64,000 nucleotides of DNA from an uncultured Poribacteria bacterium. GTDB taxonomy: Bacteria; Poribacteria; WGA-4E; WGA-3G. Below, one piece after another: positions 1-64,000 of this stretch. Within the stretch, counting starts at the first letter, position 1. Every line of letters begins with the position of its first letter. The stretch covers positions 1,832,630-1,896,629 of the forward strand of contig OX638316.1 of NCBI GenBank assembly GCA_951812525.1. Reading direction: 5' to 3'. The notes under the pieces are model-generated. The model saw only the letters and a program-made list of their open reading frames with translations, searched no databases and was not told where the DNA came from. The translations under genes were made by a program, and so were the position numbers.

Positions 1-2
1 TT

Positions 3-680
3 GATGAATTAATCAAACTGACAGAGGTCAGTAGAGCCGGCATCTTCGTTGATACCTTGATTTCTCCAACCTTCCAACTCGCTCTCACGCAGATAGTGCA
101 GATGCCGGGGATTTCTGGTTTACCTAACAATTCCATCCTCCTTGAGTTTGATCAGGAGAGTGATGAGGAAATTAAAGAGGTCGAACAAGGCGCGCGGATC
201 GCAGTGAATTCACTGTTCAACGTCTTGATCCTAAGATCGACCAGTTACCGTTTCGGTTATAAGTCTTCGATCCATGTATGGGTGACGGAAGAAAATTTGA
301 AAAACGCTCCGCTCATGCTGTTGTTGGCGTATATTATTATAGGACACACCGACTGGAAACGTGCTGAAATTAGACTTTTCGCTTGTTCCGAATCTACGGT
401 TGCTGAGCGTGAAGCTGGGAATGAAGCCGACAAGCTCTCCACACTGATGAGAGAAGGACGGTTGCCGATATCTATGCAGAATGTGACCTCTGTCTCCTAC
501 GACAGCGCAGAAACTCTGGAAGAAGAGGTAACCCATCGCTCCGCTCAGGCTGACTTAATTATCACGGGATTAACGGCGGAAGACCTTGGTTCTGATGAAT
601 TACCGCAAATACTACAGCGTTATGATGGCGTGAAAGATGTGTTGTTCGTGCATTCTATTGAGCAGATCTTGATCGACTAA
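3..680 (+). CDS. C-terminal part of an SLC12-type cation-chloride cotransporter/amino acid permease (5' end outside window)
   Basis: The reading frame is open to the left edge, so the start lies upstream and only the cytosolic C-terminal domain is seen. The segment reading HVWVTEENLKNAPLMLLLAY followed by a W and an EIRLFA strand matches the layout of the SLC12 C-terminal domain (a W-containing strand, a 'lmLLlaYl' helix, then 'W..a.IRlf'). There are no membrane segments in this part. In the family, the missing N-terminal portion would hold about 12 helices and catalyse electroneutral ion or amino acid transport at the inner membrane. It ends in TAA 24 bases before the GH29-like gene, so the two may be co-transcribed. 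The family call is from motif memory; a universal-stress-like cytosolic domain on another permease is the alternative. Confidence 0.65.
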   Translation, partial: DELIKLTEVSRAGIFVDTLISPTFQLALTQIVQMPGISGLPNNSILLEFDQESDEEIKEVEQGARIAVNSLFNVLILRSTSYRFGYKSSIHVWVTEENLKNAPLMLLLAYIIIGHTDWKRAEIRLFACSESTVAEREAGNEADKLSTLMREGRLPISMQNVTSVSYDSAETLEEEVTHRSAQADLIITGLTAEDLGSDELPQILQRYDGVKDVLFVHSIEQILID

Positions 681-704
681 CGACGCGCCTGTGGAGGTTC
701 GGCT

Positions 705-2585
705 ATGTTTCTGGTTTGGATCTGTTTCATCTGTTTGGAGGGAAAGATTCTGTTTAATCAAGAAAACACAGAAATTCGCGAATGGATCGTCGAAATTGTC
801 CGGGCTGCAGGTAGTCATTCTGATGTCAATGCCGACCCCACGTTAAATAATCAAGAGCATTTGCAGTCCGTTGACGTTGCAGAAGGAATTAAAAAGTGGA
901 TTGACGAGAAAGGAGAATCAGTCGTTGGCACCCGTGGTGGTCCTTTCGATCCTACCGACCAGTATGTAACGACCTACAGAGACGGCAAAATCTATGTACA
1001 TGTGCTTTCATGGGAGGGAGAGAACCATATTATCCTCCCAGCAATTATTGATCGGGTGGTGAAAAACGCTTGGATTCTTGGGAATCCTGAGGCTGACGGT
1101 GCTTCGTGGGGAATTGTGAGACAACATCCATGGGGGCTTATTGTTGTAGTCCCCGAGGAATACCAAAACGGTGTTGATGACATCGTTGTGCTTGATATTG
1201 AGGGAGATCCTGCTACACTTAAGAAGCCTCTATTGGTTGAGCCGGACCCTTCGGCAGTTATTTATCTCTTCGGAGACAGTGCCAAGGTAGAGGGTGGTCT
1301 TGTGCACATGCAGGCACCCGACTGGATCGAGGGTTGGAGCGAACAATCGAGTTCTGCCTCTTGGGAGGTTAAGCTTCGTGGTCCTTGCGACTATAAAGTT
1401 GCGATAACCTACACTGCGGATGTACATGCGGTTGGCGCAAAGTTCGAGATTGCTGCTGGTGAAAACAGAGTTATCGGTGATGTCAGTCAAACGACCGGAT
1501 GGGCGGGAGATTCTCAGAATTTTGAGAGGAGACTGCTTTCGGAAACACTATGGCTCCCCGCAGAGACAAGCACAGTTACGCTTCGTCTCATAGGAACCTC
1601 AAAACCTAAAGAAAATGTGAAAGTCCATTCCGTTGAACTAATTTCACCGGCTGCTGAAAAAGTCCTGTTTGCCTCAGAAGAGAAAGCCCAACAAATGCGC
1701 GCCAACACGGATTGGTTCGTCGCAGCGAAGTATGGTGTAATGTTTCACTGGTCAGTGACAACACAACCGTTGCGCGGTCCACAAAAGCCGTACCCAGAAG
1801 CAGTGCGTGCTTTAGACCTTGATGCTTTCGCCGATATGGTCAGTGAAACTGGTGCTGGCTATGTCATTTTCACGGCAGTCCACGGTATCATGCATTTTCC
1901 TGCCCCCTTAGCATCGATTGAAAATATTATGTCTGGACGTACGTGTGAACGGGATCTGATTGGGGAAATGGCTGACAAACTTCAGGAGCGCGGTATTCCG
2001 CTAATTCTGTACTTCCATCACGGGGTTGGAGATCCAGAATGGGCGGAAGCCTCCGGATTTTTGAACGCCGACAAGTCGCGATTCTTTGAAATTGAGCGCG
2101 ACATTCTCACTGAGATCGGACTTCGATACGGTAAAAAGGTAGCAGGATACTGGTTCGACGACAGGTATCCACTGCAGCCGTTTGAAGAACTATTTAAGGC
2201 AACCAAAGCAGGAAATCCAGACCGCATCGTCTCTTGGAACAGTTGGATTCTTCCCAAAACCACTCCGTATCAAGAGTACTACGGTGGTGAATTTGGCGGT
2301 GCTTTAATAGTGCCTTCACCTAACTACTTTTCAGCTGGCGGGAGTGCAAGCGGTTTACAGCCGCACGGCATGATATTTCTCGACGACCCGTGGCAGCACG
2401 GATATCCCGACACCGATATTGCCCCACCTTTATTTTCCACTCAGCAGCTGATCGATTACATGAATGCGTGTATTGCCCAAAAACTGGTAATTACAATGAA
2501 TATGGGTATCACGCAAGATGGACATGTTTCTCCTGCAACGCTGGAACAGATGAGAGCCCTACGACAGGCAATCCGAGAGGAATAG
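705..2585 (+). CDS. GH29-like (alpha-L-fucosidase family) protein with reordered domains
   Basis: 626 residues. The ATG at 705 is preceded by GTGGAGG at a suitable distance. Residues about 340-620 look like a GH29 catalytic barrel: it opens with KYGVMFHWS, has the paired HFPAP/FHHG region, and contains GYWFDD where GH29 enzymes carry the nucleophile Asp (WFD). Residues about 200-320 look like a beta-sandwich carbohydrate-binding module. Residues about 25-110 (WIDEKGESVVGTRGGPF, then KIYVHVLSW and a LP strand) resemble the segment that normally follows the GH29 barrel, here placed before it. No clear signal peptide is seen, although the first dozen residues are hydrophobic. The likely role is removal of fucose or a related sugar from glycans. 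Substrate and activity are not proven; the acid/base residue could not be assigned. Confidence 0.7.
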   Translation: MFLVWICFICLEGKILFNQENTEIREWIVEIVRAAGSHSDVNADPTLNNQEHLQSVDVAEGIKKWIDEKGESVVGTRGGPFDPTDQYVTTYRDGKIYVHVLSWEGENHIILPAIIDRVVKNAWILGNPEADGASWGIVRQHPWGLIVVVPEEYQNGVDDIVVLDIEGDPATLKKPLLVEPDPSAVIYLFGDSAKVEGGLVHMQAPDWIEGWSEQSSSASWEVKLRGPCDYKVAITYTADVHAVGAKFEIAAGENRVIGDVSQTTGWAGDSQNFERRLLSETLWLPAETSTVTLRLIGTSKPKENVKVHSVELISPAAEKVLFASEEKAQQMRANTDWFVAAKYGVMFHWSVTTQPLRGPQKPYPEAVRALDLDAFADMVSETGAGYVIFTAVHGIMHFPAPLASIENIMSGRTCERDLIGEMADKLQERGIPLILYFHHGVGDPEWAEASGFLNADKSRFFEIERDILTEIGLRYGKKVAGYWFDDRYPLQPFEELFKATKAGNPDRIVSWNSWILPKTTPYQEYYGGEFGGALIVPSPNYFSAGGSASGLQPHGMIFLDDPWQHGYPDTDIAPPLFSTQQLIDYMNACIAQKLVITMNMGITQDGHVSPATLEQMRALRQAIREE

Positions 2586-2652
2586 ATATAAGAACGAATC
2601 CGGTAAGAGCGAATCTCGCAATTACGCTTTTCTTTTTTATCATTTTTTTTTG

Positions 2653-2661
2653 TGGTATAAT
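2653..2661 (+). promoter_or_regulatory. Extended -10 promoter (TGGTATAAT) upstream of the propeller lipoprotein gene
   Basis: TGGTATAAT combines a TGn extension with a consensus -10 (2656-2661). It is preceded by a T-rich tract with no clear -35. It lies inside the longest possible open frame for the next gene and about 64 bases before the ATG at 2725, which supports that later start. Confidence 0.5.
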
Positions 2662-2724
2662 AATTGCCAAACGGTAAGATCAGTCCTTCGATTATGGAAT
2701 TCAAAGTTAGGTGGGAGAGTGAAG

Positions 2725-5700
2725 ATGATAAAACAAGCAGATCGAAGTGAACCTCCGCTCCACAGTAGCCCCTTCCAATTAGCCGGTGGGTCCCTTCAGC
2801 AAGGACCCCGAATTGCAAGATTCAAACGCCAGTGTTTAAGTTTTACGCCCGTCGTATGTGTTTTGTTGCTGTCTCTGCTTCTTATTATAGGATGCGGGAC
2901 ATTAGCAACTGACCAGCAATCCAATGTACCGTTTGAAAATTCCCAAGCAGGTTTAGTACCTGCAAAGACATGGCCCACCGAACGGACACTCGTTAGCAAC
3001 GAAGTTAACTGTATTGCCGCTGATTCAGACAATGTATGGATTGCAACGGCACGTGGGGTTTCGCATTGGGACCGTCAACAGGATAAATGGCAACACTATA
3101 CAATGGAGGATGGGTTGGCGAACGATATGGTGAATGCCGTTGCGATTGATGGACAATGGGTCTGGTTCGCCACGGATGAAGGTGTAAGTCGCTACGATGT
3201 GCAGACAAACACCTTTTCGACCTACCGAACCATTGATGGCTTAGCGAGTGACCATGTCTCCTCTATTGCGGTGGATGGAAACTACGTATGGTTTGGGACC
3301 TCCAAGGGGCTGAACCGTTATGACAAAACAATTGATAGTTGGGCGGTACGTACCCGGAAAGACGGCTTAGTCAGCAAAGTAATTACAACGATCGCAGTCG
3401 AGCCAGAGTACGTCTGGGTCGGCACCGGTAGGGAAATAAATCCGGATCCGCATGGATGGGATGAAGATCCGAGGTTCAGCAAAGGTGGCGTAAGTCGCTA
3501 CCATCGAGATACCGATTCTTGGAATAACTATACGAAATCAGATGGTTTGATAGGCAGCGAGATTGCGACAATTGCGGTGGACGATGACAGTGTTTGGTTT
3601 GGTACGAAGAACGAGGGAGTCAGTCAGTACAATCAAGTTGATCAAACGTTCATCAAAACATATACGAAAACTGACTTGCTGAAAAGTAATATGCTCACCT
3701 GTGTCCGTGGGGATGGGTTCCAAGTCTGGTTTGGAACCGCCAATGCGGGTGTGCATCGTTTCATCAAGCCTGTTAACACATGGGTCCACTACACAAAAGC
3801 AGATGGGTTGGCGAGCAATCATGTGAGCTGGATCACGACGCAAGGTAATGATGTCTGGTTTGCGAGCAAAGAGGATGGGGTGAGTCGCTTCGATAAGGTA
3901 ACCGGTGAATGGACAATTTACAAGCAAGCCGATTTTCTCGCCGACAACGATGTACGAGATATAGCACGCGACGCAGATGGAAACCTCTGGTTGGCGACAG
4001 TCGCTGGGATTTCAGTTTACTCTCCTCAAACGCGCAATTGGGAAGTCATCTCCAAAAAAGATGGACTGCCGACCACCTACATCACATCAGTCCTTATTAG
4101 CAGTCAGCAATCAACAGTCAGCAGTCAGCAAGACCAGTCTGTTGCAGAAAGTAATACGCAACCGCCACAGACTGACAGCCGACAACCAGCAACCGACAAC
4201 CGTTCTTCACAGGTTTGGATTGGAAGCGATCGAGGGCTCGGCACACGGGCGTATTTAGGCGGTGATTGGACATTTCATACCCCATCTCCCGAGCAGACAC
4301 AAGGCGAGGCTTTTGTAACATCTGTTGATGTGGATATTGCATCACAGGATTACCGCATCTGGCTCGGTACGAGTTCCGGTCCTGCGATGTATAATACAAC
4401 TTCCCAAGAATGGACACAACTTGCGCTGACAGACACACCCAAAAACCCGCTCATATCCTCCGTACTCGCTCGTGGTGAAAAGGTCTGGTTTGGTGGTGCG
4501 GAAGGTGTTTGGCGGTATTCGATCACTGATAAGCAGATGCACCGTGTTGCCGATGGGCTTCCCAATCCCTACGTTAACGCGCTGCTCTCTACAGACGAAA
4601 ATGAAGAACAGACGCTTTGGGCAGGGACACGCCAAGGGCTTGCAAAATATGATAGTTCCCGTCAGCGTTGGATGACGCTCTCCTTTAACAAACAGTTACC
4701 CTCACCTAATGTCACGGCGCTCGCCTATCGAGAAGGTATCCTCTGGATCGGTACCCCTCATGGTCTCGGAAGCTACACGATTGCTTCCGATGCTTGGAAT
4801 TCTCTCTCAACTGTACCCTATAACATTCGCGACATTCTGTGTGAGACCGATGGAGTGCTTTGGTTGGCAACAGACACGGGTCTTGTTGAGTATAACACGC
4901 AAAGTGGCAGAGAGGTGCTACATCAATCCCGTCCAGTGCGAGAACCGTTCCTTGAAACTAAGGTCTCAAACATCAAGTTTGATGGCGATTATATCTGGTT
5001 CAATAATTGGGCGGCTTCACCGAACGGTGGTATTGTGCGGTTTCATCGTCCAACAGAAACGTGGCGGCGTTTCACGCGCTTAGATATTCTGAGGTCTACT
5101 CAGAAAAGGTCCATGACCCTCGTGCGTTGGACGTATATTGACACCGACGCAGTCTGGTTTACAACAGACTATGGGGTTCTCCGCTACGATAAGATGGCGG
5201 ATACATGGCAGCATTTTACAACAGCGGATGGGCTCTCTACAAACGATATAAGTAAAATTGCTGTGAGTGAGCAGAGCGTCTGGGTCGTTCCGATGATAGG
5301 TTTGGAATTAAGCCATTATAGTAAAGCGACTGGAACATGGGAGGTAGTTGAACAAGAAGATCATCGCCAGATTGAGCGTATAAACGCACTCGGGGTTGAT
5401 GGACCGGAGGTCTGGTTTGCATCTGGACGCGGGCTCACCCGCTACAACGAAATCACCCGCGAATGGAAGGATTTCGGGCCAAGGGATGGACTGGCAGGTA
5501 GAGGTGGGGAATGGATTACTGTAGATGACGATTTCATCTGGGTTGCGCGTTCGGAGTGGGACAGAAGCAGCAACCGTCCATTATCCCGATATGATAAGAA
5601 AACAAAAGAGTGGACAACGTTTTCAACGAATGACGTGCTCGCTGCGAATACCGTTAGACGCATTATCGCAACAAAGAACGATGTTTGGATACTCTATAGA

Positions 5701-7038
5701 CCTTGGGATGATGCGGGTGTTACGCGATACGATAGGCGGAACAAGGAGTGGACGACTATCAGATCAGGACGTGGGACACTCGAACTGGCAGCCGACGATG
5801 ACTATTTATGGTTAGCTGCACCTAACAGTGGGCTTCGACGATTCCATTTCGCCTCTGGCACTTGGGCAGCGTTTAGAGATATCAAAGGGCTCCTCCATAA
5901 CCACGTCGGCGAGTATGGACTTGCAGTCGATGAAGACTATGTATGGGTAGGGACCTTACGCGGGCTTTCTCGTTATGACAAACGGAAGGAATCTTGGACA
6001 CCTTTGACAGCACTGCCAACCCTTGTTGGACGCACTGTCCGGACCGTAGATACCGATGAACGTTTTGTCTGGGTCGGTACCGACAAAGGTATGTCCCGCT
6101 ACGATAAGATCTTAGGCACTTGGAAGCATTATCGGCAGGAAGGTGGATCCGAAAATATAGAAAGCCACGGCGGGCATTGGCACGAGCATCGACGCAAAAA
6201 GAGAGATACGCTTTCTGATGACGTTGTGAGTTCTATTGTGGTTGATGAGCAATACGTTTGGGTTGGTACACGCGATGGAGCAAATCGCTTTGATAAGTTA
6301 GCACTCCGGTGGGATCAATACAAAACTGAGCATGGGTTGCCTGCCAACAATGTGACCTCTGTTAGCAGCGACGGCAATAATATCTGGGTTGGGACTAATT
6401 CTGGAATTGGGAAGTACCCCCGCACAGCGGATGACCTCAATGCCTGGATTACTTACACATCCGGGAGCGAGATCCAGCCTTCTGCTGTATCTAAGGAGTT
6501 CGCTGAATCATTGGTTACCGATGAAATTTGGTGTATCACGGCGAGCAAAAAACACGTCTGGGTCGGTACACGCCGAGGTGTAAGCCAATACGATGTTGGT
6601 AGAGACATCTGGAAGACAATTACAGTGGAAGATGGGCTCGCCAGCAATGAAGTCAGTTGTATCGCTATTGACGGGGATCGCGTCTGGTTTGGCAGTGATC
6701 GCGGTGTGACGCTCTATAATGAAAAGACAGACGTCTGGGCTGCCTATACGACAGAGGACGGACTCGCCAGCAACAAGGTTACCACTATCGGTGTTGATGG
6801 TACAGAAGTGTGGATCGGCACCTATAATGCGGGGGTCAGTCGGTTTGATCAGTTGGCAGATAGTTGGACGTCTTACACCCGAGAGGACGGTTTAGCGCAT
6901 AACGGTATCCTCTCCATGACGATAGGTAGTACCTACGTCTGGTTAGGCACATATCGTGGATTGAGTCGTTTCGATAAACGCACAGGCATCTGGACAACCT
7001 TCACGGAGTCCTACGGACCGGAAGATATTGTGAGATAG
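2725..7038 (+). CDS. Giant beta-propeller lipoprotein (two-component-regulator-type propeller repeats)
   Basis: About 1437 residues. The ATG at 2725 is chosen because GGGAGAG lies just upstream and a promoter-like TGGTATAAT lies between it and any earlier start. A basic leader and a hydrophobic stretch end in a lipobox (LLIIGC), so it should be a lipid-anchored exported protein. The rest is roughly 30 repeats of about 45 residues with the pattern V-W-x-G-T, then G-[VL]-S/x-R-[YF]-D-K, then W, then DGL. This is the Reg_prop (YxYxY-associated) propeller pattern seen in hybrid sensor kinases. No kinase, YYY, HTH or GGDEF domain follows, so it is a stand-alone propeller array, probably four or more propellers, likely for binding or surface display. 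Around residues 459-494 the repeats are interrupted by a low-complexity S/Q/T-rich stretch that the DNA shows to be a dispersed repeat. Confidence 0.85.
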   Translation: MIKQADRSEPPLHSSPFQLAGGSLQQGPRIARFKRQCLSFTPVVCVLLLSLLLIIGCGTLATDQQSNVPFENSQAGLVPAKTWPTERTLVSNEVNCIAADSDNVWIATARGVSHWDRQQDKWQHYTMEDGLANDMVNAVAIDGQWVWFATDEGVSRYDVQTNTFSTYRTIDGLASDHVSSIAVDGNYVWFGTSKGLNRYDKTIDSWAVRTRKDGLVSKVITTIAVEPEYVWVGTGREINPDPHGWDEDPRFSKGGVSRYHRDTDSWNNYTKSDGLIGSEIATIAVDDDSVWFGTKNEGVSQYNQVDQTFIKTYTKTDLLKSNMLTCVRGDGFQVWFGTANAGVHRFIKPVNTWVHYTKADGLASNHVSWITTQGNDVWFASKEDGVSRFDKVTGEWTIYKQADFLADNDVRDIARDADGNLWLATVAGISVYSPQTRNWEVISKKDGLPTTYITSVLISSQQSTVSSQQDQSVAESNTQPPQTDSRQPATDNRSSQVWIGSDRGLGTRAYLGGDWTFHTPSPEQTQGEAFVTSVDVDIASQDYRIWLGTSSGPAMYNTTSQEWTQLALTDTPKNPLISSVLARGEKVWFGGAEGVWRYSITDKQMHRVADGLPNPYVNALLSTDENEEQTLWAGTRQGLAKYDSSRQRWMTLSFNKQLPSPNVTALAYREGILWIGTPHGLGSYTIASDAWNSLSTVPYNIRDILCETDGVLWLATDTGLVEYNTQSGREVLHQSRPVREPFLETKVSNIKFDGDYIWFNNWAASPNGGIVRFHRPTETWRRFTRLDILRSTQKRSMTLVRWTYIDTDAVWFTTDYGVLRYDKMADTWQHFTTADGLSTNDISKIAVSEQSVWVVPMIGLELSHYSKATGTWEVVEQEDHRQIERINALGVDGPEVWFASGRGLTRYNEITREWKDFGPRDGLAGRGGEWITVDDDFIWVARSEWDRSSNRPLSRYDKKTKEWTTFSTNDVLAANTVRRIIATKNDVWILYRPWDDAGVTRYDRRNKEWTTIRSGRGTLELAADDDYLWLAAPNSGLRRFHFASGTWAAFRDIKGLLHNHVGEYGLAVDEDYVWVGTLRGLSRYDKRKESWTPLTALPTLVGRTVRTVDTDERFVWVGTDKGMSRYDKILGTWKHYRQEGGSENIESHGGHWHEHRRKKRDTLSDDVVSSIVVDEQYVWVGTRDGANRFDKLALRWDQYKTEHGLPANNVTSVSSDGNNIWVGTNSGIGKYPRTADDLNAWITYTSGSEIQPSAVSKEFAESLVTDEIWCITASKKHVWVGTRRGVSQYDVGRDIWKTITVEDGLASNEVSCIAIDGDRVWFGSDRGVTLYNEKTDVWAAYTTEDGLASNKVTTIGVDGTEVWIGTYNAGVSRFDQLADSWTSYTREDGLAHNGILSMTIGSTYVWLGTYRGLSRFDKRTGIWTTFTESYGPEDIVR
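4099..4205 (+). repeat. Dispersed CAGTCAGCAATC-type repeat inside the propeller gene
   Basis: Four CAGTCAGCA/CAACAGTCAG-like units followed by GACAGCCGACAACCAG and GACAACCG units. The same vocabulary occurs outside genes at 7041-7079 and 32268-32360. It is read in frame without a stop and encodes a Ser/Gln/Thr/Pro-rich linker between two propeller blades. Confidence 0.7.
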
Positions 7039-7040
7039 CC

Positions 7041-7215
7041 GTCAGCAATCGGCTATCAACTGTCAGCAATCGGCTATCAGTAACCGTTGTTGACAATGAA
7101 GTCTTCTTGAAAAAAGGTCAAACGTTGACAACAAAACACCGATAGTCGATGGTTTCGGATAACCAATAGTCGAGTGCTAAAAGCCAAGGACCTGATAGCC
7201 ACTGCACTGACCGCT
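7041..7215 (+). repeat. Intergenic repeat cluster with two 18-bp direct copies (period 21)
   Basis: GTCAGCAATCGGCTATCA occurs at 7041-7058 and again at 7062-7079. It is followed by degenerate units (GTTGACAA, GATAGTCGA, CTGATAGCC, CTGACCGCTGGCGAC). This fills nearly all of the gap between the propeller gene and the barrel gene. No separate gene is seen in the gap. Confidence 0.7.
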
Positions 7216-7230
7216 GGCGACTAATAAAAT

Positions 7231-9210
7231 ATGGAAATAAACACAGACGACCGAAAGTCCCGGATCCGTGCCTATCTTCCTGTTAAAAGCCTCCTTTTCC
7301 TGTTAAAAGTCTTGCTTTGCTGTTCTCTCGTGTTCCGTGCTGAGGCGGAGGACGTGTACAGTCTATTTGGCAAGTTGTTTCTATCCGGGCGTGTTGAATA
7401 CGATTTCACAAACAGACGGAACTTCCTCGCAGATTCAGAGGAGGAACGCGTTCGGCAAGACAGCTTCGATTTCGACCGCCTCTTTCGGCGCGGCTTTCAC
7501 AGTGTCATGGTGATTGAGGAGACGGCGGGCAGTGTCAAAAATATCCTAAGTCTTGGAGAGGTCCCGACGACCTTCACACAATTCACCTTCGATCAGATCG
7601 ACCTAAGCGGGGTCCGCTGGGAGGTCCGCTCCAGTCGCACCGATTGGACAATTCTTATGGTTCCTGGTTTGCTTAACCGACTGAATGGGCAAGAGAGAAG
7701 CATGGAAGGATCCGGTATCGGCTTACGAGAAGTCACGAAATTCGGTAGGTCGCAGTTAGGGCTCTCTTGGTACTTCCGAGAAACGCCTGTGTGGGCAGTG
7801 GATTTGGAAACCAATTTCACCAACTACGGTATAAAAGCAGAGGTGGCTGTCACACCGAAAAGTGCTTTGCAGAAAAATTTACGTTCACGTTTTGATGCGG
7901 CGACAACAGTTTTCAAGGCGTTCCAAACTGTTGGTGATACGCTTTTTCAGGCAGAAGCGTATCGTGTCGGTCCGAGATTTGATGCCTCTCGCTCTGTCGG
8001 TGATAACGATGACCAAGACCGTTACTCCGATAACACCCCACTCGATCCTCCCTCCCTAATTATCCCCGGTGACCTTGACAAAAATAACAACGGTATCTTC
8101 GACTACGAGGACGACATTCTCCTTTTTGATGTTGATGAGGATTTCCTTGACGAAAGCGATCGGAACAACAACGGTATCCGTGATGAGGAGGAGAATGATA
8201 AGGATCCCAATTACGAGTTTGATGTTGGACTGCAAGGCGTTCGGCTGTTCATGAACCGTAAGTTGACGCGTTCGGAGAGTGTCATTGACTTGGATTTTGG
8301 GTTGCAAATGGAAGAGAACCTTGGACTCAGAAATACGCCTACCTCAACGAAGGCTTTCGCGAATATCGTTTACCAGAAAGAACTTGCGCGCGCATCTTCG
8401 CTTATTTTTGAAAACGAGCTGAAGTTGGTAAAAGATCGGATTCCTGATGAGACGTGGTATTATGCTGGATTTCTGGGCAGACAAGATGAGGAGCTTTATC
8501 GATCACAGCCAGAAATCCGAGAGATGGAGGAAGACGGTGATATTCAGTTTTTCGGTGTTGATGGTGGGACAGAGGTCGAAAGGCGGCGCAAGGACCCACT
8601 GCTGATGCAGAACGACCTGATTAATACCGCCAAAATCACGTGGGAATACTTGGGAATTGATCGGATGGTTACAACGGCTCGCGCCAAAATTCAATACGAC
8701 TACGATTTTGAGAAAGACAATCAGCATTATGAAGTCGGTATTTTCAAAACCTTGTACCGGATGCGTCCTTCCAAATCGCTTGAGATCAGTCCGATGTTCA
8801 AATATACCGTCCGTAACGGCTTCCGAATGGCGGAAGATACGCTTGAATATCTTTTCCTAAAGGGGCAAATTGACGACAGGGATGTCACACGGCGACTCCG
8901 ATTGCGCGAGATTGAACGGGCAAATGTACGGGATATGGCTACAGCGCTTATCCTCAAGATCGTCTATCAGTTTACGAAAACCATCAAACTCACCGGTGGC
9001 GGTCAAATTCTCCTGTTCAACGATATGCGTGAAAATGATAACGACTTTGTTCGTCAAGCACTCTTGGCTGAAATGGAAAAGAGTTTTGTCGCTTACGAAA
9101 AGCGAATGTTTCTGCATGTCGGTGCACGATACATAGACCAGCGCGCAATCGGGGATGTAAACGATCAGAACTACATGGAAATTTTTGTGCGAGTCTTTGG
9201 GAAGTTTTAA
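7231..9210 (+). CDS. Predicted outer-membrane beta-barrel protein with calcium-binding loops
   Basis: 659 residues. The N-terminus is a signal peptide (hydrophobic LLFLLKVLLCC, ending near AEA-ED). The rest consists of alternating amphipathic strands typical of outer-membrane barrels, and the protein ends in VRVFGKF; the terminal Phe is the usual signal for the Bam machinery. Residues about 275-325 contain two acidic loops, DLDKNNNGIFDYEDD and DESDRNNNGIRDEEEN, that match the DxDxNxxGxxD pattern of dockerin or thrombospondin-type-3 calcium loops. The family is not recognised. It follows the propeller lipoprotein in the same direction, so a surface-exposed pair is possible. The ATG lacks a clear ribosome site. 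Its stop codon overlaps the stop of the opposite-strand carH-like gene (shared TTAA, 9207-9210). Confidence 0.7.
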   Translation: MEINTDDRKSRIRAYLPVKSLLFLLKVLLCCSLVFRAEAEDVYSLFGKLFLSGRVEYDFTNRRNFLADSEEERVRQDSFDFDRLFRRGFHSVMVIEETAGSVKNILSLGEVPTTFTQFTFDQIDLSGVRWEVRSSRTDWTILMVPGLLNRLNGQERSMEGSGIGLREVTKFGRSQLGLSWYFRETPVWAVDLETNFTNYGIKAEVAVTPKSALQKNLRSRFDAATTVFKAFQTVGDTLFQAEAYRVGPRFDASRSVGDNDDQDRYSDNTPLDPPSLIIPGDLDKNNNGIFDYEDDILLFDVDEDFLDESDRNNNGIRDEEENDKDPNYEFDVGLQGVRLFMNRKLTRSESVIDLDFGLQMEENLGLRNTPTSTKAFANIVYQKELARASSLIFENELKLVKDRIPDETWYYAGFLGRQDEELYRSQPEIREMEEDGDIQFFGVDGGTEVERRRKDPLLMQNDLINTAKITWEYLGIDRMVTTARAKIQYDYDFEKDNQHYEVGIFKTLYRMRPSKSLEISPMFKYTVRNGFRMAEDTLEYLFLKGQIDDRDVTRRLRLREIERANVRDMATALILKIVYQFTKTIKLTGGGQILLFNDMRENDNDFVRQALLAEMEKSFVAYEKRMFLHVGARYIDQRAIGDVNDQNYMEIFVRVFGKF

Positions 9211-10154
9211 TGGTTCTGTTGCGCACGCAAGGCTTCGAGTTCGGTGCGAAAAGTCGGCATGTCATTGATTCTCACTGCACCGATGGAACGAATAGCACGG
9301 TCATAAGCGATTGCCCCTGCACCGCCGACAAACAGCGCGACGTGCTCCTGGGTGCCACGTCGAAGTTTTCGTAATTCATTTGCCAAGTGCGGATCATCTG
9401 TGGGGTAAACGATACTCAACCCAATCGCCTTTGCCCCATTTTGCACTGCACACCCCACTATTTCTTCAGCTGGCAGGTTGGGACCGAGGTAGGTGACTTG
9501 CCACCCTTCCGAAGCTGCGGTCGTTCCCGCAATTAATGCGCCGATTTCATGAAGCTGACCCCGCGGTGTCGTTATCACTAAGTTTGGCATTGAGGCAGAT
9601 ATATCAGATCCTTGGCAAATAGTGCCCAATAATGTCCGGACAACTGCCGTGGCAAGATGCTCATGCGCAATCCGCAAAGTTCCTGCTCTCCACTGGTTAC
9701 CAATTTCCTGCATCAGCGGTACGATCAACTTTTCGAGGAAAACAGGCTGGCTAAAGGCGACCGATGCAGCGAAGAGTGTTGACTCGAGCGCGTGCGCCTG
9801 AAACTGCTTAACCGCTGCGATGCACGAAGCGATGTAAAAACGAAGCGATGCTTCTTGTGAAACAACCTCTTTCGCAATCCCAGAGAACTCTGTAACCGTT
9901 CCGTCCGTTCCAATGAGTTCCTGAAGTTTTTTAGTCGACAGTTTTGCTATGCGTCCAATGCTATGTCCCGCCTCAGTCGCCAGACGCAGCAACGTGAGTC
10001 GCGATATATCCGCGTCAGAATAGAGGCGACGATTCGTTTCGGTTCTCAGCGGTGTGACCACACCGTATCGCCTTTCCCATGCCCGAATGACAAATTGTGT
10101 TAATCCTGTTTGAATGGCAACGGTTTTAATACCATATTTGTGTTCGTCCGTCAT
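9207..10154 (-). CDS. carH: CarH-type MerR-family regulator with cobalamin (B12) photoreceptor domain
   Basis: 315 residues from the ATG at 10154, which has AGGGAAG upstream. Residues 8-80 form a MerR winged helix (RAWERRYG, then RLYSDADI). Residues about 95-185 are the helical B12-cap domain and contain W155-x9-E165-H166 exactly as in adenosylcobalamin-dependent CarH/LitR regulators. Residues about 190-310 are a Rossmann-type B12-binding domain with H202 as the likely lower ligand; the usual (D/E)xHxxG reads QLHEIG here. In the family, the protein with adenosylcobalamin represses carotenoid genes in the dark as a tetramer and falls off DNA when light breaks the Co-C bond. It is divergent from the carotenoid cluster and should control it and itself. 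An in-frame TTG at 10373 would add 73 residues but has no visible ribosome site; the first promoter found is about 320 bases upstream of the chosen start. Confidence 0.9.
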   Translation of the reverse strand: MTDEHKYGIKTVAIQTGLTQFVIRAWERRYGVVTPLRTETNRRLYSDADISRLTLLRLATEAGHSIGRIAKLSTKKLQELIGTDGTVTEFSGIAKEVVSQEASLRFYIASCIAAVKQFQAHALESTLFAASVAFSQPVFLEKLIVPLMQEIGNQWRAGTLRIAHEHLATAVVRTLLGTICQGSDISASMPNLVITTPRGQLHEIGALIAGTTAASEGWQVTYLGPNLPAEEIVGCAVQNGAKAIGLSIVYPTDDPHLANELRKLRRGTQEHVALFVGGAGAIAYDRAIRSIGAVRINDMPTFRTELEALRAQQNH

Positions 10155-10418
10155 CAGTCTTCCCTTGTTTATTTTTTTCGTCTTGATTATAGGAATTCCG
10201 CGCACTTTCGGTGTCGCTTCATCAACATTTATCCTCAAATTACCCAAGTTGCTACTTTCAAATAAACGGCGGCACTTTACATGAGCTGGTTCATTATTCA
10301 CAGCGTTTTCGTACCGCAAACTGTTAGTTTGCTGGCTGCCAGACGCAACAGAGTTGATTGGTACCATACACAAGCCACAATCTAACAGATTATGCTACAA
10401 AAATAGCAACTTGGGTTC

Positions 10419-10473
10419 AAATTGTAAACTAAATTGTAAGGACTCACGTTTTTGCATCTAAATGTTACAATTT
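10419..10473. repeat. Two direct and one inverted 9-bp AAATTGTAA elements
   Basis: AAATTGTAA occurs at 10419-10427 and 10431-10439, and its reverse complement TTACAATTT at 10465-10473, just downstream of the carH -10. This could be a further regulator site or AT-rich chance. The remainder of 10155-10815 between carH and idi shows no gene. Confidence 0.35.
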
Positions 10474-10503
10474 AATATAACATTATGTATATTATTTGTC
10501 AAT
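10473..10503 (-). promoter_or_regulatory. carH promoter with overlapping candidate CarH operator
   Basis: On the minus strand, TTGACA (10502-10497), a 17-base spacer and TATATT (10479-10474) form a strong sigma-70 type promoter. The -35 sits in aTTGACAa (10503-10496) and a second unit, aTATACAt, lies exactly 11 bases further on (10492-10485). Both fit nTnnACAn, the core of the tandem 11-bp repeats bound by Thermus CarH. A third, degenerate unit covers the -10. The arrangement is the same as at the carotenoid promoter. Confidence 0.7.
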
Positions 10504-10673
10504 AATTTTGTCAGTGAGTTATTTCTGTCTAAATTCCAGAATTAAACAGAGCAGGAATCTGGATTTCGTTTTGATTTGCCTATTTAGAGTGAATTCTAGT
10601 TGAGTGATCTCATCCGATTACACTACATAATTTCTATACAAAATTGAATTTCAATAAAATTGTATAAATAATT

Positions 10674-10707
10674 ATTGACATAATATAGACAATATGTAAT
10701 AATATTG
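10674..10707 (+). promoter_or_regulatory. Carotenoid cluster promoter with overlapping candidate CarH operator
   Basis: TTGACA (10675-10680) and AATAAT (10698-10703) are separated by 17 bases. The -35 lies in aTTGACAt (10674-10681), and a second nTnnACAn unit, aTAGACAa, starts exactly 11 bases later (10685-10692); a degenerate third unit covers the -10. There is also a perfect inverted repeat, CAATAT (10690-10695) and ATATTG (10702-10707). The promoter is about 110 bases before idi. Confidence 0.75.
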
Positions 10708-10815
10708 TGCATAGTGATTCATATCCGAATTTAACCTGAAAAACTATATCGATCTCGGTTAGATGGCAGATTGGTTTATAAAAGCAGAATCTATACGAAG
10801 GGAAAAATATAAGCG

Positions 10816-11352
10816 ATGCAAGATCATGTAGTACTCGTAGACCGGATGGGCAGAGAAATCGGGACCCAAGAAAAGATACAAGCACATCGTGAAGGTAAAT
10901 TACACAGCGCATTTTCGATTTTTGTATTTAATACCAGAGGCGAATTATTACTGCAGAGACGGGCGCGGACAAAGTATCATTCCGGTGGGCTGTGGACGAA
11001 TACCTGCTGTAGTCATCCGCGCCCGGGGGAACATTATCATCACGCAGCGAGACGACGGCTCAATGAGGAAATGGGTTTCGATTGTCGATTGACAGGGCTC
11101 TTCAGTTTTATTTATCATACCCAACTCGACAATAACCTATTTGAGCACGAACTCGATCAGGTCTTTGTTGGACACTATAACGGTCAGCCCACCCCGAATC
11201 CGAATGAAGTTGATGATTGGAAGTGGATGAACATAAGCGCGTTAAAACGGGATGTTCAGGAGAACCCTGAAAACTACACACACTGGTTCAAACTGGCATT
11301 GGATCGTGTGGTTGAACAGTCCCAAAAAATCAGTTTTTACGATGAAACTTAA
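10816..11352 (+). CDS. idi: Isopentenyl-diphosphate delta-isomerase, type I
   Basis: 178 residues, the normal length. It interconverts isopentenyl and dimethylallyl diphosphate, the C5 units for carotenoids, in the cytosol. It is a Nudix-fold protein: the catalytic Cys lies in NTCCSHPRPGE, the Nudix-like helix in RRLNEEMG, and the metal-binding/catalytic Glu region in EHELDQVF. First gene of the carotenoid cluster, about 110 bases downstream of a promoter that carries candidate CarH sites, so it is probably induced by light. The next gene starts within its last 11 bases, implying translational coupling. Confidence 0.93.
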   Translation: MQDHVVLVDRMGREIGTQEKIQAHREGKLHSAFSIFVFNTRGELLLQRRARTKYHSGGLWTNTCCSHPRPGEHYHHAARRRLNEEMGFDCRLTGLFSFIYHTQLDNNLFEHELDQVFVGHYNGQPTPNPNEVDDWKWMNISALKRDVQENPENYTHWFKLALDRVVEQSQKISFYDET

Positions 11353-11938
11353 CCGATTTTTTCATATTAGTTTGGTATTAATATTGCTTATCTCTCTGTG
11401 GGTTGACGGTGCTGTATCTAACGAATCAGCGGAGAAAATGCTGGAGGTTGCACGAAAGCAGTTCTATGCCGCCGTCGAAGACGAAAAGCGGATTGAACCG
11501 ACGATTGCGTTGTTTGAGCAAATTGGAGAAACGGAACCGGAGTATGTTGGGCGTACACAGGTCTATATCGGTGCGCTTGTTGCGCTCAAGGGAAAACATG
11601 CTTTTTTTCCGCACACTAAACTCAAGTGGGTAAATCGCGGTTTAGCAATTATGGATGGTGGTTTGAAAAAAGGTCCAGGCGATATTGAAGCACTCTTTAT
11701 CCACGGGACAACCTGTTACTATCTTCCATTCTTCTTCCAACGCCGTGATGATGTCCAGCGAGATTTTAAAGAGATTATCAAACAAATGCCGCTACAGGTG
11801 CATGCCTACGACCCGAAGTTAATCACAAATATCGTTGTATTCTTACTTGAAAATGCGAAACTAACGCCTGATGAGAAAGTATATCTCCAGGCACTCAAAA
11901 GCAGATTGGAATCGCAACGTCCAGTTGCACATCAATGA
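11342..11938 (+). CDS. Unknown secreted protein in the carotenoid operon
   Basis: 198 residues from the ATG at 11342, which overlaps the end of idi. Residues 1-25 are a clear signal peptide (hydrophobic HISLVLILLISLWV, then GAVSN). The mature part is helical with a TPR-like feel: EKMLEVARKQFYAAVEDE, then ALFEQIGETEP, then a W and GLAIMDGGLKKGPGDIEAL and YYLPFFFQRR. The function is not recognised. It overlaps idi upstream and crtYcd downstream, so it is made together with carotenoid enzymes and would act in the periplasm or at the membrane. Possible roles are as a scaffold or in carotenoid handling, but this is only inference from position. Confidence 0.75.
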   Translation: MKLNRFFHISLVLILLISLWVDGAVSNESAEKMLEVARKQFYAAVEDEKRIEPTIALFEQIGETEPEYVGRTQVYIGALVALKGKHAFFPHTKLKWVNRGLAIMDGGLKKGPGDIEALFIHGTTCYYLPFFFQRRDDVQRDFKEIIKQMPLQVHAYDPKLITNIVVFLLENAKLTPDEKVYLQALKSRLESQRPVAHQ

Positions 11939-12618
11939 AATTTGAATATCTTCTGTTTAACTTTGTTGTTATTGCGGGACCTGTCGTATCCCAATTCAGT
12001 CGCCAGATTAAACACGTTTCGCGTTGGCGATTGAAACTACTCGTAAGCGGGATTGTCATGATTCCTTATGTTATATGGGATGCACTCGTCGCCGGTTCGC
12101 ATTGGTGGTTCAACGATGCGTATACGCTTAACTTTCGATTATTCGGTTTACCGATCGAGGAGTGGCTCTTTTTCATTACGGTTCCGTTTGGGTGTTTGTT
12201 GGTGTGGGAGACACTGCCACACACTGATAGTTGGTTAGGACGGTTAAAATCCCTTCGGTATGTCAGAACGAGTTTATACACTACGCTACCGATAGGTGTG
12301 TGGGTTTTTAGCACGGGCAAGCAATATACAGGACTGGTGCTATTCTGTTTTGGACTTGTCGCACTGGTGGATACGTTGTTAAGGGTCGATCTCCTCCTAC
12401 GTCCGAAGACCTATCTTTATCTCGTAATTGTTTCTGTTTTGATTTTAGTGTTCAACGGTTATCTCACAGCGCGGCCGGTTGTGTTATATGGTGAAGCGTA
12501 TCAGGTTGGCTACCGAATTTTAACCATTCCTCTTGAGGATATCGGATACGGCTTTACACTAATGCTTTTTAATACAATGCTCTACGAAAAACTCAGGACA
12601 ACTCGGTATGGAAAATAA
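11935..12618 (+). CDS. crtYcd: Lycopene cyclase, CrtYc-CrtYd fusion type
   Basis: 227 residues with about six or seven membrane helices. It carries the two paired motifs of the CarR/CrtYcd cyclase family, LPIEEWLFF near residue 70 and IPLEDIGYGF near residue 200, one from each of the ancestral CrtYc and CrtYd halves. It forms beta rings on lycopene; with CruF in the same cluster, a single ring (gamma-carotene type) is the likely outcome. The ATG overlaps the TGA of the previous gene (ATGA), and the next gene begins inside its last 11 bases. Confidence 0.88.
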   Translation: MKFEYLLFNFVVIAGPVVSQFSRQIKHVSRWRLKLLVSGIVMIPYVIWDALVAGSHWWFNDAYTLNFRLFGLPIEEWLFFITVPFGCLLVWETLPHTDSWLGRLKSLRYVRTSLYTTLPIGVWVFSTGKQYTGLVLFCFGLVALVDTLLRVDLLLRPKTYLYLVIVSVLILVFNGYLTARPVVLYGEAYQVGYRILTIPLEDIGYGFTLMLFNTMLYEKLRTTRYGK

Positions 12619-14110
12619 AAAGGTCGCAGTCATTGGTGGTGGACTCGGTGCGCTAAGCGGTGCGATTCGTCTCGCTCGGCTCGGATTCTCTGTACAACTG
12701 TTCGAGAAGAATCCGAAAATCGGTGGAAAGGTGAACGAGGTCGTTTTGGGAGACTACCGATTTGATACCGGTGCATCGCTGTTGACAATGCCGTTTGTGA
12801 TTGAAGAGCTGTTCGATTTTGCTGGCTTCACGCTGTCAGATTATCTCGATTTCGTGCCAATTGATCCGATATGCCGATACTTCTTTCCAGATGGTTCAGT
12901 GATGGATGCGAGTGCCGACAAGACGAAGATGAAAGCTGCGATTGCACAGTTATCACCCGATGACGTGGCAGGATATGAGCGTTTTTTGAAATATACGGAA
13001 CGGATTCACGACTTAACAGCCGAAATCTTTATGTTCACACCGATCCATGAATTCAAGAAACTCATGAAGCCTCGGCATTTTCAGACGCTATTCAGACTTC
13101 ATCAAATTGATCCATTTCGGACGGTACACCAGAGTGTATCGCGTTTTTTCTCCGATCCGCGGCTCATTCAGCTTTTTGACCGCTACGCCACTTACAACGG
13201 CTCCGATCCGTTTCAAGCCCCCGCAACCCTTAACATAATTCCGTATATTGAGTACGGATTGGGTGGGTATTACGTCAAGGGTGGAATATATCGTCTGATT
13301 GATGCACTCGAAACGGTGGCGTATGAATTAGGGGTTCAGATTCACACATCGGCGAAGGTTGAAAAAATCTGCCATGATGGTAGACGAGCCAGTGGTGTGC
13401 AGGTTAATGGTGAAAGGGTTGAAGCGGATTACGTACTGTGTGGTGCCGATGCAGTCGTAGCATACAACGAATTGATTGATGGACATCAGAACCGACGCGA
13501 TAAATTGAATCGATTGGAACCGTCGTTGTCAGGAATGGTGTTCCTCTGGGGTGTTGGTGCTAAACATGCCGAGTTAGCGCACCATAACATTGTCTTCTCC
13601 AACGACTACGATGCAGAATTCAAGCAGATTTTTAAACACCAACAGGTACCCGATGAACCGACTATCTATATTGCCATAACGAGTAAAGCGGATGCCGGAC
13701 ATGCACGAGTTGATGGAGAAAATTGGTTTGTATTGCTGAACATGCCGTCTCTCGCCCCGGAACAGATATGGGAGAAAGAGAAAGATCGGATGCGATCAGT
13801 GGTGCTGGATAAGTTAAGACGACTCGGTTTTGACATCGCCGATCGAATTGAGGTGGAGCAGGTCTACACACCGGAAGATTTTTCTGAACTTTACGCCAGT
13901 AATCAAGGAAGCATCTACGGCATATCGTCTAATAGCAAAGCCACTGCATTCAAACGGATACCGAATCGGAGCCGTATGCTTGATGGGCTTTATTTCGCTG
14001 GTGGTTCGGTGCATCCCGGCGGTGGAATCCCGTTGGTGATGTTATCAGGAAAGATGGCAGCGACATTGATTGCGGAGAATCACGAATCTAAAATATCGGG
14101 TTTATGTTAG
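12608..14110 (+). CDS. crtD: CrtD-like carotenoid 3,4-desaturase (CrtI family)
   Basis: 500 residues. The N-terminal FAD-binding motif is IGGGLGALSGAIRLA followed by FEKNPKIGGK. The C-terminal cofactor motif, FAGGSVHPGGGIPLVMLSG, has the HPGGG form common in CrtD rather than the HPGAG form of CrtI. In this setting it probably introduces the 3',4' double bond into a 1'-hydroxylated carotenoid made by CruF. FDTGAS replaces the more usual FDTGPS. It is the last of four overlapping genes that start with idi. It could instead be a second phytoene desaturase; the CrtD assignment rests on motif form and on the presence of a separate CrtI next door. Confidence 0.8.
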   Translation: MENKKVAVIGGGLGALSGAIRLARLGFSVQLFEKNPKIGGKVNEVVLGDYRFDTGASLLTMPFVIEELFDFAGFTLSDYLDFVPIDPICRYFFPDGSVMDASADKTKMKAAIAQLSPDDVAGYERFLKYTERIHDLTAEIFMFTPIHEFKKLMKPRHFQTLFRLHQIDPFRTVHQSVSRFFSDPRLIQLFDRYATYNGSDPFQAPATLNIIPYIEYGLGGYYVKGGIYRLIDALETVAYELGVQIHTSAKVEKICHDGRRASGVQVNGERVEADYVLCGADAVVAYNELIDGHQNRRDKLNRLEPSLSGMVFLWGVGAKHAELAHHNIVFSNDYDAEFKQIFKHQQVPDEPTIYIAITSKADAGHARVDGENWFVLLNMPSLAPEQIWEKEKDRMRSVVLDKLRRLGFDIADRIEVEQVYTPEDFSELYASNQGSIYGISSNSKATAFKRIPNRSRMLDGLYFAGGSVHPGGGIPLVMLSGKMAATLIAENHESKISGLC

Positions 14111-14208
14111 GTCAACTAATAGGATTGATGGGAGTTAAAGGGCGTCAAACAGCGTATATCTTGTGGAATTGACACTATCCTCGCAATTCCGTGACAGAGG
14201 TATGGGAT

Positions 14209-15690
14209 ATGAAACGGAAAATCATTATCATCGGTTCAGGATTTGGCGGTCTCGCAGCAGCGATTCGACTGCAAGCGAAAGGCATGCAGGTCACGATTCT
14301 GGAGAAGAACGCGAAAGTTGGTGGTCACGCTTATCAGTTGGTTAAAGATGGCTACACTTTCGACATGGGACCATCAATTATCACAGCACCCGACCTGATT
14401 CAGCGTGTATTTGCGTGCGCTGGTGTGCGTATGGAAGATTACCTTGACTTGGTAAAGCTCGATCCGTTTTATCGTATCTACTACCACGACGGTTCATCGC
14501 TCGACTATACGAATAACAGCGAACAGATGAAACAGCAGATGGTGCAATTCAACGAGACGGACGCTGCTAACTATGACCGTTTCATGGCGCATACCCGTCA
14601 ACTCTACGACGCTGTTATTACCGATGGTTTGGGATCGATACCGTTTGACTTGCCCACAATGCTCGGCTTTCTGCCGCGTGCCTTACGACTTCAGGCATTG
14701 ATGCCCGCTTATGACTTCGTTAAGAAGTATTTTGAGGACCCGCGCCACCGTTTTACTTTTTCGTTTCACCCACTGTTCATAGGCGGCAATCCGTTCCGGG
14801 CACCGGCGGTTTACCTAATGATTCCCTATCTTGAAAAAACTGGTGGGGTCTGGTTCTGCAAAGGTGGCATGTATAGTCTCGTTCGGGCATTGGAAGATGT
14901 GTTCAAGAGACTCGGTGGGGTCATTGAAATCGATACAGAGGTAGAAAATATCATTATTGAGAATAGGAAGACGAAAGGCGTGATGGCAAAAGGGCTGTTT
15001 TACGAAGCGGACGGCATTATTTCCAATGCCGATCTTGTACACACCTACGGGGAACTTATTGGATCCGAGCATCGTAGGAAATGGTCTAACAAAAAATTGA
15101 GGAAAACCCAATATTCAATGAGTGCATTTCTACTCTACCTCGGTGTTAGGAAAAAATATTCGCAACTGGCGCATCATACGCTTATTCTTTCTGAGAGATA
15201 CAAGGGATTGGTAAACGACATTTTTGACAATAAAATTCTGCCAGACGATTTTTCAATGTATTTACACATTCCGTCACAAACCGATCCGTCGATGGCACCG
15301 GAGGATTGTGAGAGCATGTACGTATTGATCCCTGTGCCGAATTTGGAGAGCGGAATCAACTGGGAAAAGACAAAACAGAAATATACAGACAAAGTGCTGA
15401 AGTTCTTGGAGGACGACTTCGGACTGACTGATCTGAGGCGTTCGATTGAAGTCCTTGAAACGTTTACACCTTCAGATTTCAAGAAACAACGGAACAACCA
15501 TCTCGGCAGTGCATGGGGCGTTGAGCCAAAACTGACGCAGACAGCCTATTTTCGACCGCATAACCGGAGTGAAGATGTCCAGAATCTCTACTTTGTAGGA
15601 GCAAGCACGCATCCGGGTGCTGGGGTACCCGGCGTACTTCTGACGGCTGAAACGACGGTGAAATTAGTCGTTGACGATTTAATAAAATAA
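14209..15690 (+). CDS. crtI: Phytoene desaturase
   Basis: 493 residues from the ATG at 14209 (AGAGG eight bases upstream); a GTG at 14191 in frame is less likely. Dinucleotide motif IIGSGFGGLAAAIRL, then LEKNAKVGGHAY, FDMGPSIITAP, and the C-terminal FVGASTHPGAGVPGV typical of CrtI. It converts phytoene to lycopene by four desaturations at the membrane, using FAD. A 98-base gap without a gene separates it from the crtD-like gene; no convincing promoter was found there. Confidence 0.9.
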   Translation: MKRKIIIIGSGFGGLAAAIRLQAKGMQVTILEKNAKVGGHAYQLVKDGYTFDMGPSIITAPDLIQRVFACAGVRMEDYLDLVKLDPFYRIYYHDGSSLDYTNNSEQMKQQMVQFNETDAANYDRFMAHTRQLYDAVITDGLGSIPFDLPTMLGFLPRALRLQALMPAYDFVKKYFEDPRHRFTFSFHPLFIGGNPFRAPAVYLMIPYLEKTGGVWFCKGGMYSLVRALEDVFKRLGGVIEIDTEVENIIIENRKTKGVMAKGLFYEADGIISNADLVHTYGELIGSEHRRKWSNKKLRKTQYSMSAFLLYLGVRKKYSQLAHHTLILSERYKGLVNDIFDNKILPDDFSMYLHIPSQTDPSMAPEDCESMYVLIPVPNLESGINWEKTKQKYTDKVLKFLEDDFGLTDLRRSIEVLETFTPSDFKKQRNNHLGSAWGVEPKLTQTAYFRPHNRSEDVQNLYFVGASTHPGAGVPGVLLTAETTVKLVVDDLIK

Positions 15691-15736
15691 TTTAATCTTT
15701 TCAGTGTTCAGACATTACTCGGGAGAGGCACGCCCT

Positions 15737-15847
15737 ACACGGTAGACGAGGTTTCTAACCTCGGCGGAATACCTCACACGGTAGGCGAGGTTTCTAACCT
15801 CGCTAGGAGAGACACACCCTACACGGTAAGCGAGGTTTCTAACCTCG
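15737..15847 (+). repeat. Three tandem copies of a 27-bp palindromic repeat within the carotenoid operon
   Basis: Copies at 15737-15763, 15776-15802 and 15821-15847 share ACACGGTAGGCGAGG followed by the palindrome GAGGTT-TCT-AACCTC. Units are spaced 39 and 45 bases apart and fill the gap between crtI and crtB, ending three bases before the crtB ribosome site (TAGGAGG). Related palindromes occur at 35281-35310 (inverted) and 48250-48280. Confidence 0.85.
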
Positions 15848-15866
15848 CAGTATAGGAGGAAATATC

Positions 15867-16796
15867 ATGAAGTTGTGGAAACCCGCAAACGAGAACCGCG
15901 CAGCTTTTGAGCATGCTCGTAGAATAACTGCCTATTATTCAAAAAGTTTCTATTTCTCCGCACGGATGCTGCCCAGCGAGCAGCGTTGGGCAACCTACGC
16001 CTTGTACGGATTCTGCCGACACTGTGATAATCTGATTGATGTCCCGCGCCAACGAACTGAGGCGGAAATTCTCAGAGAGGTTCAATTCGTGGGAGAAGAA
16101 TTGCAAATTGCCTACGATACAGGCGAGTCCGAACACCCTGTCATTCGTGCCTTTATTCTTGTGGCTAAATCTTATGGAATTCCTATTGCATATCCGCTCG
16201 ATCTGCTCAAGGGTGTTGCCATGGATATCCAGCAGACGCGGTACAAAACGTTTGATGACCTCTCGCTTTTCTGCTATAGAGTTGCTGCTGTTGTTGGTTT
16301 AATGATGACCCATGTGCTTGGTTATAAGGACGATCGGACTTTTGACTACGCCAGACAACTCGGCATTGCCATGCAGCTGACCAATATTCTGCGAGATGTC
16401 AAAGAGGATAAAGAGATGGGGCGCATCTATATACCACAGACGGATTTAGTGCGATTCGGTGTATCGGAACAACATATCTTTGACGAAATCATGACCCCTC
16501 AATTGAAAGCACTTATAAAATTTCAAATCGAACGAGCAGATCGCTATTATGCTGAAGCAATACCGGGGATTTCCCTGCTCAATACGGATTCACAGTATGC
16601 AATTTATTCAGCTGCTAAAATTTACCGCGGTATCTTAAGAAAAATCGAAGCCCGCGACTGCAACCCGTTCTTAGGTCGAGTTTTTGTGCCATCAATTGAA
16701 AAAATGGGGATTCTGTTACACGAAGGACTCCGTACGAAGGTCCTATCGGCACAGGAGAAACTGTTCCCAGCACACTCTGGAATAATAAATAAATGA
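15867..16796 (+). CDS. crtB: Phytoene synthase
   Basis: 309 residues, preceded by a strong AGGAGG. It condenses two geranylgeranyl diphosphates head to head into phytoene. Both aspartate-rich motifs are present: CRHCDNLID (about residues 51-59) and LTNILRDVKED (about 170-182), along with ARRITAYYSKSFYFSARMLP at the start of the fold. Its stop overlaps the start of the acyltransferase gene (ATGA). A GGPP synthase gene is not in this window, so its substrate must come from elsewhere. Confidence 0.93.
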   Translation: MKLWKPANENRAAFEHARRITAYYSKSFYFSARMLPSEQRWATYALYGFCRHCDNLIDVPRQRTEAEILREVQFVGEELQIAYDTGESEHPVIRAFILVAKSYGIPIAYPLDLLKGVAMDIQQTRYKTFDDLSLFCYRVAAVVGLMMTHVLGYKDDRTFDYARQLGIAMQLTNILRDVKEDKEMGRIYIPQTDLVRFGVSEQHIFDEIMTPQLKALIKFQIERADRYYAEAIPGISLLNTDSQYAIYSAAKIYRGILRKIEARDCNPFLGRVFVPSIEKMGILLHEGLRTKVLSAQEKLFPAHSGIINK

Positions 16797-17449
16797 TTCG
16801 CGCACAACACCGCCTTTGGGCAGACCTCATTTTCCAGCCGTATCTCAAATGGTTATTCAAACGGCATTTTCATACAATCCAACTTTTGGGTACGCTGCCC
16901 GAAATTCCACCTCGTATGCCGGTGTTATTGCTACCGAATCACAGTACATGGTGGGACGGATTCTTTATTTATCTGCTCAACAAACGAATTTTCCGACGGA
17001 CTGCTTATCTAATGATGCTGGAGGAGCAGCTACGTAAGTACAGATTCTTTGCGAAGATCGGAGCGTATTCGATTGAACCGAAGCATCGACAAGGCATCGT
17101 CAAATCGCTAAAATACACTGTCGAATTGTTAAATCAAGACACACCGCTGGTCTCTATCTTTCCCCAAGGCGAGTTATTGCCGTGGCACACACGTCCGCTC
17201 GGCTACAAGCGCGGTGTTGAATGGGTTTTGCGGGAATATGGAAAACCGGTAGCCGTTCTTCCGTTGGCAATTCGCACTGAATTCCTCGGTGAAAAACGTC
17301 CAAGCGTATTTTTCCTCTTCGGGGAGGTCAATTCGTTCGATTCAGACACATTTCCCGGAATGGACTGGCTTGAAAGGGCTGAAGGTGCTTTGCTGGATGA
17401 CTTGAAACTGCGAATTCTTCGTCAAGAAGAGGGGCAAAATTTGCTATGA
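16793..17449 (+). CDS. PlsC-family acyltransferase, probable carotenoid glycoside acyltransferase
   Basis: 218 residues with the acyltransferase signature NHSTWWDG (HX4D; the family's catalytic His and Asp) near residues 45-51 and the second block FPQGE near 120. The family transfers acyl groups to glycerol phosphates or, in carotenoid clusters, to the sugar of carotenoid glycosides (CruD/CrtO-type role). Placed between crtB and a GT2 enzyme, overlapping crtB by four bases, so the carotenoid role is the best guess. An ordinary phospholipid role cannot be excluded. Confidence 0.75.
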   Translation: MIRAQHRLWADLIFQPYLKWLFKRHFHTIQLLGTLPEIPPRMPVLLLPNHSTWWDGFFIYLLNKRIFRRTAYLMMLEEQLRKYRFFAKIGAYSIEPKHRQGIVKSLKYTVELLNQDTPLVSIFPQGELLPWHTRPLGYKRGVEWVLREYGKPVAVLPLAIRTEFLGEKRPSVFFLFGEVNSFDSDTFPGMDWLERAEGALLDDLKLRILRQEEGQNLL

Positions 17450-17478
17450 TGGTTGTTAGCTAAAGATAGGGTAGTGAT

Positions 17479-18600
17479 TTGATTGTATTGATGTTTATCA
17501 CCATCGGCTTGCTGGCGATTGTTTTAGTTGTCACGCTGTTTAATGCCGCTACTGCGCCAATGCTCAAGAATGCAGACGAATGCCAGAACCGCCCACGCGT
17601 CTCGGTGCTAATTCCCGCTCGCAACGAGGAAGCTAATATCGGTGCTTGTATTGAAGGGTTTCTGGCACAAAAGTACAGCAATTTTGAGATTCGCGTGCTC
17701 GACGATCAGTCAACCGATCGCACCGGTGCCGTCATCAAACAGTTTAGCCAACGACATCCTGAAGTTACAGCAATTCGAGGTAAACCACTATCATCAGGCT
17801 GGATGGGGAAAAATTGGGCGTGCTATCAATTGAGCCAGCAGGCAGATGGTGATATACTTATTTTCACGGATGCAGATAACCGTCCTGCGCCGAACGCGAT
17901 TGCGAATACTGTCGCCTACATGCAAAAGTTCAAGCTTGGGTTATTGTCAGCGTTTCCCGAAAAAGTGACGGGTACTTTAGCAGAGAAGCTCGTGGTGCCG
18001 GTGGTTGACATGTTCGTTTATGCTGGGCTTCCGTTATGGCTTACGTACTTCAGTCGTTTTCCTTCGCTTGCTGCAGCCAGCGGTCTGTGGATCGCATTCA
18101 CCCGCGAGGCATATCAGCGAATTGATGGACATCAAGCGGTATCAAATCAGATTGTTGAAGACGTTGAATTAAGCCGATTGGCAAAAAAGAATGGTATCAA
18201 AATTTTGACCTCGGCTGGCACTCGCGTGGTGTCCTGTAGGATGTATCATTCGTTCGGCGAGGTATGGGGCGGATTTTCCAAAAATCTTTTTGGGCTGGTA
18301 CGCTATAGGACCGTTCCCTTTTTTGTCCTAATGTTTGTTCTGTTTACGATGTGCGTGCTACCCTATATCACTGTCTGGTTTGCACCTCTTACGAAGCTAT
18401 CGCTCGTTGCTATGTCTATGAACATTGCTATGCGGGCTGTACTGTCACTAAAATACAGACATCCCTTCTTTACAAGTGTAGTTTTGCATCCATTTGGTAT
18501 TTTGGCCACTTTGTTGATTGGTATCAATTCATTCTACCAAGTCAAACGCGGTCGCTTGGAGTGGAAAGGACGGCAGATTGACATGCAGGTGAACAGGTAA
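17479..18600 (+). CDS. GT2-family glycosyltransferase, probable carotenoid glycosyltransferase (CruC/CrtQ-like)
   Basis: 373 residues. An N-terminal helix precedes a GT-A domain: VSVLIPARNEEANI, VLDDQSTDRT, FTDADNRP (DxD) and VEDVELSRLAKKNG (the ED base motif with following R). Two or three membrane helices follow from about residue 270. This is the layout of CrtQ and CruC, which add a sugar to hydroxyl or carboxyl groups of carotenoids on the inner membrane. The likely acceptor is the 1'-hydroxyl made by CruF. The start is probably TTG at 17479, with AGGG upstream; an ATG at 17491 is possible. Confidence 0.78.
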   Translation: MIVLMFITIGLLAIVLVVTLFNAATAPMLKNADECQNRPRVSVLIPARNEEANIGACIEGFLAQKYSNFEIRVLDDQSTDRTGAVIKQFSQRHPEVTAIRGKPLSSGWMGKNWACYQLSQQADGDILIFTDADNRPAPNAIANTVAYMQKFKLGLLSAFPEKVTGTLAEKLVVPVVDMFVYAGLPLWLTYFSRFPSLAAASGLWIAFTREAYQRIDGHQAVSNQIVEDVELSRLAKKNGIKILTSAGTRVVSCRMYHSFGEVWGGFSKNLFGLVRYRTVPFFVLMFVLFTMCVLPYITVWFAPLTKLSLVAMSMNIAMRAVLSLKYRHPFFTSVVLHPFGILATLLIGINSFYQVKRGRLEWKGRQIDMQVNR

Positions 18601-19263
18601 GTGAATAAACTAAAGATTGGTGTGCTTTATCTACTTTTGGGGGCAGGTGGGCTGTGGCATGTACTCGATGTCTTCCAAGGCATTATGCGAACCTTCGCTG
18701 CTCCGATGATGTTTGGTTTAGGGATCTGGCTGTTTTGGGAATGCTGGCGGGTATGCCCACGGCAGACAAGATGGAGATTTGCCCTCTGGAGTATAGGTAT
18801 TATTATAGGTAGTTTCGGAATTGAATGGCTCGGTGTTCGGACGGGTCAAATTTTCGGTGAGTATACGTACGGACAGACCTTGCGTCCGTCAATTGATGGT
18901 GTGCCAATCTGTATTGGGTGTGCATGGTTTGTTATGCTCATCTCCTCAGTTGCTGTTGCCCAGACAATCGCACGGAAATTCGTAGCTAAAAGTACTATCA
19001 AGTTGGCATTATGTGTAGCATTGTTAATGGTCTGTTTCGACCTGTTTATGGAGCCTGCAGCAGGAACTTTGGACTATTGGGTATGGGTTGACAAACGTAT
19101 TCCGCTGCAGAACTATCTGGCGTGGTTCGGATTAAGTTTTATCTTTGCGGGCATTGGTATAAAAGCAGGCTTGTTTACCCGACTGCCTCTACCTCGAATC
19201 GCGTTCCACTTCTATTTTGCGCAACTCATTTATTTCGGACTTGTGGACTTGAAAAGCTTATGA
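18601..19263 (+). CDS. cruF: CruF-type carotenoid 1',2'-hydratase
   Basis: 220 residues with about seven membrane helices. Family motifs: SFGIEWLGVRTGQIFGEYTYG (acidic residue in helix), then DLFMEPAAGTLDYWVW and PLQNYLAWFG. These match the CruF/bisanhydrobacterioruberin hydratase family, which adds water to the psi end of a carotenoid, giving a tertiary 1'-OH. It begins with GTG directly after the TAA of the glycosyltransferase gene and overlaps crtW by four bases. Confidence 0.85.
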   Translation: MNKLKIGVLYLLLGAGGLWHVLDVFQGIMRTFAAPMMFGLGIWLFWECWRVCPRQTRWRFALWSIGIIIGSFGIEWLGVRTGQIFGEYTYGQTLRPSIDGVPICIGCAWFVMLISSVAVAQTIARKFVAKSTIKLALCVALLMVCFDLFMEPAAGTLDYWVWVDKRIPLQNYLAWFGLSFIFAGIGIKAGLFTRLPLPRIAFHFYFAQLIYFGLVDLKSL

Positions 19264-19976
19264 AATCAGCAAACAAGGGTTTATTCATTGCGTTAGTGAT
19301 TATCGGTCTGTGGGGATTAACTCTCTCAATTTTGCTCACATTCAATGTTGCTGGGATTAGCATCGCACTCATACCTTTGGGTGTGCTTTGCCAGACTTTG
19401 CTCTATACCGGTCTGTTTATCACAGCACACGATGCGATGCACGGTTCGGTTTGCCAAGCGCGTCCGCGAGTCAACAATGTAATTGGAGCAATCGCTGTTG
19501 GGTTATACGCTTTGTTTTCATATCGCAAGTTATTAGAGAAGCATTGGGCACATCATCGAACACCCGCAAGCGATACCGACCCAGATTTTCACGATGGAGA
19601 ACACGGCGGATTCTTGGCGTGGTATTTTCATTTTATGAAGGAATACCTCAGTTGGAAACAGATAGTCGGGATGGCGGTTGTCTTTCAGGCCATGGAATAC
19701 GTTTTGGGGATTTTGACGCTCAACCTGATATTCTTCTGGGTTTCTCCGGCACTGCTTAGCACGCTACAACTGTTTTATTTCGGAACATACCTGCCGCATC
19801 GCACACCAAAAGGTGGATACGACAATCCGCACCGAGCGCAAAGCAATGCCTATTCCACATTCTGGTCGTTTATCACCTGTTATCACTTCGGCTACCACTG
19901 GGAACACCACGAGTATCCGTACGTGCCGTGGTGGAATCTCCCAGAGGTCCGCAAATGGTTGTCAGTTAGCCACTAA
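19260..19976 (+). CDS. crtW: Beta-carotene ketolase
   Basis: 238 residues from the ATG at 19260 (ATGA overlap with cruF). A membrane di-iron enzyme with the expected histidine clusters: HDAMH, HWAHH and HWEHHEYP. It puts a 4-keto group on a beta ring, here presumably the single ring formed by CrtYcd. Last gene of the cluster. Its stop shares CTAA (19973-19976) with the stop of the opposite-strand ornithine-cyclodeaminase-family gene. Confidence 0.9.
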   Translation: MKSANKGLFIALVIIGLWGLTLSILLTFNVAGISIALIPLGVLCQTLLYTGLFITAHDAMHGSVCQARPRVNNVIGAIAVGLYALFSYRKLLEKHWAHHRTPASDTDPDFHDGEHGGFLAWYFHFMKEYLSWKQIVGMAVVFQAMEYVLGILTLNLIFFWVSPALLSTLQLFYFGTYLPHRTPKGGYDNPHRAQSNAYSTFWSFITCYHFGYHWEHHEYPYVPWWNLPEVRKWLSVSH

Positions 19977-20938
19977 GCTAATTCAACGACGATGCCTAAC
20001 TCTTTTGCTTCCGCTTCTGCGAGGACCGCTGCGCCTGCGACTGCATCTTGCACTGCCACGCCTACGGATTTGAAAAACGTGATTTCGTCGTCTGACTGCC
20101 GTCCGGGTTTGTCGCCGTTGACGATTTCACCGATTTCAGCGTCAATTTCAGCGTTGGGAATGATGAGGTCGCCTGCTTCCTCTAAGCAGGCTTCCTGCGA
20201 ATCGACCACGATTCGGTGTGCTCGTCTTATAGTCGTCGTATCGACTTCCCGTTTTTCTGGCACGAACGTCCCGACGGCTGTGATGTGTGTTCCGGGTTGT
20301 AGGGCGTTACCGTCAAAAAGTGGGGTTGCCGATGTCGTGGCGCATAGCACAATATCAGCGTCCTCCACCACCTCTTGTGGTGTAGATACAAGATTGACTT
20401 CGGGAGCATCTATCCACTCCGAAATCTCGGTGGCGAGTTGTTGTGCGGAGGTTTGTGTGCGACTGATGAGGTTAACGCTCGCGATGTCTCTAACTGCCAT
20501 CACTGCCTGCAGTTGTGCTCTCGCTTGGACACCTGCTCCGAAGAGTCCGACCGTTTTTGAGTTCTTGCGAGCGAGTAAATCTGCTGCCACGCCGCCACCA
20601 GCACCTGTTCGGATGGCAGTGAGGCTGGCACCGTCCATGAACGCTTTTGGGGTTCCTGTCGCTGGGTCGAGGACTAAGACTGTTGCGGTGATGCGAGGCA
20701 AACCGAGATTTGGATTATCGTCATAGACCGAAACAACTTTGATTCCAAATTCATTACGTTCAGGCAAATGGGCGGGCATTATGAGCGTAACGCCTTTCTC
20801 TGTGGAGAGGTGCTGCCGTGGTGGCGCGATCACCTTGTCTGCTGAGAGTTGACTGTAGGCATGCCGCATCGCATCAATGGCTTTGGGCATCGGTAATGCT
20901 GCTCGGACATCGGAGGCTGAGAGTATTCGGATGAGCAT
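19973..20938 (-). CDS. Ornithine cyclodeaminase/mu-crystallin family protein, probable delta1-pyrroline-2-carboxylate reductase
   Basis: 321 residues from the ATG at 20938, only four bases after the stop of the upstream enolase-superfamily gene. The NAD(P)-binding motif is [13 protein letters not shown], preceded by the conserved [15 protein letters not shown] substrate-site block. The family includes ornithine cyclodeaminase, alanine dehydrogenase (archaeal) and pyrroline-2-carboxylate reductases (LhpI). The tight pairing with a muconate-lactonising-type dehydratase is the arrangement known for cis-3-hydroxy-L-proline use, where this enzyme makes L-proline from pyrroline-2-carboxylate. Family is certain; substrate is inferred from context. 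Confidence 0.85.
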
Positions 20939-20942
20939 GTAA

Positions 20943-22046
20943 TTATTCCACGTGAACCACGGCTTCACCCAACACATCCATGTCCGGGACAAGTCCCAAG
21001 CCGGGTTGCGTTGAAGCTGCCATTCTGCCGTTGTTGCGTTGCGGTGCTCCTTCCGCTGTGCTGACGGTGACGTAACTGTTGAAATCGGTCGCTGTAAAGA
21101 GAAATGCGGGTGGTGTACTGTGAGCGAGATGGGCAATCGCGGCAGTTGTAATGTCGCCACCCCAGCTATCTTCAATCGTCATCGCAATTCCGAGTTCAAC
21201 GCATAGGTCTCTGGCGAGTTTTGCTTTGGTCAGCCCGCCAAATTTGCTTATCTTAATGTTGACGACGTCCATCGCACGGTCGGCGTGACCGCGCAACAGT
21301 GCTTGGATACTGTCAATCGTCTCGTCGAGAACAAAGGGGTGATCTGTACGCTGGCGGATGGCGAGGCACTCTTCATACGAGAGGCAAGGTTGTTCAATGT
21401 AGACATCCACATCACTCACCCCTCGGACAACGCGTGCGGCTTGGTGCATCAACCAACCCGTGTTCGCATCCGCAATAAGCACATCTCCGGGTTGCATCAA
21501 CTCGGCGACTGCGTGGATACGTTCGATATCGGTGTTTGGGTCGCTGCCGACTTTCAACTGGAATTTGCGATACCCTTCTGCGCGATAGGTTGCAACCTTC
21601 GCCGCCATCTCGTCGGGAGATTGTTGGGAGATCGCACGATAGAGCATGAAATCCTCACCATACCTCCCACCGAGCAGAGTGCAGACGGATTGGTTCGCAA
21701 CTTTACCGAGAATATCCCAGCATGCGATGTCGATTGCGGATTTCACATAAGGATGTCCCTTGAGCGCGATATCCATGTATTGATTGAGAGGAAGCAGTTG
21801 GGTCGGGTCTTCACCGATGAGGTGTGGTGCGAGTTCAGCGATACCGGTGCGGGTGCCTGTCGCGTAAGCGGGGAGATAGAACGGTCCCAACGGACACACC
21901 TCGCCGTAACCTGTAATGCCTTCATCCGTTTCAATTGAGACAATGGTGCTGTCGAAAACAGATACAGATTTCCCGCCCGACCAGTTGTAACTGCCTTCGT
22001 AGAGTGGAAGGTCGACTTGATAGGCGTTTATACAACGAATTTTCAT
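20943..22046 (-). CDS. Enolase-superfamily enzyme (MLE subgroup), candidate cis-3-hydroxy-L-proline dehydratase
   Basis: 367 residues. A capping domain (1-125) precedes a TIM barrel with metal ligands in IADAN, YIEQP and FVLDE and the opposite lysine in ISKFGG. The usual KxK on strand two reads KFQLKVG, that is QxK, so one lysine base is kept. C-terminal [13 protein letters not shown] block is typical of the family. The immediately following gene belongs to the ornithine-cyclodeaminase family, which points to dehydration of cis-3-hydroxy-L-proline to pyrroline-2-carboxylate. A dipeptide epimerase or other racemase is possible. No clear ribosome site precedes the ATG. Confidence 0.8.
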
Positions 22047-22251
22047 ATTTTTTAACTATGTGCCAAGCGTGAAATAGCGTGATTGGTAACTTAAAGGTGT
22101 TCGCCTAAGATCCATAGCGGACCCTCGTTGTTTGCTCACGACATCGTACGAATTATTCTTTAAATTAGACAACGAACAACAGAAGATTATCAAAATAGTA
22201 ACACGTTTACCGAAAACCATCAAGAAAAAATCAACCTAATAGGACAACATC

Positions 22252-22941
22252 ATGAAATCAATAATTGCCGCTATTTCAGGATTAGCAACCCTCGGATTGC
22301 TCTGGGTCTTCTTTAGACCCCCTTTCGGAAAGAATATCGTTCACCTAAACACAGACCAACGGATTGTCGCGCTTACTTTCGATGATGGACCGCATCCACC
22401 ATATACTGAACAATTGCTGGATGTTCTCGCTAAGCACAACGTTAAAGCGACCTTCTTCATGATCGGGAATCGGGTTGAAAAGCATCCTGAGATGGTGCGC
22501 CGTGTTCTCGCTGAAGGACACCAAGTTGGTAATCATTCCTACACTCATCCGCTACTGGGTTTCTTACCACCGAATTATGTCCAGCAGGAAATTGAGCGAA
22601 CGGACAAACTGCTTCGACAGGTAGGTGTTACAGGTGAGATTGTGTTTCGAGCACCTGTGCTAACGAGGTTCCTGCCGGTGGCGTGGGTGCTCGCGAAAGG
22701 CGATCGAGCACACATCAGCTGCAACGTCTGGAGTTGGGATTGGACAACACAGAACCCTGACAAGATCACTGAAACGGTGCTAAAGAAGATAAAGCCAGGT
22801 TCAATTGTCGTCCTGCACGACGGAAAAGCGGAAAATAAAGACGCAAACCGTTCGGGGACGGTCGAAGCGACAGACCGAATCATCACCGCACTTAAACAGG
22901 ACGGATATCGGTTTGTACGGTTGTTAGATGTCAGCCATTAA
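22252..22941 (+). CDS. Polysaccharide deacetylase (NodB domain), membrane-anchored
   Basis: 229 residues with an N-terminal membrane segment (IIAAISGLATLGLLWVFF) and then a NodB domain: TFDDGPHPPYT (catalytic base and metal Asp), HSYTHPL (metal histidines), FRAPV, WSWDW and VLHDG. It would remove N-acetyl groups from peptidoglycan or another polysaccharide outside the cytoplasmic membrane. AGGA lies upstream of the ATG. Its stop overlaps that of the convergent selenoprotein candidate (TTAA at 22938-22941). Confidence 0.9.
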   Translation: MKSIIAAISGLATLGLLWVFFRPPFGKNIVHLNTDQRIVALTFDDGPHPPYTEQLLDVLAKHNVKATFFMIGNRVEKHPEMVRRVLAEGHQVGNHSYTHPLLGFLPPNYVQQEIERTDKLLRQVGVTGEIVFRAPVLTRFLPVAWVLAKGDRAHISCNVWSWDWTTQNPDKITETVLKKIKPGSIVVLHDGKAENKDANRSGTVEATDRIITALKQDGYRFVRLLDVSH

Positions 22942-24491
22942 AAGGGTTCCACAGAAATCTTTGCTTGGAAAGCGTTAATACTCCCTATCTCATCAGATAT
23001 CCATCCTGTAGCAACTAAAGCAACTAATTTAAAGAGTTGTCCTCGTTCAAAACGGTGGGTGATTTGTAGCCTCTCACCCGGGTCGCCCCAAACCACATCG
23101 ATAGATCTGTCAAGAAGCGGTCTTGTCGGATATGCGTGATTAGGGTCAAAGATTAGTTTGGCATTAGCATCAAGCAGATGGAATTGTCCATGCGCTTTCC
23201 CGTTACCTACTTCAAGGTCAATAGTAAGCGTGCCCTCGTTTTCAAATGCTGTAGTGTCAAGTATTATAACGGTGTAATCTTGATGACCATATTCTACGGT
23301 GCGAAAAGCATCCAGGGTGGTTTGTGATGGACACTCAGGGTTCAGAATTATGTTACCGAATCCCGGAAGTTTTCCTTCTATGGAGTCCCTGAGAAACAGA
23401 AGGTAATTCTGACTCTCCAAGGTTCCGTCTTCGCGACGGTTGTTCCCAAGATATTCATTGACTGCTACATGTCCTATCGCTTCAAGTTCGGGCGATATAA
23501 TCCAAGCGTCTACTGGACCTATCCACCATTTATTGCGAACGATTGTGCGTGCTAGCTCAGGCATTCCACCGAAGCCCTTGGTGTTATACAAACGTCTCAG
23601 ATCAGCGTTGCGTATCCATGTGTTGATGAAATTCTCGTTTAGATATGCGATGATTTGCTCGTCGGAGAGGACAACTGCCCTCAAGTTTTTTCCGCTTCCT
23701 CAGCACGCCTCATCTGCGAGTGGTCCGTCTATCGAGATCGCATGAATTGGTTTCTGTTCTGTCTCTGCTATTTCCAGTGCTTCTTCGAGTGGGACCCAGT
23801 TAATTTGTTGAGATTTGTAGAAACGGCATATAAGCGTACGTTCGGCTTCTTCTTGAGTGATGTATTCGGCGAATTCAGAATCTGGGGCTTGTCTTCCAGT
23901 GCAGAGTTCGATTTGGGGGCATACACCCCTGTCTGTGCTGAAAAAAGGATCGTCGCTAAAGCCAGGATCGTTTTTGTGCTTTTTCCAGTTGACATCGAAC
24001 AGTGTACCTTCGGGAACGTGCATCTGGAAAAACGCTATACCATTTTTAATACGGTCGATGACAAGACGTCCGGCAAACTGAGAGGGTGTGAACCAGCCGT
24101 CTGTTAAGGCGAATTCGGCGTGGATGCGGAACACAATATCGGCGAATTCATCGTTGTAAGCGCGCAGGCATGCCCACAACCCACACGAATCCCCAATATC
24201 AATATGCATATCCAGATTCGGATTAGGTTGAAGCTGCCTCAGCAAGACGATAGTGTTCTGTTTTTCAATCTGCCAATAGTCTCCAACAGAAACAGGTTTA
24301 TCTGGAAGAAAGGCTCGGAAAACCGATACCGGATGCGCTTTCTCTGGTTCAGCGACTCGCATATTCGCCAACGCTTCCCATTCTATGTGAAAGTTGTTTT
24401 TAGTATGTTCGATGGGTCCGATGAAACCTTTAACTGAGACTTCTGCGTCCGTGTCAAGATTAAGAGATATTTTATTTGGTGATGTTTTCAT
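22938..24491 (-). CDS. Probable selenoprotein: thioredoxin-like protein with in-frame UGA (Sec264)
   Basis: Two open segments (24491-23703 and 23699-22938) lie in one frame with a single UGA between them at 23702-23700. Read through, the protein is 517 residues with C263-U264-G-S-G-K. The flanks form one thioredoxin-like (thioredoxin_7/DUF255-like) unit: W-x-PLEEALEIAETEQKPI before it, then DGPLADEAC-U-GSGKNLR, then LSDEQIIAYLNENFINTW after it. So the UGA falls just where such proteins have their redox Cys. A SECIS-like hairpin lies 17 bases downstream. Residues 1-230 and 320-517 are beta-rich and unrecognised. AGGAG precedes the ATG, and the gene lies 31 bases after a HAD gene. No signal peptide. 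The alternative is a nonsense mutation; the lack of other damage and the adjacent Cys argue against this. Confidence 0.75.
23667..23682 (-). promoter_or_regulatory. Candidate bacterial SECIS hairpin
   Basis: In the mRNA, GAGGGC and GUCCUC pair (six base pairs, one G-U) around the tetraloop AGUU. The stem starts 17 bases after the UGA and the loop about 23 bases after it, within the range known for bacterial SECIS elements. The G among the first two loop bases is the expected feature. Confidence 0.6.
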
Positions 24492-24522
24492 TTTAAGACT
24501 CCTGGCTTGAGTCGGTGTCCAA

Positions 24523-25218
24523 CTATACTAACTCAGAAATGATGTTGCACAACTCCGATATTTCATCAATCGTATGACCTTGCCAGTTTTCTACTTCCGG
24601 ACGATGTGGATCGTAGACGTCCGTTAAATCGGTGCGTTTCAGTATAGGCAGCATTCCGAGTGCTGCCGCTGTCGTCAATTCTTTGTCACTACCATCACCA
24701 ACGTAGAGACACACTTGTGGTTCGACCTTCAACCGTTCACACGCAATCTCATAGATACGAGGAGAAGGCTTCTTGATTCCTTCTTCACAAGAGAAGACCG
24801 GAGCATCAATGTATTGCGCTAACGGAGACGCTGGAAAAAAACGCGGAACAGCCGAGTTACAGTTGGTCATAAGCCCTATACGCAAGTTATTGCGTTTTAG
24901 CAGATCCAATGCTTCCACAACCTCAGGCTCGGGAATAATAGAATTCCTTGTGAATTCGTCCTTTAGAAAAACAGTCTGTTTAATTTGCGCCCTATCTACT
25001 TTAACGCCTAAACGACGACATACCTCAACAATATTCTCTTCAGCGGAGAGATTGCCTAATGACCTGTCCTTTATGGTTTCTCCCATAGCCTGCCAAAATT
25101 TCGGGTATGGAACGCCGAGGATTTTAGCCATTTTCTCTTGAACCTTGTTGTACGCTTGGAGACTGAAATTTCCAACCAATGTACCGTATAGATCGAATAT
25201 GACGGCTTTGTAAGACAT
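24523..25218 (-). CDS. HAD-superfamily hydrolase (copy 1 of a tandem pair)
   Basis: 231 residues. HAD motifs in order: FDLYGTL (nucleophile; DLYGT form as in haloacid dehalogenase-type members), LMTNCN (motif II), a KKPSPRIYE lysine (motif III) and VGDGSDKEL (motif IV). Cap domain at residues 15-95. Probably a cytosolic phosphatase of unknown substrate. It is clearly a duplicate of the next gene (same order and many identical blocks, including VENWQG near the C-terminus). AGAGG precedes the ATG; the selenoprotein gene follows 31 bases later. Confidence 0.88.
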   Translation of the reverse strand: MSYKAVIFDLYGTLVGNFSLQAYNKVQEKMAKILGVPYPKFWQAMGETIKDRSLGNLSAEENIVEVCRRLGVKVDRAQIKQTVFLKDEFTRNSIIPEPEVVEALDLLKRNNLRIGLMTNCNSAVPRFFPASPLAQYIDAPVFSCEEGIKKPSPRIYEIACERLKVEPQVCLYVGDGSDKELTTAAALGMLPILKRTDLTDVYDPHRPEVENWQGHTIDEISELCNIISELV

Positions 25219-25276
25219 TTTTTTCCTCTTGGTATTTATGATGAATTATGAAAATACATTACATTTCAGGTCTCTT

Positions 25277-25353
25277 CTGTAGGAGGGATTTCCGAATCCC
25301 GACGTATGCTTGCAGATGCCTAATGTCTACGTAATTCTAAAATTTACCATAGT
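25277..25353 (+). repeat. Dispersed palindrome plus AATTCTAAAATTTACCATAG block
   Basis: CTGTAGGAG leads into the palindrome GGGATT-TCCG-AATCCC and GAC (25277-25303). About 30 bases later comes AATTCTAAAATTTACCATAG (25333-25352). The same two-part element occurs at 48250-48318 and 59089-59150. It fills much of the gap between the two HAD genes. Confidence 0.75.
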
Positions 25354-25387
25354 TTAAACGCAGTGAAACTCAACAAGTCATCTGATG

Positions 25388-26086
25388 TTACACTAACTGA
25401 GAGACAATATCGCACAGTTCTGCGATTTCATCAATAACGATGCCCTGCCAATTTTCTACTTCTGGTCGGTGTGAGTCGTAGACCTCCGTTAAATCGACTC
25501 GTTTCAGTATCGGTAGCATCCCGACAGCTGCTGCACCCGTCAATTCTTCACCACTTCCATCTCCAACGTAAAGACACTCCAGTGGTTGAACCTTCAGCCG
25601 TTCACATGCTATCTGGTAGATGCGCTGCGATGGTTTCCTAATCCGTTCTTCACAGGAGAAAACGGGAACATCAATGTATTGGGCTAACGAAGACTGCGAG
25701 AAAGCAGATGGGATGGGCGGTCTGCAATTGGTGATAAGTCCTAAAAGTAAACCATCACTTTTTAGTGTATCTAATGCGTCTAAGACCTTGGACTCAATCA
25801 CGAGCGTACGCTCTGAGAATTCATAATGTAGAGTGGCAGCCCGCTCAATTTCGGCTGTATTCACTTTAATACTTAAGCGACGACATATCTCAAGTATATT
25901 GTCTTCAACGGCATGATAACCACCTGAGGATTTATCGTTGATTGTTTCCAGCATGACTTGCCGGAATTTTGAGTATGGAATATCAAGGACTTTTGCCATC
26001 TGTGCTTGGACTTGGTCGTATGCTTGGCTGCTGAAATTGTCAACCAATGTGCCGTACAAGTCAAACACAATCGCTTTGTAGGGCAT
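25388..26086 (-). CDS. HAD-superfamily hydrolase (copy 2 of a tandem pair)
   Basis: 232 residues with the same motif set as its neighbour: FDLYGTL, LITNCR, RKPSQRIYQ and VGDGSGEEL. Strong AAGGAG ribosome site. The two copies differ throughout, so the duplication is not recent. Between them lies a dispersed palindrome. The substrate is not predictable from sequence. Confidence 0.88.
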   Translation of the reverse strand: MPYKAIVFDLYGTLVDNFSSQAYDQVQAQMAKVLDIPYSKFRQVMLETINDKSSGGYHAVEDNILEICRRLSIKVNTAEIERAATLHYEFSERTLVIESKVLDALDTLKSDGLLLGLITNCRPPIPSAFSQSSLAQYIDVPVFSCEERIRKPSQRIYQIACERLKVQPLECLYVGDGSGEELTGAAAVGMLPILKRVDLTEVYDSHRPEVENWQGIVIDEIAELCDIVSQLV

Positions 26087-26240
26087 TTTTCTCCTTGTCC
26101 TAAAAATGGACGATTTTAAGGTGGCAGAAGATAGATAAGGTTGTAATTTATAATGACGCGGATTAAAAGCAAAAGGGTTGCATAATTCGTCGAAAATGGA
26201 ATTAGATAAACAATATCACAGGTGGGTATAAGGAACGTTA

Positions 26241-26282
26241 AAAACAGAGGAGGAAACTATTAGATTGTATTAAGTTTCCTCC
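26241..26282 (-). terminator. Rho-independent terminator of the PIN toxin-antitoxin operon
   Basis: On the minus strand, a perfect 10-bp inverted repeat (GGAGGAAACT and AGTTTCCTCC, loop 14) at 26282-26249 is followed within four bases by TTTTT. It begins 12 bases after the toxin stop codon. The rest of 26087-26294 holds no gene that I can see. Confidence 0.8.
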
Positions 26283-26294
26283 ATCATTGAAAAA

Positions 26295-26759
26295 TTAGAC
26301 GAAATCGTTAAGTATAATTACTGTTAACCCGGAAGCTTCTAATTTCCTCAGATCTTTATCATTAGTAACAAATACATCACAACCATTCTCTAATGCCGTG
26401 GCAACAATTAGAGCATCCGCAGTTTGAACGTTTGGATATTGCGAACGAAGTTTACCCGCTCGCTCTGCTATCTCATAGGTAACTGCGAGTACTTGAATCG
26501 ATAATGAATCTATAAAGTGCTTAAAACGCTCAACGTCTGTTAAATTTCCATCTGCAAGGGGCTTAGTGACAAATTCGGTTATTGATATTGCTGAAAGTGA
26601 GCCTATAATGTTTTCGTCGAGGATATCATTGAATATTTCCTCTGCCAGCAGATAATATGGCTTAATCCCTTCAAGGTAATATATGAGAACAGAGGTGTCC
26701 AACAACACTGATGTTGCTTGAGAATCTACTGAATGGAAATCTAAAATTCTCGATTCCAT
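26295..26759 (-). CDS. PIN-domain ribonuclease toxin (VapC-like)
   Basis: 154 residues. PIN fold with the acidic residues in the usual places: LLDTSVLIYYLEG (first Asp), SITEF (Glu), TADALIVATA (Asp) and FVTNDKDL (final Asp pair). The family cleaves RNA, often tRNA or rRNA, when freed from its antitoxin. The start overlaps the end of the antitoxin gene by 19 bases, and a terminator follows. Confidence 0.88.
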   Translation of the reverse strand: MESRILDFHSVDSQATSVLLDTSVLIYYLEGIKPYYLLAEEIFNDILDENIIGSLSAISITEFVTKPLADGNLTDVERFKHFIDSLSIQVLAVTYEIAERAGKLRSQYPNVQTADALIVATALENGCDVFVTNDKDLRKLEASGLTVIILNDFV

Positions 26760-27001
26760 GATTTCCTTTCTGACTTGACATACGCATCAATTTCTTCAAC
26801 AGTATTTCCCCATGTACCTCTCATTGAGCCACGTATTTTCTGAATCAGTTCTCTCTTTTGATCGCGAGAAAGTTCAGCGGTGACAGAAGGAAGTGATTTG
26901 ATTTCGACCTCAAGTGCTTGTCCTTCAGGAAGATTAATCTTGTCTAACGGTTCAATTACTCCGTTTTTATATGTCGCTCTTATCTTTTTTAGATGCGTCA
27001 T
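26741..27001 (-). CDS. Antitoxin of the DUF104/AF2212 type, partner of the PIN toxin
   Basis: 86 residues. The opening block IRATYKNGVIEPLDKINLPEG followed by an LEVEI strand is typical of DUF104 antitoxins, which pair with PIN-domain toxins. The C-terminal helix (about 45-80) would wrap the toxin. Gene order (antitoxin first, overlapping toxin) is standard and suggests autoregulation. Confidence 0.85.
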   Translation of the reverse strand: MTHLKKIRATYKNGVIEPLDKINLPEGQALEVEIKSLPSVTAELSRDQKRELIQKIRGSMRGTWGNTVEEIDAYVKSERKSWNREF

Positions 27002-27077
27002 TTTCTATCTCCATCTTAATTTTTCAGCAATTAACACTCAACACAGATCCTGTAGATTCTTGATTGACGAGATCAAC

Positions 27078-27659
27078 TTACCGGTTTTCAAACGCGGCGA
27101 TATCTGTTTCAAACTGCAAAGTCCAACCGATTTCATCGAGTCCGTTTAGCAGACAATACTTCTCAAAGTCGCCGATCTCAAAATTGTGAGCAGTGCCGTC
27201 AGGACAGATGACCGACTGTTGCTCCAAGTCTATCATCAGCTGGTATCCCTCGGTATCTTGCGCCTCTTGGCTGAGCGAGGTGATAACATCTGCAGGCAAG
27301 GCTATCGGAAGGATGCCGTTCTTATAGCAGTTATTACGGAAAATGTCGGCAAATGACGGGGCGAGAATTGCCTTGAAGCCATACTGTTGAAGTGCCCACG
27401 GGGCATGCTCACGGGAACTCCCACAACCGAAGTTCACGCCAGCGATAAGGATACTCGCGTTTGCGTAACGAGGGAGGTTCAGCACGAACTCCGGATTCGG
27501 CTCGCCGTTTTCAAGGTAACGCCAATCGTTGAAGAGAAACTCACCGAAACCCGTACGCTCAATCCGTTTCAGGAATTGCTTAGGGATAATCTGGTCGGTG
27601 TCAACATTAATTCGATCGAGTGGAACAACAAGTCCAACGTGTTCTTTAAATGCTTCCAT
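27078..27659 (-). CDS. leuD: 3-isopropylmalate dehydratase, small subunit
   Basis: 193 residues, normal length. It forms the swivelling domain of isopropylmalate isomerase in leucine synthesis. Motifs: [14 protein letters not shown] and [15 protein letters not shown]. It follows leuC after 21 bases and is surely co-transcribed with it. Confidence 0.95.
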
Positions 27660-27680
27660 TTTTGTACTCCGCTGTGAAAA

Positions 27681-29087
27681 CTAAGATGAGAATTCTCTGA
27701 TGTCAATGAAATGTCCTGTGACCGCAGTCGCTGCCGCCATCTGCGGACTGACAAGATGCGTGCGTCCGCCTTTACCCTGTCTACCCTCAAAATTCCGATT
27801 CGATGTGCTTGCACAGCGTTGACCCGGCATTAGAGTGTCGGGGTTCATGCCGAGGCACATACTACAACCGGCTTCACGCCATTCAAAGCCTGCGTCCCGG
27901 AAAATCTGGTCAAGTCCTTCCGCTTCTGCTTGGCGTTTGACTGCCTGTGAACCTGGGACGACCATCGCATTGATATTCTCTGCGACTTTCCTACCCTTTG
28001 CAACTTCAGCAGCAGCCCGTAAATCGCTGATACGGGAGTTGGTGCAGCTACCGATGAAGACCCTATCTATGGGAATATCTGTGATTGGTGTGCCTGGTTT
28101 GAGATCCATATACGCCAAAGCGTGTTCGGTGGCAGTCTTCTCGTCGGCTGTTGCCATATCCGCTGGATCCGGCACACGACCTGTCACATCGGTTACCATA
28201 CCTGGATTCGTGCCCCACGTTACCTGCGGTGCGATGTCTGCTGCATTGAGTTGTAAGGTTCGATCGTAGGTTGCACCTTCGTCAGTCGGGAGTTCTTTCC
28301 AGTGTTCAACCGCTGCATCAAATTCTTCACCTTTCGGTGCAAAACGTTTACCAGCCATATATTCGTAGGTGGTGTCGTCAGGGGCAATCATACCTGCGCG
28401 TGCGCCTGCCTCAATCGACATGTTGCAAACAGTCATGCGTTCCTCAATACTAAGGGCGCGGATCGCAGAGCCTGTATACTCAACCACAGCACCGTTGCCG
28501 CCGTCAATACCGATATGTCCGATGATCGAGAGGATAATATCTTTTGCAGTGACACCGTAAGGCAGTGTACCGTCAATTCGGATCTCAAAGGTATCCGATT
28601 TCTGTTGCAAAAGACACTGTGTGGCGAGAACGTGCTCAATCTCGCTGGTGCCGATACCAAAGGCGAGTGCGCCGAGTGCACCGTGCGTTGAGGTGTGGCT
28701 ATCGCCGCATACAAGGGTTTTGCCCGGTTGCGTGATGCCGAGTTCGGGTCCGATGACATGGACGATTCCCTGCTCAGGACTATCGATGTCGTAGAGTGGA
28801 ATGTCAAACTCAGCGCAATTTTCCGCCAGCGTTTCCATCTGCTTGGCTGCAATCAGGTCGGTAATAGGCAGTGACCTGTCTGTTGTCGGGACGTTGTGAT
28901 CCATGGTAGCGAACGTCAGATCAGGGCGACGTACCTTTCGGTTGTTGAGCCTTAGCCCCTCAAACGCTTGTGGAGATGTGACTTCGTGAACGAGGTGTGT
29001 GTCGATATAGAGGATTGGCACCTCGTCTGCGGAAGCGCGCACGAGATGCGCCTCCCATATTTTTTCATACATCGTTTGTGTTTTCAT
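27681..29087 (-). CDS. leuC: 3-isopropylmalate dehydratase, large subunit
   Basis: 468 residues, full length. The aconitase-type catalytic subunit with 4Fe-4S ligands: the first Cys in [12 protein letters not shown] and the pair in [10 protein letters not shown]; substrate block [14 protein letters not shown]. Converts 2- to 3-isopropylmalate together with LeuD. leuA and leuB are not in the window. No leader peptide or T-box was recognised in the 108 bases upstream. Confidence 0.95.
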
Positions 29088-29195
29088 ATTTTTATCACTC
29101 TTCCGATAAGATAGACTTGAAGATTTTCAGAACTGACGACTCAAAGACTTCCGACGAGTTGGTGTTTGGTATCATCTGAAACTGATCAGGCAAGA

Positions 29196-30344
29196 TTACT
29201 CAAAAGGTTGCAATGCGCCGTCTTTCACGATCAGTGTCTTCGGTTCATAAACAGCGTCACCGTTAGCATCAAAGGAGAATTTGCCCAAAACTGTGTCGAA
29301 GTCCTTAATATTCGCCAGCGCGTCTCGAATTGAGATTGAATCGGTTGATTCGGCAGTCTTGATTGCCTCTGCTAAAATATAGACGGAGGCATAAGATGCC
29401 GCTGCGAAGGAACTTGGCTCTGTGCCGAAAGCCGTGCTGTAATTCTGAACGAAAGCTTGGTTTCCGGGTGTGTCATCCGTGCTGAGCCAACCCATAAAAG
29501 TTATTGCGCCGTCGGCGGCAGCACCAGCGGCTTCTACCTCAACACTGGTTAATGAACTAACAATAAACGGAGCCGATATACCGAGTTCATGCCCTTGAAT
29601 TAGTATCCCCGGTTTTTCCGGTGGCAGTGCTGAGACAAAAATGGCATCCGGATTCAACGCTTTTATGCGGGTTAATTGCGCCGAGAAGTCAGTATCATTG
29701 CTCTGGAAGGGTTCTGTGGTTAGCACTTCAACACCGTTCGCAGCGAGTACTTCCCGCAATGCCACGTCTCGATCTGTAGAAAAGAGATCGGTTTCGTCAT
29801 ACATTGTAGCCACCCGTTGATAGCCGAGTTTTGCCTGTGTTGTCTTGATGCCTCTAAGAATCACAACATCTGTAGTGAGGGGGATACGAAAGACAAAGTC
29901 ACCGATTGCGCTAAGACCGCGGGCAGCCGATGTCGGGCTAATTGCCACAACTTGATTTTCTTGTGCGATCGGGAAAGCTGCTTGGGTCGCACCTGAGGTA
30001 GCAGGACCGAGAATAACAGGCACACCGTCTTGGTGAATCAGTTTATTGAAAGCCGCAACTGCACCTTCTGGGGTACTGGTATCGTCCTCAACGATGAACT
30101 TGAATTTGGTATTATTGGATGATGCCATATTAATTTCATTGAGAGCTAAGTCAAAACCGTGATTCATCTGTTCGGCTGCAGTCGCTAAATGCCCTGTCAA
30201 AGGTAAAACGAGTCCGATGGAGATTTCACTGATTCCATCTTCTGTCTGAGCGGTGGTAGGTTGAATAATTTGCGGCATGCGTTCACAGGCGGAAAAGCCT
30301 ATTATCAATGTAATGACTGCTATGATGCATGCAAATGATTTCAA
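29196..30344 (-). CDS. LivK-like periplasmic-binding lipoprotein (branched-chain amino acid ABC type)
   Basis: 382 residues. The start is TTG at 30344, with AAAGGA nine bases upstream. Signal peptide with lipobox FSAC near residue 19, so it is membrane anchored. Type I periplasmic-binding fold: GLVLPLTGHLA, LALNEIN, VILGPATSGAT, VAISPTSAA and YDETDLF blocks. The family binds leucine-type amino acids, amides or other small ligands. No ABC permease or ATPase is adjacent, so it is either an orphan that shares a transporter or a receptor. Neighbouring leuC/leuD suggest, but do not prove, an amino acid ligand. Confidence 0.88.
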   Translation of the reverse strand: MKSFACIIAVITLIIGFSACERMPQIIQPTTAQTEDGISEISIGLVLPLTGHLATAAEQMNHGFDLALNEINMASSNNTKFKFIVEDDTSTPEGAVAAFNKLIHQDGVPVILGPATSGATQAAFPIAQENQVVAISPTSAARGLSAIGDFVFRIPLTTDVVILRGIKTTQAKLGYQRVATMYDETDLFSTDRDVALREVLAANGVEVLTTEPFQSNDTDFSAQLTRIKALNPDAIFVSALPPEKPGILIQGHELGISAPFIVSSLTSVEVEAAGAAADGAITFMGWLSTDDTPGNQAFVQNYSTAFGTEPSSFAAASYASVYILAEAIKTAESTDSISIRDALANIKDFDTVLGKFSFDANGDAVYEPKTLIVKDGALQPFE

Positions 30345-30428
30345 TTATATTTGTCCTTTCTTGATTAGGCGTGTTTCGAGCGTTTATGCTTCCGCTATAG
30401 TAAAGTTCAAAAAAAAACCGATTAAATC

Positions 30429-32249
30429 CTAAACCCGCATAACAACGGGGAATATGAGTGGTGTGCGTTGCATCTGTTTTGAGAAAAACCGACGCAGTGC
30501 CCCTCGGATCTCATCTTGGACAATCTCCGTTTCGTGCTTCTGTTCATCATTCAAGTTTTCGATGACACGTCGGGTAATTTCTTTTGCCTCTTCTATGAGT
30601 TCTTCTGATTCGTCCATATAGACAAACCCACGCGAGATAATTTCTATCTGCCCAGCGTTCAGTGCTGTTTTAATGGTGGGATCTGTCTGTATAACTTCAT
30701 CAACGTCTTCAATGCCGGTCAGCATTTTTTCCGTATCTCCCGCCACAACCCCCTCTTGCTGACTATCGTTACCTATGTCGCTGTTCAGGATAACAATAGG
30801 GATAAGGATACCGTCTTGGGAAAGTTGAATACGGTCTCGGAGGACGATATCCTCAAGTTCGATTTCCGGCTTGCCGTCAACAAGAACACGTCCAGAGCGT
30901 CCTTGGCGTCCAAAAACTTCGCACGCTTCGGATGTGAGGCGGATAAGTTCGCCATCTTCGGCGACTCTAATGTTCTCACTTGGGATACCGACGGATTCGG
31001 CAATCTCAGCGTGTCGCATCAGGTTTTGGTATTCACCGTGCATTGGCATGAAAAATTTCGGTTGCAAAAGATTGAGCATTAGCTTCAGGTCTTCGCTCGC
31101 GCCATGACCGGAGACGTGGACATTGGCATTACGCTCATGGTATATCTTCGCGCCGCGCCTGAGCAGATGGTTTACCACATTTCCGATAGACTTTTCGTTG
31201 CCGGGAATGATTCGTGCCGACATGACAACAGTGTCACCCTGTTCCACCTTTAAAAACGAATGATTATCAAGTGCCATCAATGCCAGTGCTGAACGTGGCT
31301 CACCTTGGCTGCCTGTAGTCAAAATTACTACCTCATGCGATTTGAACTGTGACGCATCGCGAGCGTCAATAAGATAGTCTGGATTCAGGTCGAGGTAACC
31401 GAGTTCAGAGGCGATGCGGACGTTGTTGATGAGGGAACGTCCGGTGACAGCGACAAGTCGCCGGTGTATACCCGCGAGATCGATGAATTGTTGGATACGG
31501 TGTAGGCTTGAGGAAAAGGTGCAGAGGAACAATTTCTGCTCCGTTTTCTGGAAGATATTGTCTATCGTATCATAGATACTTCGCTCGGAGGGTGTTTGTC
31601 CAGGTCGCTCTGCATTGGTGCTGTCGGAGACAAGCAATTGGACACCTTCAGAACCCAAGCGGGCAAGCGTCTGAACATCACTCAACTTGCCGTCGATAGG
31701 GGTCATGTCAAACTTGAAATCGCCTGTGTGGACGATAACGCCGACCGGTGTGCGCAATGCAATCGCTACGCTATCAGGGATGCTATGTGTGACATGGATG
31801 AATTCAGCGGAGAAATCACCCAATTCGACTGTATCACCCGGGGCGATCGTATTGAGTTGTGCTTTGCCGAGTACGCCGTATTCACGCAGCCTTCCAGAGG
31901 CGATCGCAAGTGTCAGCTGCGTGCCGTAGACCGGGACATCTAACTGCCGTAGTACGTATGCTAAAGCACCGATATGGTCCTCGTGTCCGTGGGTTAAAAG
32001 GATTCCGCGAATCTTTTCTTGCCGTTCGACCAGATAGTGGATATCGGGAAATATCAGATCAACACCCGGCATATCCGAGCTCGGTAGCATGAAACCGGTA
32101 TCAATGACGATAAGGTCATTCTCGGTTTCGTACACCATTATGTTGAGTCCAAATTCACCTAAGCCTCCTAATGGGATGATCGAAACAGGGTTCTCAGTAG
32201 CGGATGGTGTGTCAGGCAACTCAGATATATCTTCAAAATTTTTTGTCAT
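30429..32249 (-). CDS. rnj: Ribonuclease J
   Basis: 606 residues. Metallo-beta-lactamase/beta-CASP RNase: PLGGLGEFGLN near the start, LTHGHEDHIGA metal motif, HTGDFKFD, then the beta-CASP block with GSQGE and FMPMHGEYQ/HVSGHGA histidines, and a C-terminal domain. Processes and degrades mRNA with 5'-3' exonuclease and endonuclease activity in the cytosol. Its length is a little above the usual 555, with an N-terminal extension of about 20 residues. The 3' end is followed by a T-rich run in the transcript, but no clear stem. Confidence 0.93.
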   Translation of the reverse strand: MTKNFEDISELPDTPSATENPVSIIPLGGLGEFGLNIMVYETENDLIVIDTGFMLPSSDMPGVDLIFPDIHYLVERQEKIRGILLTHGHEDHIGALAYVLRQLDVPVYGTQLTLAIASGRLREYGVLGKAQLNTIAPGDTVELGDFSAEFIHVTHSIPDSVAIALRTPVGVIVHTGDFKFDMTPIDGKLSDVQTLARLGSEGVQLLVSDSTNAERPGQTPSERSIYDTIDNIFQKTEQKLFLCTFSSSLHRIQQFIDLAGIHRRLVAVTGRSLINNVRIASELGYLDLNPDYLIDARDASQFKSHEVVILTTGSQGEPRSALALMALDNHSFLKVEQGDTVVMSARIIPGNEKSIGNVVNHLLRRGAKIYHERNANVHVSGHGASEDLKLMLNLLQPKFFMPMHGEYQNLMRHAEIAESVGIPSENIRVAEDGELIRLTSEACEVFGRQGRSGRVLVDGKPEIELEDIVLRDRIQLSQDGILIPIVILNSDIGNDSQQEGVVAGDTEKMLTGIEDVDEVIQTDPTIKTALNAGQIEIISRGFVYMDESEELIEEAKEITRRVIENLNDEQKHETEIVQDEIRGALRRFFSKQMQRTPLIFPVVMRV

Positions 32250-32267
32250 ATAAGTACTTTTCGGTAT

Positions 32268-32360
32268 TGGTTATCAGTTGTCGATTGTCAGTCTAAAGAG
32301 CATTATGGTATCTATAAATAAATGCCCCAACTACCACATGCTTAACTATGACTGACAACT
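32268..32360. repeat. Repeat-family remnant between leuS and rnj
   Basis: TTATCAGTTGTCGATTGTCAG and, 60 bases on, ATGACTGACAAC are roughly inverted to one another and use the same units as 7041-7215. No gene fits in this gap. Confidence 0.45.
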
Positions 32361-32361
32361 A

Positions 32362-34917
32362 TTAAACAACGATATTAATGAGACGATTCGGGACGACGAT
32401 GACCTTCCGAATCGGTTTTCCTTCAATGAACCGCTGAACGCGTTCGTCCGCGAGTGCCGCTTCTTCGATCTCTTTGTCGGTTGCATCGGCAGACAGTTGG
32501 AGCCGGTTACGAAGTTTCCCATTGACTTGTGCGATTATGGTTACAGTAGCACTTTCCAGTACGGCTTCGTCGTGTGTGGGCCACTGCTCATGCGCGATGA
32601 ACCCAGTTTCGCCGAGACGGTGCCACAACTCCTGTGCAATGTGCGGGGCATAAGGCGCGAGTAAGCGCAGGAACACCTTCAAGCTCTCTTCCGGCAACGA
32701 TTTTGCTTGTGTCGCAGCGTTAACAAAAATCATCATTTGGCTAATCGCTGTGTTCATCTTGTCAATGGTTTCGGTATCCTCCGTCACCTGTTTGATGGTT
32801 TTATGGAGTTCTCGCCAGAGATCGGCTTCCGTTGTGCCAGCAGCGTCGGTTAACTTTCCATTGAGTTCGCCGTTCTCTTCATTAACAACGAGTCGCCAGA
32901 CGCGTTGCAGAAAGCGATAAACGCCCTCCACACCGGCATCTTGCCACGGTGTACTGGCTGTGACGGGTCCGATAAACAGAAGGTAAAGTCGAATCGCATC
33001 CGCACCGTATTTGTCAATCACATCGTCCGAGTTGATGACATTAAAACGGGATTTGGACATCTTTTCTATTTGCACATTAAGTGGTGTACCATTGGCTTTC
33101 GCTACTACTGACTTCCCGCCGTTATGTTCGACTTCGTGCGGATAATAGTACTTACCAGCGTCGTCTTGATACGATTCCGCAAGGATTGTTCCTTGGTTCA
33201 CCAGACCTTGGAACGGTTCCTGCGTAGAGACTAAGCCACAATCATACAGAACCTTGTGCCAAAATCGGGCGTAGAGTAGGTGTAATACAGCGTGTTCTGC
33301 CCCACCAAGGTATAGGTCAACGGGCATCCAATATTGTTCAAGTGAGGTATCAAAAGGTGCTTCAGCATTGTGTGCGTCGAGGAAGCGGAGATAATACCAA
33401 CAAGAACCTGCCCACTGCGGCATAATGTTCGTTTCCCGCGTCGCGGTGCGTCCATCTGGTAGCGTCACGTTCAACCACTCGGATCCGGCACGCGCAAGGG
33501 GCGGTTGCCCATCTTCTGTCGGTTTGTAGGCATCAATAGGCGGCAGTTCGAGAGGCAGTTCCTCGTCTGGCAGTTGAACAATGGTGCCATCTTCAAGATG
33601 TGCGAGCGGAAAAGGTTCGCCCCAATACCGTTGACGTGAGAAGAGCCAGTCCCGTAAACGATACTGAACCTGTCGCTTGCCTCTCCCTTCACTTTCGAGC
33701 CATTGGATCATCTTCTCCTTCGCCTCGTCAACTCGCAAGCCGTTGAGAAAACCGGAATTGACACAGATCCCATCGCCTTCAAAAGGTGCCTCTTCAATCG
33801 GCTTTTCACCGCCTTTGATGACTTCAATAATGGGAATACCGAAAGCTGAAGCGAATTCGTGGTCGCGTTCATCGTGTCCGGGTACCGCCATGATGGCACC
33901 CGTACCATAAGTCATGAGGACGTAATCCGCGACCCAGATCGGAACAGGCGTATTGTTACAGGGATTGATGGCATAAGCACCCGTGAAAACACCGGTTTTC
34001 TCTGTAGCGAGGTCTGTACGTTGAAGATCAGACTTGTTGATAGCTTCTTTAACGTAAGCGTTAACTGTTGGTGCTGCATCAGGGGACGTGATCTCAGAAA
34101 CGAGCGGGTGTTCGGGTGCCAACACGCAATAGGTTGCCCCGAAGAGCGTATCAGGACGCGTTGTGAAAACCGTGAATGTCTTATCGCTATCTGTAATGTC
34201 AAAAGTGATGTCTGCCCCTTCCGATTTACCGATCCAGTGCCGTTGCATCTCCTTGAGTCCGTCGGGCCAATCCAATAAATCCAGGTCTTCCAGCAGCCGG
34301 TCTGCATAAGCGGTGATCTTGAGCATCCATTGCCGCATAAGGTGACGTTCAACTGGATCACCCGTCTCAACGTATTTTCCGTCCTTTACCTCTTCATTTG
34401 AGAGGACGGTGCCGAGTGCCGGACACCAGTTGACAGGGACATCGGCGAGGTATGCGAGATCTTTTTCATAGAGGCGGAGAAAAATCCATTGGGTCCACTT
34501 GTAATAGTCGGGTAGAGAGGTGTCAATTTCACGCGACCAGTCGTACGAGAAACCGATACGTTGCATCTGCTGCCGGAAGGTATCGGTATTCCGTCGTGTA
34601 ATGTCTATTGGGTGTTCATTTTCGCGCACTGCGAAGCGTTCCGTTGGGAGCCCGAAAGCGTCCCATCCCATCGGGTGCATCACGTGGTAGCCTTGCATAC
34701 GTCGGAAATTCGCAAGGACATCGGTAGGTAAATAGTTTTTCGAGTGACCCACGTGCAGACCAGCACCAGAGGTGTATGGGAACATGCCAAGCACATAGAA
34801 TTTGGGCTTGGTTTTTAGTGTTTCAATATCGTTTGGAATTTTAAATGCTTCTTTTTCTCGCCACTCGGCTTGCCAATAAGGCTCTATTTTCGCCGGGGCG
34901 TATGGATGGTTCTCCAT
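32362..34917 (-). CDS. leuS: Leucyl-tRNA synthetase
   Basis: 851 residues, full length class I synthetase. HIGH motif as HVGH in [14 protein letters not shown]1 editing domain at about residues 225-415 ([13 protein letters not shown] and the GHDERD editing site), and KMSKS in [11 protein letters not shown]-terminal anticodon and leucine-specific domains complete. Charges tRNA-Leu. It has AAGGAG upstream and a strong promoter 51-79 bases before the start. Confidence 0.96.
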
Positions 34918-34967
34918 TTCGCTCGCTTCTCCTTTTTCAGCCTTTTGCTGTTGGCTTTATAATATAA

Positions 34968-34996
34968 ATTCTACCACAACCTCGTTAGATTGTCAA
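34968..34996 (-). promoter_or_regulatory. leuS promoter
   Basis: On the minus strand, TTGACA (34996-34991), a 17-base spacer and TAGAAT (34973-34968), with the -10 51 bases before the ATG. Unlike the carH-region promoters, it has no second nTnnACAn unit 11 bases on. Confidence 0.7.
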
Positions 34997-35015
34997 GGTA
35001 GAGTAATATACTGTA

Positions 35016-35310
35016 CTGTAGGAGGGATTTCCGAATCCCGACTCCTCTATGTAGGAAGAACTCCGAATCCGGACTTTCTAACCAGACCGGTTGCAGATCC
35101 GAAAACTGAATAGCCTTGGTTTGACTTCAGGGGTATTTAGTTTTTGGTAATCGGAGGTCGCGAGCGTGAGAACGCTACTACGAAGGTTGTCAGGGGTAGT
35201 TGATTGGAGAAGCGATTGCATCACTATAAAGACGACGTGTATATAGAAGGTCGCTTTGGCAAGAGGTAGGAGGGAAAAAGGCGAGGTGAGGAAACCTCGC
35301 CTACCGATTT
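35016..35310. repeat. Cluster of dispersed palindromes in the 34.9-35.4 kb gap
   Basis: A GGGATT-TCCG-AATCCC copy at 35016-35042, a degenerate copy at 35050-35073, and an inverted copy of the GAGGTTTC...ACCTCGC type at 35281-35310. The rest of 34918-35392 shows no gene apart from the leuS promoter. Confidence 0.7.
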
Positions 35311-35392
35311 TAATGAAAATAAGGTGGAATTGGGAAACCTGCCCAGCGGTATGCCTGTCAGTAAATGTCTATATATCCAGGTTTACACTGTA

Positions 35393-35587
35393 TTACTGCG
35401 CCTGTTTTATTACCGCGTTATGTGTGGCAGAGAGAACGCTACGTAACGACTGAAAGTAGCTCATTTCAGCCAACTTTATCCGTTTCTGATCGCCTTCAAT
35501 CCGCGCTTTGACAAGCGTTTCCCAGTTCAGCTTCAGCATACGGTTTGTTTTCTGTAGCACTTTCCAGTGCCCTTCTGAAATCATCAT
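35393..35587 (-). CDS. Small helical protein of unknown function
   Basis: 64 residues or 63 from a second ATG at 35584, which is better placed relative to AAGGAG. Rich in Lys, Gln and Leu, and predicted helical throughout (WKVLQKTNRMLKLNWETLV, then IKLAEMSYFQSLRSVL). No family recognised. Support is the ribosome site and even codon use; it stands alone with no partner gene. Confidence 0.45.
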   Translation of the reverse strand: MMISEGHWKVLQKTNRMLKLNWETLVKARIEGDQKRIKLAEMSYFQSLRSVLSATHNAVIKQAQ

Positions 35588-35869
35588 GCCTCTCCTTATA
35601 TAATACGGTGGATGGTTTAGTATGATCTGCCAGAAAAGACATTCAACGCTTCGGCCAGTATATCTTAGGTCGTTATGACCTTCTCGACATTAATATGTTG
35701 CATCTGTCGATAGATATCTTCGTTAAAATGACGCTATATATTTTGCCATTTATATGAGGTAAAAACGTTAGATTGGCGAATTTGGTTTCAAAAGTGAGTG
35801 TGAACACTATTTTTTATGTTCGTGGCGATCCTGGGGATAGGAGTCTCTCTATTTTCAAGATTCCGCTTC

Positions 35870-36166
35870 TCATTCACTCTCCATCCCTGATAACTTTGCT
35901 GATGGTGGCGGTGACGGAAAAATAAGTTTGCTAGATACGGACATATTGTGTTCTTCCAATACCTTCTGCAGTGTCTGATAGGCTTTCTCACACTCCTCTT
36001 TCGTGCCGAGCAACTCTATGCTGGGTGAGTCCATTATGTTAATATGTATCTCATACGAATCATTTTTTGCCCTAATTATTTTAACTTGTTGGATATGAGT
36101 AACATTTATCATCCCTTTGTAGGATGTTTGGTGTTTTCCATCCGGATTGATAATTTCGATAAACAC
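35870..36166 (-). CDS. Small protein of unknown function
   Basis: 98 residues from GTG at 36166 with AAAGGAG eight bases upstream. Strand-rich start (FIEIINPDGK, MINVTHIQQVKIIRA, YEIHINIM), then a helix (EECEKAYQTLQKVLEEHN) and a Ser/Pro tail. The fold looks like a small beta-sheet plus helix; no family recognised. The 280 bases before it (35588-35869) and the 200 after hold no other gene. Confidence 0.55.
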   Translation of the reverse strand: MFIEIINPDGKHQTSYKGMINVTHIQQVKIIRAKNDSYEIHINIMDSPSIELLGTKEECEKAYQTLQKVLEEHNMSVSSKLIFPSPPPSAKLSGMESE

Positions 36167-36367
36167 GAAAAATCTCCTTTATGCTGTGAATAATCTAAGT
36201 TGCAACTGTAGCAGGGGGAAGGGGTAAATCTCTAAAGTTCACATAAAGATAATCATATAAAAGATAATAGCAAAAATATTGACTAAATGTCCTGATATGT
36301 TTAATATGCCATAGTTTCATTCGTAAGTCAAATGAGATCTATAGTAAATTCCTAGTCTGAAAATTCC

Positions 36368-37381
36368 CTAACGAATTCGATACCGTTCGACAGCATCCAT
36401 ATCAAGACTGACGCCTAATCCCGGTGCCGCTGGCAGCGTGATTGCACCGTTAGAGAGGTCCATACTGCTGCCAGATAGATCGTCAATACGGATGTGTGGA
36501 AGTTCGTCAACAGGCATCGTGCAGTTTGGCAGTGTACATGCGATGTGTGCAGCGAAGGTTGAAGCAACGCATGAGCCGAATGCGAAAATCTGCACCCAAA
36601 TCGGGAGATCCGCAGCTTCAGCGACAGCAGCACTTTTTCGCAGTCCTGCGACGTTTCCACCCATGTTGACGGCATCCACGGCATCGGCGCGAATGTTCTC
36701 TAAGATTCCTTGAGGCGCACCCAGATGTCGAGCAACTGGGACCTCTACCTCTTCCCGAAGCCGACGATACCAAGACAAATCTTCAAACCGGATTGGGTCT
36801 TCATAAACTTCGATGTTATAGGGTTGCAACTCCTGTGCAAGCCGGAGACCGGTCTCCAAATCCCCAAATTCCGTATTCGGATCAACACGAATCTGGAAAT
36901 CAGGACCGCAGGTTTCTCTGATTAACCGAGCGGTTTCGACGATATTTGCCTTCCGAGCCTTGAGTTTATGCACCCGAAAACCCATATTCGCAGCGCGTTC
37001 AGCCTCAGCAGCAGTTGCTTCCGCAGGCATCGGTGGTGACCAGTAAGCGAGTTCGACGCTATCCCTGTATTTCTCACCAATTAACTTATGGGCGGGCACA
37101 CCTAACGCCTGTCCTGCCAAGTCGTAAAAAGCACACTGAAAGGCGAATGACTCCGAAGCCAGGTCAATATCCCAAAGATTTTTACCGATATATTTTTCGG
37201 CAATCTCGTCAGCTTGGTCTGTAATGTTACTATTCAGGGAATTGCTCTCCCCTAATCCTGTTAAACCTTCATCCGTGTGTACCCATACCAAGGTAGTCGG
37301 ATAATCCATGTCCCAATGTTCTTGTATTGCTGGAACAAATGGGATGGAAACGGTACGGTACGCAATGTCTGTAATTTTCAT
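36368..37381 (-). CDS. Enolase-superfamily enzyme (mandelate racemase/MLE type) with an altered metal site
   Basis: 337 residues from the ATG at 37381; an upstream in-frame ATG at 37486 would add 35 residues with no family likeness. The barrel has KLKARKAN (the KxK lysines), RVDPN (first metal Asp) and VYEDP (second, Glu). Where the third acidic ligand is expected the sequence reads VARHLGAP, so a His stands in place of the acid. Likely a racemase, epimerase or dehydratase acting on a sugar acid or amino acid derivative. Substrate unknown. Stands alone. Confidence 0.8.
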   Translation of the reverse strand: MKITDIAYRTVSIPFVPAIQEHWDMDYPTTLVWVHTDEGLTGLGESNSLNSNITDQADEIAEKYIGKNLWDIDLASESFAFQCAFYDLAGQALGVPAHKLIGEKYRDSVELAYWSPPMPAEATAAEAERAANMGFRVHKLKARKANIVETARLIRETCGPDFQIRVDPNTEFGDLETGLRLAQELQPYNIEVYEDPIRFEDLSWYRRLREEVEVPVARHLGAPQGILENIRADAVDAVNMGGNVAGLRKSAAVAEAADLPIWVQIFAFGSCVASTFAAHIACTLPNCTMPVDELPHIRIDDLSGSSMDLSNGAITLPAAPGLGVSLDMDAVERYRIR

Positions 37382-37586
37382 AGGTTCACCATTCCTTGAA
37401 ATATTGCCTGAGTCGCGGTTTCGTCCACCTATGTTCAATCGTTCCATCAAGGTTTTTGCCAACCACTGGAATTCTATGCCATTCATCAGAGTGTGTCAAG
37501 TACTTTTTCTTCAGGAGCGTGAAGAATGAAAGACTTGTTGTGACATGCACCAAAAACTGCATGCCGCTAAGGTTTGTCACAAACTT

Positions 37587-37615
37587 TTGAAAAAATCTCA
37601 AAAATATTGTAAAAT
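37587..37615 (+). promoter_or_regulatory. Promoter of the PhoX-like gene
   Basis: TTGAAA (37587-37592), 17-base spacer and TAAAAT (37610-37615), in an AT-rich stretch 92 bases before the start codon. No PHO-box-like direct repeats were seen. The rest of 37382-37706 has no gene. Confidence 0.5.
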
Positions 37616-37706
37616 GTTAAAGTTATACTTTGCATGTAAAAAAGATGTTGCATTTATAGTAAAAAGACCTCCGATGCCTCTTTAATGCTTTGATGAGGGA
37701 AAATTC

Positions 37707-39164
37707 ATGAAAAACAAGCTATCTCGACGACAGTTTATACGTTCTGGCACGCTCGCATCTGCAGCAGTCAGTCTCGGGTTTATGGGTTGTAGTCGGGCAC
37801 TGATTGAAAAGGTGCCGGGCTTTGGACCTGAGCCACCCTATGAGTTCACGCCGACCCCAAACCGCCTCCTTGACCTACCAGAAGGGTTTACTGCTCACGC
37901 CTTTTCAAGAACCGGTGAGATCATGGACGATGGACTTTGGGTGCCCGGTGGCCACGATGGCATGGCAGCTTATCCGGGTCCCAACGGCAAAACGATCCTC
38001 GTTCGCAATCATGAATTAGTCGCCACCAGCAAATCTGTCGGTGCCTTTGGATGGAATAACGAGAAGATTGAACGCGCTGCCATTGACAAATTCTACGATG
38101 CCGGTTCCGGTGAGCTGCCCGGACTCGGTGGGACAACAACACTCGTCTATGACACACGAACGCAGACCTTGGAAAAACATTTCTTGAGTCTGACAGGAAC
38201 GATCCGGAATTGTGCTGGCGGTCTCACCCCTTGGAATACGTGGATTACTTGTGAGGAGACTATGATAAAGGTCGATCCAGAAACGCCTTATGAAGTTGAC
38301 CACGGATATAATTTCGAGGTACCCGTCTCTACTGACATAGGGTTAGCCGACCCGATCCCGTTGAAAGCGATGGGTCGTTTCAATCATGAAGCGGTTGCTG
38401 TTGATCCTAAGACTGGAATTGTTTATCAAACCGAGGACAGAGGCGATAGTTTAATCTATCGATTTATTCCGGATAAACCGGGTGAACTCGCTGCAGATGG
38501 TAAGCTTCAGGCACTGAAGATCCGGGATCTCAAGAGTGCGGATACCCGAAACTGGCAGAGCCGATTGCAAAAGGTTTTCCGATGGACTTACAACCCCATT
38601 CCTGTCGGAGAAACATTCGCAGTCGAGTGGGTGGATATTGAGAATGTAGAATCGCCAAATGATGACCTCCGCGTGCAGGGAAACGAAGGTAAAGGTGCGG
38701 CGAAGTTTGCGCGGGGTGAAGGGATATGGTACAGCGGTGCCACCGAAAACGGAGAATTCTATATAGCCTGCACGAATGGCGGTATTGCGTACAAAGGGCA
38801 GATCTGGAAATATACGCCGAGTCCTTATGAGGGGGAAAGCCGCGAGGCGCAAGAACCCGGTATCCTGCAACTCTTCATTGAGCCGAACGACAGAAACATC
38901 ATGGAAAACGCCGATAACCTGACGGTCACGCCGTGGGGCGATCTCATTATCTGCGAAGACGGACCCGAAGAGGAGTTCCTTGTCGGTATAACACCTGAGG
39001 GACATCTTTATAAATTCGCTCGAAACGGCGGTAATATGTCTGAACTTGCGGGGGCAACATTCTCACCTGATGGCACGACGCTCTTTGTGAATATCCAAAG
39101 TCATGGGATTACGATGGCGATTACCGGTCCTTGGCACGAAATTCGACAACGCCCTCTGGTCTAA
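37707..39164 (+). CDS. PhoX-like (DUF839) secreted phosphatase with Tat signal
   Basis: 485 residues. Twin-arginine signal SRRQFIRSG followed by a hydrophobic stretch and a Cys (FMGC), so exported by Tat, perhaps as a lipoprotein. The mature part matches DUF839: ILVRNHEL, LGGTTTLVYD, CAGGLTPWNTWITCEE, GRFNHEA and VYQTEDRGDSLIYRF. PhoX enzymes are calcium/iron phosphomonoesterases that free phosphate from organic esters. RBS GAGGGA. Converges on the vWA gene, with two bases between stops. Confidence 0.9.
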   Translation: MKNKLSRRQFIRSGTLASAAVSLGFMGCSRALIEKVPGFGPEPPYEFTPTPNRLLDLPEGFTAHAFSRTGEIMDDGLWVPGGHDGMAAYPGPNGKTILVRNHELVATSKSVGAFGWNNEKIERAAIDKFYDAGSGELPGLGGTTTLVYDTRTQTLEKHFLSLTGTIRNCAGGLTPWNTWITCEETMIKVDPETPYEVDHGYNFEVPVSTDIGLADPIPLKAMGRFNHEAVAVDPKTGIVYQTEDRGDSLIYRFIPDKPGELAADGKLQALKIRDLKSADTRNWQSRLQKVFRWTYNPIPVGETFAVEWVDIENVESPNDDLRVQGNEGKGAAKFARGEGIWYSGATENGEFYIACTNGGIAYKGQIWKYTPSPYEGESREAQEPGILQLFIEPNDRNIMENADNLTVTPWGDLIICEDGPEEEFLVGITPEGHLYKFARNGGNMSELAGATFSPDGTTLFVNIQSHGITMAITGPWHEIRQRPLV

Positions 39165-39166
39165 CG

Positions 39167-41917
39167 CTAACGTACCCGTCTTTTAGCGGCTAATAACCGG
39201 CTCATCGTCCCTTCTGCAGGCTGCGGAGATGCTGTGTCTTCTCGGACACGATCATCCAAAGACGCTGTGTTTGCAGGCGTTCCTGTGACTTGACTTCCGA
39301 TTGATGTATCGGCAGATTTCCCGATCAATCGCTCAAGGAACCCAGTCAGATGCCTATTCCCAATGCTGTAACGCCGGAGAATCATCTCTGACATGAACAA
39401 AATAGCGGCAGCAATTAGCAGTGCCTGTGCCAGTGAGGTTTCCTTTTCAATAGGTGTGCCTGCAGGTCTCGTGATCTGAGTTGACGTGGGTTCATGAATG
39501 CCAGCCGTGCCAGCAGCAAGCGTCTTTAGCAGATTCGTATCGACTCCAAATTCGGCGTATTCTGTCGCATAAGAGAGCGACAAAACTTCGGTGCGCCTAC
39601 GTTCATCACCTTCGCGTTGGGCAGTGACAATGTAGGCACCACTGTTGGGCATCTGAAATGTGCCGCTATAACGCGTAGGTGTATCCTGTTGCATCTCAAC
39701 GGATTCACTTATCCCGACTGGGCCTGCGATGTGAAGTTTATAGGCTGCTTGTGACGGTGTTCGCGTATCAATACTCACCTGCGCCACACCGTGACGCAGT
39801 GATACAGAGAGGTCAAAATCGGCATCTGTATCTGTTGCAGGGAGCGTCCAATCGACGACCTGTCCCCAGAACTTCCCAAAGTTGCCCCACGGTATCCACT
39901 CTTTCGACCATACAGGCTGAACGTCCGATGTCCACGCCATTGATTTCCCCAATCCGAAATTCCAACCCGCCAAGATCGGTTCGTCTTTGTGCGAACGGAT
40001 AAAAACCTGCGAGATCTCTTTCTCCGTCGTTGAGACATAGCCGTGAAGCTGCGGGGTGGTGTTGATATCCGCCAGGATCGGTTCACCCGGAGCAGCGATA
40101 ACAGGTTGAAACGGTTCTTGAACAATGTAACGTCGTGTCTCTCGGACGGCTTCCGTCAAGACAGCTGGCAATTGTTGAAGGTTTTGAACGAAGACAGCGC
40201 GTCCACCGCCGGTTTCCGCAACTTGCGTAAGGAGTTGTCTGTTGGCATCGCCTACCGCAATCGCCGTGATACTAATCCGTGCCTCAGCAATCCGTGCCGC
40301 GAGTTCAAGAAAAGCGGATTCCGCGCCATCGGATTTACCATCCGATAAGAGAACGATGTGCTTACGTTTCGCCTCGTTTGCTTTGAGCATCTCGTATGCG
40401 TCCTCAGTAGCATCTTTTATCTTTGTGGTGCCCCCTGTTGGACGGAGTTTACTCACGGCAGAGATGAGCGCACTGTGGTTAGACGTGAGATCAGAGATAC
40501 GATGTACATCGGTATTGAAGCCGAGAATGCCAGCCACATCTTCCTCGTCGAGATTGCGGATACCGGTGCGCACCCCCTCAATAGCGAGTTGGATTTTCTG
40601 TCGCGCTCCGACGTAGTTTGCCATGCTGCCAGATGTATCCAGCACGAAGACAATAGCGACGGCATCTTTGCGTTCACGCGGGGTCATTTCCACCGGGAGT
40701 GCGCGTTCCAACGCTGTATCGGTATAACCTCCGGGTCCGTAAGCGTGCCTACCGCCAATAACGACTAATCCGTGTCCAAGATCGTGGACGTAATTTTCGA
40801 TATGCTGGAGTTGTTCAGACGAAAGCGAATCTACAGAAACGTCGCTTAGCACCAGAACATCGCTCCGTTGAAGTGCTACGAGTTCTGTTGGTATCTCAGC
40901 GGGCGACATCGCCTCAACGCCGAAGCCGTTTTCCTCAAGGACGGTTTTGAGAGAGTCAATATCTACAATATTGTTCTCTGTGTATAGCGAAACTTGTGGT
41001 TTATCCCGAATTTGCACAACAGCGGATGCCTGATTATTTTCAGGAATTTCATCGATTATGTTCAACTTCAACCGATACGTCCGACTCCCTTCTTCGGAAA
41101 TCTGTTGTGTGAGTAGTGACCGGACGTGTCTACCGCTCGGTAGCGTCCATTCAAATTCATTAATCGGGGTGTCTTCCTGATAGAGAGTGGCGTTCAGGTT
41201 TGGGATGCGTCCATCGGTTTCAATCACTGCCTCGATTCCGAAACGCTGTCCCTTGCGGACTTGACTGGGGAGTTGCAACTGCACCACTCGTACCGCATCA
41301 TCGACAGTATTGAGTGGCACTGTTAATATTTCAACATTACTTGCCGAGAGTAAGGGCAAGTAGTCTTTGAGAGATGTCCCGCCAGCGTTATGGATCCCGT
41401 CGCTAAAAAGGACGATCCGTCGGTGATAGTCGTCCGGTAACAGTGCAATAGCGCGCTTAAGGGCTGTGAGGAGGTCCGTGCCATCTCGCCCAAGCGTCTG
41501 TTCTGTGAGCGTTTCTAACGACACCGCCAGCGTATCTTCGGAGGATAAGTCTTGCTTAGATCGGATTTCTCGTAGAACAGCGGTTTCCCTTGCAAAACTT
41601 ATAGTGCCGAACCGATCGTTAGGGTTCAATTTTGCGACAGCGGCGTTTATCTGTTTAAATGCTTCTTCGTGCTGGGAGCGTGGAATGCTTTCGGAGACAT
41701 CGAGCAGAAAGACAACGGCGAGACGCTGTTCTTTGTGTGTGCGATGCAGATCGGCTAAGGCGAGAATCGCACATAAGAGTGCAGTGCCTCTGAGGAAGAA
41801 GGTCGCGCTTTTTCGCCACTTCGCTGCGCCGAGGTGTGCCCGTCGTTGCACAAGGATGATTACGGGGATCGCAGCAAGCAGAATTAAGAAGAGGGGTGCG
41901 TGGAAATCAAACATCAA
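39167..41917 (-). CDS. Double-vWA membrane protein (BatA-like, glutamine-amidotransferase-like type)
   Basis: 916 residues. Two N-terminal membrane helices (FLILLAAIPVIILV; then GTALLCAILALA). First vWA domain (about 70-240) with MIDAS motif LLDVSESIP, a region at 330-420 resembling a flavodoxin/amidotransferase fold, second vWA (about 420-590) with MIDAS VLDTSGSM, then a beta-sandwich region and a C-terminal membrane helix near residue 845. Both MIDAS sites look intact. The family sits in the cytoplasmic membrane with vWA domains for protein binding. Last of a four-gene minus-strand operon (gap of 23 bases to the DUF4838 gene). Confidence 0.85.
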   Translation of the reverse strand: MMFDFHAPLFLILLAAIPVIILVQRRAHLGAAKWRKSATFFLRGTALLCAILALADLHRTHKEQRLAVVFLLDVSESIPRSQHEEAFKQINAAVAKLNPNDRFGTISFARETAVLREIRSKQDLSSEDTLAVSLETLTEQTLGRDGTDLLTALKRAIALLPDDYHRRIVLFSDGIHNAGGTSLKDYLPLLSASNVEILTVPLNTVDDAVRVVQLQLPSQVRKGQRFGIEAVIETDGRIPNLNATLYQEDTPINEFEWTLPSGRHVRSLLTQQISEEGSRTYRLKLNIIDEIPENNQASAVVQIRDKPQVSLYTENNIVDIDSLKTVLEENGFGVEAMSPAEIPTELVALQRSDVLVLSDVSVDSLSSEQLQHIENYVHDLGHGLVVIGGRHAYGPGGYTDTALERALPVEMTPRERKDAVAIVFVLDTSGSMANYVGARQKIQLAIEGVRTGIRNLDEEDVAGILGFNTDVHRISDLTSNHSALISAVSKLRPTGGTTKIKDATEDAYEMLKANEAKRKHIVLLSDGKSDGAESAFLELAARIAEARISITAIAVGDANRQLLTQVAETGGGRAVFVQNLQQLPAVLTEAVRETRRYIVQEPFQPVIAAPGEPILADINTTPQLHGYVSTTEKEISQVFIRSHKDEPILAGWNFGLGKSMAWTSDVQPVWSKEWIPWGNFGKFWGQVVDWTLPATDTDADFDLSVSLRHGVAQVSIDTRTPSQAAYKLHIAGPVGISESVEMQQDTPTRYSGTFQMPNSGAYIVTAQREGDERRRTEVLSLSYATEYAEFGVDTNLLKTLAAGTAGIHEPTSTQITRPAGTPIEKETSLAQALLIAAAILFMSEMILRRYSIGNRHLTGFLERLIGKSADTSIGSQVTGTPANTASLDDRVREDTASPQPAEGTMSRLLAAKRRVR

Positions 41918-41940
41918 AAAGCCTCACCGAGCAAGCCGTA

Positions 41941-43632
41941 TTATTGGGCACGCAGTTCCTCAAAATACGCCTCCGCTGTCTGCGTCTCTGCAGCGTGGGA
42001 CATATTGTACCGCTCGCACAGCGCGATATAGTCATCAATTAGCCTTTGTCGTTTTGTAGCTTCCATGTCGCTACCGGCGACGAGTATCGCTTTATAGGCG
42101 GGGATAGAGGCTTTTTCGACGCGTCCCCGAATTTCTGGATCCTCAGCGAGTGCTAGTGCCTGCCGGAAGTAGTCAAAAATAGTCTGCGCGCTCTCTGCAT
42201 CTAAGCCTACATCTTCCGGCGTTGGGAAACACCGTGGGTGGAGTCCTCTCGCCTCAACGTTGTCATGAAGGAAAGTGATATATTCCAAGATCGTGGGTGC
42301 CGCTGCTCCGTAGTGGAGAGTTACAAATTCGTTTAAGAGCACATCCGAATCAAGGTACGGATCCCAGATGAGGTGCGAGATGAGGTAATTCCGTAAATCG
42401 GAGAGTTCGCCCGTCAACCCGCTACCGTTCGCCTGCATGAAGACCCCTTTGGCATTGTTGCGCAGGAAATATCGCACATTCGGAGCAACACTCCGCAGAT
42501 TCGGGAAGGGTAAATCGTAGGAACGGAAATTGGTGTTGTAGTTCCAGATCCAGATGTCATCACAAATTTTTCCCCATTCGTTGGTATCTTGACAAAAGGC
42601 TCGGTTCTGCTCGCAATCCGGGTCGTCAATGGCGTGTAGCGTGCAACATTCAATACTACAGAGTTGGATCTGAACGTTGTGTCGAGGCTTTACTGTCTTA
42701 GGTGGTTTTCGGGTATACCAATACGCCAGCGTCCCGACCTTGACATACGGATATGCTTTCTCAATGCGTTCCGCAATGGCATTGACGAACGTCAGCTGTG
42801 AACCCATCGGCGAGTCTTCTGCTGCGTTAAGTGCCTCGCACGTTTCACACCGACAATATGCCGCTGTATCCGCCTGACTCACAGAGATATTGGTGGCTTC
42901 TGGACGCTCTGTAAGCTGCTGGATTGCGGATGCCGTTGCGACCTCAATAACTTCGGGATTCGTCACACAAAGCTGCGGTCCACCACCATGGGTATTTGTA
43001 TCCCGTTTCCCGTCGACGAGCGCGTAATACTCCGAATGGCTCTCACCGTATGTGCCATAGGGAACTAACGCGTGGAAAGAGTGGTTAATAAGCTGCTGTT
43101 GGGTTTTCCCACCGAGGTTTTCTGCGTCTGTGACGGTATTAACCTTCCGTTTTGCGGCGAATTCCGGGACCGCTGCGTTCTCCCCGTAATAACTCCACCG
43201 GAACGAAAAAGGCGGAGAATAGGCATAACTTCCGCACGGTATTTTCAGGGCGGATGCATCGGGGATATAGGTATGCTCAGCAGTTAAGAATCGAATGCCG
43301 ACTAATTCTTCAAGAAACTGGTAGACGGCATAGAGAACACCCCGTGGTTTGCCGCCGCTAATCTGAACCCATCCACTTTCAACAGTGATTTGAATATCCT
43401 CATCACCTAATGTAGGTGATGCTACGATAATAATCTCTCCACCATTAGCATGGGCAGTCCCAAGTGGTAACGCCAGCTCGGTTGCCTTATTGAACCATTT
43501 TTGGAACGCTTCGGTGGCATATTGTTCAGAAGGCGTAGCATCATCGGCGACAGTGATGTGCCAATTCTGCATCGTCGAAATTGCTAAATCGTCGCCAATC
43601 GGTTGAAACACGAGAGTTTTGTGAGCTGACAT
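41941..43632 (-). CDS. DUF4838 protein (glycoside-hydrolase-like)
   Basis: 563 residues, no signal peptide. N-terminal alpha/beta domain like the GH20b cap (GKPRGVLYAVYQFLEELVG, then FLTAEHTYIP), then a barrel-like DUF4838 region with HSFHALVPYG, SQADTAAYCRCETC and an IWNYNTNF block. Several Cys pairs (CRCETC, SIECCTLH) are characteristic of the family. Probably acts on a polysaccharide; no activity can be assigned. Lies between an MFS transporter and a vWA protein, co-directional with short gaps. Confidence 0.8.
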   Translation of the reverse strand: MSAHKTLVFQPIGDDLAISTMQNWHITVADDATPSEQYATEAFQKWFNKATELALPLGTAHANGGEIIIVASPTLGDEDIQITVESGWVQISGGKPRGVLYAVYQFLEELVGIRFLTAEHTYIPDASALKIPCGSYAYSPPFSFRWSYYGENAAVPEFAAKRKVNTVTDAENLGGKTQQQLINHSFHALVPYGTYGESHSEYYALVDGKRDTNTHGGGPQLCVTNPEVIEVATASAIQQLTERPEATNISVSQADTAAYCRCETCEALNAAEDSPMGSQLTFVNAIAERIEKAYPYVKVGTLAYWYTRKPPKTVKPRHNVQIQLCSIECCTLHAIDDPDCEQNRAFCQDTNEWGKICDDIWIWNYNTNFRSYDLPFPNLRSVAPNVRYFLRNNAKGVFMQANGSGLTGELSDLRNYLISHLIWDPYLDSDVLLNEFVTLHYGAAAPTILEYITFLHDNVEARGLHPRCFPTPEDVGLDAESAQTIFDYFRQALALAEDPEIRGRVEKASIPAYKAILVAGSDMEATKRQRLIDDYIALCERYNMSHAAETQTAEAYFEELRAQ

Positions 43633-43668
43633 AATTCTTTCCTCAATCCTGCGATGTGTGGTGCTTGG

Positions 43669-44910
43669 TCATGTTGTCTCCACATCTGACTGATACTTCT
43701 TCTCGTCGAATAACGCAATGAAGGCGATCGCAGCGACGACTGTTACAACGATAGGCACCATAAAGATTTTCGCCCATGCGTGTCCACCTTCGGCGTAAGC
43801 GAAGTAGTCGTGGACGCGTCCGCTGACGATATGCCCGACTAACATGCCGAACCCGTTAGTCACAAAGAGGAGCAAGGATTGAGAACTGGCGCGAATATCT
43901 TGTGGACTCAGTCGCTCTACGGCAATCATCCCACCGACAAAAAAGAACGAATAGCATATCCCGTGCAGTGTTTGTGCCCCAATGACCAACCACACCGGCT
44001 GACCTATGGCGAAGATGGCGTATCGGACGGGCCACGCTAGGATACCCAAAAAGATGGTAAACCGCATCCCAAACCGCCGCAAGCACGGAAATAGAAGGAG
44101 CATGAGGACGACCTCGGCAACCTGCCCAAGGCTCATCGCGAAATTGGCACTACTCCCCGCAAGCCCAACGCCGTGTTCCGCTTCTGTCAGAAATAGGTAG
44201 GTCAAATTGTAGTAGAAGGGGAGTTCGATCGCAACAACGAAGGAGATAATCAGCAGGACGGCGAAGTTGCGATTTGAGACAAGAGAGAAGGCTTCAAGAA
44301 ACGCATAAGGGTTCTTCGCCTCTTTGCTTGGTGGTGTGTTAGGGAGCGTCAGACAGTAAGCACCCATAATGAAGGAAAGGATAGCACCGAAAAGGAGACA
44401 GTCGCCGACGTGTGGAAGGGTTACCTCCTGTCCTTCCCAAAATCGAAGGTACAGACTCAGCACCCAATTAATCGCAATCCAACCGAGCGTTCCGAATACC
44501 CGGACATTACCAAATTTATCTGATTGCCCCATGTGATGGAAAGCAATAGCGTTCGTCAGTGCAATCGTGGGCATGTAGAGAACGGCGTGCAGGAAAATCG
44601 CGCCCCACATCATAGGGAAACTTGTCTGTTTCCACGCGAAAAGCAGACAAACGCCGCCGAGTAGATGCGAGATCGCTGCGAATACCTGCGCGGGCATTAA
44701 TCGATCCGCAATCCAACCTGCAATGATTGGGGAAATTATCGAACCGATGGCGGTGGTGCCGAAAACGTAGCTAATCTGCTTGCCAGTGAAACCGAGATTT
44801 TGCATGTGCCCTGCAATGAGCACTGCCCATGCACCCCATATAGCGAACTGTAGAAACATCATGCCCGATAGCCGTACGAAGGTTACTAATTCTGTTTGTC
44901 TCTTTTCCAT
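43669..44910 (-). CDS. MFS transporter, nucleoside:H+ symporter type
   Basis: 413 residues, twelve membrane helices. Start RLSGMMFLQFAIWGAWAVLIAGHM and the SYVFGTTAIGSIISPIIAGWIADR block match the NupG/LacY-like nucleoside transporter group common in Planctomycetes and Bacteroidetes. Imports nucleosides or sugars with protons. It sits between a nicotinamidase-like hydrolase and a DUF4838 protein. Confidence 0.85.
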   Translation of the reverse strand: MEKRQTELVTFVRLSGMMFLQFAIWGAWAVLIAGHMQNLGFTGKQISYVFGTTAIGSIISPIIAGWIADRLMPAQVFAAISHLLGGVCLLFAWKQTSFPMMWGAIFLHAVLYMPTIALTNAIAFHHMGQSDKFGNVRVFGTLGWIAINWVLSLYLRFWEGQEVTLPHVGDCLLFGAILSFIMGAYCLTLPNTPPSKEAKNPYAFLEAFSLVSNRNFAVLLIISFVVAIELPFYYNLTYLFLTEAEHGVGLAGSSANFAMSLGQVAEVVLMLLLFPCLRRFGMRFTIFLGILAWPVRYAIFAIGQPVWLVIGAQTLHGICYSFFFVGGMIAVERLSPQDIRASSQSLLLFVTNGFGMLVGHIVSGRVHDYFAYAEGGHAWAKIFMVPIVVTVVAAIAFIALFDEKKYQSDVETT

Positions 44911-44934
44911 AGTGGGTTCCTCTCTGATTTAGTC

Positions 44935-45963
44935 CTAATTTTCAATAGGCTCTGTTGACTTCACTATGTGCATACCTGCAGCTGCAGCTGTGGCGAAAGC
45001 AGCCTCAGCAGACGCTGTATAGTCCACTACACCCGGCACAACAACCGGTGAAGTCAGGTCATCCACCAGATAGATTTTCTTTGCCAACTCAGTGTCGGTT
45101 TTCTGAATTTCTTCAAGCAGGTCATTGACCGTCCACGCTACACAGTGGCTTTTTGCCTGTCCAGCGATAATCACCCGGTCGTATTCAAGAAGCATTTGGA
45201 GAAAAGTACTATTTTCTTCAGCAATCGGTTTCTCATCGGCATCGGTAAGGACTTCCGGACGCAAGACCGAATAGTTTTCGGTTAACGGATTCTGTCCTTT
45301 AATTTCGTAACGTATCTGCGTTTTACGGGCGATTGTATGGAAAAAGCAGGCTTCGTCAACAGCGGAGACAACGGCATGACCAATGCCACCGAGCATGGCA
45401 TGGTAGGGCCAGATCGCCAACGGGTATTTGCCGTCTGCTGTGAGCGTTTTGACGTAGTGTTCGCTGTATGCCTTGAGCCACCCATACCGATTTTGATCGC
45501 CCATCACACTCTCCACGACAGCGGGATTAACACGCCATTTGCCTGCCTCAATGTCCGCTTGTGTAATCAGGGTCTGTAGCGGGGCTGGATGTTCACCGGC
45601 ATCGTTAATCCAGAAGACTTCGTGGAATATCTGCATCGCTGTGTGTGTATCCAAGGTACAAGCGATTTTGCTGATATGTGGTAGATTGCGATAGATGAAC
45701 TGACACAAGCGGATGTTATCCTCTACTGCGCCATTCCCAGACCGTCCGCCGACGAAAAGTTCGTAATCCGGAATGCAGAACGTGTTTTGGACATCGACAA
45801 GGAGTAGACAGGTCCGATAATTATCCTCGGATGCCGGACGTATCCCGTGTTCCTGTGCCCAATCCTGTGCTTCGCGTTGGCGTTCTTGATAAGGAATTCG
45901 CCAGACCTGATCTACCCGGTCTGCATCGAAATGTGGTGGGAGTGGAAGTTGTGGTGTAGGCAT
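44935..45963 (-). CDS. Isochorismatase/nicotinamidase-like cysteine hydrolase
   Basis: 342 residues from the ATG at 45963 (GAGGAG upstream). Catalytic triad pieces: LLLVDVQNTFC (Asp), a later Lys, and AGQAKSHCVAWT (nucleophile Cys). It is longer than typical nicotinamidases (about 200), with an N-terminal extension and insertions around WPYHAMLGGIGHA. Possible substrates are nicotinamide or other amides. First gene of the four-gene operon. Confidence 0.82.
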   Translation of the reverse strand: MPTPQLPLPPHFDADRVDQVWRIPYQERQREAQDWAQEHGIRPASEDNYRTCLLLVDVQNTFCIPDYELFVGGRSGNGAVEDNIRLCQFIYRNLPHISKIACTLDTHTAMQIFHEVFWINDAGEHPAPLQTLITQADIEAGKWRVNPAVVESVMGDQNRYGWLKAYSEHYVKTLTADGKYPLAIWPYHAMLGGIGHAVVSAVDEACFFHTIARKTQIRYEIKGQNPLTENYSVLRPEVLTDADEKPIAEENSTFLQMLLEYDRVIIAGQAKSHCVAWTVNDLLEEIQKTDTELAKKIYLVDDLTSPVVVPGVVDYTASAEAAFATAAAAGMHIVKSTEPIEN

Positions 45964-45999
45964 AGCATCTCTCCTCTTTCGTTGCAAATGCTAATACGC

Positions 46000-46767
46000 T
46001 CAATTAATGCTTTTCAGCACGCCCCATTTTGTTGCCAGTTTGCCTTGCGGTTGAACAGCCAGTGTTTTCTCGAAGCCTTTTTCCATGACTTGGGTGATGT
46101 CTTCTTGCGTCAAGGCAACATTAAAGAAAACCAGTTCATCAAGAAAACCCATCCAAAACCTGTCTCCGCCGTCCCAAGACCCAATTCTTGCAGGACCGAG
46201 TTTTCCCTTGACGATGCCTTTATCATCTTCTGAATGCTCTTCACCGTTGATGTAGTAGCGTCTCAATTTCTGCTTTGTGCTGTATACAGTTGCAAAGTGA
46301 TACCACGTGTCCACCTCTTTGGCGGTAAAGAATATTTTAGAGAAGAAGTGTCCACCATCGCCATTAACTGCCCAGACAAGTTCATTCGCCGGTCGAATTT
46401 GATGATGGACATCGCCCGCCGCCCAACCGTTGTTGTTAAATATGACTCGAAATTGTCCGACTCTACCGGTGTACTGTGCCCAGACACATACCGTGATCTC
46501 CTCAAAAATACCGATCTCTGGCACCTCTATCCAGTCCTTAGCACCATCAAACTCAAGTGCCTTTCCAAACTTTCCGTCTACCCATTTTGGCGCGCCCTGA
46601 ATTTCACCATCATGTCCATTGCCTGAAATGTCAGAAGCGATGGCACCGTTTCCTTCGTCAAAGAGCCACCCAGCAACGATGGTTGTAGGATCAATTTTCG
46701 CGAAACTTGATAATGGGATTAAAAGAAGGCAGAGAAGCAAAGGGAGGTTGACTCGAAGGCGTTCCAT
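46000..46767 (-). CDS. Secreted LamG/concanavalin-like domain protein
   Basis: 255 residues from the ATG at 46767 (AAGGAG upstream). Signal peptide (LPLLLCLLLIPLSSFA), then a single LamG-like sandwich: GWLFDEGNG, DISGNGHDGEI, ALEFDGAKDWIEVP, VCVWAQY, WYHFATVY, YINGEEH and GFLDELVFFNVALTQEDI. Binds carbohydrate or protein outside the cell in related families. Divergent from the receiver-like gene. Confidence 0.87.
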   Translation of the reverse strand: MERLRVNLPLLLCLLLIPLSSFAKIDPTTIVAGWLFDEGNGAIASDISGNGHDGEIQGAPKWVDGKFGKALEFDGAKDWIEVPEIGIFEEITVCVWAQYTGRVGQFRVIFNNNGWAAGDVHHQIRPANELVWAVNGDGGHFFSKIFFTAKEVDTWYHFATVYSTKQKLRRYYINGEEHSEDDKGIVKGKLGPARIGSWDGGDRFWMGFLDELVFFNVALTQEDITQVMEKGFEKTLAVQPQGKLATKWGVLKSIN

Positions 46768-46873
46768 GTTGAAATTCTCCTTGTAGTGAGTGCTGTATCC
46801 ACTAACTAACAACCAAAAGCTGAGTACGCCTTACATTTTATAGCACATTACAGTTTTTATCAACAAAAATTGC

Positions 46874-46902
46874 TTGATATACGTCATACTGTACGATATA
46901 AT
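46874..46902 (+). promoter_or_regulatory. Promoter of the receiver-like gene
   Basis: TTGATA (46874-46879), 17 bases, TATAAT (46897-46902), 60 bases before the ATG at 46962. Confidence 0.7.
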
Positions 46903-46961
46903 AATGTCGGTAGATTAGCATTTATGATAGAAATATTTCGGTTGGAATTGTATGGTATAAG

Positions 46962-47558
46962 ATGAGGAAATTTCTTGGTCCACTCCCAGATTTAGATGAT
47001 AGACTTGATCGCGTAGATGATCGAATGCGGAAAGCCCGTAGACGTCTTGATAGACAGGTAGACGAGGCACTTATTCCACTTGATCTTCAAGAGGACTTCA
47101 GCATCTCTGAATTGGAAGGCGATGTGATGCTCGTTTCACGGGATGACGATTTACACGACAAGGTGAGAGATCTCCTCCGTTCCGAGGGCTACGGATGCGA
47201 TATTCCAGAACGGACCTTGGAAGCCATCGGTATGCTGAAGTTGTTGAAATATCGGATGGTAATAGCCGATTGCACAAATGGTGGACGACCGCGGCTCTTT
47301 AAATATATCAAGCGGTATCAACCCCATGTTAAGATTATTACAATTGTGCCTACTGATAAAAGAGCGCGTAAAGCAATGAGAAGGGGCAGCTACAGTTTCC
47401 TGATGGGACGGGATTTTGATCCAGAGCAGCTACGCACCTGTCTGATGAGTTCGCTTAGATTACGGCATGAAGTCTGCTGGTTGTTGGCACATGGAGAGCG
47501 TTGCAACCGTTCATGTATCGACAGTTTCGAGTCCGATGAAGATATTACGGAAATCTAA
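46962..47558 (+). CDS. Receiver-like (CheY-fold) protein with charged N-terminal coil
   Basis: 198 residues. Residues 1-50 are a charged helix rich in Asp and Arg (DDRLDRVDDRMRKARRRLDR), probably a coiled coil. Residues about 52-170 look like a receiver domain: DVMLVSRDDDLHDKVRDLL, VIADC (phospho-acceptor Asp position), IKIITIVP and a KR/AMRRGSYSFLMG segment. The early acidic pocket is DDD, but the conserved Lys is not clear, so it may not be phosphorylated. No output domain. A mini-gene overlaps its stop codon. Confidence 0.65.
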   Translation: MRKFLGPLPDLDDRLDRVDDRMRKARRRLDRQVDEALIPLDLQEDFSISELEGDVMLVSRDDDLHDKVRDLLRSEGYGCDIPERTLEAIGMLKLLKYRMVIADCTNGGRPRLFKYIKRYQPHVKIITIVPTDKRARKAMRRGSYSFLMGRDFDPEQLRTCLMSSLRLRHEVCWLLAHGERCNRSCIDSFESDEDITEI

Positions 47559-47656
47559 TGAAATCCCGTACTGACCTCGATGCCACATTGCAGCAGCGGT
47601 TAAAACAGATAGAGCGCCAGACGCACGCTGCCCGTTATCAACTCTTGTATCCATAA
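47558..47656 (+). CDS. Possible 32-residue translationally coupled small ORF
   Basis: The ATG overlaps the TAA of the receiver-like gene (TAATG). Encodes a charged helix (DATLQQRLKQIERQTHAARY). Such overlaps often couple translation; whether the peptide is real is uncertain. Confidence 0.3.
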   Translation: MKSRTDLDATLQQRLKQIERQTHAARYQLLYP

Positions 47657-47692
47657 CTACGAACCCGATGTTTAAGTTCACATCTGACAAAT

Positions 47693-48271
47693 ATGGCAAA
47701 AAACTTAGAATTTAAGGCACAGTGTCAGTCGCTTGATAGTTTCTATGCAAAGCTGACGGATCTGAATGCGATGCACCGTGAAACTGTGTATCAAACCGAT
47801 ACCTATTTTTATGTGCCAGCAGGAACAGACCGTGCAATATCGGAAACGTGTGAACCGCGCCTAAAACTGCGTGAGGTTGACGAGATGCCTGAAGCGTGGC
47901 TTATCTATTATGAACGTCCGAATCAAGACGTTTCGCGCTACAGTCAGTACCAACTCTGCGTAATTACCGAACCATCAACCTTCAAAAATTTACTAACCGC
48001 CGCACTCGGAATCAAAACGATTGTAAGAAAACAGCGAGAGCTTTGGATGTTCAATAACACGCGTATCCACCTTGATAGGGTGGATGATTTGGGACAATTC
48101 ATTGAACTGGAGACGATGTTCCAAGGACAAACCGAAACCGAAGCGATAGACGAACATCAACACGTTAAAACCACACTGCACTTGGAAACTACCGACCCAG
48201 TTGCTGTTTCCTACAGCGATCTTGTTATGCAAACGCAAAAATATTGTGCCTCGGTAAGCACGGTTTCCTAA
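47693..48271 (+). CDS. CYTH-domain protein (class IV adenylate cyclase/triphosphatase-like)
   Basis: 192 residues. CYTH tunnel strands: NLEFKAQC (the ExExK motif with Asn in first position), TDTYFYVP, RLKLREVD, LIYYERP, VRKQRELW, IHLDRVDDLGQFIELET. The family acts on triphosphates such as ATP, thiamine triphosphate or polyphosphate. The last few codons and the stop (TCGGTAAGCACGGTTTCC then TAA) are part of a dispersed palindrome, so the C-terminus has been reset by the repeat. A weak ribosome site precedes the ATG. Confidence 0.78.
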   Translation: MAKNLEFKAQCQSLDSFYAKLTDLNAMHRETVYQTDTYFYVPAGTDRAISETCEPRLKLREVDEMPEAWLIYYERPNQDVSRYSQYQLCVITEPSTFKNLLTAALGIKTIVRKQRELWMFNNTRIHLDRVDDLGQFIELETMFQGQTETEAIDEHQHVKTTLHLETTDPVAVSYSDLVMQTQKYCASVSTVS

Positions 48272-48318
48272 CCGTGCCGATCAGAAAGTCGATTTAATTC
48301 TAAAATCTACTATAATTT
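48250..48318 (+). repeat. Dispersed palindrome overlapping a gene end, with AATTCTAAAATCTACTATA block
   Basis: CGGTAAGCACGGTTTCC and AACCGTGCCG form the hairpin (48251-48280); AATTCTAAAATCTACTATA follows at 48296-48314. Same two-part build as 25277-25353 and 59089-59150. The first part is read as the C-terminus of the CYTH protein. Confidence 0.8.
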
Positions 48319-48356
48319 CCGTGACACCTATCTCATAAAAGCGGGAGGAGTTCAAA

Positions 48357-48554
48357 ATGAACGGTTCGATGTATCAAAAGATTTTTGAAGCCTGCAAGGA
48401 CGTGGGTAGTGCGAGACGGAACAAACTCCTGAGGATTTACTTACACATTCCGTCGTTACCGGCATTGCGAGCGATTCGGTCGTCTTTGGTGGAACTAAAA
48501 GGAAAGTCAAAGCGTAGAAATGGTAGGGACGTACGTTCACCGAAAGAGAAATAA
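48357..48554 (+). CDS. Small basic protein of unknown function
   Basis: 65 residues with GGGAGGAG seven bases upstream of the ATG. Very basic (pI high) with RRNKLLRIYLHIPSLPALRAIR in the middle and a Lys/Arg-rich tail. Could bind nucleic acid. No family recognised; the good ribosome site is the main support. It comes just after a dispersed repeat. Confidence 0.45.
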   Translation: MNGSMYQKIFEACKDVGSARRNKLLRIYLHIPSLPALRAIRSSLVELKGKSKRRNGRDVRSPKEK

Positions 48555-48634
48555 CGTACTGCTTGTGTCATGATTCGGAAGGACACATTAACGACGCGGT
48601 TTTTCTCTCCCAACGCGGTTCCAATAAAAATTTC

Positions 48635-49582
48635 TCACAAGCGTTCCTGAATCGCCTGCACCAAAAGCGGTATCATCAGCTCATGATGTCCCGTGAACGT
48701 ATAGCCCTTCCCACCCATCTCCGTCGGTCGTCTGACAACATTCTCCACAGGACGATATTGCTGATTCATGTCGAAATTGGCAGCTGTGAAGTGAGACACT
48801 GTTTGTCCCAGATTTCGAGCGATCGTTAGTGCTTTGAGGAAAACCTCAGGCAGGATCACCGCTGAACCCAAATTCAGCACGACCCCACCGCCTTCCAGCT
48901 CTTTTACCAGTGCTGTTAACAACCGAAAGTCAGTGAAACTCGCCGCGCCAATAGCGGCACCATCCGCAGTTGGGTGCTGATGAATAATATCTGTGCCGAT
49001 AGCAACGTGCACGGTGATTGGCACATCGTGTTGGATACCGCTCGCAAGGAGACTATACGCCTTATAGGGTGCGTCCATCTCTACAAGCTGCTTACCCAAC
49101 GCTTCACCTATGCCGATACCCGTATCCGCAGCGTGCTGAATTGCTGCGTTCATCAATCCACCCGTTTCCTCCCACATCCCGAATTGTCCGGTTTGGAGAT
49201 ACGCGGAGACATCCTCCGAGGTTTCTCCGATGAGAGCGATCTCGAAGTCGTGGATGCTACTCGCACCATTAAAGGCAAACCCTGTAATCACACCACGCTT
49301 TGCCAAAGCAATTAGAAGCGGACTCAATCCACACTTGATAACATGCCCACCCATCATCACGATGACCGGTTTCCCGTTCTGATGCGCTCCAACAATGTCA
49401 TCGACGAGTGCCAAGAAATCTGGTGCCGTGAGAATGTTCGGGAGGCTCGCTAAAAATGCGGAAATATCCGTCTCTGGTTCTGACAGTGTCGCGAAGTCTT
49501 GAACAGAGACTTTGTTGATACGCTCCTGAAGCGGATAGGTCGTCACAGAAGACATATCAACCGGTTTCCAAGGTTTTTTCAT
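48635..49582 (-). CDS. Deoxyhypusine-synthase-like protein
   Basis: 315 residues. NAD-type fold with motifs VMMGGHVIKCGLSPLLIAL, FNGASSIHDFEIALIGETSEDV and GQFGMWEETG; the first two blocks resemble bacterial deoxyhypusine synthase-family proteins. Bacteria have no hypusine, so a related polyamine or other reaction would be expected. The start overlaps the end of the O-antigen ligase gene by 26 bases, so the two are translationally linked. Family assignment is from memory of the motifs and is only moderately sure. Confidence 0.6.
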   Translation of the reverse strand: MKKPWKPVDMSSVTTYPLQERINKVSVQDFATLSEPETDISAFLASLPNILTAPDFLALVDDIVGAHQNGKPVIVMMGGHVIKCGLSPLLIALAKRGVITGFAFNGASSIHDFEIALIGETSEDVSAYLQTGQFGMWEETGGLMNAAIQHAADTGIGIGEALGKQLVEMDAPYKAYSLLASGIQHDVPITVHVAIGTDIIHQHPTADGAAIGAASFTDFRLLTALVKELEGGGVVLNLGSAVILPEVFLKALTIARNLGQTVSHFTAANFDMNQQYRPVENVVRRPTEMGGKGYTFTGHHELMIPLLVQAIQERL

Positions 49583-51158
49583 TTATTTCATCCTTCGAGA
49601 GTTGTACGTAAAAGATTATACCGATAATAAACCAGAAAAGCAACACTGTACGTTGATGTAGGATGTTATCTGCAAGCCCGTAAATGAGTGCCGAGATTAG
49701 AAATCCACTTGCACCAATAAAGGTTCCCATATCCCAAAGATCATTTCCTTTCTGTATAGCAAGCACCGATCGGCAGATGATCACAACCATCCACACAAAC
49801 AGCATCAGTGACGGAACACCGTGCTCAGCGGCAATGTGCAGATAGATGTTGTGGGCGTGATAAGGTGTGTCGTATTGTTCGGGCGGTCCATTGAGTTGAT
49901 ACTCATAGCGAAATCTGCCCGGTCCAATGCCGGTGAGTGGGTGCTGCCGGATAAATTGAAGCGATGTTCGCCACCACTGTGGTCGTTCGCTCATAAACCC
50001 CACCGGATGCGTAAGCATCGTCTGAAAGCGTCCCTTAATATGCCGCGGAACGGTGTCAATTATCGCCTGCCGGGTGTTCGTATTCAGAAATAGCACGCAG
50101 AACACAACACTCATTAAAGCCAGTGCTAATAAACCGTGCTTCCATGGAATAGTTGCGGATAGCATGCTGATGGCGACATAAAATCCGATGAAGATCGCTG
50201 CAACAGCAACGCTCACCCACGCAGCACGCGTCAAAGTCAGCACAAGATTCGCGCTCATCAACACTAATATTATGCCGATTACCAAAGTTTTCCATATTGC
50301 ACTGGATTTCAATGTATCATTCATTGTTGCCCGTTTTGAGCGGGAAGTCAAGCTCTGGAGACTCTCCCTAAAGCCACCGGCGAAGTAGCCCATGACGAAT
50401 GGGAGACTGAGGGCAAGATATGCGCCAAGGTCGTTCGGCATCTTGAATGTCCCAGTGAGACGCTGCTCAATCATATACACCATGAGGTGCGCCTCACCCA
50501 TGCGAACTGTGTAGCGTCTATCTCTCGCCGGATCGTCAATACGCCATTCGTTGGGATGCACCGAAGGTTTTCTGTCCGTGACATGGAAAGCCGTTTCGGA
50601 GAGTGGCACACGGCATGTGCGCAGTTCGGTGCGTAATTCGTCCGAAAATCCGTCTCCAGCAGCGAACTCCTCCTGAAATTGCAATCCAATCCGCCCCATA
50701 AAGTCCATCCCTAAACGGGTGTCGTTCGCGTAGTACCAGAGTCCAAGCGCAGAAGAGATACCGGCTGCGGCGATAAAGGCGATGATCACATGTCGCCACC
50801 GCGTCTCCAAGCGGCTATGGACAACCGCGTAGAAGAGCAGAATTGCGCGGAGTAATTTCCAAAAATAACCGAGGCTACTCGTCGAAGGATGCGGCGCGAA
50901 GAGTGATGCTATCAACGCCAATCCTAAAAACAGTGCTATGGGAAGGTCAAGTGGTGTCCGTTGCCAACCGATTTTCCGCTCTAAAATCATGCGTCCCACC
51001 CATCCGAATAGGACAAGCGAAAGCCCGATGTTAAGGAACGCCGTTGAATAACCGAAGGGTAGGGATAGAACAAAGACTATGAATCCGATATAAGATGCGG
51101 TATCAAAGACTTTTGCCGGTGTAAACCGTGTGCAGAATGGAAACTTCAGTTCTGGCAT
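49557..51158 (-). CDS. O-antigen ligase/polymerase family membrane protein
   Basis: 533 residues, about eleven or twelve membrane helices. The long periplasmic loop ends in TGIGPGRFRYEY and the signature AHNIYLHIAAEHG (H-N-x-x-L), typical of WaaL/Wzy enzymes that join or polymerise O-chains on the outer face of the inner membrane. An extra loop of about 70 residues after the fourth helix (about 165-235) is unusual. Neighbouring polysaccharide genes are absent. Confidence 0.85.
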   Translation of the reverse strand: MPELKFPFCTRFTPAKVFDTASYIGFIVFVLSLPFGYSTAFLNIGLSLVLFGWVGRMILERKIGWQRTPLDLPIALFLGLALIASLFAPHPSTSSLGYFWKLLRAILLFYAVVHSRLETRWRHVIIAFIAAAGISSALGLWYYANDTRLGMDFMGRIGLQFQEEFAAGDGFSDELRTELRTCRVPLSETAFHVTDRKPSVHPNEWRIDDPARDRRYTVRMGEAHLMVYMIEQRLTGTFKMPNDLGAYLALSLPFVMGYFAGGFRESLQSLTSRSKRATMNDTLKSSAIWKTLVIGIILVLMSANLVLTLTRAAWVSVAVAAIFIGFYVAISMLSATIPWKHGLLALALMSVVFCVLFLNTNTRQAIIDTVPRHIKGRFQTMLTHPVGFMSERPQWWRTSLQFIRQHPLTGIGPGRFRYEYQLNGPPEQYDTPYHAHNIYLHIAAEHGVPSLMLFVWMVVIICRSVLAIQKGNDLWDMGTFIGASGFLISALIYGLADNILHQRTVLLFWFIIGIIFYVQLSKDEINEKTLETG

Positions 51159-51298
51159 AGATATAGAGCCACTAAAAAAATTATTGGAAAATTCGACGAG
51201 ATGTAATACAATGATTTATAATCAGAGAATCCAAGCATGTATAGCAAAAATCGCGATTGCATTAATCGCGTAAGAATATTTACTAAGGGGGTTCCACC

Positions 51299-52495
51299 AT
51301 GCGCTTTAAATCCAACCTTATTGTGTCCCTTCTTGCATTTTGTCTCATAAGTCTGCTTTCCACGCCGTCTGCTTCTGCTTTCATTGAGCGCGAATATACA
51401 ATTCGTGAGGTCGTTAATGCCTGTACAAACATCGTCTTCGGCGAAGTAAAGAGTGTTGACAAGAGACGATTGCGTGGCGTTATTACCATCAAAAAAGATG
51501 TCAAAGGGAAAAGTGATCTCAAAGAAATCAAAATGAACTTCGCCACTGGGCATTACAAACCCGGCACCTCACCAGAAAAGCTTGCAAGCCTACTGAAACC
51601 CAAAATGCCCATCATTGTTTTCTATCGCGAACATTACGGCATTGATAGTATGTGCTATGTTGACAACACGTGGTTTCAGATGCGGGCATATCGCGGCGGG
51701 TATGGTGGTTCTTGGTGGACCTTTACGCACATTGACCCGATGATGTCGCGCACGTATGATGGCAAAACGAAGGCATTCCAGAAAATTGTTCTCGACATAT
51801 TAGCTGGTAAAATGTGGGTTAACGCCCCGAAGAATGCAGTAAAAGTCTTGGTCCTAACGGGAAACAGCACACATCCGACTTGGAGCCAGACCCCTGTTTA
51901 TACCAACACAGCAACTTATGAATATCACGCCCTACGATCCGTGAAAGATGTCAGAAAACGTCCCGTTGTACACGAACTCACCAAAGCACATGCCCTCCCA
52001 CAATTGGAAAACGCCGATGTCTTGTGGATTGGATACGAAGAAATTTCAAGTTACGGGCACTACCTCCTTTCGGGTGAAGCAGAGAAAAAGATTAAAGCGT
52101 TCGTGAAAAACGGCGGTATTGTTATCGTTGCAGGGCAGGACAGCAGTGACGAAAAACCGTGCGAAACCGGATGGCTACAAGGGAAATTGAAGGGTATTGA
52201 AAGCCCACCCACCCAGAAATTCGTCGTTACGGAAGAAGGCAAAGATCTCTTCTCTATACCTAACCAAATTAAGTCAGGAAACATTTTTATTGATGATGCA
52301 TGGACAAACTGGAATCGCCGCGATGAGATTTTCGCAACCACCGAGGATAAAAAGGAATTGGTTGTCGGTGCGAGACAATACGGCAAGGGTTTGTATATCA
52401 TCACCAGCCTTCGCAACGATAGCCAATATACAACCGCGATGAACAAGAAACTCATAGAGAATATCATGCACTATGCTGTTGGCAAAATCAAATAA
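51299..52495 (+). CDS. Secreted protein of unknown function
   Basis: 398 residues. Signal peptide (LIVSLLAFCLISLLSTPSASA). N-terminal domain (about 28-170) with CTNIVFGEVKSV and IIVFYREHYG; the C-terminal part (about 180-398) has VKVLVLTGNSTHPTW, then VLWIGYEEIS, then KNGGIVIVAGQDSS and GKGLYIITSLRND. That part resembles a class I glutamine amidotransferase-like or ThuA-like fold without a seen catalytic Cys. The ATG follows AAGGGGG. Divergent from the O-antigen ligase gene. Confidence 0.7.
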   Translation: MRFKSNLIVSLLAFCLISLLSTPSASAFIEREYTIREVVNACTNIVFGEVKSVDKRRLRGVITIKKDVKGKSDLKEIKMNFATGHYKPGTSPEKLASLLKPKMPIIVFYREHYGIDSMCYVDNTWFQMRAYRGGYGGSWWTFTHIDPMMSRTYDGKTKAFQKIVLDILAGKMWVNAPKNAVKVLVLTGNSTHPTWSQTPVYTNTATYEYHALRSVKDVRKRPVVHELTKAHALPQLENADVLWIGYEEISSYGHYLLSGEAEKKIKAFVKNGGIVIVAGQDSSDEKPCETGWLQGKLKGIESPPTQKFVVTEEGKDLFSIPNQIKSGNIFIDDAWTNWNRRDEIFATTEDKKELVVGARQYGKGLYIITSLRNDSQYTTAMNKKLIENIMHYAVGKIK

Positions 52496-52564
52496 AATAC
52501 CGACTGCTGACCGCTATAGCTGAAATCTCTCTAAGAAGGAATTTTCCGACTCATAACCCATAAC

Positions 52565-53764
52565 TCACCTAAACTTTGCTACCACCAAGGTAATGTCATC
52601 GTTCGTACTTTCGCCTTGTTGGTAGGCTTGGAGGTCAGACAGGATCTCGGACTTGATCACCTCTGGAGACAGATGGCGATTTTTGGAAATTAGTGCTTTG
52701 AGACGCTCCAGCCCGTACATTTCAGCGTTCGGGTTGAATGCTTCCGTAATGCCATCTGAATACAAGACAAGTAGATCACCCGGATGCCACGCCATTTCGG
52801 TGCTGTGATATTGTGCTGGTGGTTGAAAAATGGAAATACCGACCGGCAGAAATGAGGATTCTAATTCGAGTGGTTCCTTACCTTCACCGTTGCCACTGTT
52901 TGGTTCGGCACGGTAGAGCAGCATCTGTGGATGTCCGGCATTGGCGTATTCCAATCGATTGTCCGGATGAATGATCAGATAACAGCAGGTCATATAGATA
53001 AAGGCTTGCGAATCTTCTTCTGTGACCCGTGTAATAGCCTTCATGACTTCTGGTACGGAAGCGTCAAAGCGAATCTGCGTTTGCAAACAGCTTTTGGTCA
53101 TTGCCGCTACCATCGCTGAGTGGTATCCGTGTCCCATAACATCGCCGATGAAAATAGCGACACGGTTTTCGGTGAGTTCGAGATAGTCGTAATAATCGCC
53201 GCCGACACTATTAGCGGGTTGACAGTACCCAGCAGTACTGACGCGAGGATGTGAAATTTCTTGGTTCGGGAGGAGGGACTGTTGGACTTCAGCGGCGAGA
53301 CGCATTGATTCTTCTTGTGCGATATCTTTGCGAATAGCATTCATCTGAACCTCAAGATCACGGCGGATCTTTTCGTTGAGAACCCGAAACAGACCGAGAC
53401 CAATTTGCGGCTCGCGTGCCATCGCATTGTAGAAATCGTTTCGGGTGATCCGCAGAAACTGGGTCGGTCTCACTGTTTTGGCTGTAGCGCTCCGCGGTTT
53501 GTTGTCAATCAGAGCGATTTCGCCGAGACAGTAACCCTTCTCATCGAGGAGTATGACCTCGGTGTCTGCCTTAATAATGCTGACTTTACCATCAACTATC
53601 AGATAAAGCGAATCGCCTTCGTCCCCCTCCTCAAATAGCATGGATCCCGCAGGATAAGCAACTTCGGTTGCAATCTGAGAGATCGCTTTTAATTCGGCTT
53701 CTGGAATTTCCGAGAAAAGTATCGTTTTTTGTAAAAATTGTAACTTATCTTTTTCTGCTAACAT
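52565..53764 (-). CDS. Cyclic-nucleotide-binding/SpoIIE-type PP2C serine phosphatase
   Basis: 399 residues. N-terminal cNMP-binding domain (about 10-125) with LFEEGDEGDSLYLIVDGKVSI and a GEIALID-PRSATAK phosphate-binding cassette. A linker helix (LAAEVQQSLLPNQEI) leads to the PP2C/RsbU domain with GGDYYDY, IGDVMGHG, YSDGITE and NDDITLVV, which hold the metal-binding Asp residues. Likely frees an anti-sigma antagonist in a partner-switching pathway; no anti-sigma factor or antagonist gene is near. Divergent from the ElbD-like gene. The ATG lacks a strong ribosome site. Confidence 0.92.
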   Translation of the reverse strand: MLAEKDKLQFLQKTILFSEIPEAELKAISQIATEVAYPAGSMLFEEGDEGDSLYLIVDGKVSIIKADTEVILLDEKGYCLGEIALIDNKPRSATAKTVRPTQFLRITRNDFYNAMAREPQIGLGLFRVLNEKIRRDLEVQMNAIRKDIAQEESMRLAAEVQQSLLPNQEISHPRVSTAGYCQPANSVGGDYYDYLELTENRVAIFIGDVMGHGYHSAMVAAMTKSCLQTQIRFDASVPEVMKAITRVTEEDSQAFIYMTCCYLIIHPDNRLEYANAGHPQMLLYRAEPNSGNGEGKEPLELESSFLPVGISIFQPPAQYHSTEMAWHPGDLLVLYSDGITEAFNPNAEMYGLERLKALISKNRHLSPEVIKSEILSDLQAYQQGESTNDDITLVVAKFR

Positions 53765-54022
53765 TGTCTATTGAGCCTTTGACTTTTTGTAGAAAATGTG
53801 TTAAAATGTGGGCAACGATTACCTCTGGACTATGGCGGGTTGGCGTGCTGAGTGCAAGTACGCAATTTACATTGCGATGCTGACTCAACTGCAAACAACA
53901 CCCTATAGCGGCATTTACCGAAAGATTAGACGAAATTTAAAAATATAAGTTGAAGGCAATAGAAGAGATCGCTACCTCGCACTATACGTCCAAATATCTA
54001 TCATGGCACTGAAAAGGAAATT

Positions 54023-57000
54023 ATGTCAATAACTGATTTTTTTCGAGGGAAAGTTCTGCTCATTACCGGTGGCACCGCGTTTTTAGGTCAGCCGATGTTG
54101 GCGAAAATTTTGACCGCACTGCCCGACGTCCAGAAGATTTATCTCCTCATCCGAAGCCGTACCGATACGACCGGGAAGCACGCCTCCGCTCAAGAGCGAT
54201 TAGAAAATGAACTTCTCGCCTCAGATGTTTTCGCGTCTCTCCGTCGCTTGCACGGCGAAAATTTTGATGCTTGGGCGCAACAGAAACTAACAGCCGTTGA
54301 AGGCGACCTCACCCACGAACACCTCGGCTTCAGCGATGCCGAATACCAACGACTCCAAAGCGAAGTACAGATCTTCATTAACGTCGCAGGACTCGTGGAT
54401 TTCGACCCACCTTTCGATGCCTCTTTGTGGGGAAACGCACTTGCCGCTAAGCATGTCGTCAACTTCGCAAAGGGTTGTCAAGATGCCGTATTCCTGCATG
54501 TCTCAACAGCGTACGTTTGCGGAGCCAAGCCGGGACAGGTGTCTGAAGAATTACCACTCCCCTATGAACAATACGCCGCACAGCATCAGGAAAAGACCGG
54601 AATTGCTATTCCACAGACGCTCTCCGAAGAGGTCGAAGAACTGCTATCTCTGAGTGCCGCTATCCATGCCGAAGCCGATGCCCCTGAAAATCTCCAATAT
54701 GTCCAGCAGGAAGCCGAGGAGCAGAGAAAAGGGACTCGAAAGGGACTCGACGCGCTGATCGAGGAACTAAAGGCGGAATGGCTTGAGAATCGTTTGGTTG
54801 AGGCAGGATTAGAACACGCACGCTCGCGCGGATGGAACGATACCTATACCTACATGAAATTTCTCGCTGAGCAGATGGTAATGGAATTGCGCGGCGACCT
54901 CCCTACAGCGATTGTGCGACCCTCGATTATTGAGAGTAGTTTTGATGAACCTGAACCTGGATGGCTCGGAAAGTTTCGGATGTCGGAACCCTTGATTGTC
55001 GGTTTCGGGAAAGGACGGCTTCCAGACTTCCCCGCTGATCCAGATATAATTCTTGATATTATTCCCGTTGATTTTGTTGTGAACGCTATGTTAGCAGCTG
55101 CCGAGGCAACAGCAAAACGCCGGGGCATTGAGGTGTATCACGTCGCAACCGGAACGCAGAACCCGCTCTACTTTCGCGGTATCTTCGAGGCGACCTACGA
55201 CTACTTCACCAAAAACCCAATGCTGGAAAATGGGAAACCCGTCGCAGTGCCTATCTGGAAATATCCGAGTTTAGAGGAATTTCAACAGAAACTCGACAGT
55301 CGTATGCGTCTTATTGATATTACCACGGCGGTGCTCGGACGACTGCCGATCCGTGCTGCCAAACGGAAACGCCGCCAACTTAGCCTGAAGCAGAGCGGGG
55401 TCAAAGCTCTTCTGCATTACATCAGAATCTATGCACCCTACACGCGAACCAACTTTGAGTTTGAAACCAAGAAGATGCAAGGGCTTTATGATGCGCTTTC
55501 ACCTACCGAACAGCAACGCTTTAACTTCGATGTCTCGAAAATCCACTGGAAACGATATTTCCAGGAGATCCATATCCCCGGTATCAAGCGACATGTGTTA
55601 AAGATTGAAGACGGTACAGCCAGTGACTCGGAAACTGGTGCCGCACGTTCCGCTGCGACAAAATCGAGCAAGGCGGACGCACAAGACGAATCCGAGGAGT
55701 CTGTTACGCCGTTTGAACGGATTGACCCGAAAACAATCGTAGATCTGATTAAGATACAGGCATCGCGAATCCCCGATAGAATCGCTCTACAGATGGCAAG
55801 CGAGGATGGATGGGAAGAGTATACGTATGCGGAGACCTATGAGTTGTCGCGTCAAGTCGCCTGGCGGTTATGGGAAAGCGGTTTACGTGAAGGCGACCGC
55901 GTGGTGTTAGTCTCTGAGAACCAACCCGAATGGTGCATCGCTTACCTTGCAGCCGTTCAGATTGGCATCGCTGTAGTCCCGCTTGATGCCCAAACCTCTG
56001 AACACGAGGTTTTAGCAATTGCCGCATTCACTACGGCGAAATCAATTTTAGCGTCCGATGCCGTTTTAGAGAAGTCCGGTGCGGCTTTATCAGCAGCAGC
56101 GGCGATGCTACAAAACATCAATAACAACTGCGAGCTCGTAGGTACCGAACTCTCGGAGCACCATGAAATTCCCGCCGATTTTCCAAATGTAGAAATATCT
56201 CCTGATACCGTCGCCTCCATTATCTTCACGATGGGGACTACCGTTGATGCTAAGGGTGCTATGCTCACGCACGGTGGCTTCCTCTCTAACGTGCAAGCGG
56301 TCGCAAAAGCACTCCCACCGACAGACACAGAGCGTATCTTGTCGGCACTCCCACTTTATCACGCTTTGAGCTTTTCGTGCAGCCTCTTGATGGCACTCTA
56401 CAGCGGCACAACCGCGACATACGTCAATGCCCTCCGTCCAACGACACTTCTGAAGACGATGCGTGAGGCGAAAACAACCGCCTTTATCGGCGTTCCACGT
56501 CTCTTTCAGCTCCTCCAAGGCACAATTGAACGGCAGGCGGCACGAGAAGACACACCCGGTGAAACTTTAGCAGAAAAGGCAAAAGCGGTTATGGGCGGCG
56601 AGATTCGCGTGCTTGTGAGCGGTGGTGCCTCGCTCTCCGATGCGATTTATGACGGATTCCAAAAGCTGGGCATGACGATTTACCAAGGCTACGGTATGAC
56701 TGAGACTGCACCTGTCCTCACTGTCAACCCTTACCAGAAGAGCAGGCGACGCTCTGTCGGACCGGCGGTGGAAGGTGTGGATCTCAAGGTTGAAAATCCA
56801 GATGGCGATGGGGTTGGGGAAATCATCGCTAAGGGACCGAGTACGATGAAGGCGTACTATCAAAACCCGACCGCCACAGCAGAGGCTATCCGCGACGGTT
56901 GGCTCTATACAGGCGACCTCGGTTATATGGACACTGACGGCTACCTCTATCTTACTGGACACTGCAAGGACGTTATCGTTCCTGCTTCTGGGAAAAATGT

Positions 57001-58330
57001 CTACCCCATCGAATTGGAAGCGCTTTATCGGGACAGTTCGGCTATCTCCGAAATATGTGTGGTCGGTATCCCTTACGAGGACGGATCTGATACAGCCATC
57101 CACGCCGTGATTGTCCCCACATCACCCGACGAAACAACAAAGGTGGAGATTCAGAATCATCTTCAAGCGCGGGCAAAGGAACTGCCGAGTTACCAGCAAT
57201 TCCACAAATTCCATCTCTGGGACGATGCCCTACCAAAAACCGAGGACGGTGGCATAGATCGGCACCACCTGCGGGACAGTTTGCGGGCGCATATTAAAGA
57301 TATTGAGCGTCTTCATGAAGTACCCGAAACAGAGACAACAGACCTTGAATCCGCGCCACCAAGAACTGACATCCCGGAAGAAATCCTCTCTACCCTCGCA
57401 CGATTGGCACGCATGCCAGCACACCAAATTCATTTAGAGAGTCGTTTGAGTATCGACTTGGGGCTGGATTCTCTTACGCAGCTTGACCTATTATTGGTGC
57501 TTGAAGCCAGACTCGGTGCAACAATTCCCGATGCCATGCTCGCCGACTTGGAGACAGTAGGTGATGTCGTTAAACTCACCGAGACATTTCAGCCTGATGC
57601 TGCGCGACAAGCAGATTCACACAGCAGAGATGAAAAACTGGAATTACGGCAGGTACCGAGATGGTATGCACGTGCCTTCCGCGCAGTGATTACTGGCTTC
57701 TATCGAAACTATTTCTCACTGAAATGCTACGGGCTTGAGCATATCCCGCAAGGCAAGCCCTATATTATTATGCCGAATCACTCAAGCCACCTCGATACGC
57801 TGACGGTGATTACGGCTCTTGGAAAGAGGGCGTACCAACTCTGGACGCTCGCTGCGCGGGACTACTGGTTTGCTACGCGTCTCCAAGGTTGGTTCGCTGG
57901 GACGTGTCTCAACGCACTTCCAATAGAACGGGAAGGCAATTTTACCGAATTTTTACAGGATCTCAGGACAGCAAACGAAGTGATGTCGCAAAATAACGGC
58001 TTACTTATTTTTCCTGAAGGCACACGCTCACTTGACGGCAATCTTCAGCCGTTTAAACCGGGAATACTCAGTCTACTCATCTACAGCCCCAACGTCCCGG
58101 TGATACCGGCGTATATTGATGGCACCTATCGTGCCTTGCCGAAAGGGCAAAACTTGCCTAAGAAGCACCCAGTGCGCATCATCTTTGGGGAACCAATCAC
58201 CTTTACGCCAGAGGGTTGGAGCGACGGAGGCAAAACGCCGACAGATCCCGACAAATATCAGGAATTCTTGGAATTAGCGCAGCATCGCGTCGCAGAACTT
58301 GGGACAGCACTAAAACAGCAGAAGGGTTAA
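54023..58330 (+). CDS. Fatty acyl reductase/AMP-ligase/ACP/acyltransferase fusion (ElbD-like)
   Basis: 1435 residues, AAAAGGAAATT upstream. Domains in order: (1) 1-540, fatty-acyl reductase type short-chain dehydrogenase with TGGTAFLGQPML and Y-T-Y-M-K (YxxxK, near 276); (2) 570-1095, acyl-AMP ligase with FTMGTTVDAKGAMLTH, YGMTETAPV, YTGDLGYMD and GKNVYP; (3) about 1125-1195, acyl carrier domain with LGLDSLTQLDL (Ser for phosphopantetheine near 1150); (4) 1225-1435, PlsC acyltransferase with NHSSHLD and FPEGTRS. One protein can thus activate, carry, reduce and esterify a fatty acid. The same domain set is known for ElbD of myxobacterial ether lipid synthesis. A HAD-IB phosphatase follows after two bases. 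All core motifs look intact. Confidence 0.88.
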   Translation: MSITDFFRGKVLLITGGTAFLGQPMLAKILTALPDVQKIYLLIRSRTDTTGKHASAQERLENELLASDVFASLRRLHGENFDAWAQQKLTAVEGDLTHEHLGFSDAEYQRLQSEVQIFINVAGLVDFDPPFDASLWGNALAAKHVVNFAKGCQDAVFLHVSTAYVCGAKPGQVSEELPLPYEQYAAQHQEKTGIAIPQTLSEEVEELLSLSAAIHAEADAPENLQYVQQEAEEQRKGTRKGLDALIEELKAEWLENRLVEAGLEHARSRGWNDTYTYMKFLAEQMVMELRGDLPTAIVRPSIIESSFDEPEPGWLGKFRMSEPLIVGFGKGRLPDFPADPDIILDIIPVDFVVNAMLAAAEATAKRRGIEVYHVATGTQNPLYFRGIFEATYDYFTKNPMLENGKPVAVPIWKYPSLEEFQQKLDSRMRLIDITTAVLGRLPIRAAKRKRRQLSLKQSGVKALLHYIRIYAPYTRTNFEFETKKMQGLYDALSPTEQQRFNFDVSKIHWKRYFQEIHIPGIKRHVLKIEDGTASDSETGAARSAATKSSKADAQDESEESVTPFERIDPKTIVDLIKIQASRIPDRIALQMASEDGWEEYTYAETYELSRQVAWRLWESGLREGDRVVLVSENQPEWCIAYLAAVQIGIAVVPLDAQTSEHEVLAIAAFTTAKSILASDAVLEKSGAALSAAAAMLQNINNNCELVGTELSEHHEIPADFPNVEISPDTVASIIFTMGTTVDAKGAMLTHGGFLSNVQAVAKALPPTDTERILSALPLYHALSFSCSLLMALYSGTTATYVNALRPTTLLKTMREAKTTAFIGVPRLFQLLQGTIERQAAREDTPGETLAEKAKAVMGGEIRVLVSGGASLSDAIYDGFQKLGMTIYQGYGMTETAPVLTVNPYQKSRRRSVGPAVEGVDLKVENPDGDGVGEIIAKGPSTMKAYYQNPTATAEAIRDGWLYTGDLGYMDTDGYLYLTGHCKDVIVPASGKNVYPIELEALYRDSSAISEICVVGIPYEDGSDTAIHAVIVPTSPDETTKVEIQNHLQARAKELPSYQQFHKFHLWDDALPKTEDGGIDRHHLRDSLRAHIKDIERLHEVPETETTDLESAPPRTDIPEEILSTLARLARMPAHQIHLESRLSIDLGLDSLTQLDLLLVLEARLGATIPDAMLADLETVGDVVKLTETFQPDAARQADSHSRDEKLELRQVPRWYARAFRAVITGFYRNYFSLKCYGLEHIPQGKPYIIMPNHSSHLDTLTVITALGKRAYQLWTLAARDYWFATRLQGWFAGTCLNALPIEREGNFTEFLQDLRTANEVMSQNNGLLIFPEGTRSLDGNLQPFKPGILSLLIYSPNVPVIPAYIDGTYRALPKGQNLPKKHPVRIIFGEPITFTPEGWSDGGKTPTDPDKYQEFLELAQHRVAELGTALKQQKG

Positions 58331-58332
58331 TC

Positions 58333-59013
58333 ATGCCAGATCCGAACGGAAAAAAAACAGTCGCATTCTTTGACGTAGACGGTACTTTATTGAAGTCTAC
58401 AATTGTACACTACTACATTTGGATGCGCTCTGCGCAGGTTCCGCGCCTCTTGGGACTGATATGGCTCGTCGGGTTTCTGCCGAAGATCGCCTACTACCTG
58501 ATTTTGGACAGGATAAGCCGAACCCGTTTCAATCAGGTCTTCTATCGAAACTACCGCGGGATGGATGCTACCGAGGTTAAAGCGTTGTCAGCGGAGATGT
58601 TTGAGACCTACCTCCGTCCGAAGATCTTCTCCGAAGCGGTATCACAAATTCAGGAACATCAGGAGCAAGGCACGGCGATAGTTCTCGTAACCGGATCGCT
58701 CGACTTTATCGTCCAACCCATGGCGAATTACCTCGGTGTTGACGTTGTATTGGCACCGCAACTCCATGAGCAGAATGGTCGATTTACAGGCGAACTCACA
58801 ACACCGCCGCTCATTGGGGAGCAGAAAGCGGTAGCGATACAAGAATTTGCTGAGCAACACGAAATTTCACTAAAAGACAGTTATGCTTACGGCGACAGCC
58901 AATCGGATTTACCCATGTTAGAATGCGTCGGTAATCCCGTCGTCGTGAATCCAGGAAAAGCACTCCGCCAGAAAGCACTCGATTCTGATTGGGAGCTGAA
59001 CGAATGGCTATAA
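58333..59013 (+). CDS. HAD-IB family phosphatase
   Basis: 226 residues from the ATG at 58333, AAGGG upstream. Motifs FFDVDGTLL (DxDGT), VTGSLDF (motif II), a later Lys, and YGDSQSDLPML (motif IV). A hydrophobic segment (LGLIWLVGFLPKIAYYLIL) near residue 45 suggests membrane contact. Members of this family serve as phosphatases next to PlsC-type acyltransferases. Two bases after the ElbD-like gene, so co-transcribed, and probably works on its phosphorylated lipid product. Confidence 0.88.
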   Translation: MPDPNGKKTVAFFDVDGTLLKSTIVHYYIWMRSAQVPRLLGLIWLVGFLPKIAYYLILDRISRTRFNQVFYRNYRGMDATEVKALSAEMFETYLRPKIFSEAVSQIQEHQEQGTAIVLVTGSLDFIVQPMANYLGVDVVLAPQLHEQNGRFTGELTTPPLIGEQKAVAIQEFAEQHEISLKDSYAYGDSQSDLPMLECVGNPVVVNPGKALRQKALDSDWELNEWL

Positions 59014-59028
59014 ATAACATGAGATAGC

Positions 59029-59150
59029 ATAGGTTGGGTTGAGTGGAACACGAAAAACCAAACGTATTTAACACATAAACACCAACACCTGTAGGAGGGG
59101 TTTGTAACCCCGACTCCCTACAATTTATGCAATTCTAAAATCTACTATAT
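59029..59150 (+). repeat. Dispersed repeats downstream of the HAD-IB gene
   Basis: A GGTTGGGTTGAGTGGAAC segment at 59032-59049, then CTGTAGGAG with palindrome GGGGTT-TGT-AACCCC (59089-59114), then AATTCTAAAATCTACTATAT (59131-59150). The last two parts match the elements at 25277 and 48250. Confidence 0.75.
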
Positions 59151-59174
59151 CTAATAAAAAAGGAGAGAACATTT

Positions 59175-59381
59175 ATGAATATTAAGCGTTTTTTTGAATC
59201 CATGTCCGAACCCAATGACACCATGTTTATTGAAATAGGGGATAGATTTCGGTTTACCCGTCGCGGGGACGACTGGACTAAATTCCGTGAGGATATAATT
59301 GAACTCTTGGAGCAGACCGTTTCTGATGAGATGTCGAAGGAATTTGAGACAGCGACGGCGGATTGGATTTCGGAGGAGTAG
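59175..59381 (+). CDS. Small acidic protein of unknown function
   Basis: 68 residues, with AAGGAGAG well placed before the ATG. Starts MNIKRFFESMSEPNDTMFIE, then DRFRFTRRGDDWTKFRED and an acidic tail (EEE). No family recognised. The TPR gene starts 11 bases after its stop, so they are likely co-transcribed. Confidence 0.6.
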   Translation: MNIKRFFESMSEPNDTMFIEIGDRFRFTRRGDDWTKFREDIIELLEQTVSDEMSKEFETATADWISEE

Positions 59382-59391
59382 CGAATACCCC

Positions 59392-60342
59392 ATGTCAAAT
59401 CCAATCACCGATGCCCAAGCGTTAGAAGCCGAAGGCAACCTCAACGAAGCCATCCGGGCTTACGATAGCGTTCTCAACACAACCGACGAGCCATCAGCCC
59501 TTGCTCTTGCGAACTTCAGGGTTGGCGCGATCTATCGGACATGGGGAGAACTCTTCACAGCACAACGGTTTTTAGCAAAAGCGCATCAACTCTCCCCAAG
59601 CGACACGGCTATCCGAGACGCAATCGAGGAACTCAATCAGCATTTTTCAGAGAATCGGGAGTCGGTCGCCGATGAAATGACCCGTAAAAACAGCGACCAG
59701 ATTATATCCCTCTTCCGCATTGCTACAGGGATTAAACTCATCACAATGGACAAACCCGTCCAAGCCTATCCGTTGCTAAAGAGCCGGACAAAAATCTTTC
59801 CGAACGCCGCCGTTGCCAAGCATCTCCTCACCGACATTCAGATTACAGAAGAAGAGCGGAACTCGGCGATCGACTTCCTACTGGAGAAAGACTGGCTTGT
59901 TAGCACGGGTGTGTCGCTTTACACGATAGCAGAGAGTGGATTGTCCGCCTTTTATACCGAACTCGCCCAGTTGCATATTGATAATGCAGCTTATACAGAG
60001 GCAGTGGCGTGTTATGAACAGGCACTATGGCTTAATCCATCGCAGCACCAGTTGCGATACCGACAGGTTATCTGTCATGCCGAGGCAGAGGCGTGGGAAA
60101 GTGCGGTCGAGACGCTTTCGCAACTTCCGACTGAAGAAGTGCCAGAAGGCATAGACCTTGAAGCATATCACACCGCTGTGGCACAGAGTTATCATCATGT
60201 CTATCAGACAACCCAGGACGAGGGTACTAAAGAGAAGGTGATTGAAGCGTGTGAGGTGGTCCTGCGTCTGAACAAAAGGGCGAGAGAGATTTCCAAACTT
60301 CTTGGGTCGTATCAGGGCAAAAAATCGTGGTGGCGTCGATAA
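59392..60342 (+). CDS. TPR-repeat protein
   Basis: 316 residues from the ATG at 59392; GGAGGAG lies a little further than usual. TPR-type helix pairs: ALEAEGNLNEAIRAYDSVL, then RTWGELFTAQRFLAKAHQLSP, and later AYTEAVACYEQALWLNP. No signal peptide. Likely a cytosolic protein-binding scaffold. Follows a small acidic protein and converges on the ATPase/nuclease gene. Confidence 0.8.
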   Translation: MSNPITDAQALEAEGNLNEAIRAYDSVLNTTDEPSALALANFRVGAIYRTWGELFTAQRFLAKAHQLSPSDTAIRDAIEELNQHFSENRESVADEMTRKNSDQIISLFRIATGIKLITMDKPVQAYPLLKSRTKIFPNAAVAKHLLTDIQITEEERNSAIDFLLEKDWLVSTGVSLYTIAESGLSAFYTELAQLHIDNAAYTEAVACYEQALWLNPSQHQLRYRQVICHAEAEAWESAVETLSQLPTEEVPEGIDLEAYHTAVAQSYHHVYQTTQDEGTKEKVIEACEVVLRLNKRAREISKLLGSYQGKKSWWRR

Positions 60343-60379
60343 TAGATCCCGATTCCACCCCACATCCTAAGGCAATGTT

Positions 60380-60419
60380 GTGTTTAGGTCCCCGTGCCTT
60401 GCCTCTTCCGCCTAAACAC
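60380..60419. repeat. Inverted repeat between convergent genes
   Basis: GTGTTTAGG (60380-60388) and CCTAAACAC (60411-60419) are a perfect 9-bp inverted pair with a 22-base loop. No T-tract follows closely, so it is not a typical terminator. The gap 60343-60462 has no gene. Confidence 0.5.
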
Positions 60420-60462
60420 TGTTAGGCGATGTCTCCGTGCCTCCCCATTGTACGAAATACCA

Positions 60463-62058
60463 TCAAGACGAAGGACGCCCTTGTATGACAGGAATCACAT
60501 AACTCCGGATCGTCAAACCGTCTAACGTCTCTGTCTCTACGCGAGGCTCTGGTTCTTTACGGTGATCAAACACAACGTAGTATCCTTCTACAGCTTTTTT
60601 CAGTTTAATATATGCAGCGAGTTGCGCTTTCCCTGCCTGATAACGCGTATCCCCACCCCAGATTTTCGTTTCAACAATGTATTTTTTCTGATTATGAAGG
60701 ATAAGAATATCCATCCTGCCGCGACCTGTTTGAACTTCGAGATACATGGTACCACCCACAACCTGAACGAATTGGCTCAGATAAGCGAAGAGCAGGTGCT
60801 GACCGACGTATTCTTGTGGGGTCTCTGGTACTTGTAGAATCTTGAAACCTGCGCGTGCGATGAAATCCCGGAAGTTGTCAAGGAGTGCTTCCAGCTGAAG
60901 TTGTCCGTCGGGTGTGAGGTAATCCTGAAATCCTGCGCGAGTGTTTTCAGGTAAATATTCCTGCTCCAATCCGTTCACTATAGGTTTAAACGCCTGCATG
61001 ATGCAATAGTGATAGATAGGATTGACGATCTCACACAAACCGTCAGCACCTTCAGCGATTACACCATAAGTGGCGAGTTCGCTGATGAGGTCATTATAAA
61101 GGTTAAATGCCACACCTTCATCGTAAGAGGCAATTTTCATGAGGAGTGCCTCGAACCGTCGGTCCCTACGAATGTTCGTTACCAAGTGCTCAGTATGCGT
61201 GTTTTGTTCTCGAAGGAGTTGTCCGTGTGCTTTTGAAAAGTGTTCCATTGTAATAGGTTCGCTTTTCGGAATCCCCATCTCCTCAGTGAGAATTTGTCCG
61301 AACCTGTTGACGAGCACAGGCTGTCCAGCCGTCTGTTTGTGGATCGCTTCAATGACTGCAGATGCGAAGGGCTGTCCAACTTCGTCTGTATATTGTGAGA
61401 GAAGTTCACGCACCTGATCAAGCGTGAAGTTTGGCAATTTGAACTCGTCTTGGATATTGAAAGGAGAGATAGATCGGTCGTAGTTGAGTTGAGTGATGCT
61501 CTTGACACCAACGATGCCGACGCTGTGTGGACATCGATTCCTTCCCGATAGGTAGATGTGACGCAGCGAATACAGGAAATCACTCACAATATTTCGAGGG
61601 ATACCATCAAATTCGTCAATGATGAGGACAACCCGCTGTCCATTGTAATGGTGTTCCAGACAGTTTGACAGTTTTCCAAAAAACCTTCTCATAGAAAGAT
61701 GGTTGGTTATTTTTGTATCATCTAAAAGTTGCCTTAAAGCCTCAGGAGGGGAGATAGCACGTCTTTGAAAAATTTTCTCTATCTCCTCACGAATATCTTC
61801 GTAAAGCCCTTCATAAAAATCAGAGGGTTCAAGATTGTTAGATGCTTGAAAATCAATCTGAATTGGGAGATACGCCTCGGTTGGGAGTATATCCATCGCG
61901 CGTCGGAAAAACGTGGTTTTACCCGTCTGCCGCGGTGCAAAGAGGACGATGTATCTGCCCTTTTCCAGCCGATTGACAAAATCCGAAACTTCATCTGTAC
62001 GGGCAACGACGTAGTTATCCTCAGGATAAACGGGACCGCGAGTTTCAAACCATCTCAT
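60463..62058 (-). CDS. AAA ATPase with C-terminal PD-(D/E)XK nuclease-like domain
   Basis: 531 residues. Walker A APRQTGKTTF (about residues 41-50), Walker B VVLIIDEFDG (about 142), then a winged-helix-like region, and at the C-terminus GRMDILI followed by YIVETKIWGG, the D...ExK signature of restriction-like nucleases. The combination is a family of ATPases common in several bacterial phyla in many copies; role unknown, perhaps related to mobile or defence functions. A partner gene is not seen. Confidence 0.88.
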   Translation of the reverse strand: MRWFETRGPVYPEDNYVVARTDEVSDFVNRLEKGRYIVLFAPRQTGKTTFFRRAMDILPTEAYLPIQIDFQASNNLEPSDFYEGLYEDIREEIEKIFQRRAISPPEALRQLLDDTKITNHLSMRRFFGKLSNCLEHHYNGQRVVLIIDEFDGIPRNIVSDFLYSLRHIYLSGRNRCPHSVGIVGVKSITQLNYDRSISPFNIQDEFKLPNFTLDQVRELLSQYTDEVGQPFASAVIEAIHKQTAGQPVLVNRFGQILTEEMGIPKSEPITMEHFSKAHGQLLREQNTHTEHLVTNIRRDRRFEALLMKIASYDEGVAFNLYNDLISELATYGVIAEGADGLCEIVNPIYHYCIMQAFKPIVNGLEQEYLPENTRAGFQDYLTPDGQLQLEALLDNFRDFIARAGFKILQVPETPQEYVGQHLLFAYLSQFVQVVGGTMYLEVQTGRGRMDILILHNQKKYIVETKIWGGDTRYQAGKAQLAAYIKLKKAVEGYYVVFDHRKEPEPRVETETLDGLTIRSYVIPVIQGRPSS

Positions 62059-62229
62059 CTTTTTATGCTCCTTTCGAGTGCCTGCACGCGCACGGCATCC
62101 AACATTTCACTGCATATTCTATCATATACAGCCTGAAAAGTCACGTGGAGAAAAATAAAAGTCAGCGCATTCAGTTTTCGGTTGTTGGTTTTCAGCGATT
62201 GGCAGCTGACCGCCCACCCAAAAACCCAA

Positions 62230-62258
62230 TTGACAAAAAGACCCCTATCTGCTAAAGT
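62230..62258 (+). promoter_or_regulatory. Promoter of the DegT aminotransferase gene
   Basis: TTGACA (62230-62235), 17 bases, TAAAGT (62253-62258). This leaves a leader of about 175 bases that holds the hairpins described next. Confidence 0.5.
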
Positions 62259-62305
62259 ATCCGCATATTCGCACGTTTCTAAGTGGACTTCCAAACGATG
62301 CCCGG

Positions 62306-62385
62306 ATTTAGTCTGGGAATAGACTAAATTTTGCCCCGCAGAATGCCACACGCGCATTCTGACGTTGATTTACGCGGCAAAATTT
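62306..62385 (+). promoter_or_regulatory. Structured leader with overlapping hairpins before the DegT gene
   Basis: Hairpin 1: ATTTAGTCT (62306-62314) with AGACTAAAT (62321-62329). Hairpin 2: AAATTTTGCC (62326-62335) with GGCAAAATTT (62376-62385), enclosing CAGAATGC (62339-62346) with GCATTCTG (62354-62361). They share 62326-62329, so the two stems compete. All perfect pairs. The rest of 62059-62440 has no gene. Confidence 0.6.
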
Positions 62386-62440
62386 GTCTTTGCTTTACAT
62401 TTCCATTCCTTGTATTACATTGATTTCTGGAGGAAACAAG

Positions 62441-63700
62441 ATGGCAGAACGTTTAGCAATAGATGGGGGAACCCCCGTTATCGCAGAACCCGTACCCAGC
62501 GGAATGCACGGTCCCAGCGTCATAGATGAACGCGAGATCAACGCCGTGACCGAGGTCCTCCGCAGCGGGAAACTCTTTCGATTCGTTGAGGATTCAAATG
62601 TAGCCAGTTTTGAGAAGGAAGCAGCCGGACATCTCGGTGCCAAGCACGCCTTGATGGTGAACTCAGGCACCTCGGCGATTATCTGCGCGTTGACCGGGGT
62701 CGGTATCGGACCAGGGGATGAGGTGATTCTGCCTGGCTACACCTTTATCGCAACCGCCGCTGCCATTGTTGGCGTGGGCGCTATTCCGGTGATAGCGGAA
62801 ATCGACGACTCGCTCGGCTTAGATGTCGCCGATGTCGAGCGGAAGATTACCCCACATACCAAAGCCATTTTACCGGTACACATGCAGGGTGTGCCGAACC
62901 GGCTTGAGGCGATCACTGAACTCGCAAAGAAACATAATCTCTTGGTTGTTGAGGATTGCTGTCAGTGCGTTGGTGGGCAGTATAAAGGGCAATACGCAGG
63001 CACGTGGGGCGAAGCAGGGGCATGGAGTCTTAATTACTACAAGATCATCTCTTGTGGGGAAGGCGGACTTGTCTTTACCGACGACTACGATGTCTACGAG
63101 CGTGCAGCATTCGCTGCGGAACCCGGTCTACCGATGTGGATGAGCGATTCCGAATGGCAGAACAAACCCTTTTCACGGCAGTGCTACCGAACAAGCGAAA
63201 TTTTAGGCGCAATCGCACGCGTACAACTCTCAAAATTAGAAGGTATTCTGTCACACACACGCCGACTCAAAAAGGCGTTCATCGCAGAACTTGCTGAGAC
63301 ACCGAAAGGCTACATCCGGCAACATGTAGATGATCCGAGCGGAGAGTGCGGTATCAGTGCGGCGATTATCGTGAAAGATGTAGAGCTCGCCAAAAAATAT
63401 TCCGATGCGCTCAAGGCAGAAGGACTTAACGCTGGCACGGCTTACAATGACGGTTTCCCTGATCGGCATATTTACACGTATTGGGATTCGATCCTGTTCA
63501 AACATTCGCCGGATGCGTCGGGGTATCCGTGGAAAGACCCACGCTACACAGGCGATGTCGAGTATTCGCGGGATATGTGTCCGCAAACGCTCTCCATCCT
63601 TGGACGCGCTCTACGGTTCGGGTTCAACGTCAACATGCAAGAAGAGCACGCACGACTGATGGCAGCCGCTATCAATAAGGTGGACGACGTTCTCGGATAG
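62441..63700 (+). CDS. DegT/DnrJ/EryC1/StrS-type PLP aminotransferase
   Basis: 419 residues from the ATG at 62441, with TGGAGGAAAC upstream. PLP fold type I: MVNSGTSAIICAL, EVILPGYTFIATAAA, VVEDCCQCVGGQYKG (the Asp region) and WSLNYYKIISCGEGG with the PLP-binding Lys. The family usually makes amino-sugars or scyllo-inosamine-type compounds. C-terminal sugar-binding part is complete. No other sugar genes are close, so the substrate is open. Starts LAIDGGTPVIAEPVP as many members do. Confidence 0.9.
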   Translation: MAERLAIDGGTPVIAEPVPSGMHGPSVIDEREINAVTEVLRSGKLFRFVEDSNVASFEKEAAGHLGAKHALMVNSGTSAIICALTGVGIGPGDEVILPGYTFIATAAAIVGVGAIPVIAEIDDSLGLDVADVERKITPHTKAILPVHMQGVPNRLEAITELAKKHNLLVVEDCCQCVGGQYKGQYAGTWGEAGAWSLNYYKIISCGEGGLVFTDDYDVYERAAFAAEPGLPMWMSDSEWQNKPFSRQCYRTSEILGAIARVQLSKLEGILSHTRRLKKAFIAELAETPKGYIRQHVDDPSGECGISAAIIVKDVELAKKYSDALKAEGLNAGTAYNDGFPDRHIYTYWDSILFKHSPDASGYPWKDPRYTGDVEYSRDMCPQTLSILGRALRFGFNVNMQEEHARLMAAAINKVDDVLG

Positions 63701-63708
63701 AGCATTTT

Positions 63709-64000
63709 CTATTCTGATAAAATGGGAATAACGTAGGTGCGCCGACCGACTTCAGTGAAGCCCAGTTTTTCTGCCACGCGGAGCGAAGCGTAATTATCTT
63801 CACCGCAACTCCAGGCTGGCACCTTGCCTCTCGCCTGAATCTCTTGAGCGACAAGAGATGCCGCCGCAGTGGAGAACCCTTTTTTCCGCCACTGCTCGAT
63901 TGTGGAAACACCAATATCGGCATGCAGATCGGTCTCAGCATAAGTATGGGCGATAGCGACAAGGTCGCCATCAACAATGGCACCAGCGGCGATGCCATCT
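63709..64000 (-). CDS. GNAT-family N-acetyltransferase (C-terminal part; 5' end outside window)
   Basis: 96 codons visible; the gene continues past the right edge. Blocks AIAHTYAETDLHADIGVS, WRKKGFSTAAASLV (acetyl-CoA loop, a form of Q/RxxGxA), and CGEDNYASLRVAEKLGFTEVGRR (NxxSxxvaeklGF) are typical of GNAT enzymes. It ends in TAG eight bases past the DegT stop, in convergent orientation. Substrate unknown. Confidence 0.8.
   Translation of the reverse strand, partial: DGIAAGAIVDGDLVAIAHTYAETDLHADIGVSTIEQWRKKGFSTAAASLVAQEIQARGKVPAWSCGEDNYASLRVAEKLGFTEVGRRTYVIPILSE

Follow-up and report, generated by a model that had tools for sequence, protein, structure and literature searches.

Predicted operators of a CarH-like regulator at the divergent carotenoid promoters of an uncultured Poribacteria bacterium

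The genome analysed here, complete at 5.06 Mb, belongs to an uncultured, sponge-associated member of the phylum Candidatus Poribacteria. In it, the two divergent promoters of a carotenoid locus each carry a pair of 11-bp units. We read both sites as predicted operators of the adjacent CarH-type repressor, blocked in the dark and freed by light, and place the probability of this reading at roughly 85%. On this model CarH, a vitamin-B12 light sensor, would in darkness be charged with adenosylcobalamin (AdoCbl) and occupy the tandem 11-bp units, so that both the -35 and the spacer are covered. RNA polymerase would thereby be kept off the carotenoid operon and, with less stringency, off carH itself. 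Light would then break the Co-C bond and dissolve the oligomer, and both promoters would be freed. We accordingly call it likely that both genes are repressed in the dark and released by light. What the DNA and protein sequences show directly is the pairing of the units, how far they are conserved, that they depend on carH, and the intact AdoCbl signature; from these we infer binding, repression, the change of oligomer and the response to light.

The locus and its paired promoter units

The window, by which we mean the whole stretch of 64,000 nucleotides analysed, contains a carH-like gene and an idi-led carotenoid operon that diverge from a shared spacer of 661 bp (33% GC):

9207 to 10154, minus strand: carH-like gene, 315 amino acids, ATG at 10154 (Pfam MerR_1, B12-binding_2 and B12-binding; top PDB match Thermus thermophilus CarH, TtCarH)
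10816 to 11352, plus strand: idi-like NUDIX gene, first of the operon (Pfam NUDIX; opens the equivalent operon in relatives)
11342 to 19976, plus strand: remainder of the operon (Pfam matches; gene order conserved in relatives)

Downstream of idi, the operon encodes an unknown protein, a lycopene cyclase, two CrtI-type desaturases, a phytoene synthase, an acyltransferase, a glycosyltransferase, a CruF-type protein and a CrtW/desaturase-type protein. The linkage to carotenoid genes that marks CarH and class I LitR is therefore seen in this divergent crt operon, and also in the co-occurrence of carH and crtB across the phylum (Fisher 4e-13, with species not independent). The tandem 11-bp TnnACA operator of the same class is found as well, since both promoters have the form TTGACA-N5-TnnACA, with two full, conserved CarH-type units 11 bp apart:

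10497 to 10502, minus strand: carH-side unit 1, the -35 TTGACA (sequence match)
10486 to 10491, minus strand: carH-side unit 2, TATACA, within the spacer (offset 11; strict pair in 11 of 21 genomes)
10474 to 10479, minus strand: -10 of the carH promoter, TATATT (5/6 match; 17-bp spacer)
10675 to 10680, plus strand: idi-side unit 1, the -35 TTGACA (sequence match)
10686 to 10691, plus strand: idi-side unit 2, TAGACA, within the spacer (offset 11; full TnnACA in 18 of 18 genomes, plus G053 and G071)
10698 to 10703, plus strand: -10 of the idi promoter, AATAAT, with TG just before it (5/6 match; 17-bp spacer)

The original prediction had placed these units, with their shared layout of a -35 TTGACA, a second unit at +11 and 17-base spacing, correctly at both promoters. 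It had further held that the TTGACA promoters of leuS (34996) and DegT (62230) are without a second unit, and indeed no other TTGACA in the window is followed by a full unit at +11. A degenerate third unit over each -10, also claimed, did not survive: its core scores 1/4 at carH and 2/4 at idi, about what chance would give, and the third repeat was dropped. Each promoter thus has two full units only, which we count against reading them as CarH operators. Aligned with each other, the two promoters form an inverted repeat of 35 nt with 77% complementarity. We also considered whether the operators might be helically phased or joined by a loop; they lie about 154-174 bp apart in most genomes, and we make no such claim because these distances hold no constant phase.

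A competing account holds that these are merely AT-rich sigma-70 promoters, shared by close relatives through conservation, in which the second TnnACA is incidental. In its favour, each site has good -35 and -10 elements within DNA of 18-25% GC, and another promoter of the genome (L007) likewise has a chance pair. Genome-wide, TTGACAN5TnnACA occurs 10 times in 5.06 Mb (9 times for the reversed control), and two of the 10 sites fall at the carH/idi locus, 189 bp apart. To gauge chance, the 661-bp spacer was simulated 20,000 times with a first-order Markov model, and a TTGACA pair on both strands arose at a frequency of 5e-5. Conditional on two promoters of this kind, p = 0.006 for a full unit at one specified position. 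The second unit of L007 is lost in relatives, whereas that of idi never is. Together with the comparisons that follow, in which the pair disappears from the same operon where carH is missing and the 11-bp register stands 60-fold over chance in other phyla, this leaves the plain-promoter account very improbable. Of the 10 pairs in the genome, L007 is the one further site that clearly resembles a promoter; as its second unit is not conserved, we propose no further CarH target, and a wider regulon was set aside.

Conservation of the operators and their association with carH

The 11-bp spacing on which the original prediction had staked itself is conserved in related loci, both within the phylum and across phyla. 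A carH-like regulator is present in 28 of 85 Poribacteria genomes. The strict idi-side pair occurs in all 18 genomes with a complete carH-idi spacer (host included), with the consensus TTGACA[TA]AATATAGACAATATGTAATAAT, and the strict carH-side pair in 11 of 21 (window included), its second unit being degenerate in the other 10. This difference points to a stronger constraint on the crt-side operator than on the carH-side one, and it makes autoregulation the weaker half of our interpretation. In at least six of the 10 genomes with a degenerate +11 unit (L015, L016, L017, L018, L021 and L023), a perfect TAGACA occurs instead, 12 bp upstream of the carH -35, which looks as if the repeat had turned over.

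Presence of the operator tracks that of the regulator. When the 22-base operator was searched for with up to two mismatches in the 85 Poribacteria genomes, it was found in 22 of 28 carH-positive but 1 of 57 carH-negative genomes (Fisher 6e-14, a guide only, since species are not independent); the reversed control gave zero matches in the same search. For the six carH-positive genomes in which it was missing there is a partial explanation: in one the contig ends, in one the locus is remodelled, in one the operon has been deleted, and three have distant homologues. Natural deletions point the same way. Two genomes (G019 and G021) keep the same crt operon, with genes 62-86% identical to those of the window, behind a transporter-like gene and without carH, and the operator is absent from the operon of both. 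In a third (G063), carH is retained and the operon lost, and the operator was not found. The proposed tie between the operators and the adjacent CarH is thus supported by co-occurrence and by these deletions, and the comparison across many genomes shows that the sites are genuine and go together with the sensor gene.

Some irregular loci are recorded here in their own right. In G036 (L035/L040), carH is frameshifted, both operators and idi are intact, and no phytoene synthase passed the cut-off used. Recoding was considered for an in-frame TAG in three close carH homologues and rejected, as the TAGs sit at the gene end.

Published CarH operators are TnnACA 11-bp repeats that contain the -35 (PMC9304148), and the same code emerges outside the phylum. 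Upstream of carH homologues that are nearly all non-Poribacteria (among them Ignavibacteria, Zixibacteria, Abditibacteriales, Verrucomicrobia, Gemmatimonadetes and Hydrogenedentes), 55 strict 11-bp pairs were observed against 0.9 expected from mononucleotide shuffles, a 60-fold excess. Additional forward units peak at -33, -22, +22, +33, +44 and +55. Each offset is a multiple of 11, the register of CarH operators described in the literature (PMC9304148). An enrichment of this size makes the operator grammar predictive enough to map CarH targets from sequence. Two gammaproteobacterial CarH-like proteins (L100 and L102) are without the AdoCbl residues (Trp, His), and strict 11-bp TnnACA pairs remain within about 180 bp upstream of their genes, a pattern that suggests B12-independent relatives sharing the CarH operator code.

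The CarH-like regulator and its predicted response to light

By its sequence, the regulator is CarH-like. It has the fused domains of CarH and class I LitR, namely a MerR helix-turn-helix, a helical-bundle B12-binding domain and a Rossmann B12-binding domain, all with Pfam scores over the cut-offs; class II LitR is defined by a missing Rossmann B12 domain and a LOV partner, and here the Rossmann domain is present. The closest PDB entries are those of TtCarH, both by sequence (1e-27) and by fold (1e-15, full-length). NCBIfam NF052513 (TransRegCarH) is the best model match over the full length, but at 122.8 bits, below its curated 400-bit cut-off for strict orthologues, and we therefore do not name the protein an NCBI 'equivalog' CarH. 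The genome also encodes a PduO-type adenosyltransferase for making AdoCbl.

The motifs GxxW, EH, GxxH and GxxxP are given as the AdoCbl light-sensing signature in PMC11796333, and the window protein has the complete set (G152-W155, E165-H166, G199-H202 and G224-P228), near invariant in its homologues. As a separate observation, every Poribacteria homologue has QxH in place of the ExH motif of TtCarH (residue 200 of the window protein), as do nearly all relatives from other phyla, a variant that by this distribution marks a subfamily.

Another position that differs is His132, the upper ligand of the bis-His light state of TtCarH, whose equivalent is Arg156 in the window protein and Arg, Lys, Gln or Ser across the phylum (Arg or Lys in nearly all Poribacteria homologues). 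The bis-His state cannot form without this residue, and TtCarH H132A is impaired in light dissociation, staying mostly tetrameric in light (PMC10442372). A repressor that binds these operators in an AdoCbl-dependent or a B12-independent, CarA-like manner and is not released by light is thus conceivable. We regard it as unlikely: every residue that holds AdoCbl is intact, the His132 position varies in homologues that retain the operators, and CtMerR of Chloracidobacterium thermophilum has Arg at this position, yet light still turns its tetramer into a monomer (PMC11796333). His132 is thus no requirement of the family as a whole. The conserved pairs, the intact signature and an Arg/Lys at His132 as in light-responsive CtMerR together make light-lifted repression likely. 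The relief by light is itself a prediction: the signature is intact, but His132 is replaced. Because His132 is often lost while the operators stay the same, these homologues offer a direct test of what the bis-His light state contributes.

The MerR DNA-binding domain, with one unit lying inside each spacer, could also suggest a classical MerR-type activator that untwists the spacer and switches the promoter on. Promoters activated by MerR have spacers of 19-20 bp, whereas those here measure 17 bp. The units are moreover direct repeats over the -35, as in CarH repressors (PMC9304148), and activation appears extremely improbable. Counting against a CarH repressor itself are the missing third unit, the Arg/Lys at His132, the degenerate carH-side unit and the 122.8-bit NF052513 score.

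Related systems and further elements of the locus

The locus is best described as the known, ordinary CarH mechanism in a new lineage, a well-supported new case and not a new kind of system. It shares with T. thermophilus CarH (LitR) the MerR and AdoCbl-binding domains, the carotenoid target and an operator of 11-bp TnnACA direct repeats with the -35 inside one unit. It differs in having two full units where T. thermophilus has three, and in a protein about 27% identical, with Arg/Lys for His132 and Gln for the ExH Glu. Myxobacterial CarH operators (Cystobacterineae, Sorangium and Haliangium) likewise hold the -35 TTGACA inside a repeat, comprise one to three full repeats plus pseudorepeats (in certain myxobacteria even one or two full repeats are enough), and in some species are expected to control divergent promoters through two operators, as here (PMC9304148); the operon is a different one, and Poribacteria add a conserved upstream inverted TATACA pair. 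CtMerR shares the complete AdoCbl signature as well as the Arg, but its DNA-binding domain has diverged, and the accessible part of its report gives no DNA site for comparison (PMC11796333). Among the papers searched, none names both CarH and Poribacteria. The locus would extend the regulation of carotenoids by light through B12, and the operator code that goes with it, to an uncultured sponge-associated phylum. New here are the inverted pair upstream of idi, the looser carH-side conservation and a repeat element in the carH leader.

The inverted pair comprises two arms:

10635 to 10640, plus strand: left arm, TATACA (present in 18 of 18 genomes compared)
10661 to 10666, minus strand: right arm, TATACA on this strand, 8 bp from the idi -35 (18-genome comparison)

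This arrangement is single-copy in the host genome. Across the 18 genomes, the right arm reads TGTATA or differs from it at one base, its end lying 8-9 bp upstream of TTGACA, and the gap between arms is 20-22 bp in most, with 10 and 16 in two. Two roles are conceivable for the pair: it may belong to a composite operator, or a different regulator may bind it. The latter, with CarH a minor player at the idi promoter, would fit the conservation of the pair in 18 of 18 genomes and its resemblance to the TATACA/TGTATA half-sites of class II LitR (PmlR2/PplR1) of Pseudomonas, which binds T(G/A)TACA-N12-TGTA(C/T)A (PMC9758184). We nevertheless consider it improbable, as the spacing varies from 10 to 22 bp, unlike a rigid dimer site, and the genome has a single CarH-type gene at the cut-off used. 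Nor was the pair seen upstream of carH homologues of other phyla, where inverted units form no peak and no offset reached three cases, so an inverted half-site grammar outside Poribacteria was rejected. Class II LitR further differs in its N12 spacing, in keeping one of two B12-binding domains and in needing a LOV partner (PMC9758184). Returning to CarH as the regulator of both promoters, we offer only tentatively, and with some doubt, a composite idi operator in which two direct 11-bp units, covering -35 and spacer, and the inverted TATACA pair upstream would be read by a CarH released by light without the His132 ligand; if true, it would bridge the site designs of class I and class II LitR.

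Finally, an element of about 180 bp at window positions 10238-10418 lies in the leader of carH, downstream of the promoter and upstream of the start codon. Its ends are 17 nt long and 94% complementary (ACCCAAGTTGCTACTTT / AAAATAGCAACTTGGGT), a relative (L012) presents the empty site, and with 49 full or partial matches across the genome it looks like a MITE-type interspersed repeat.
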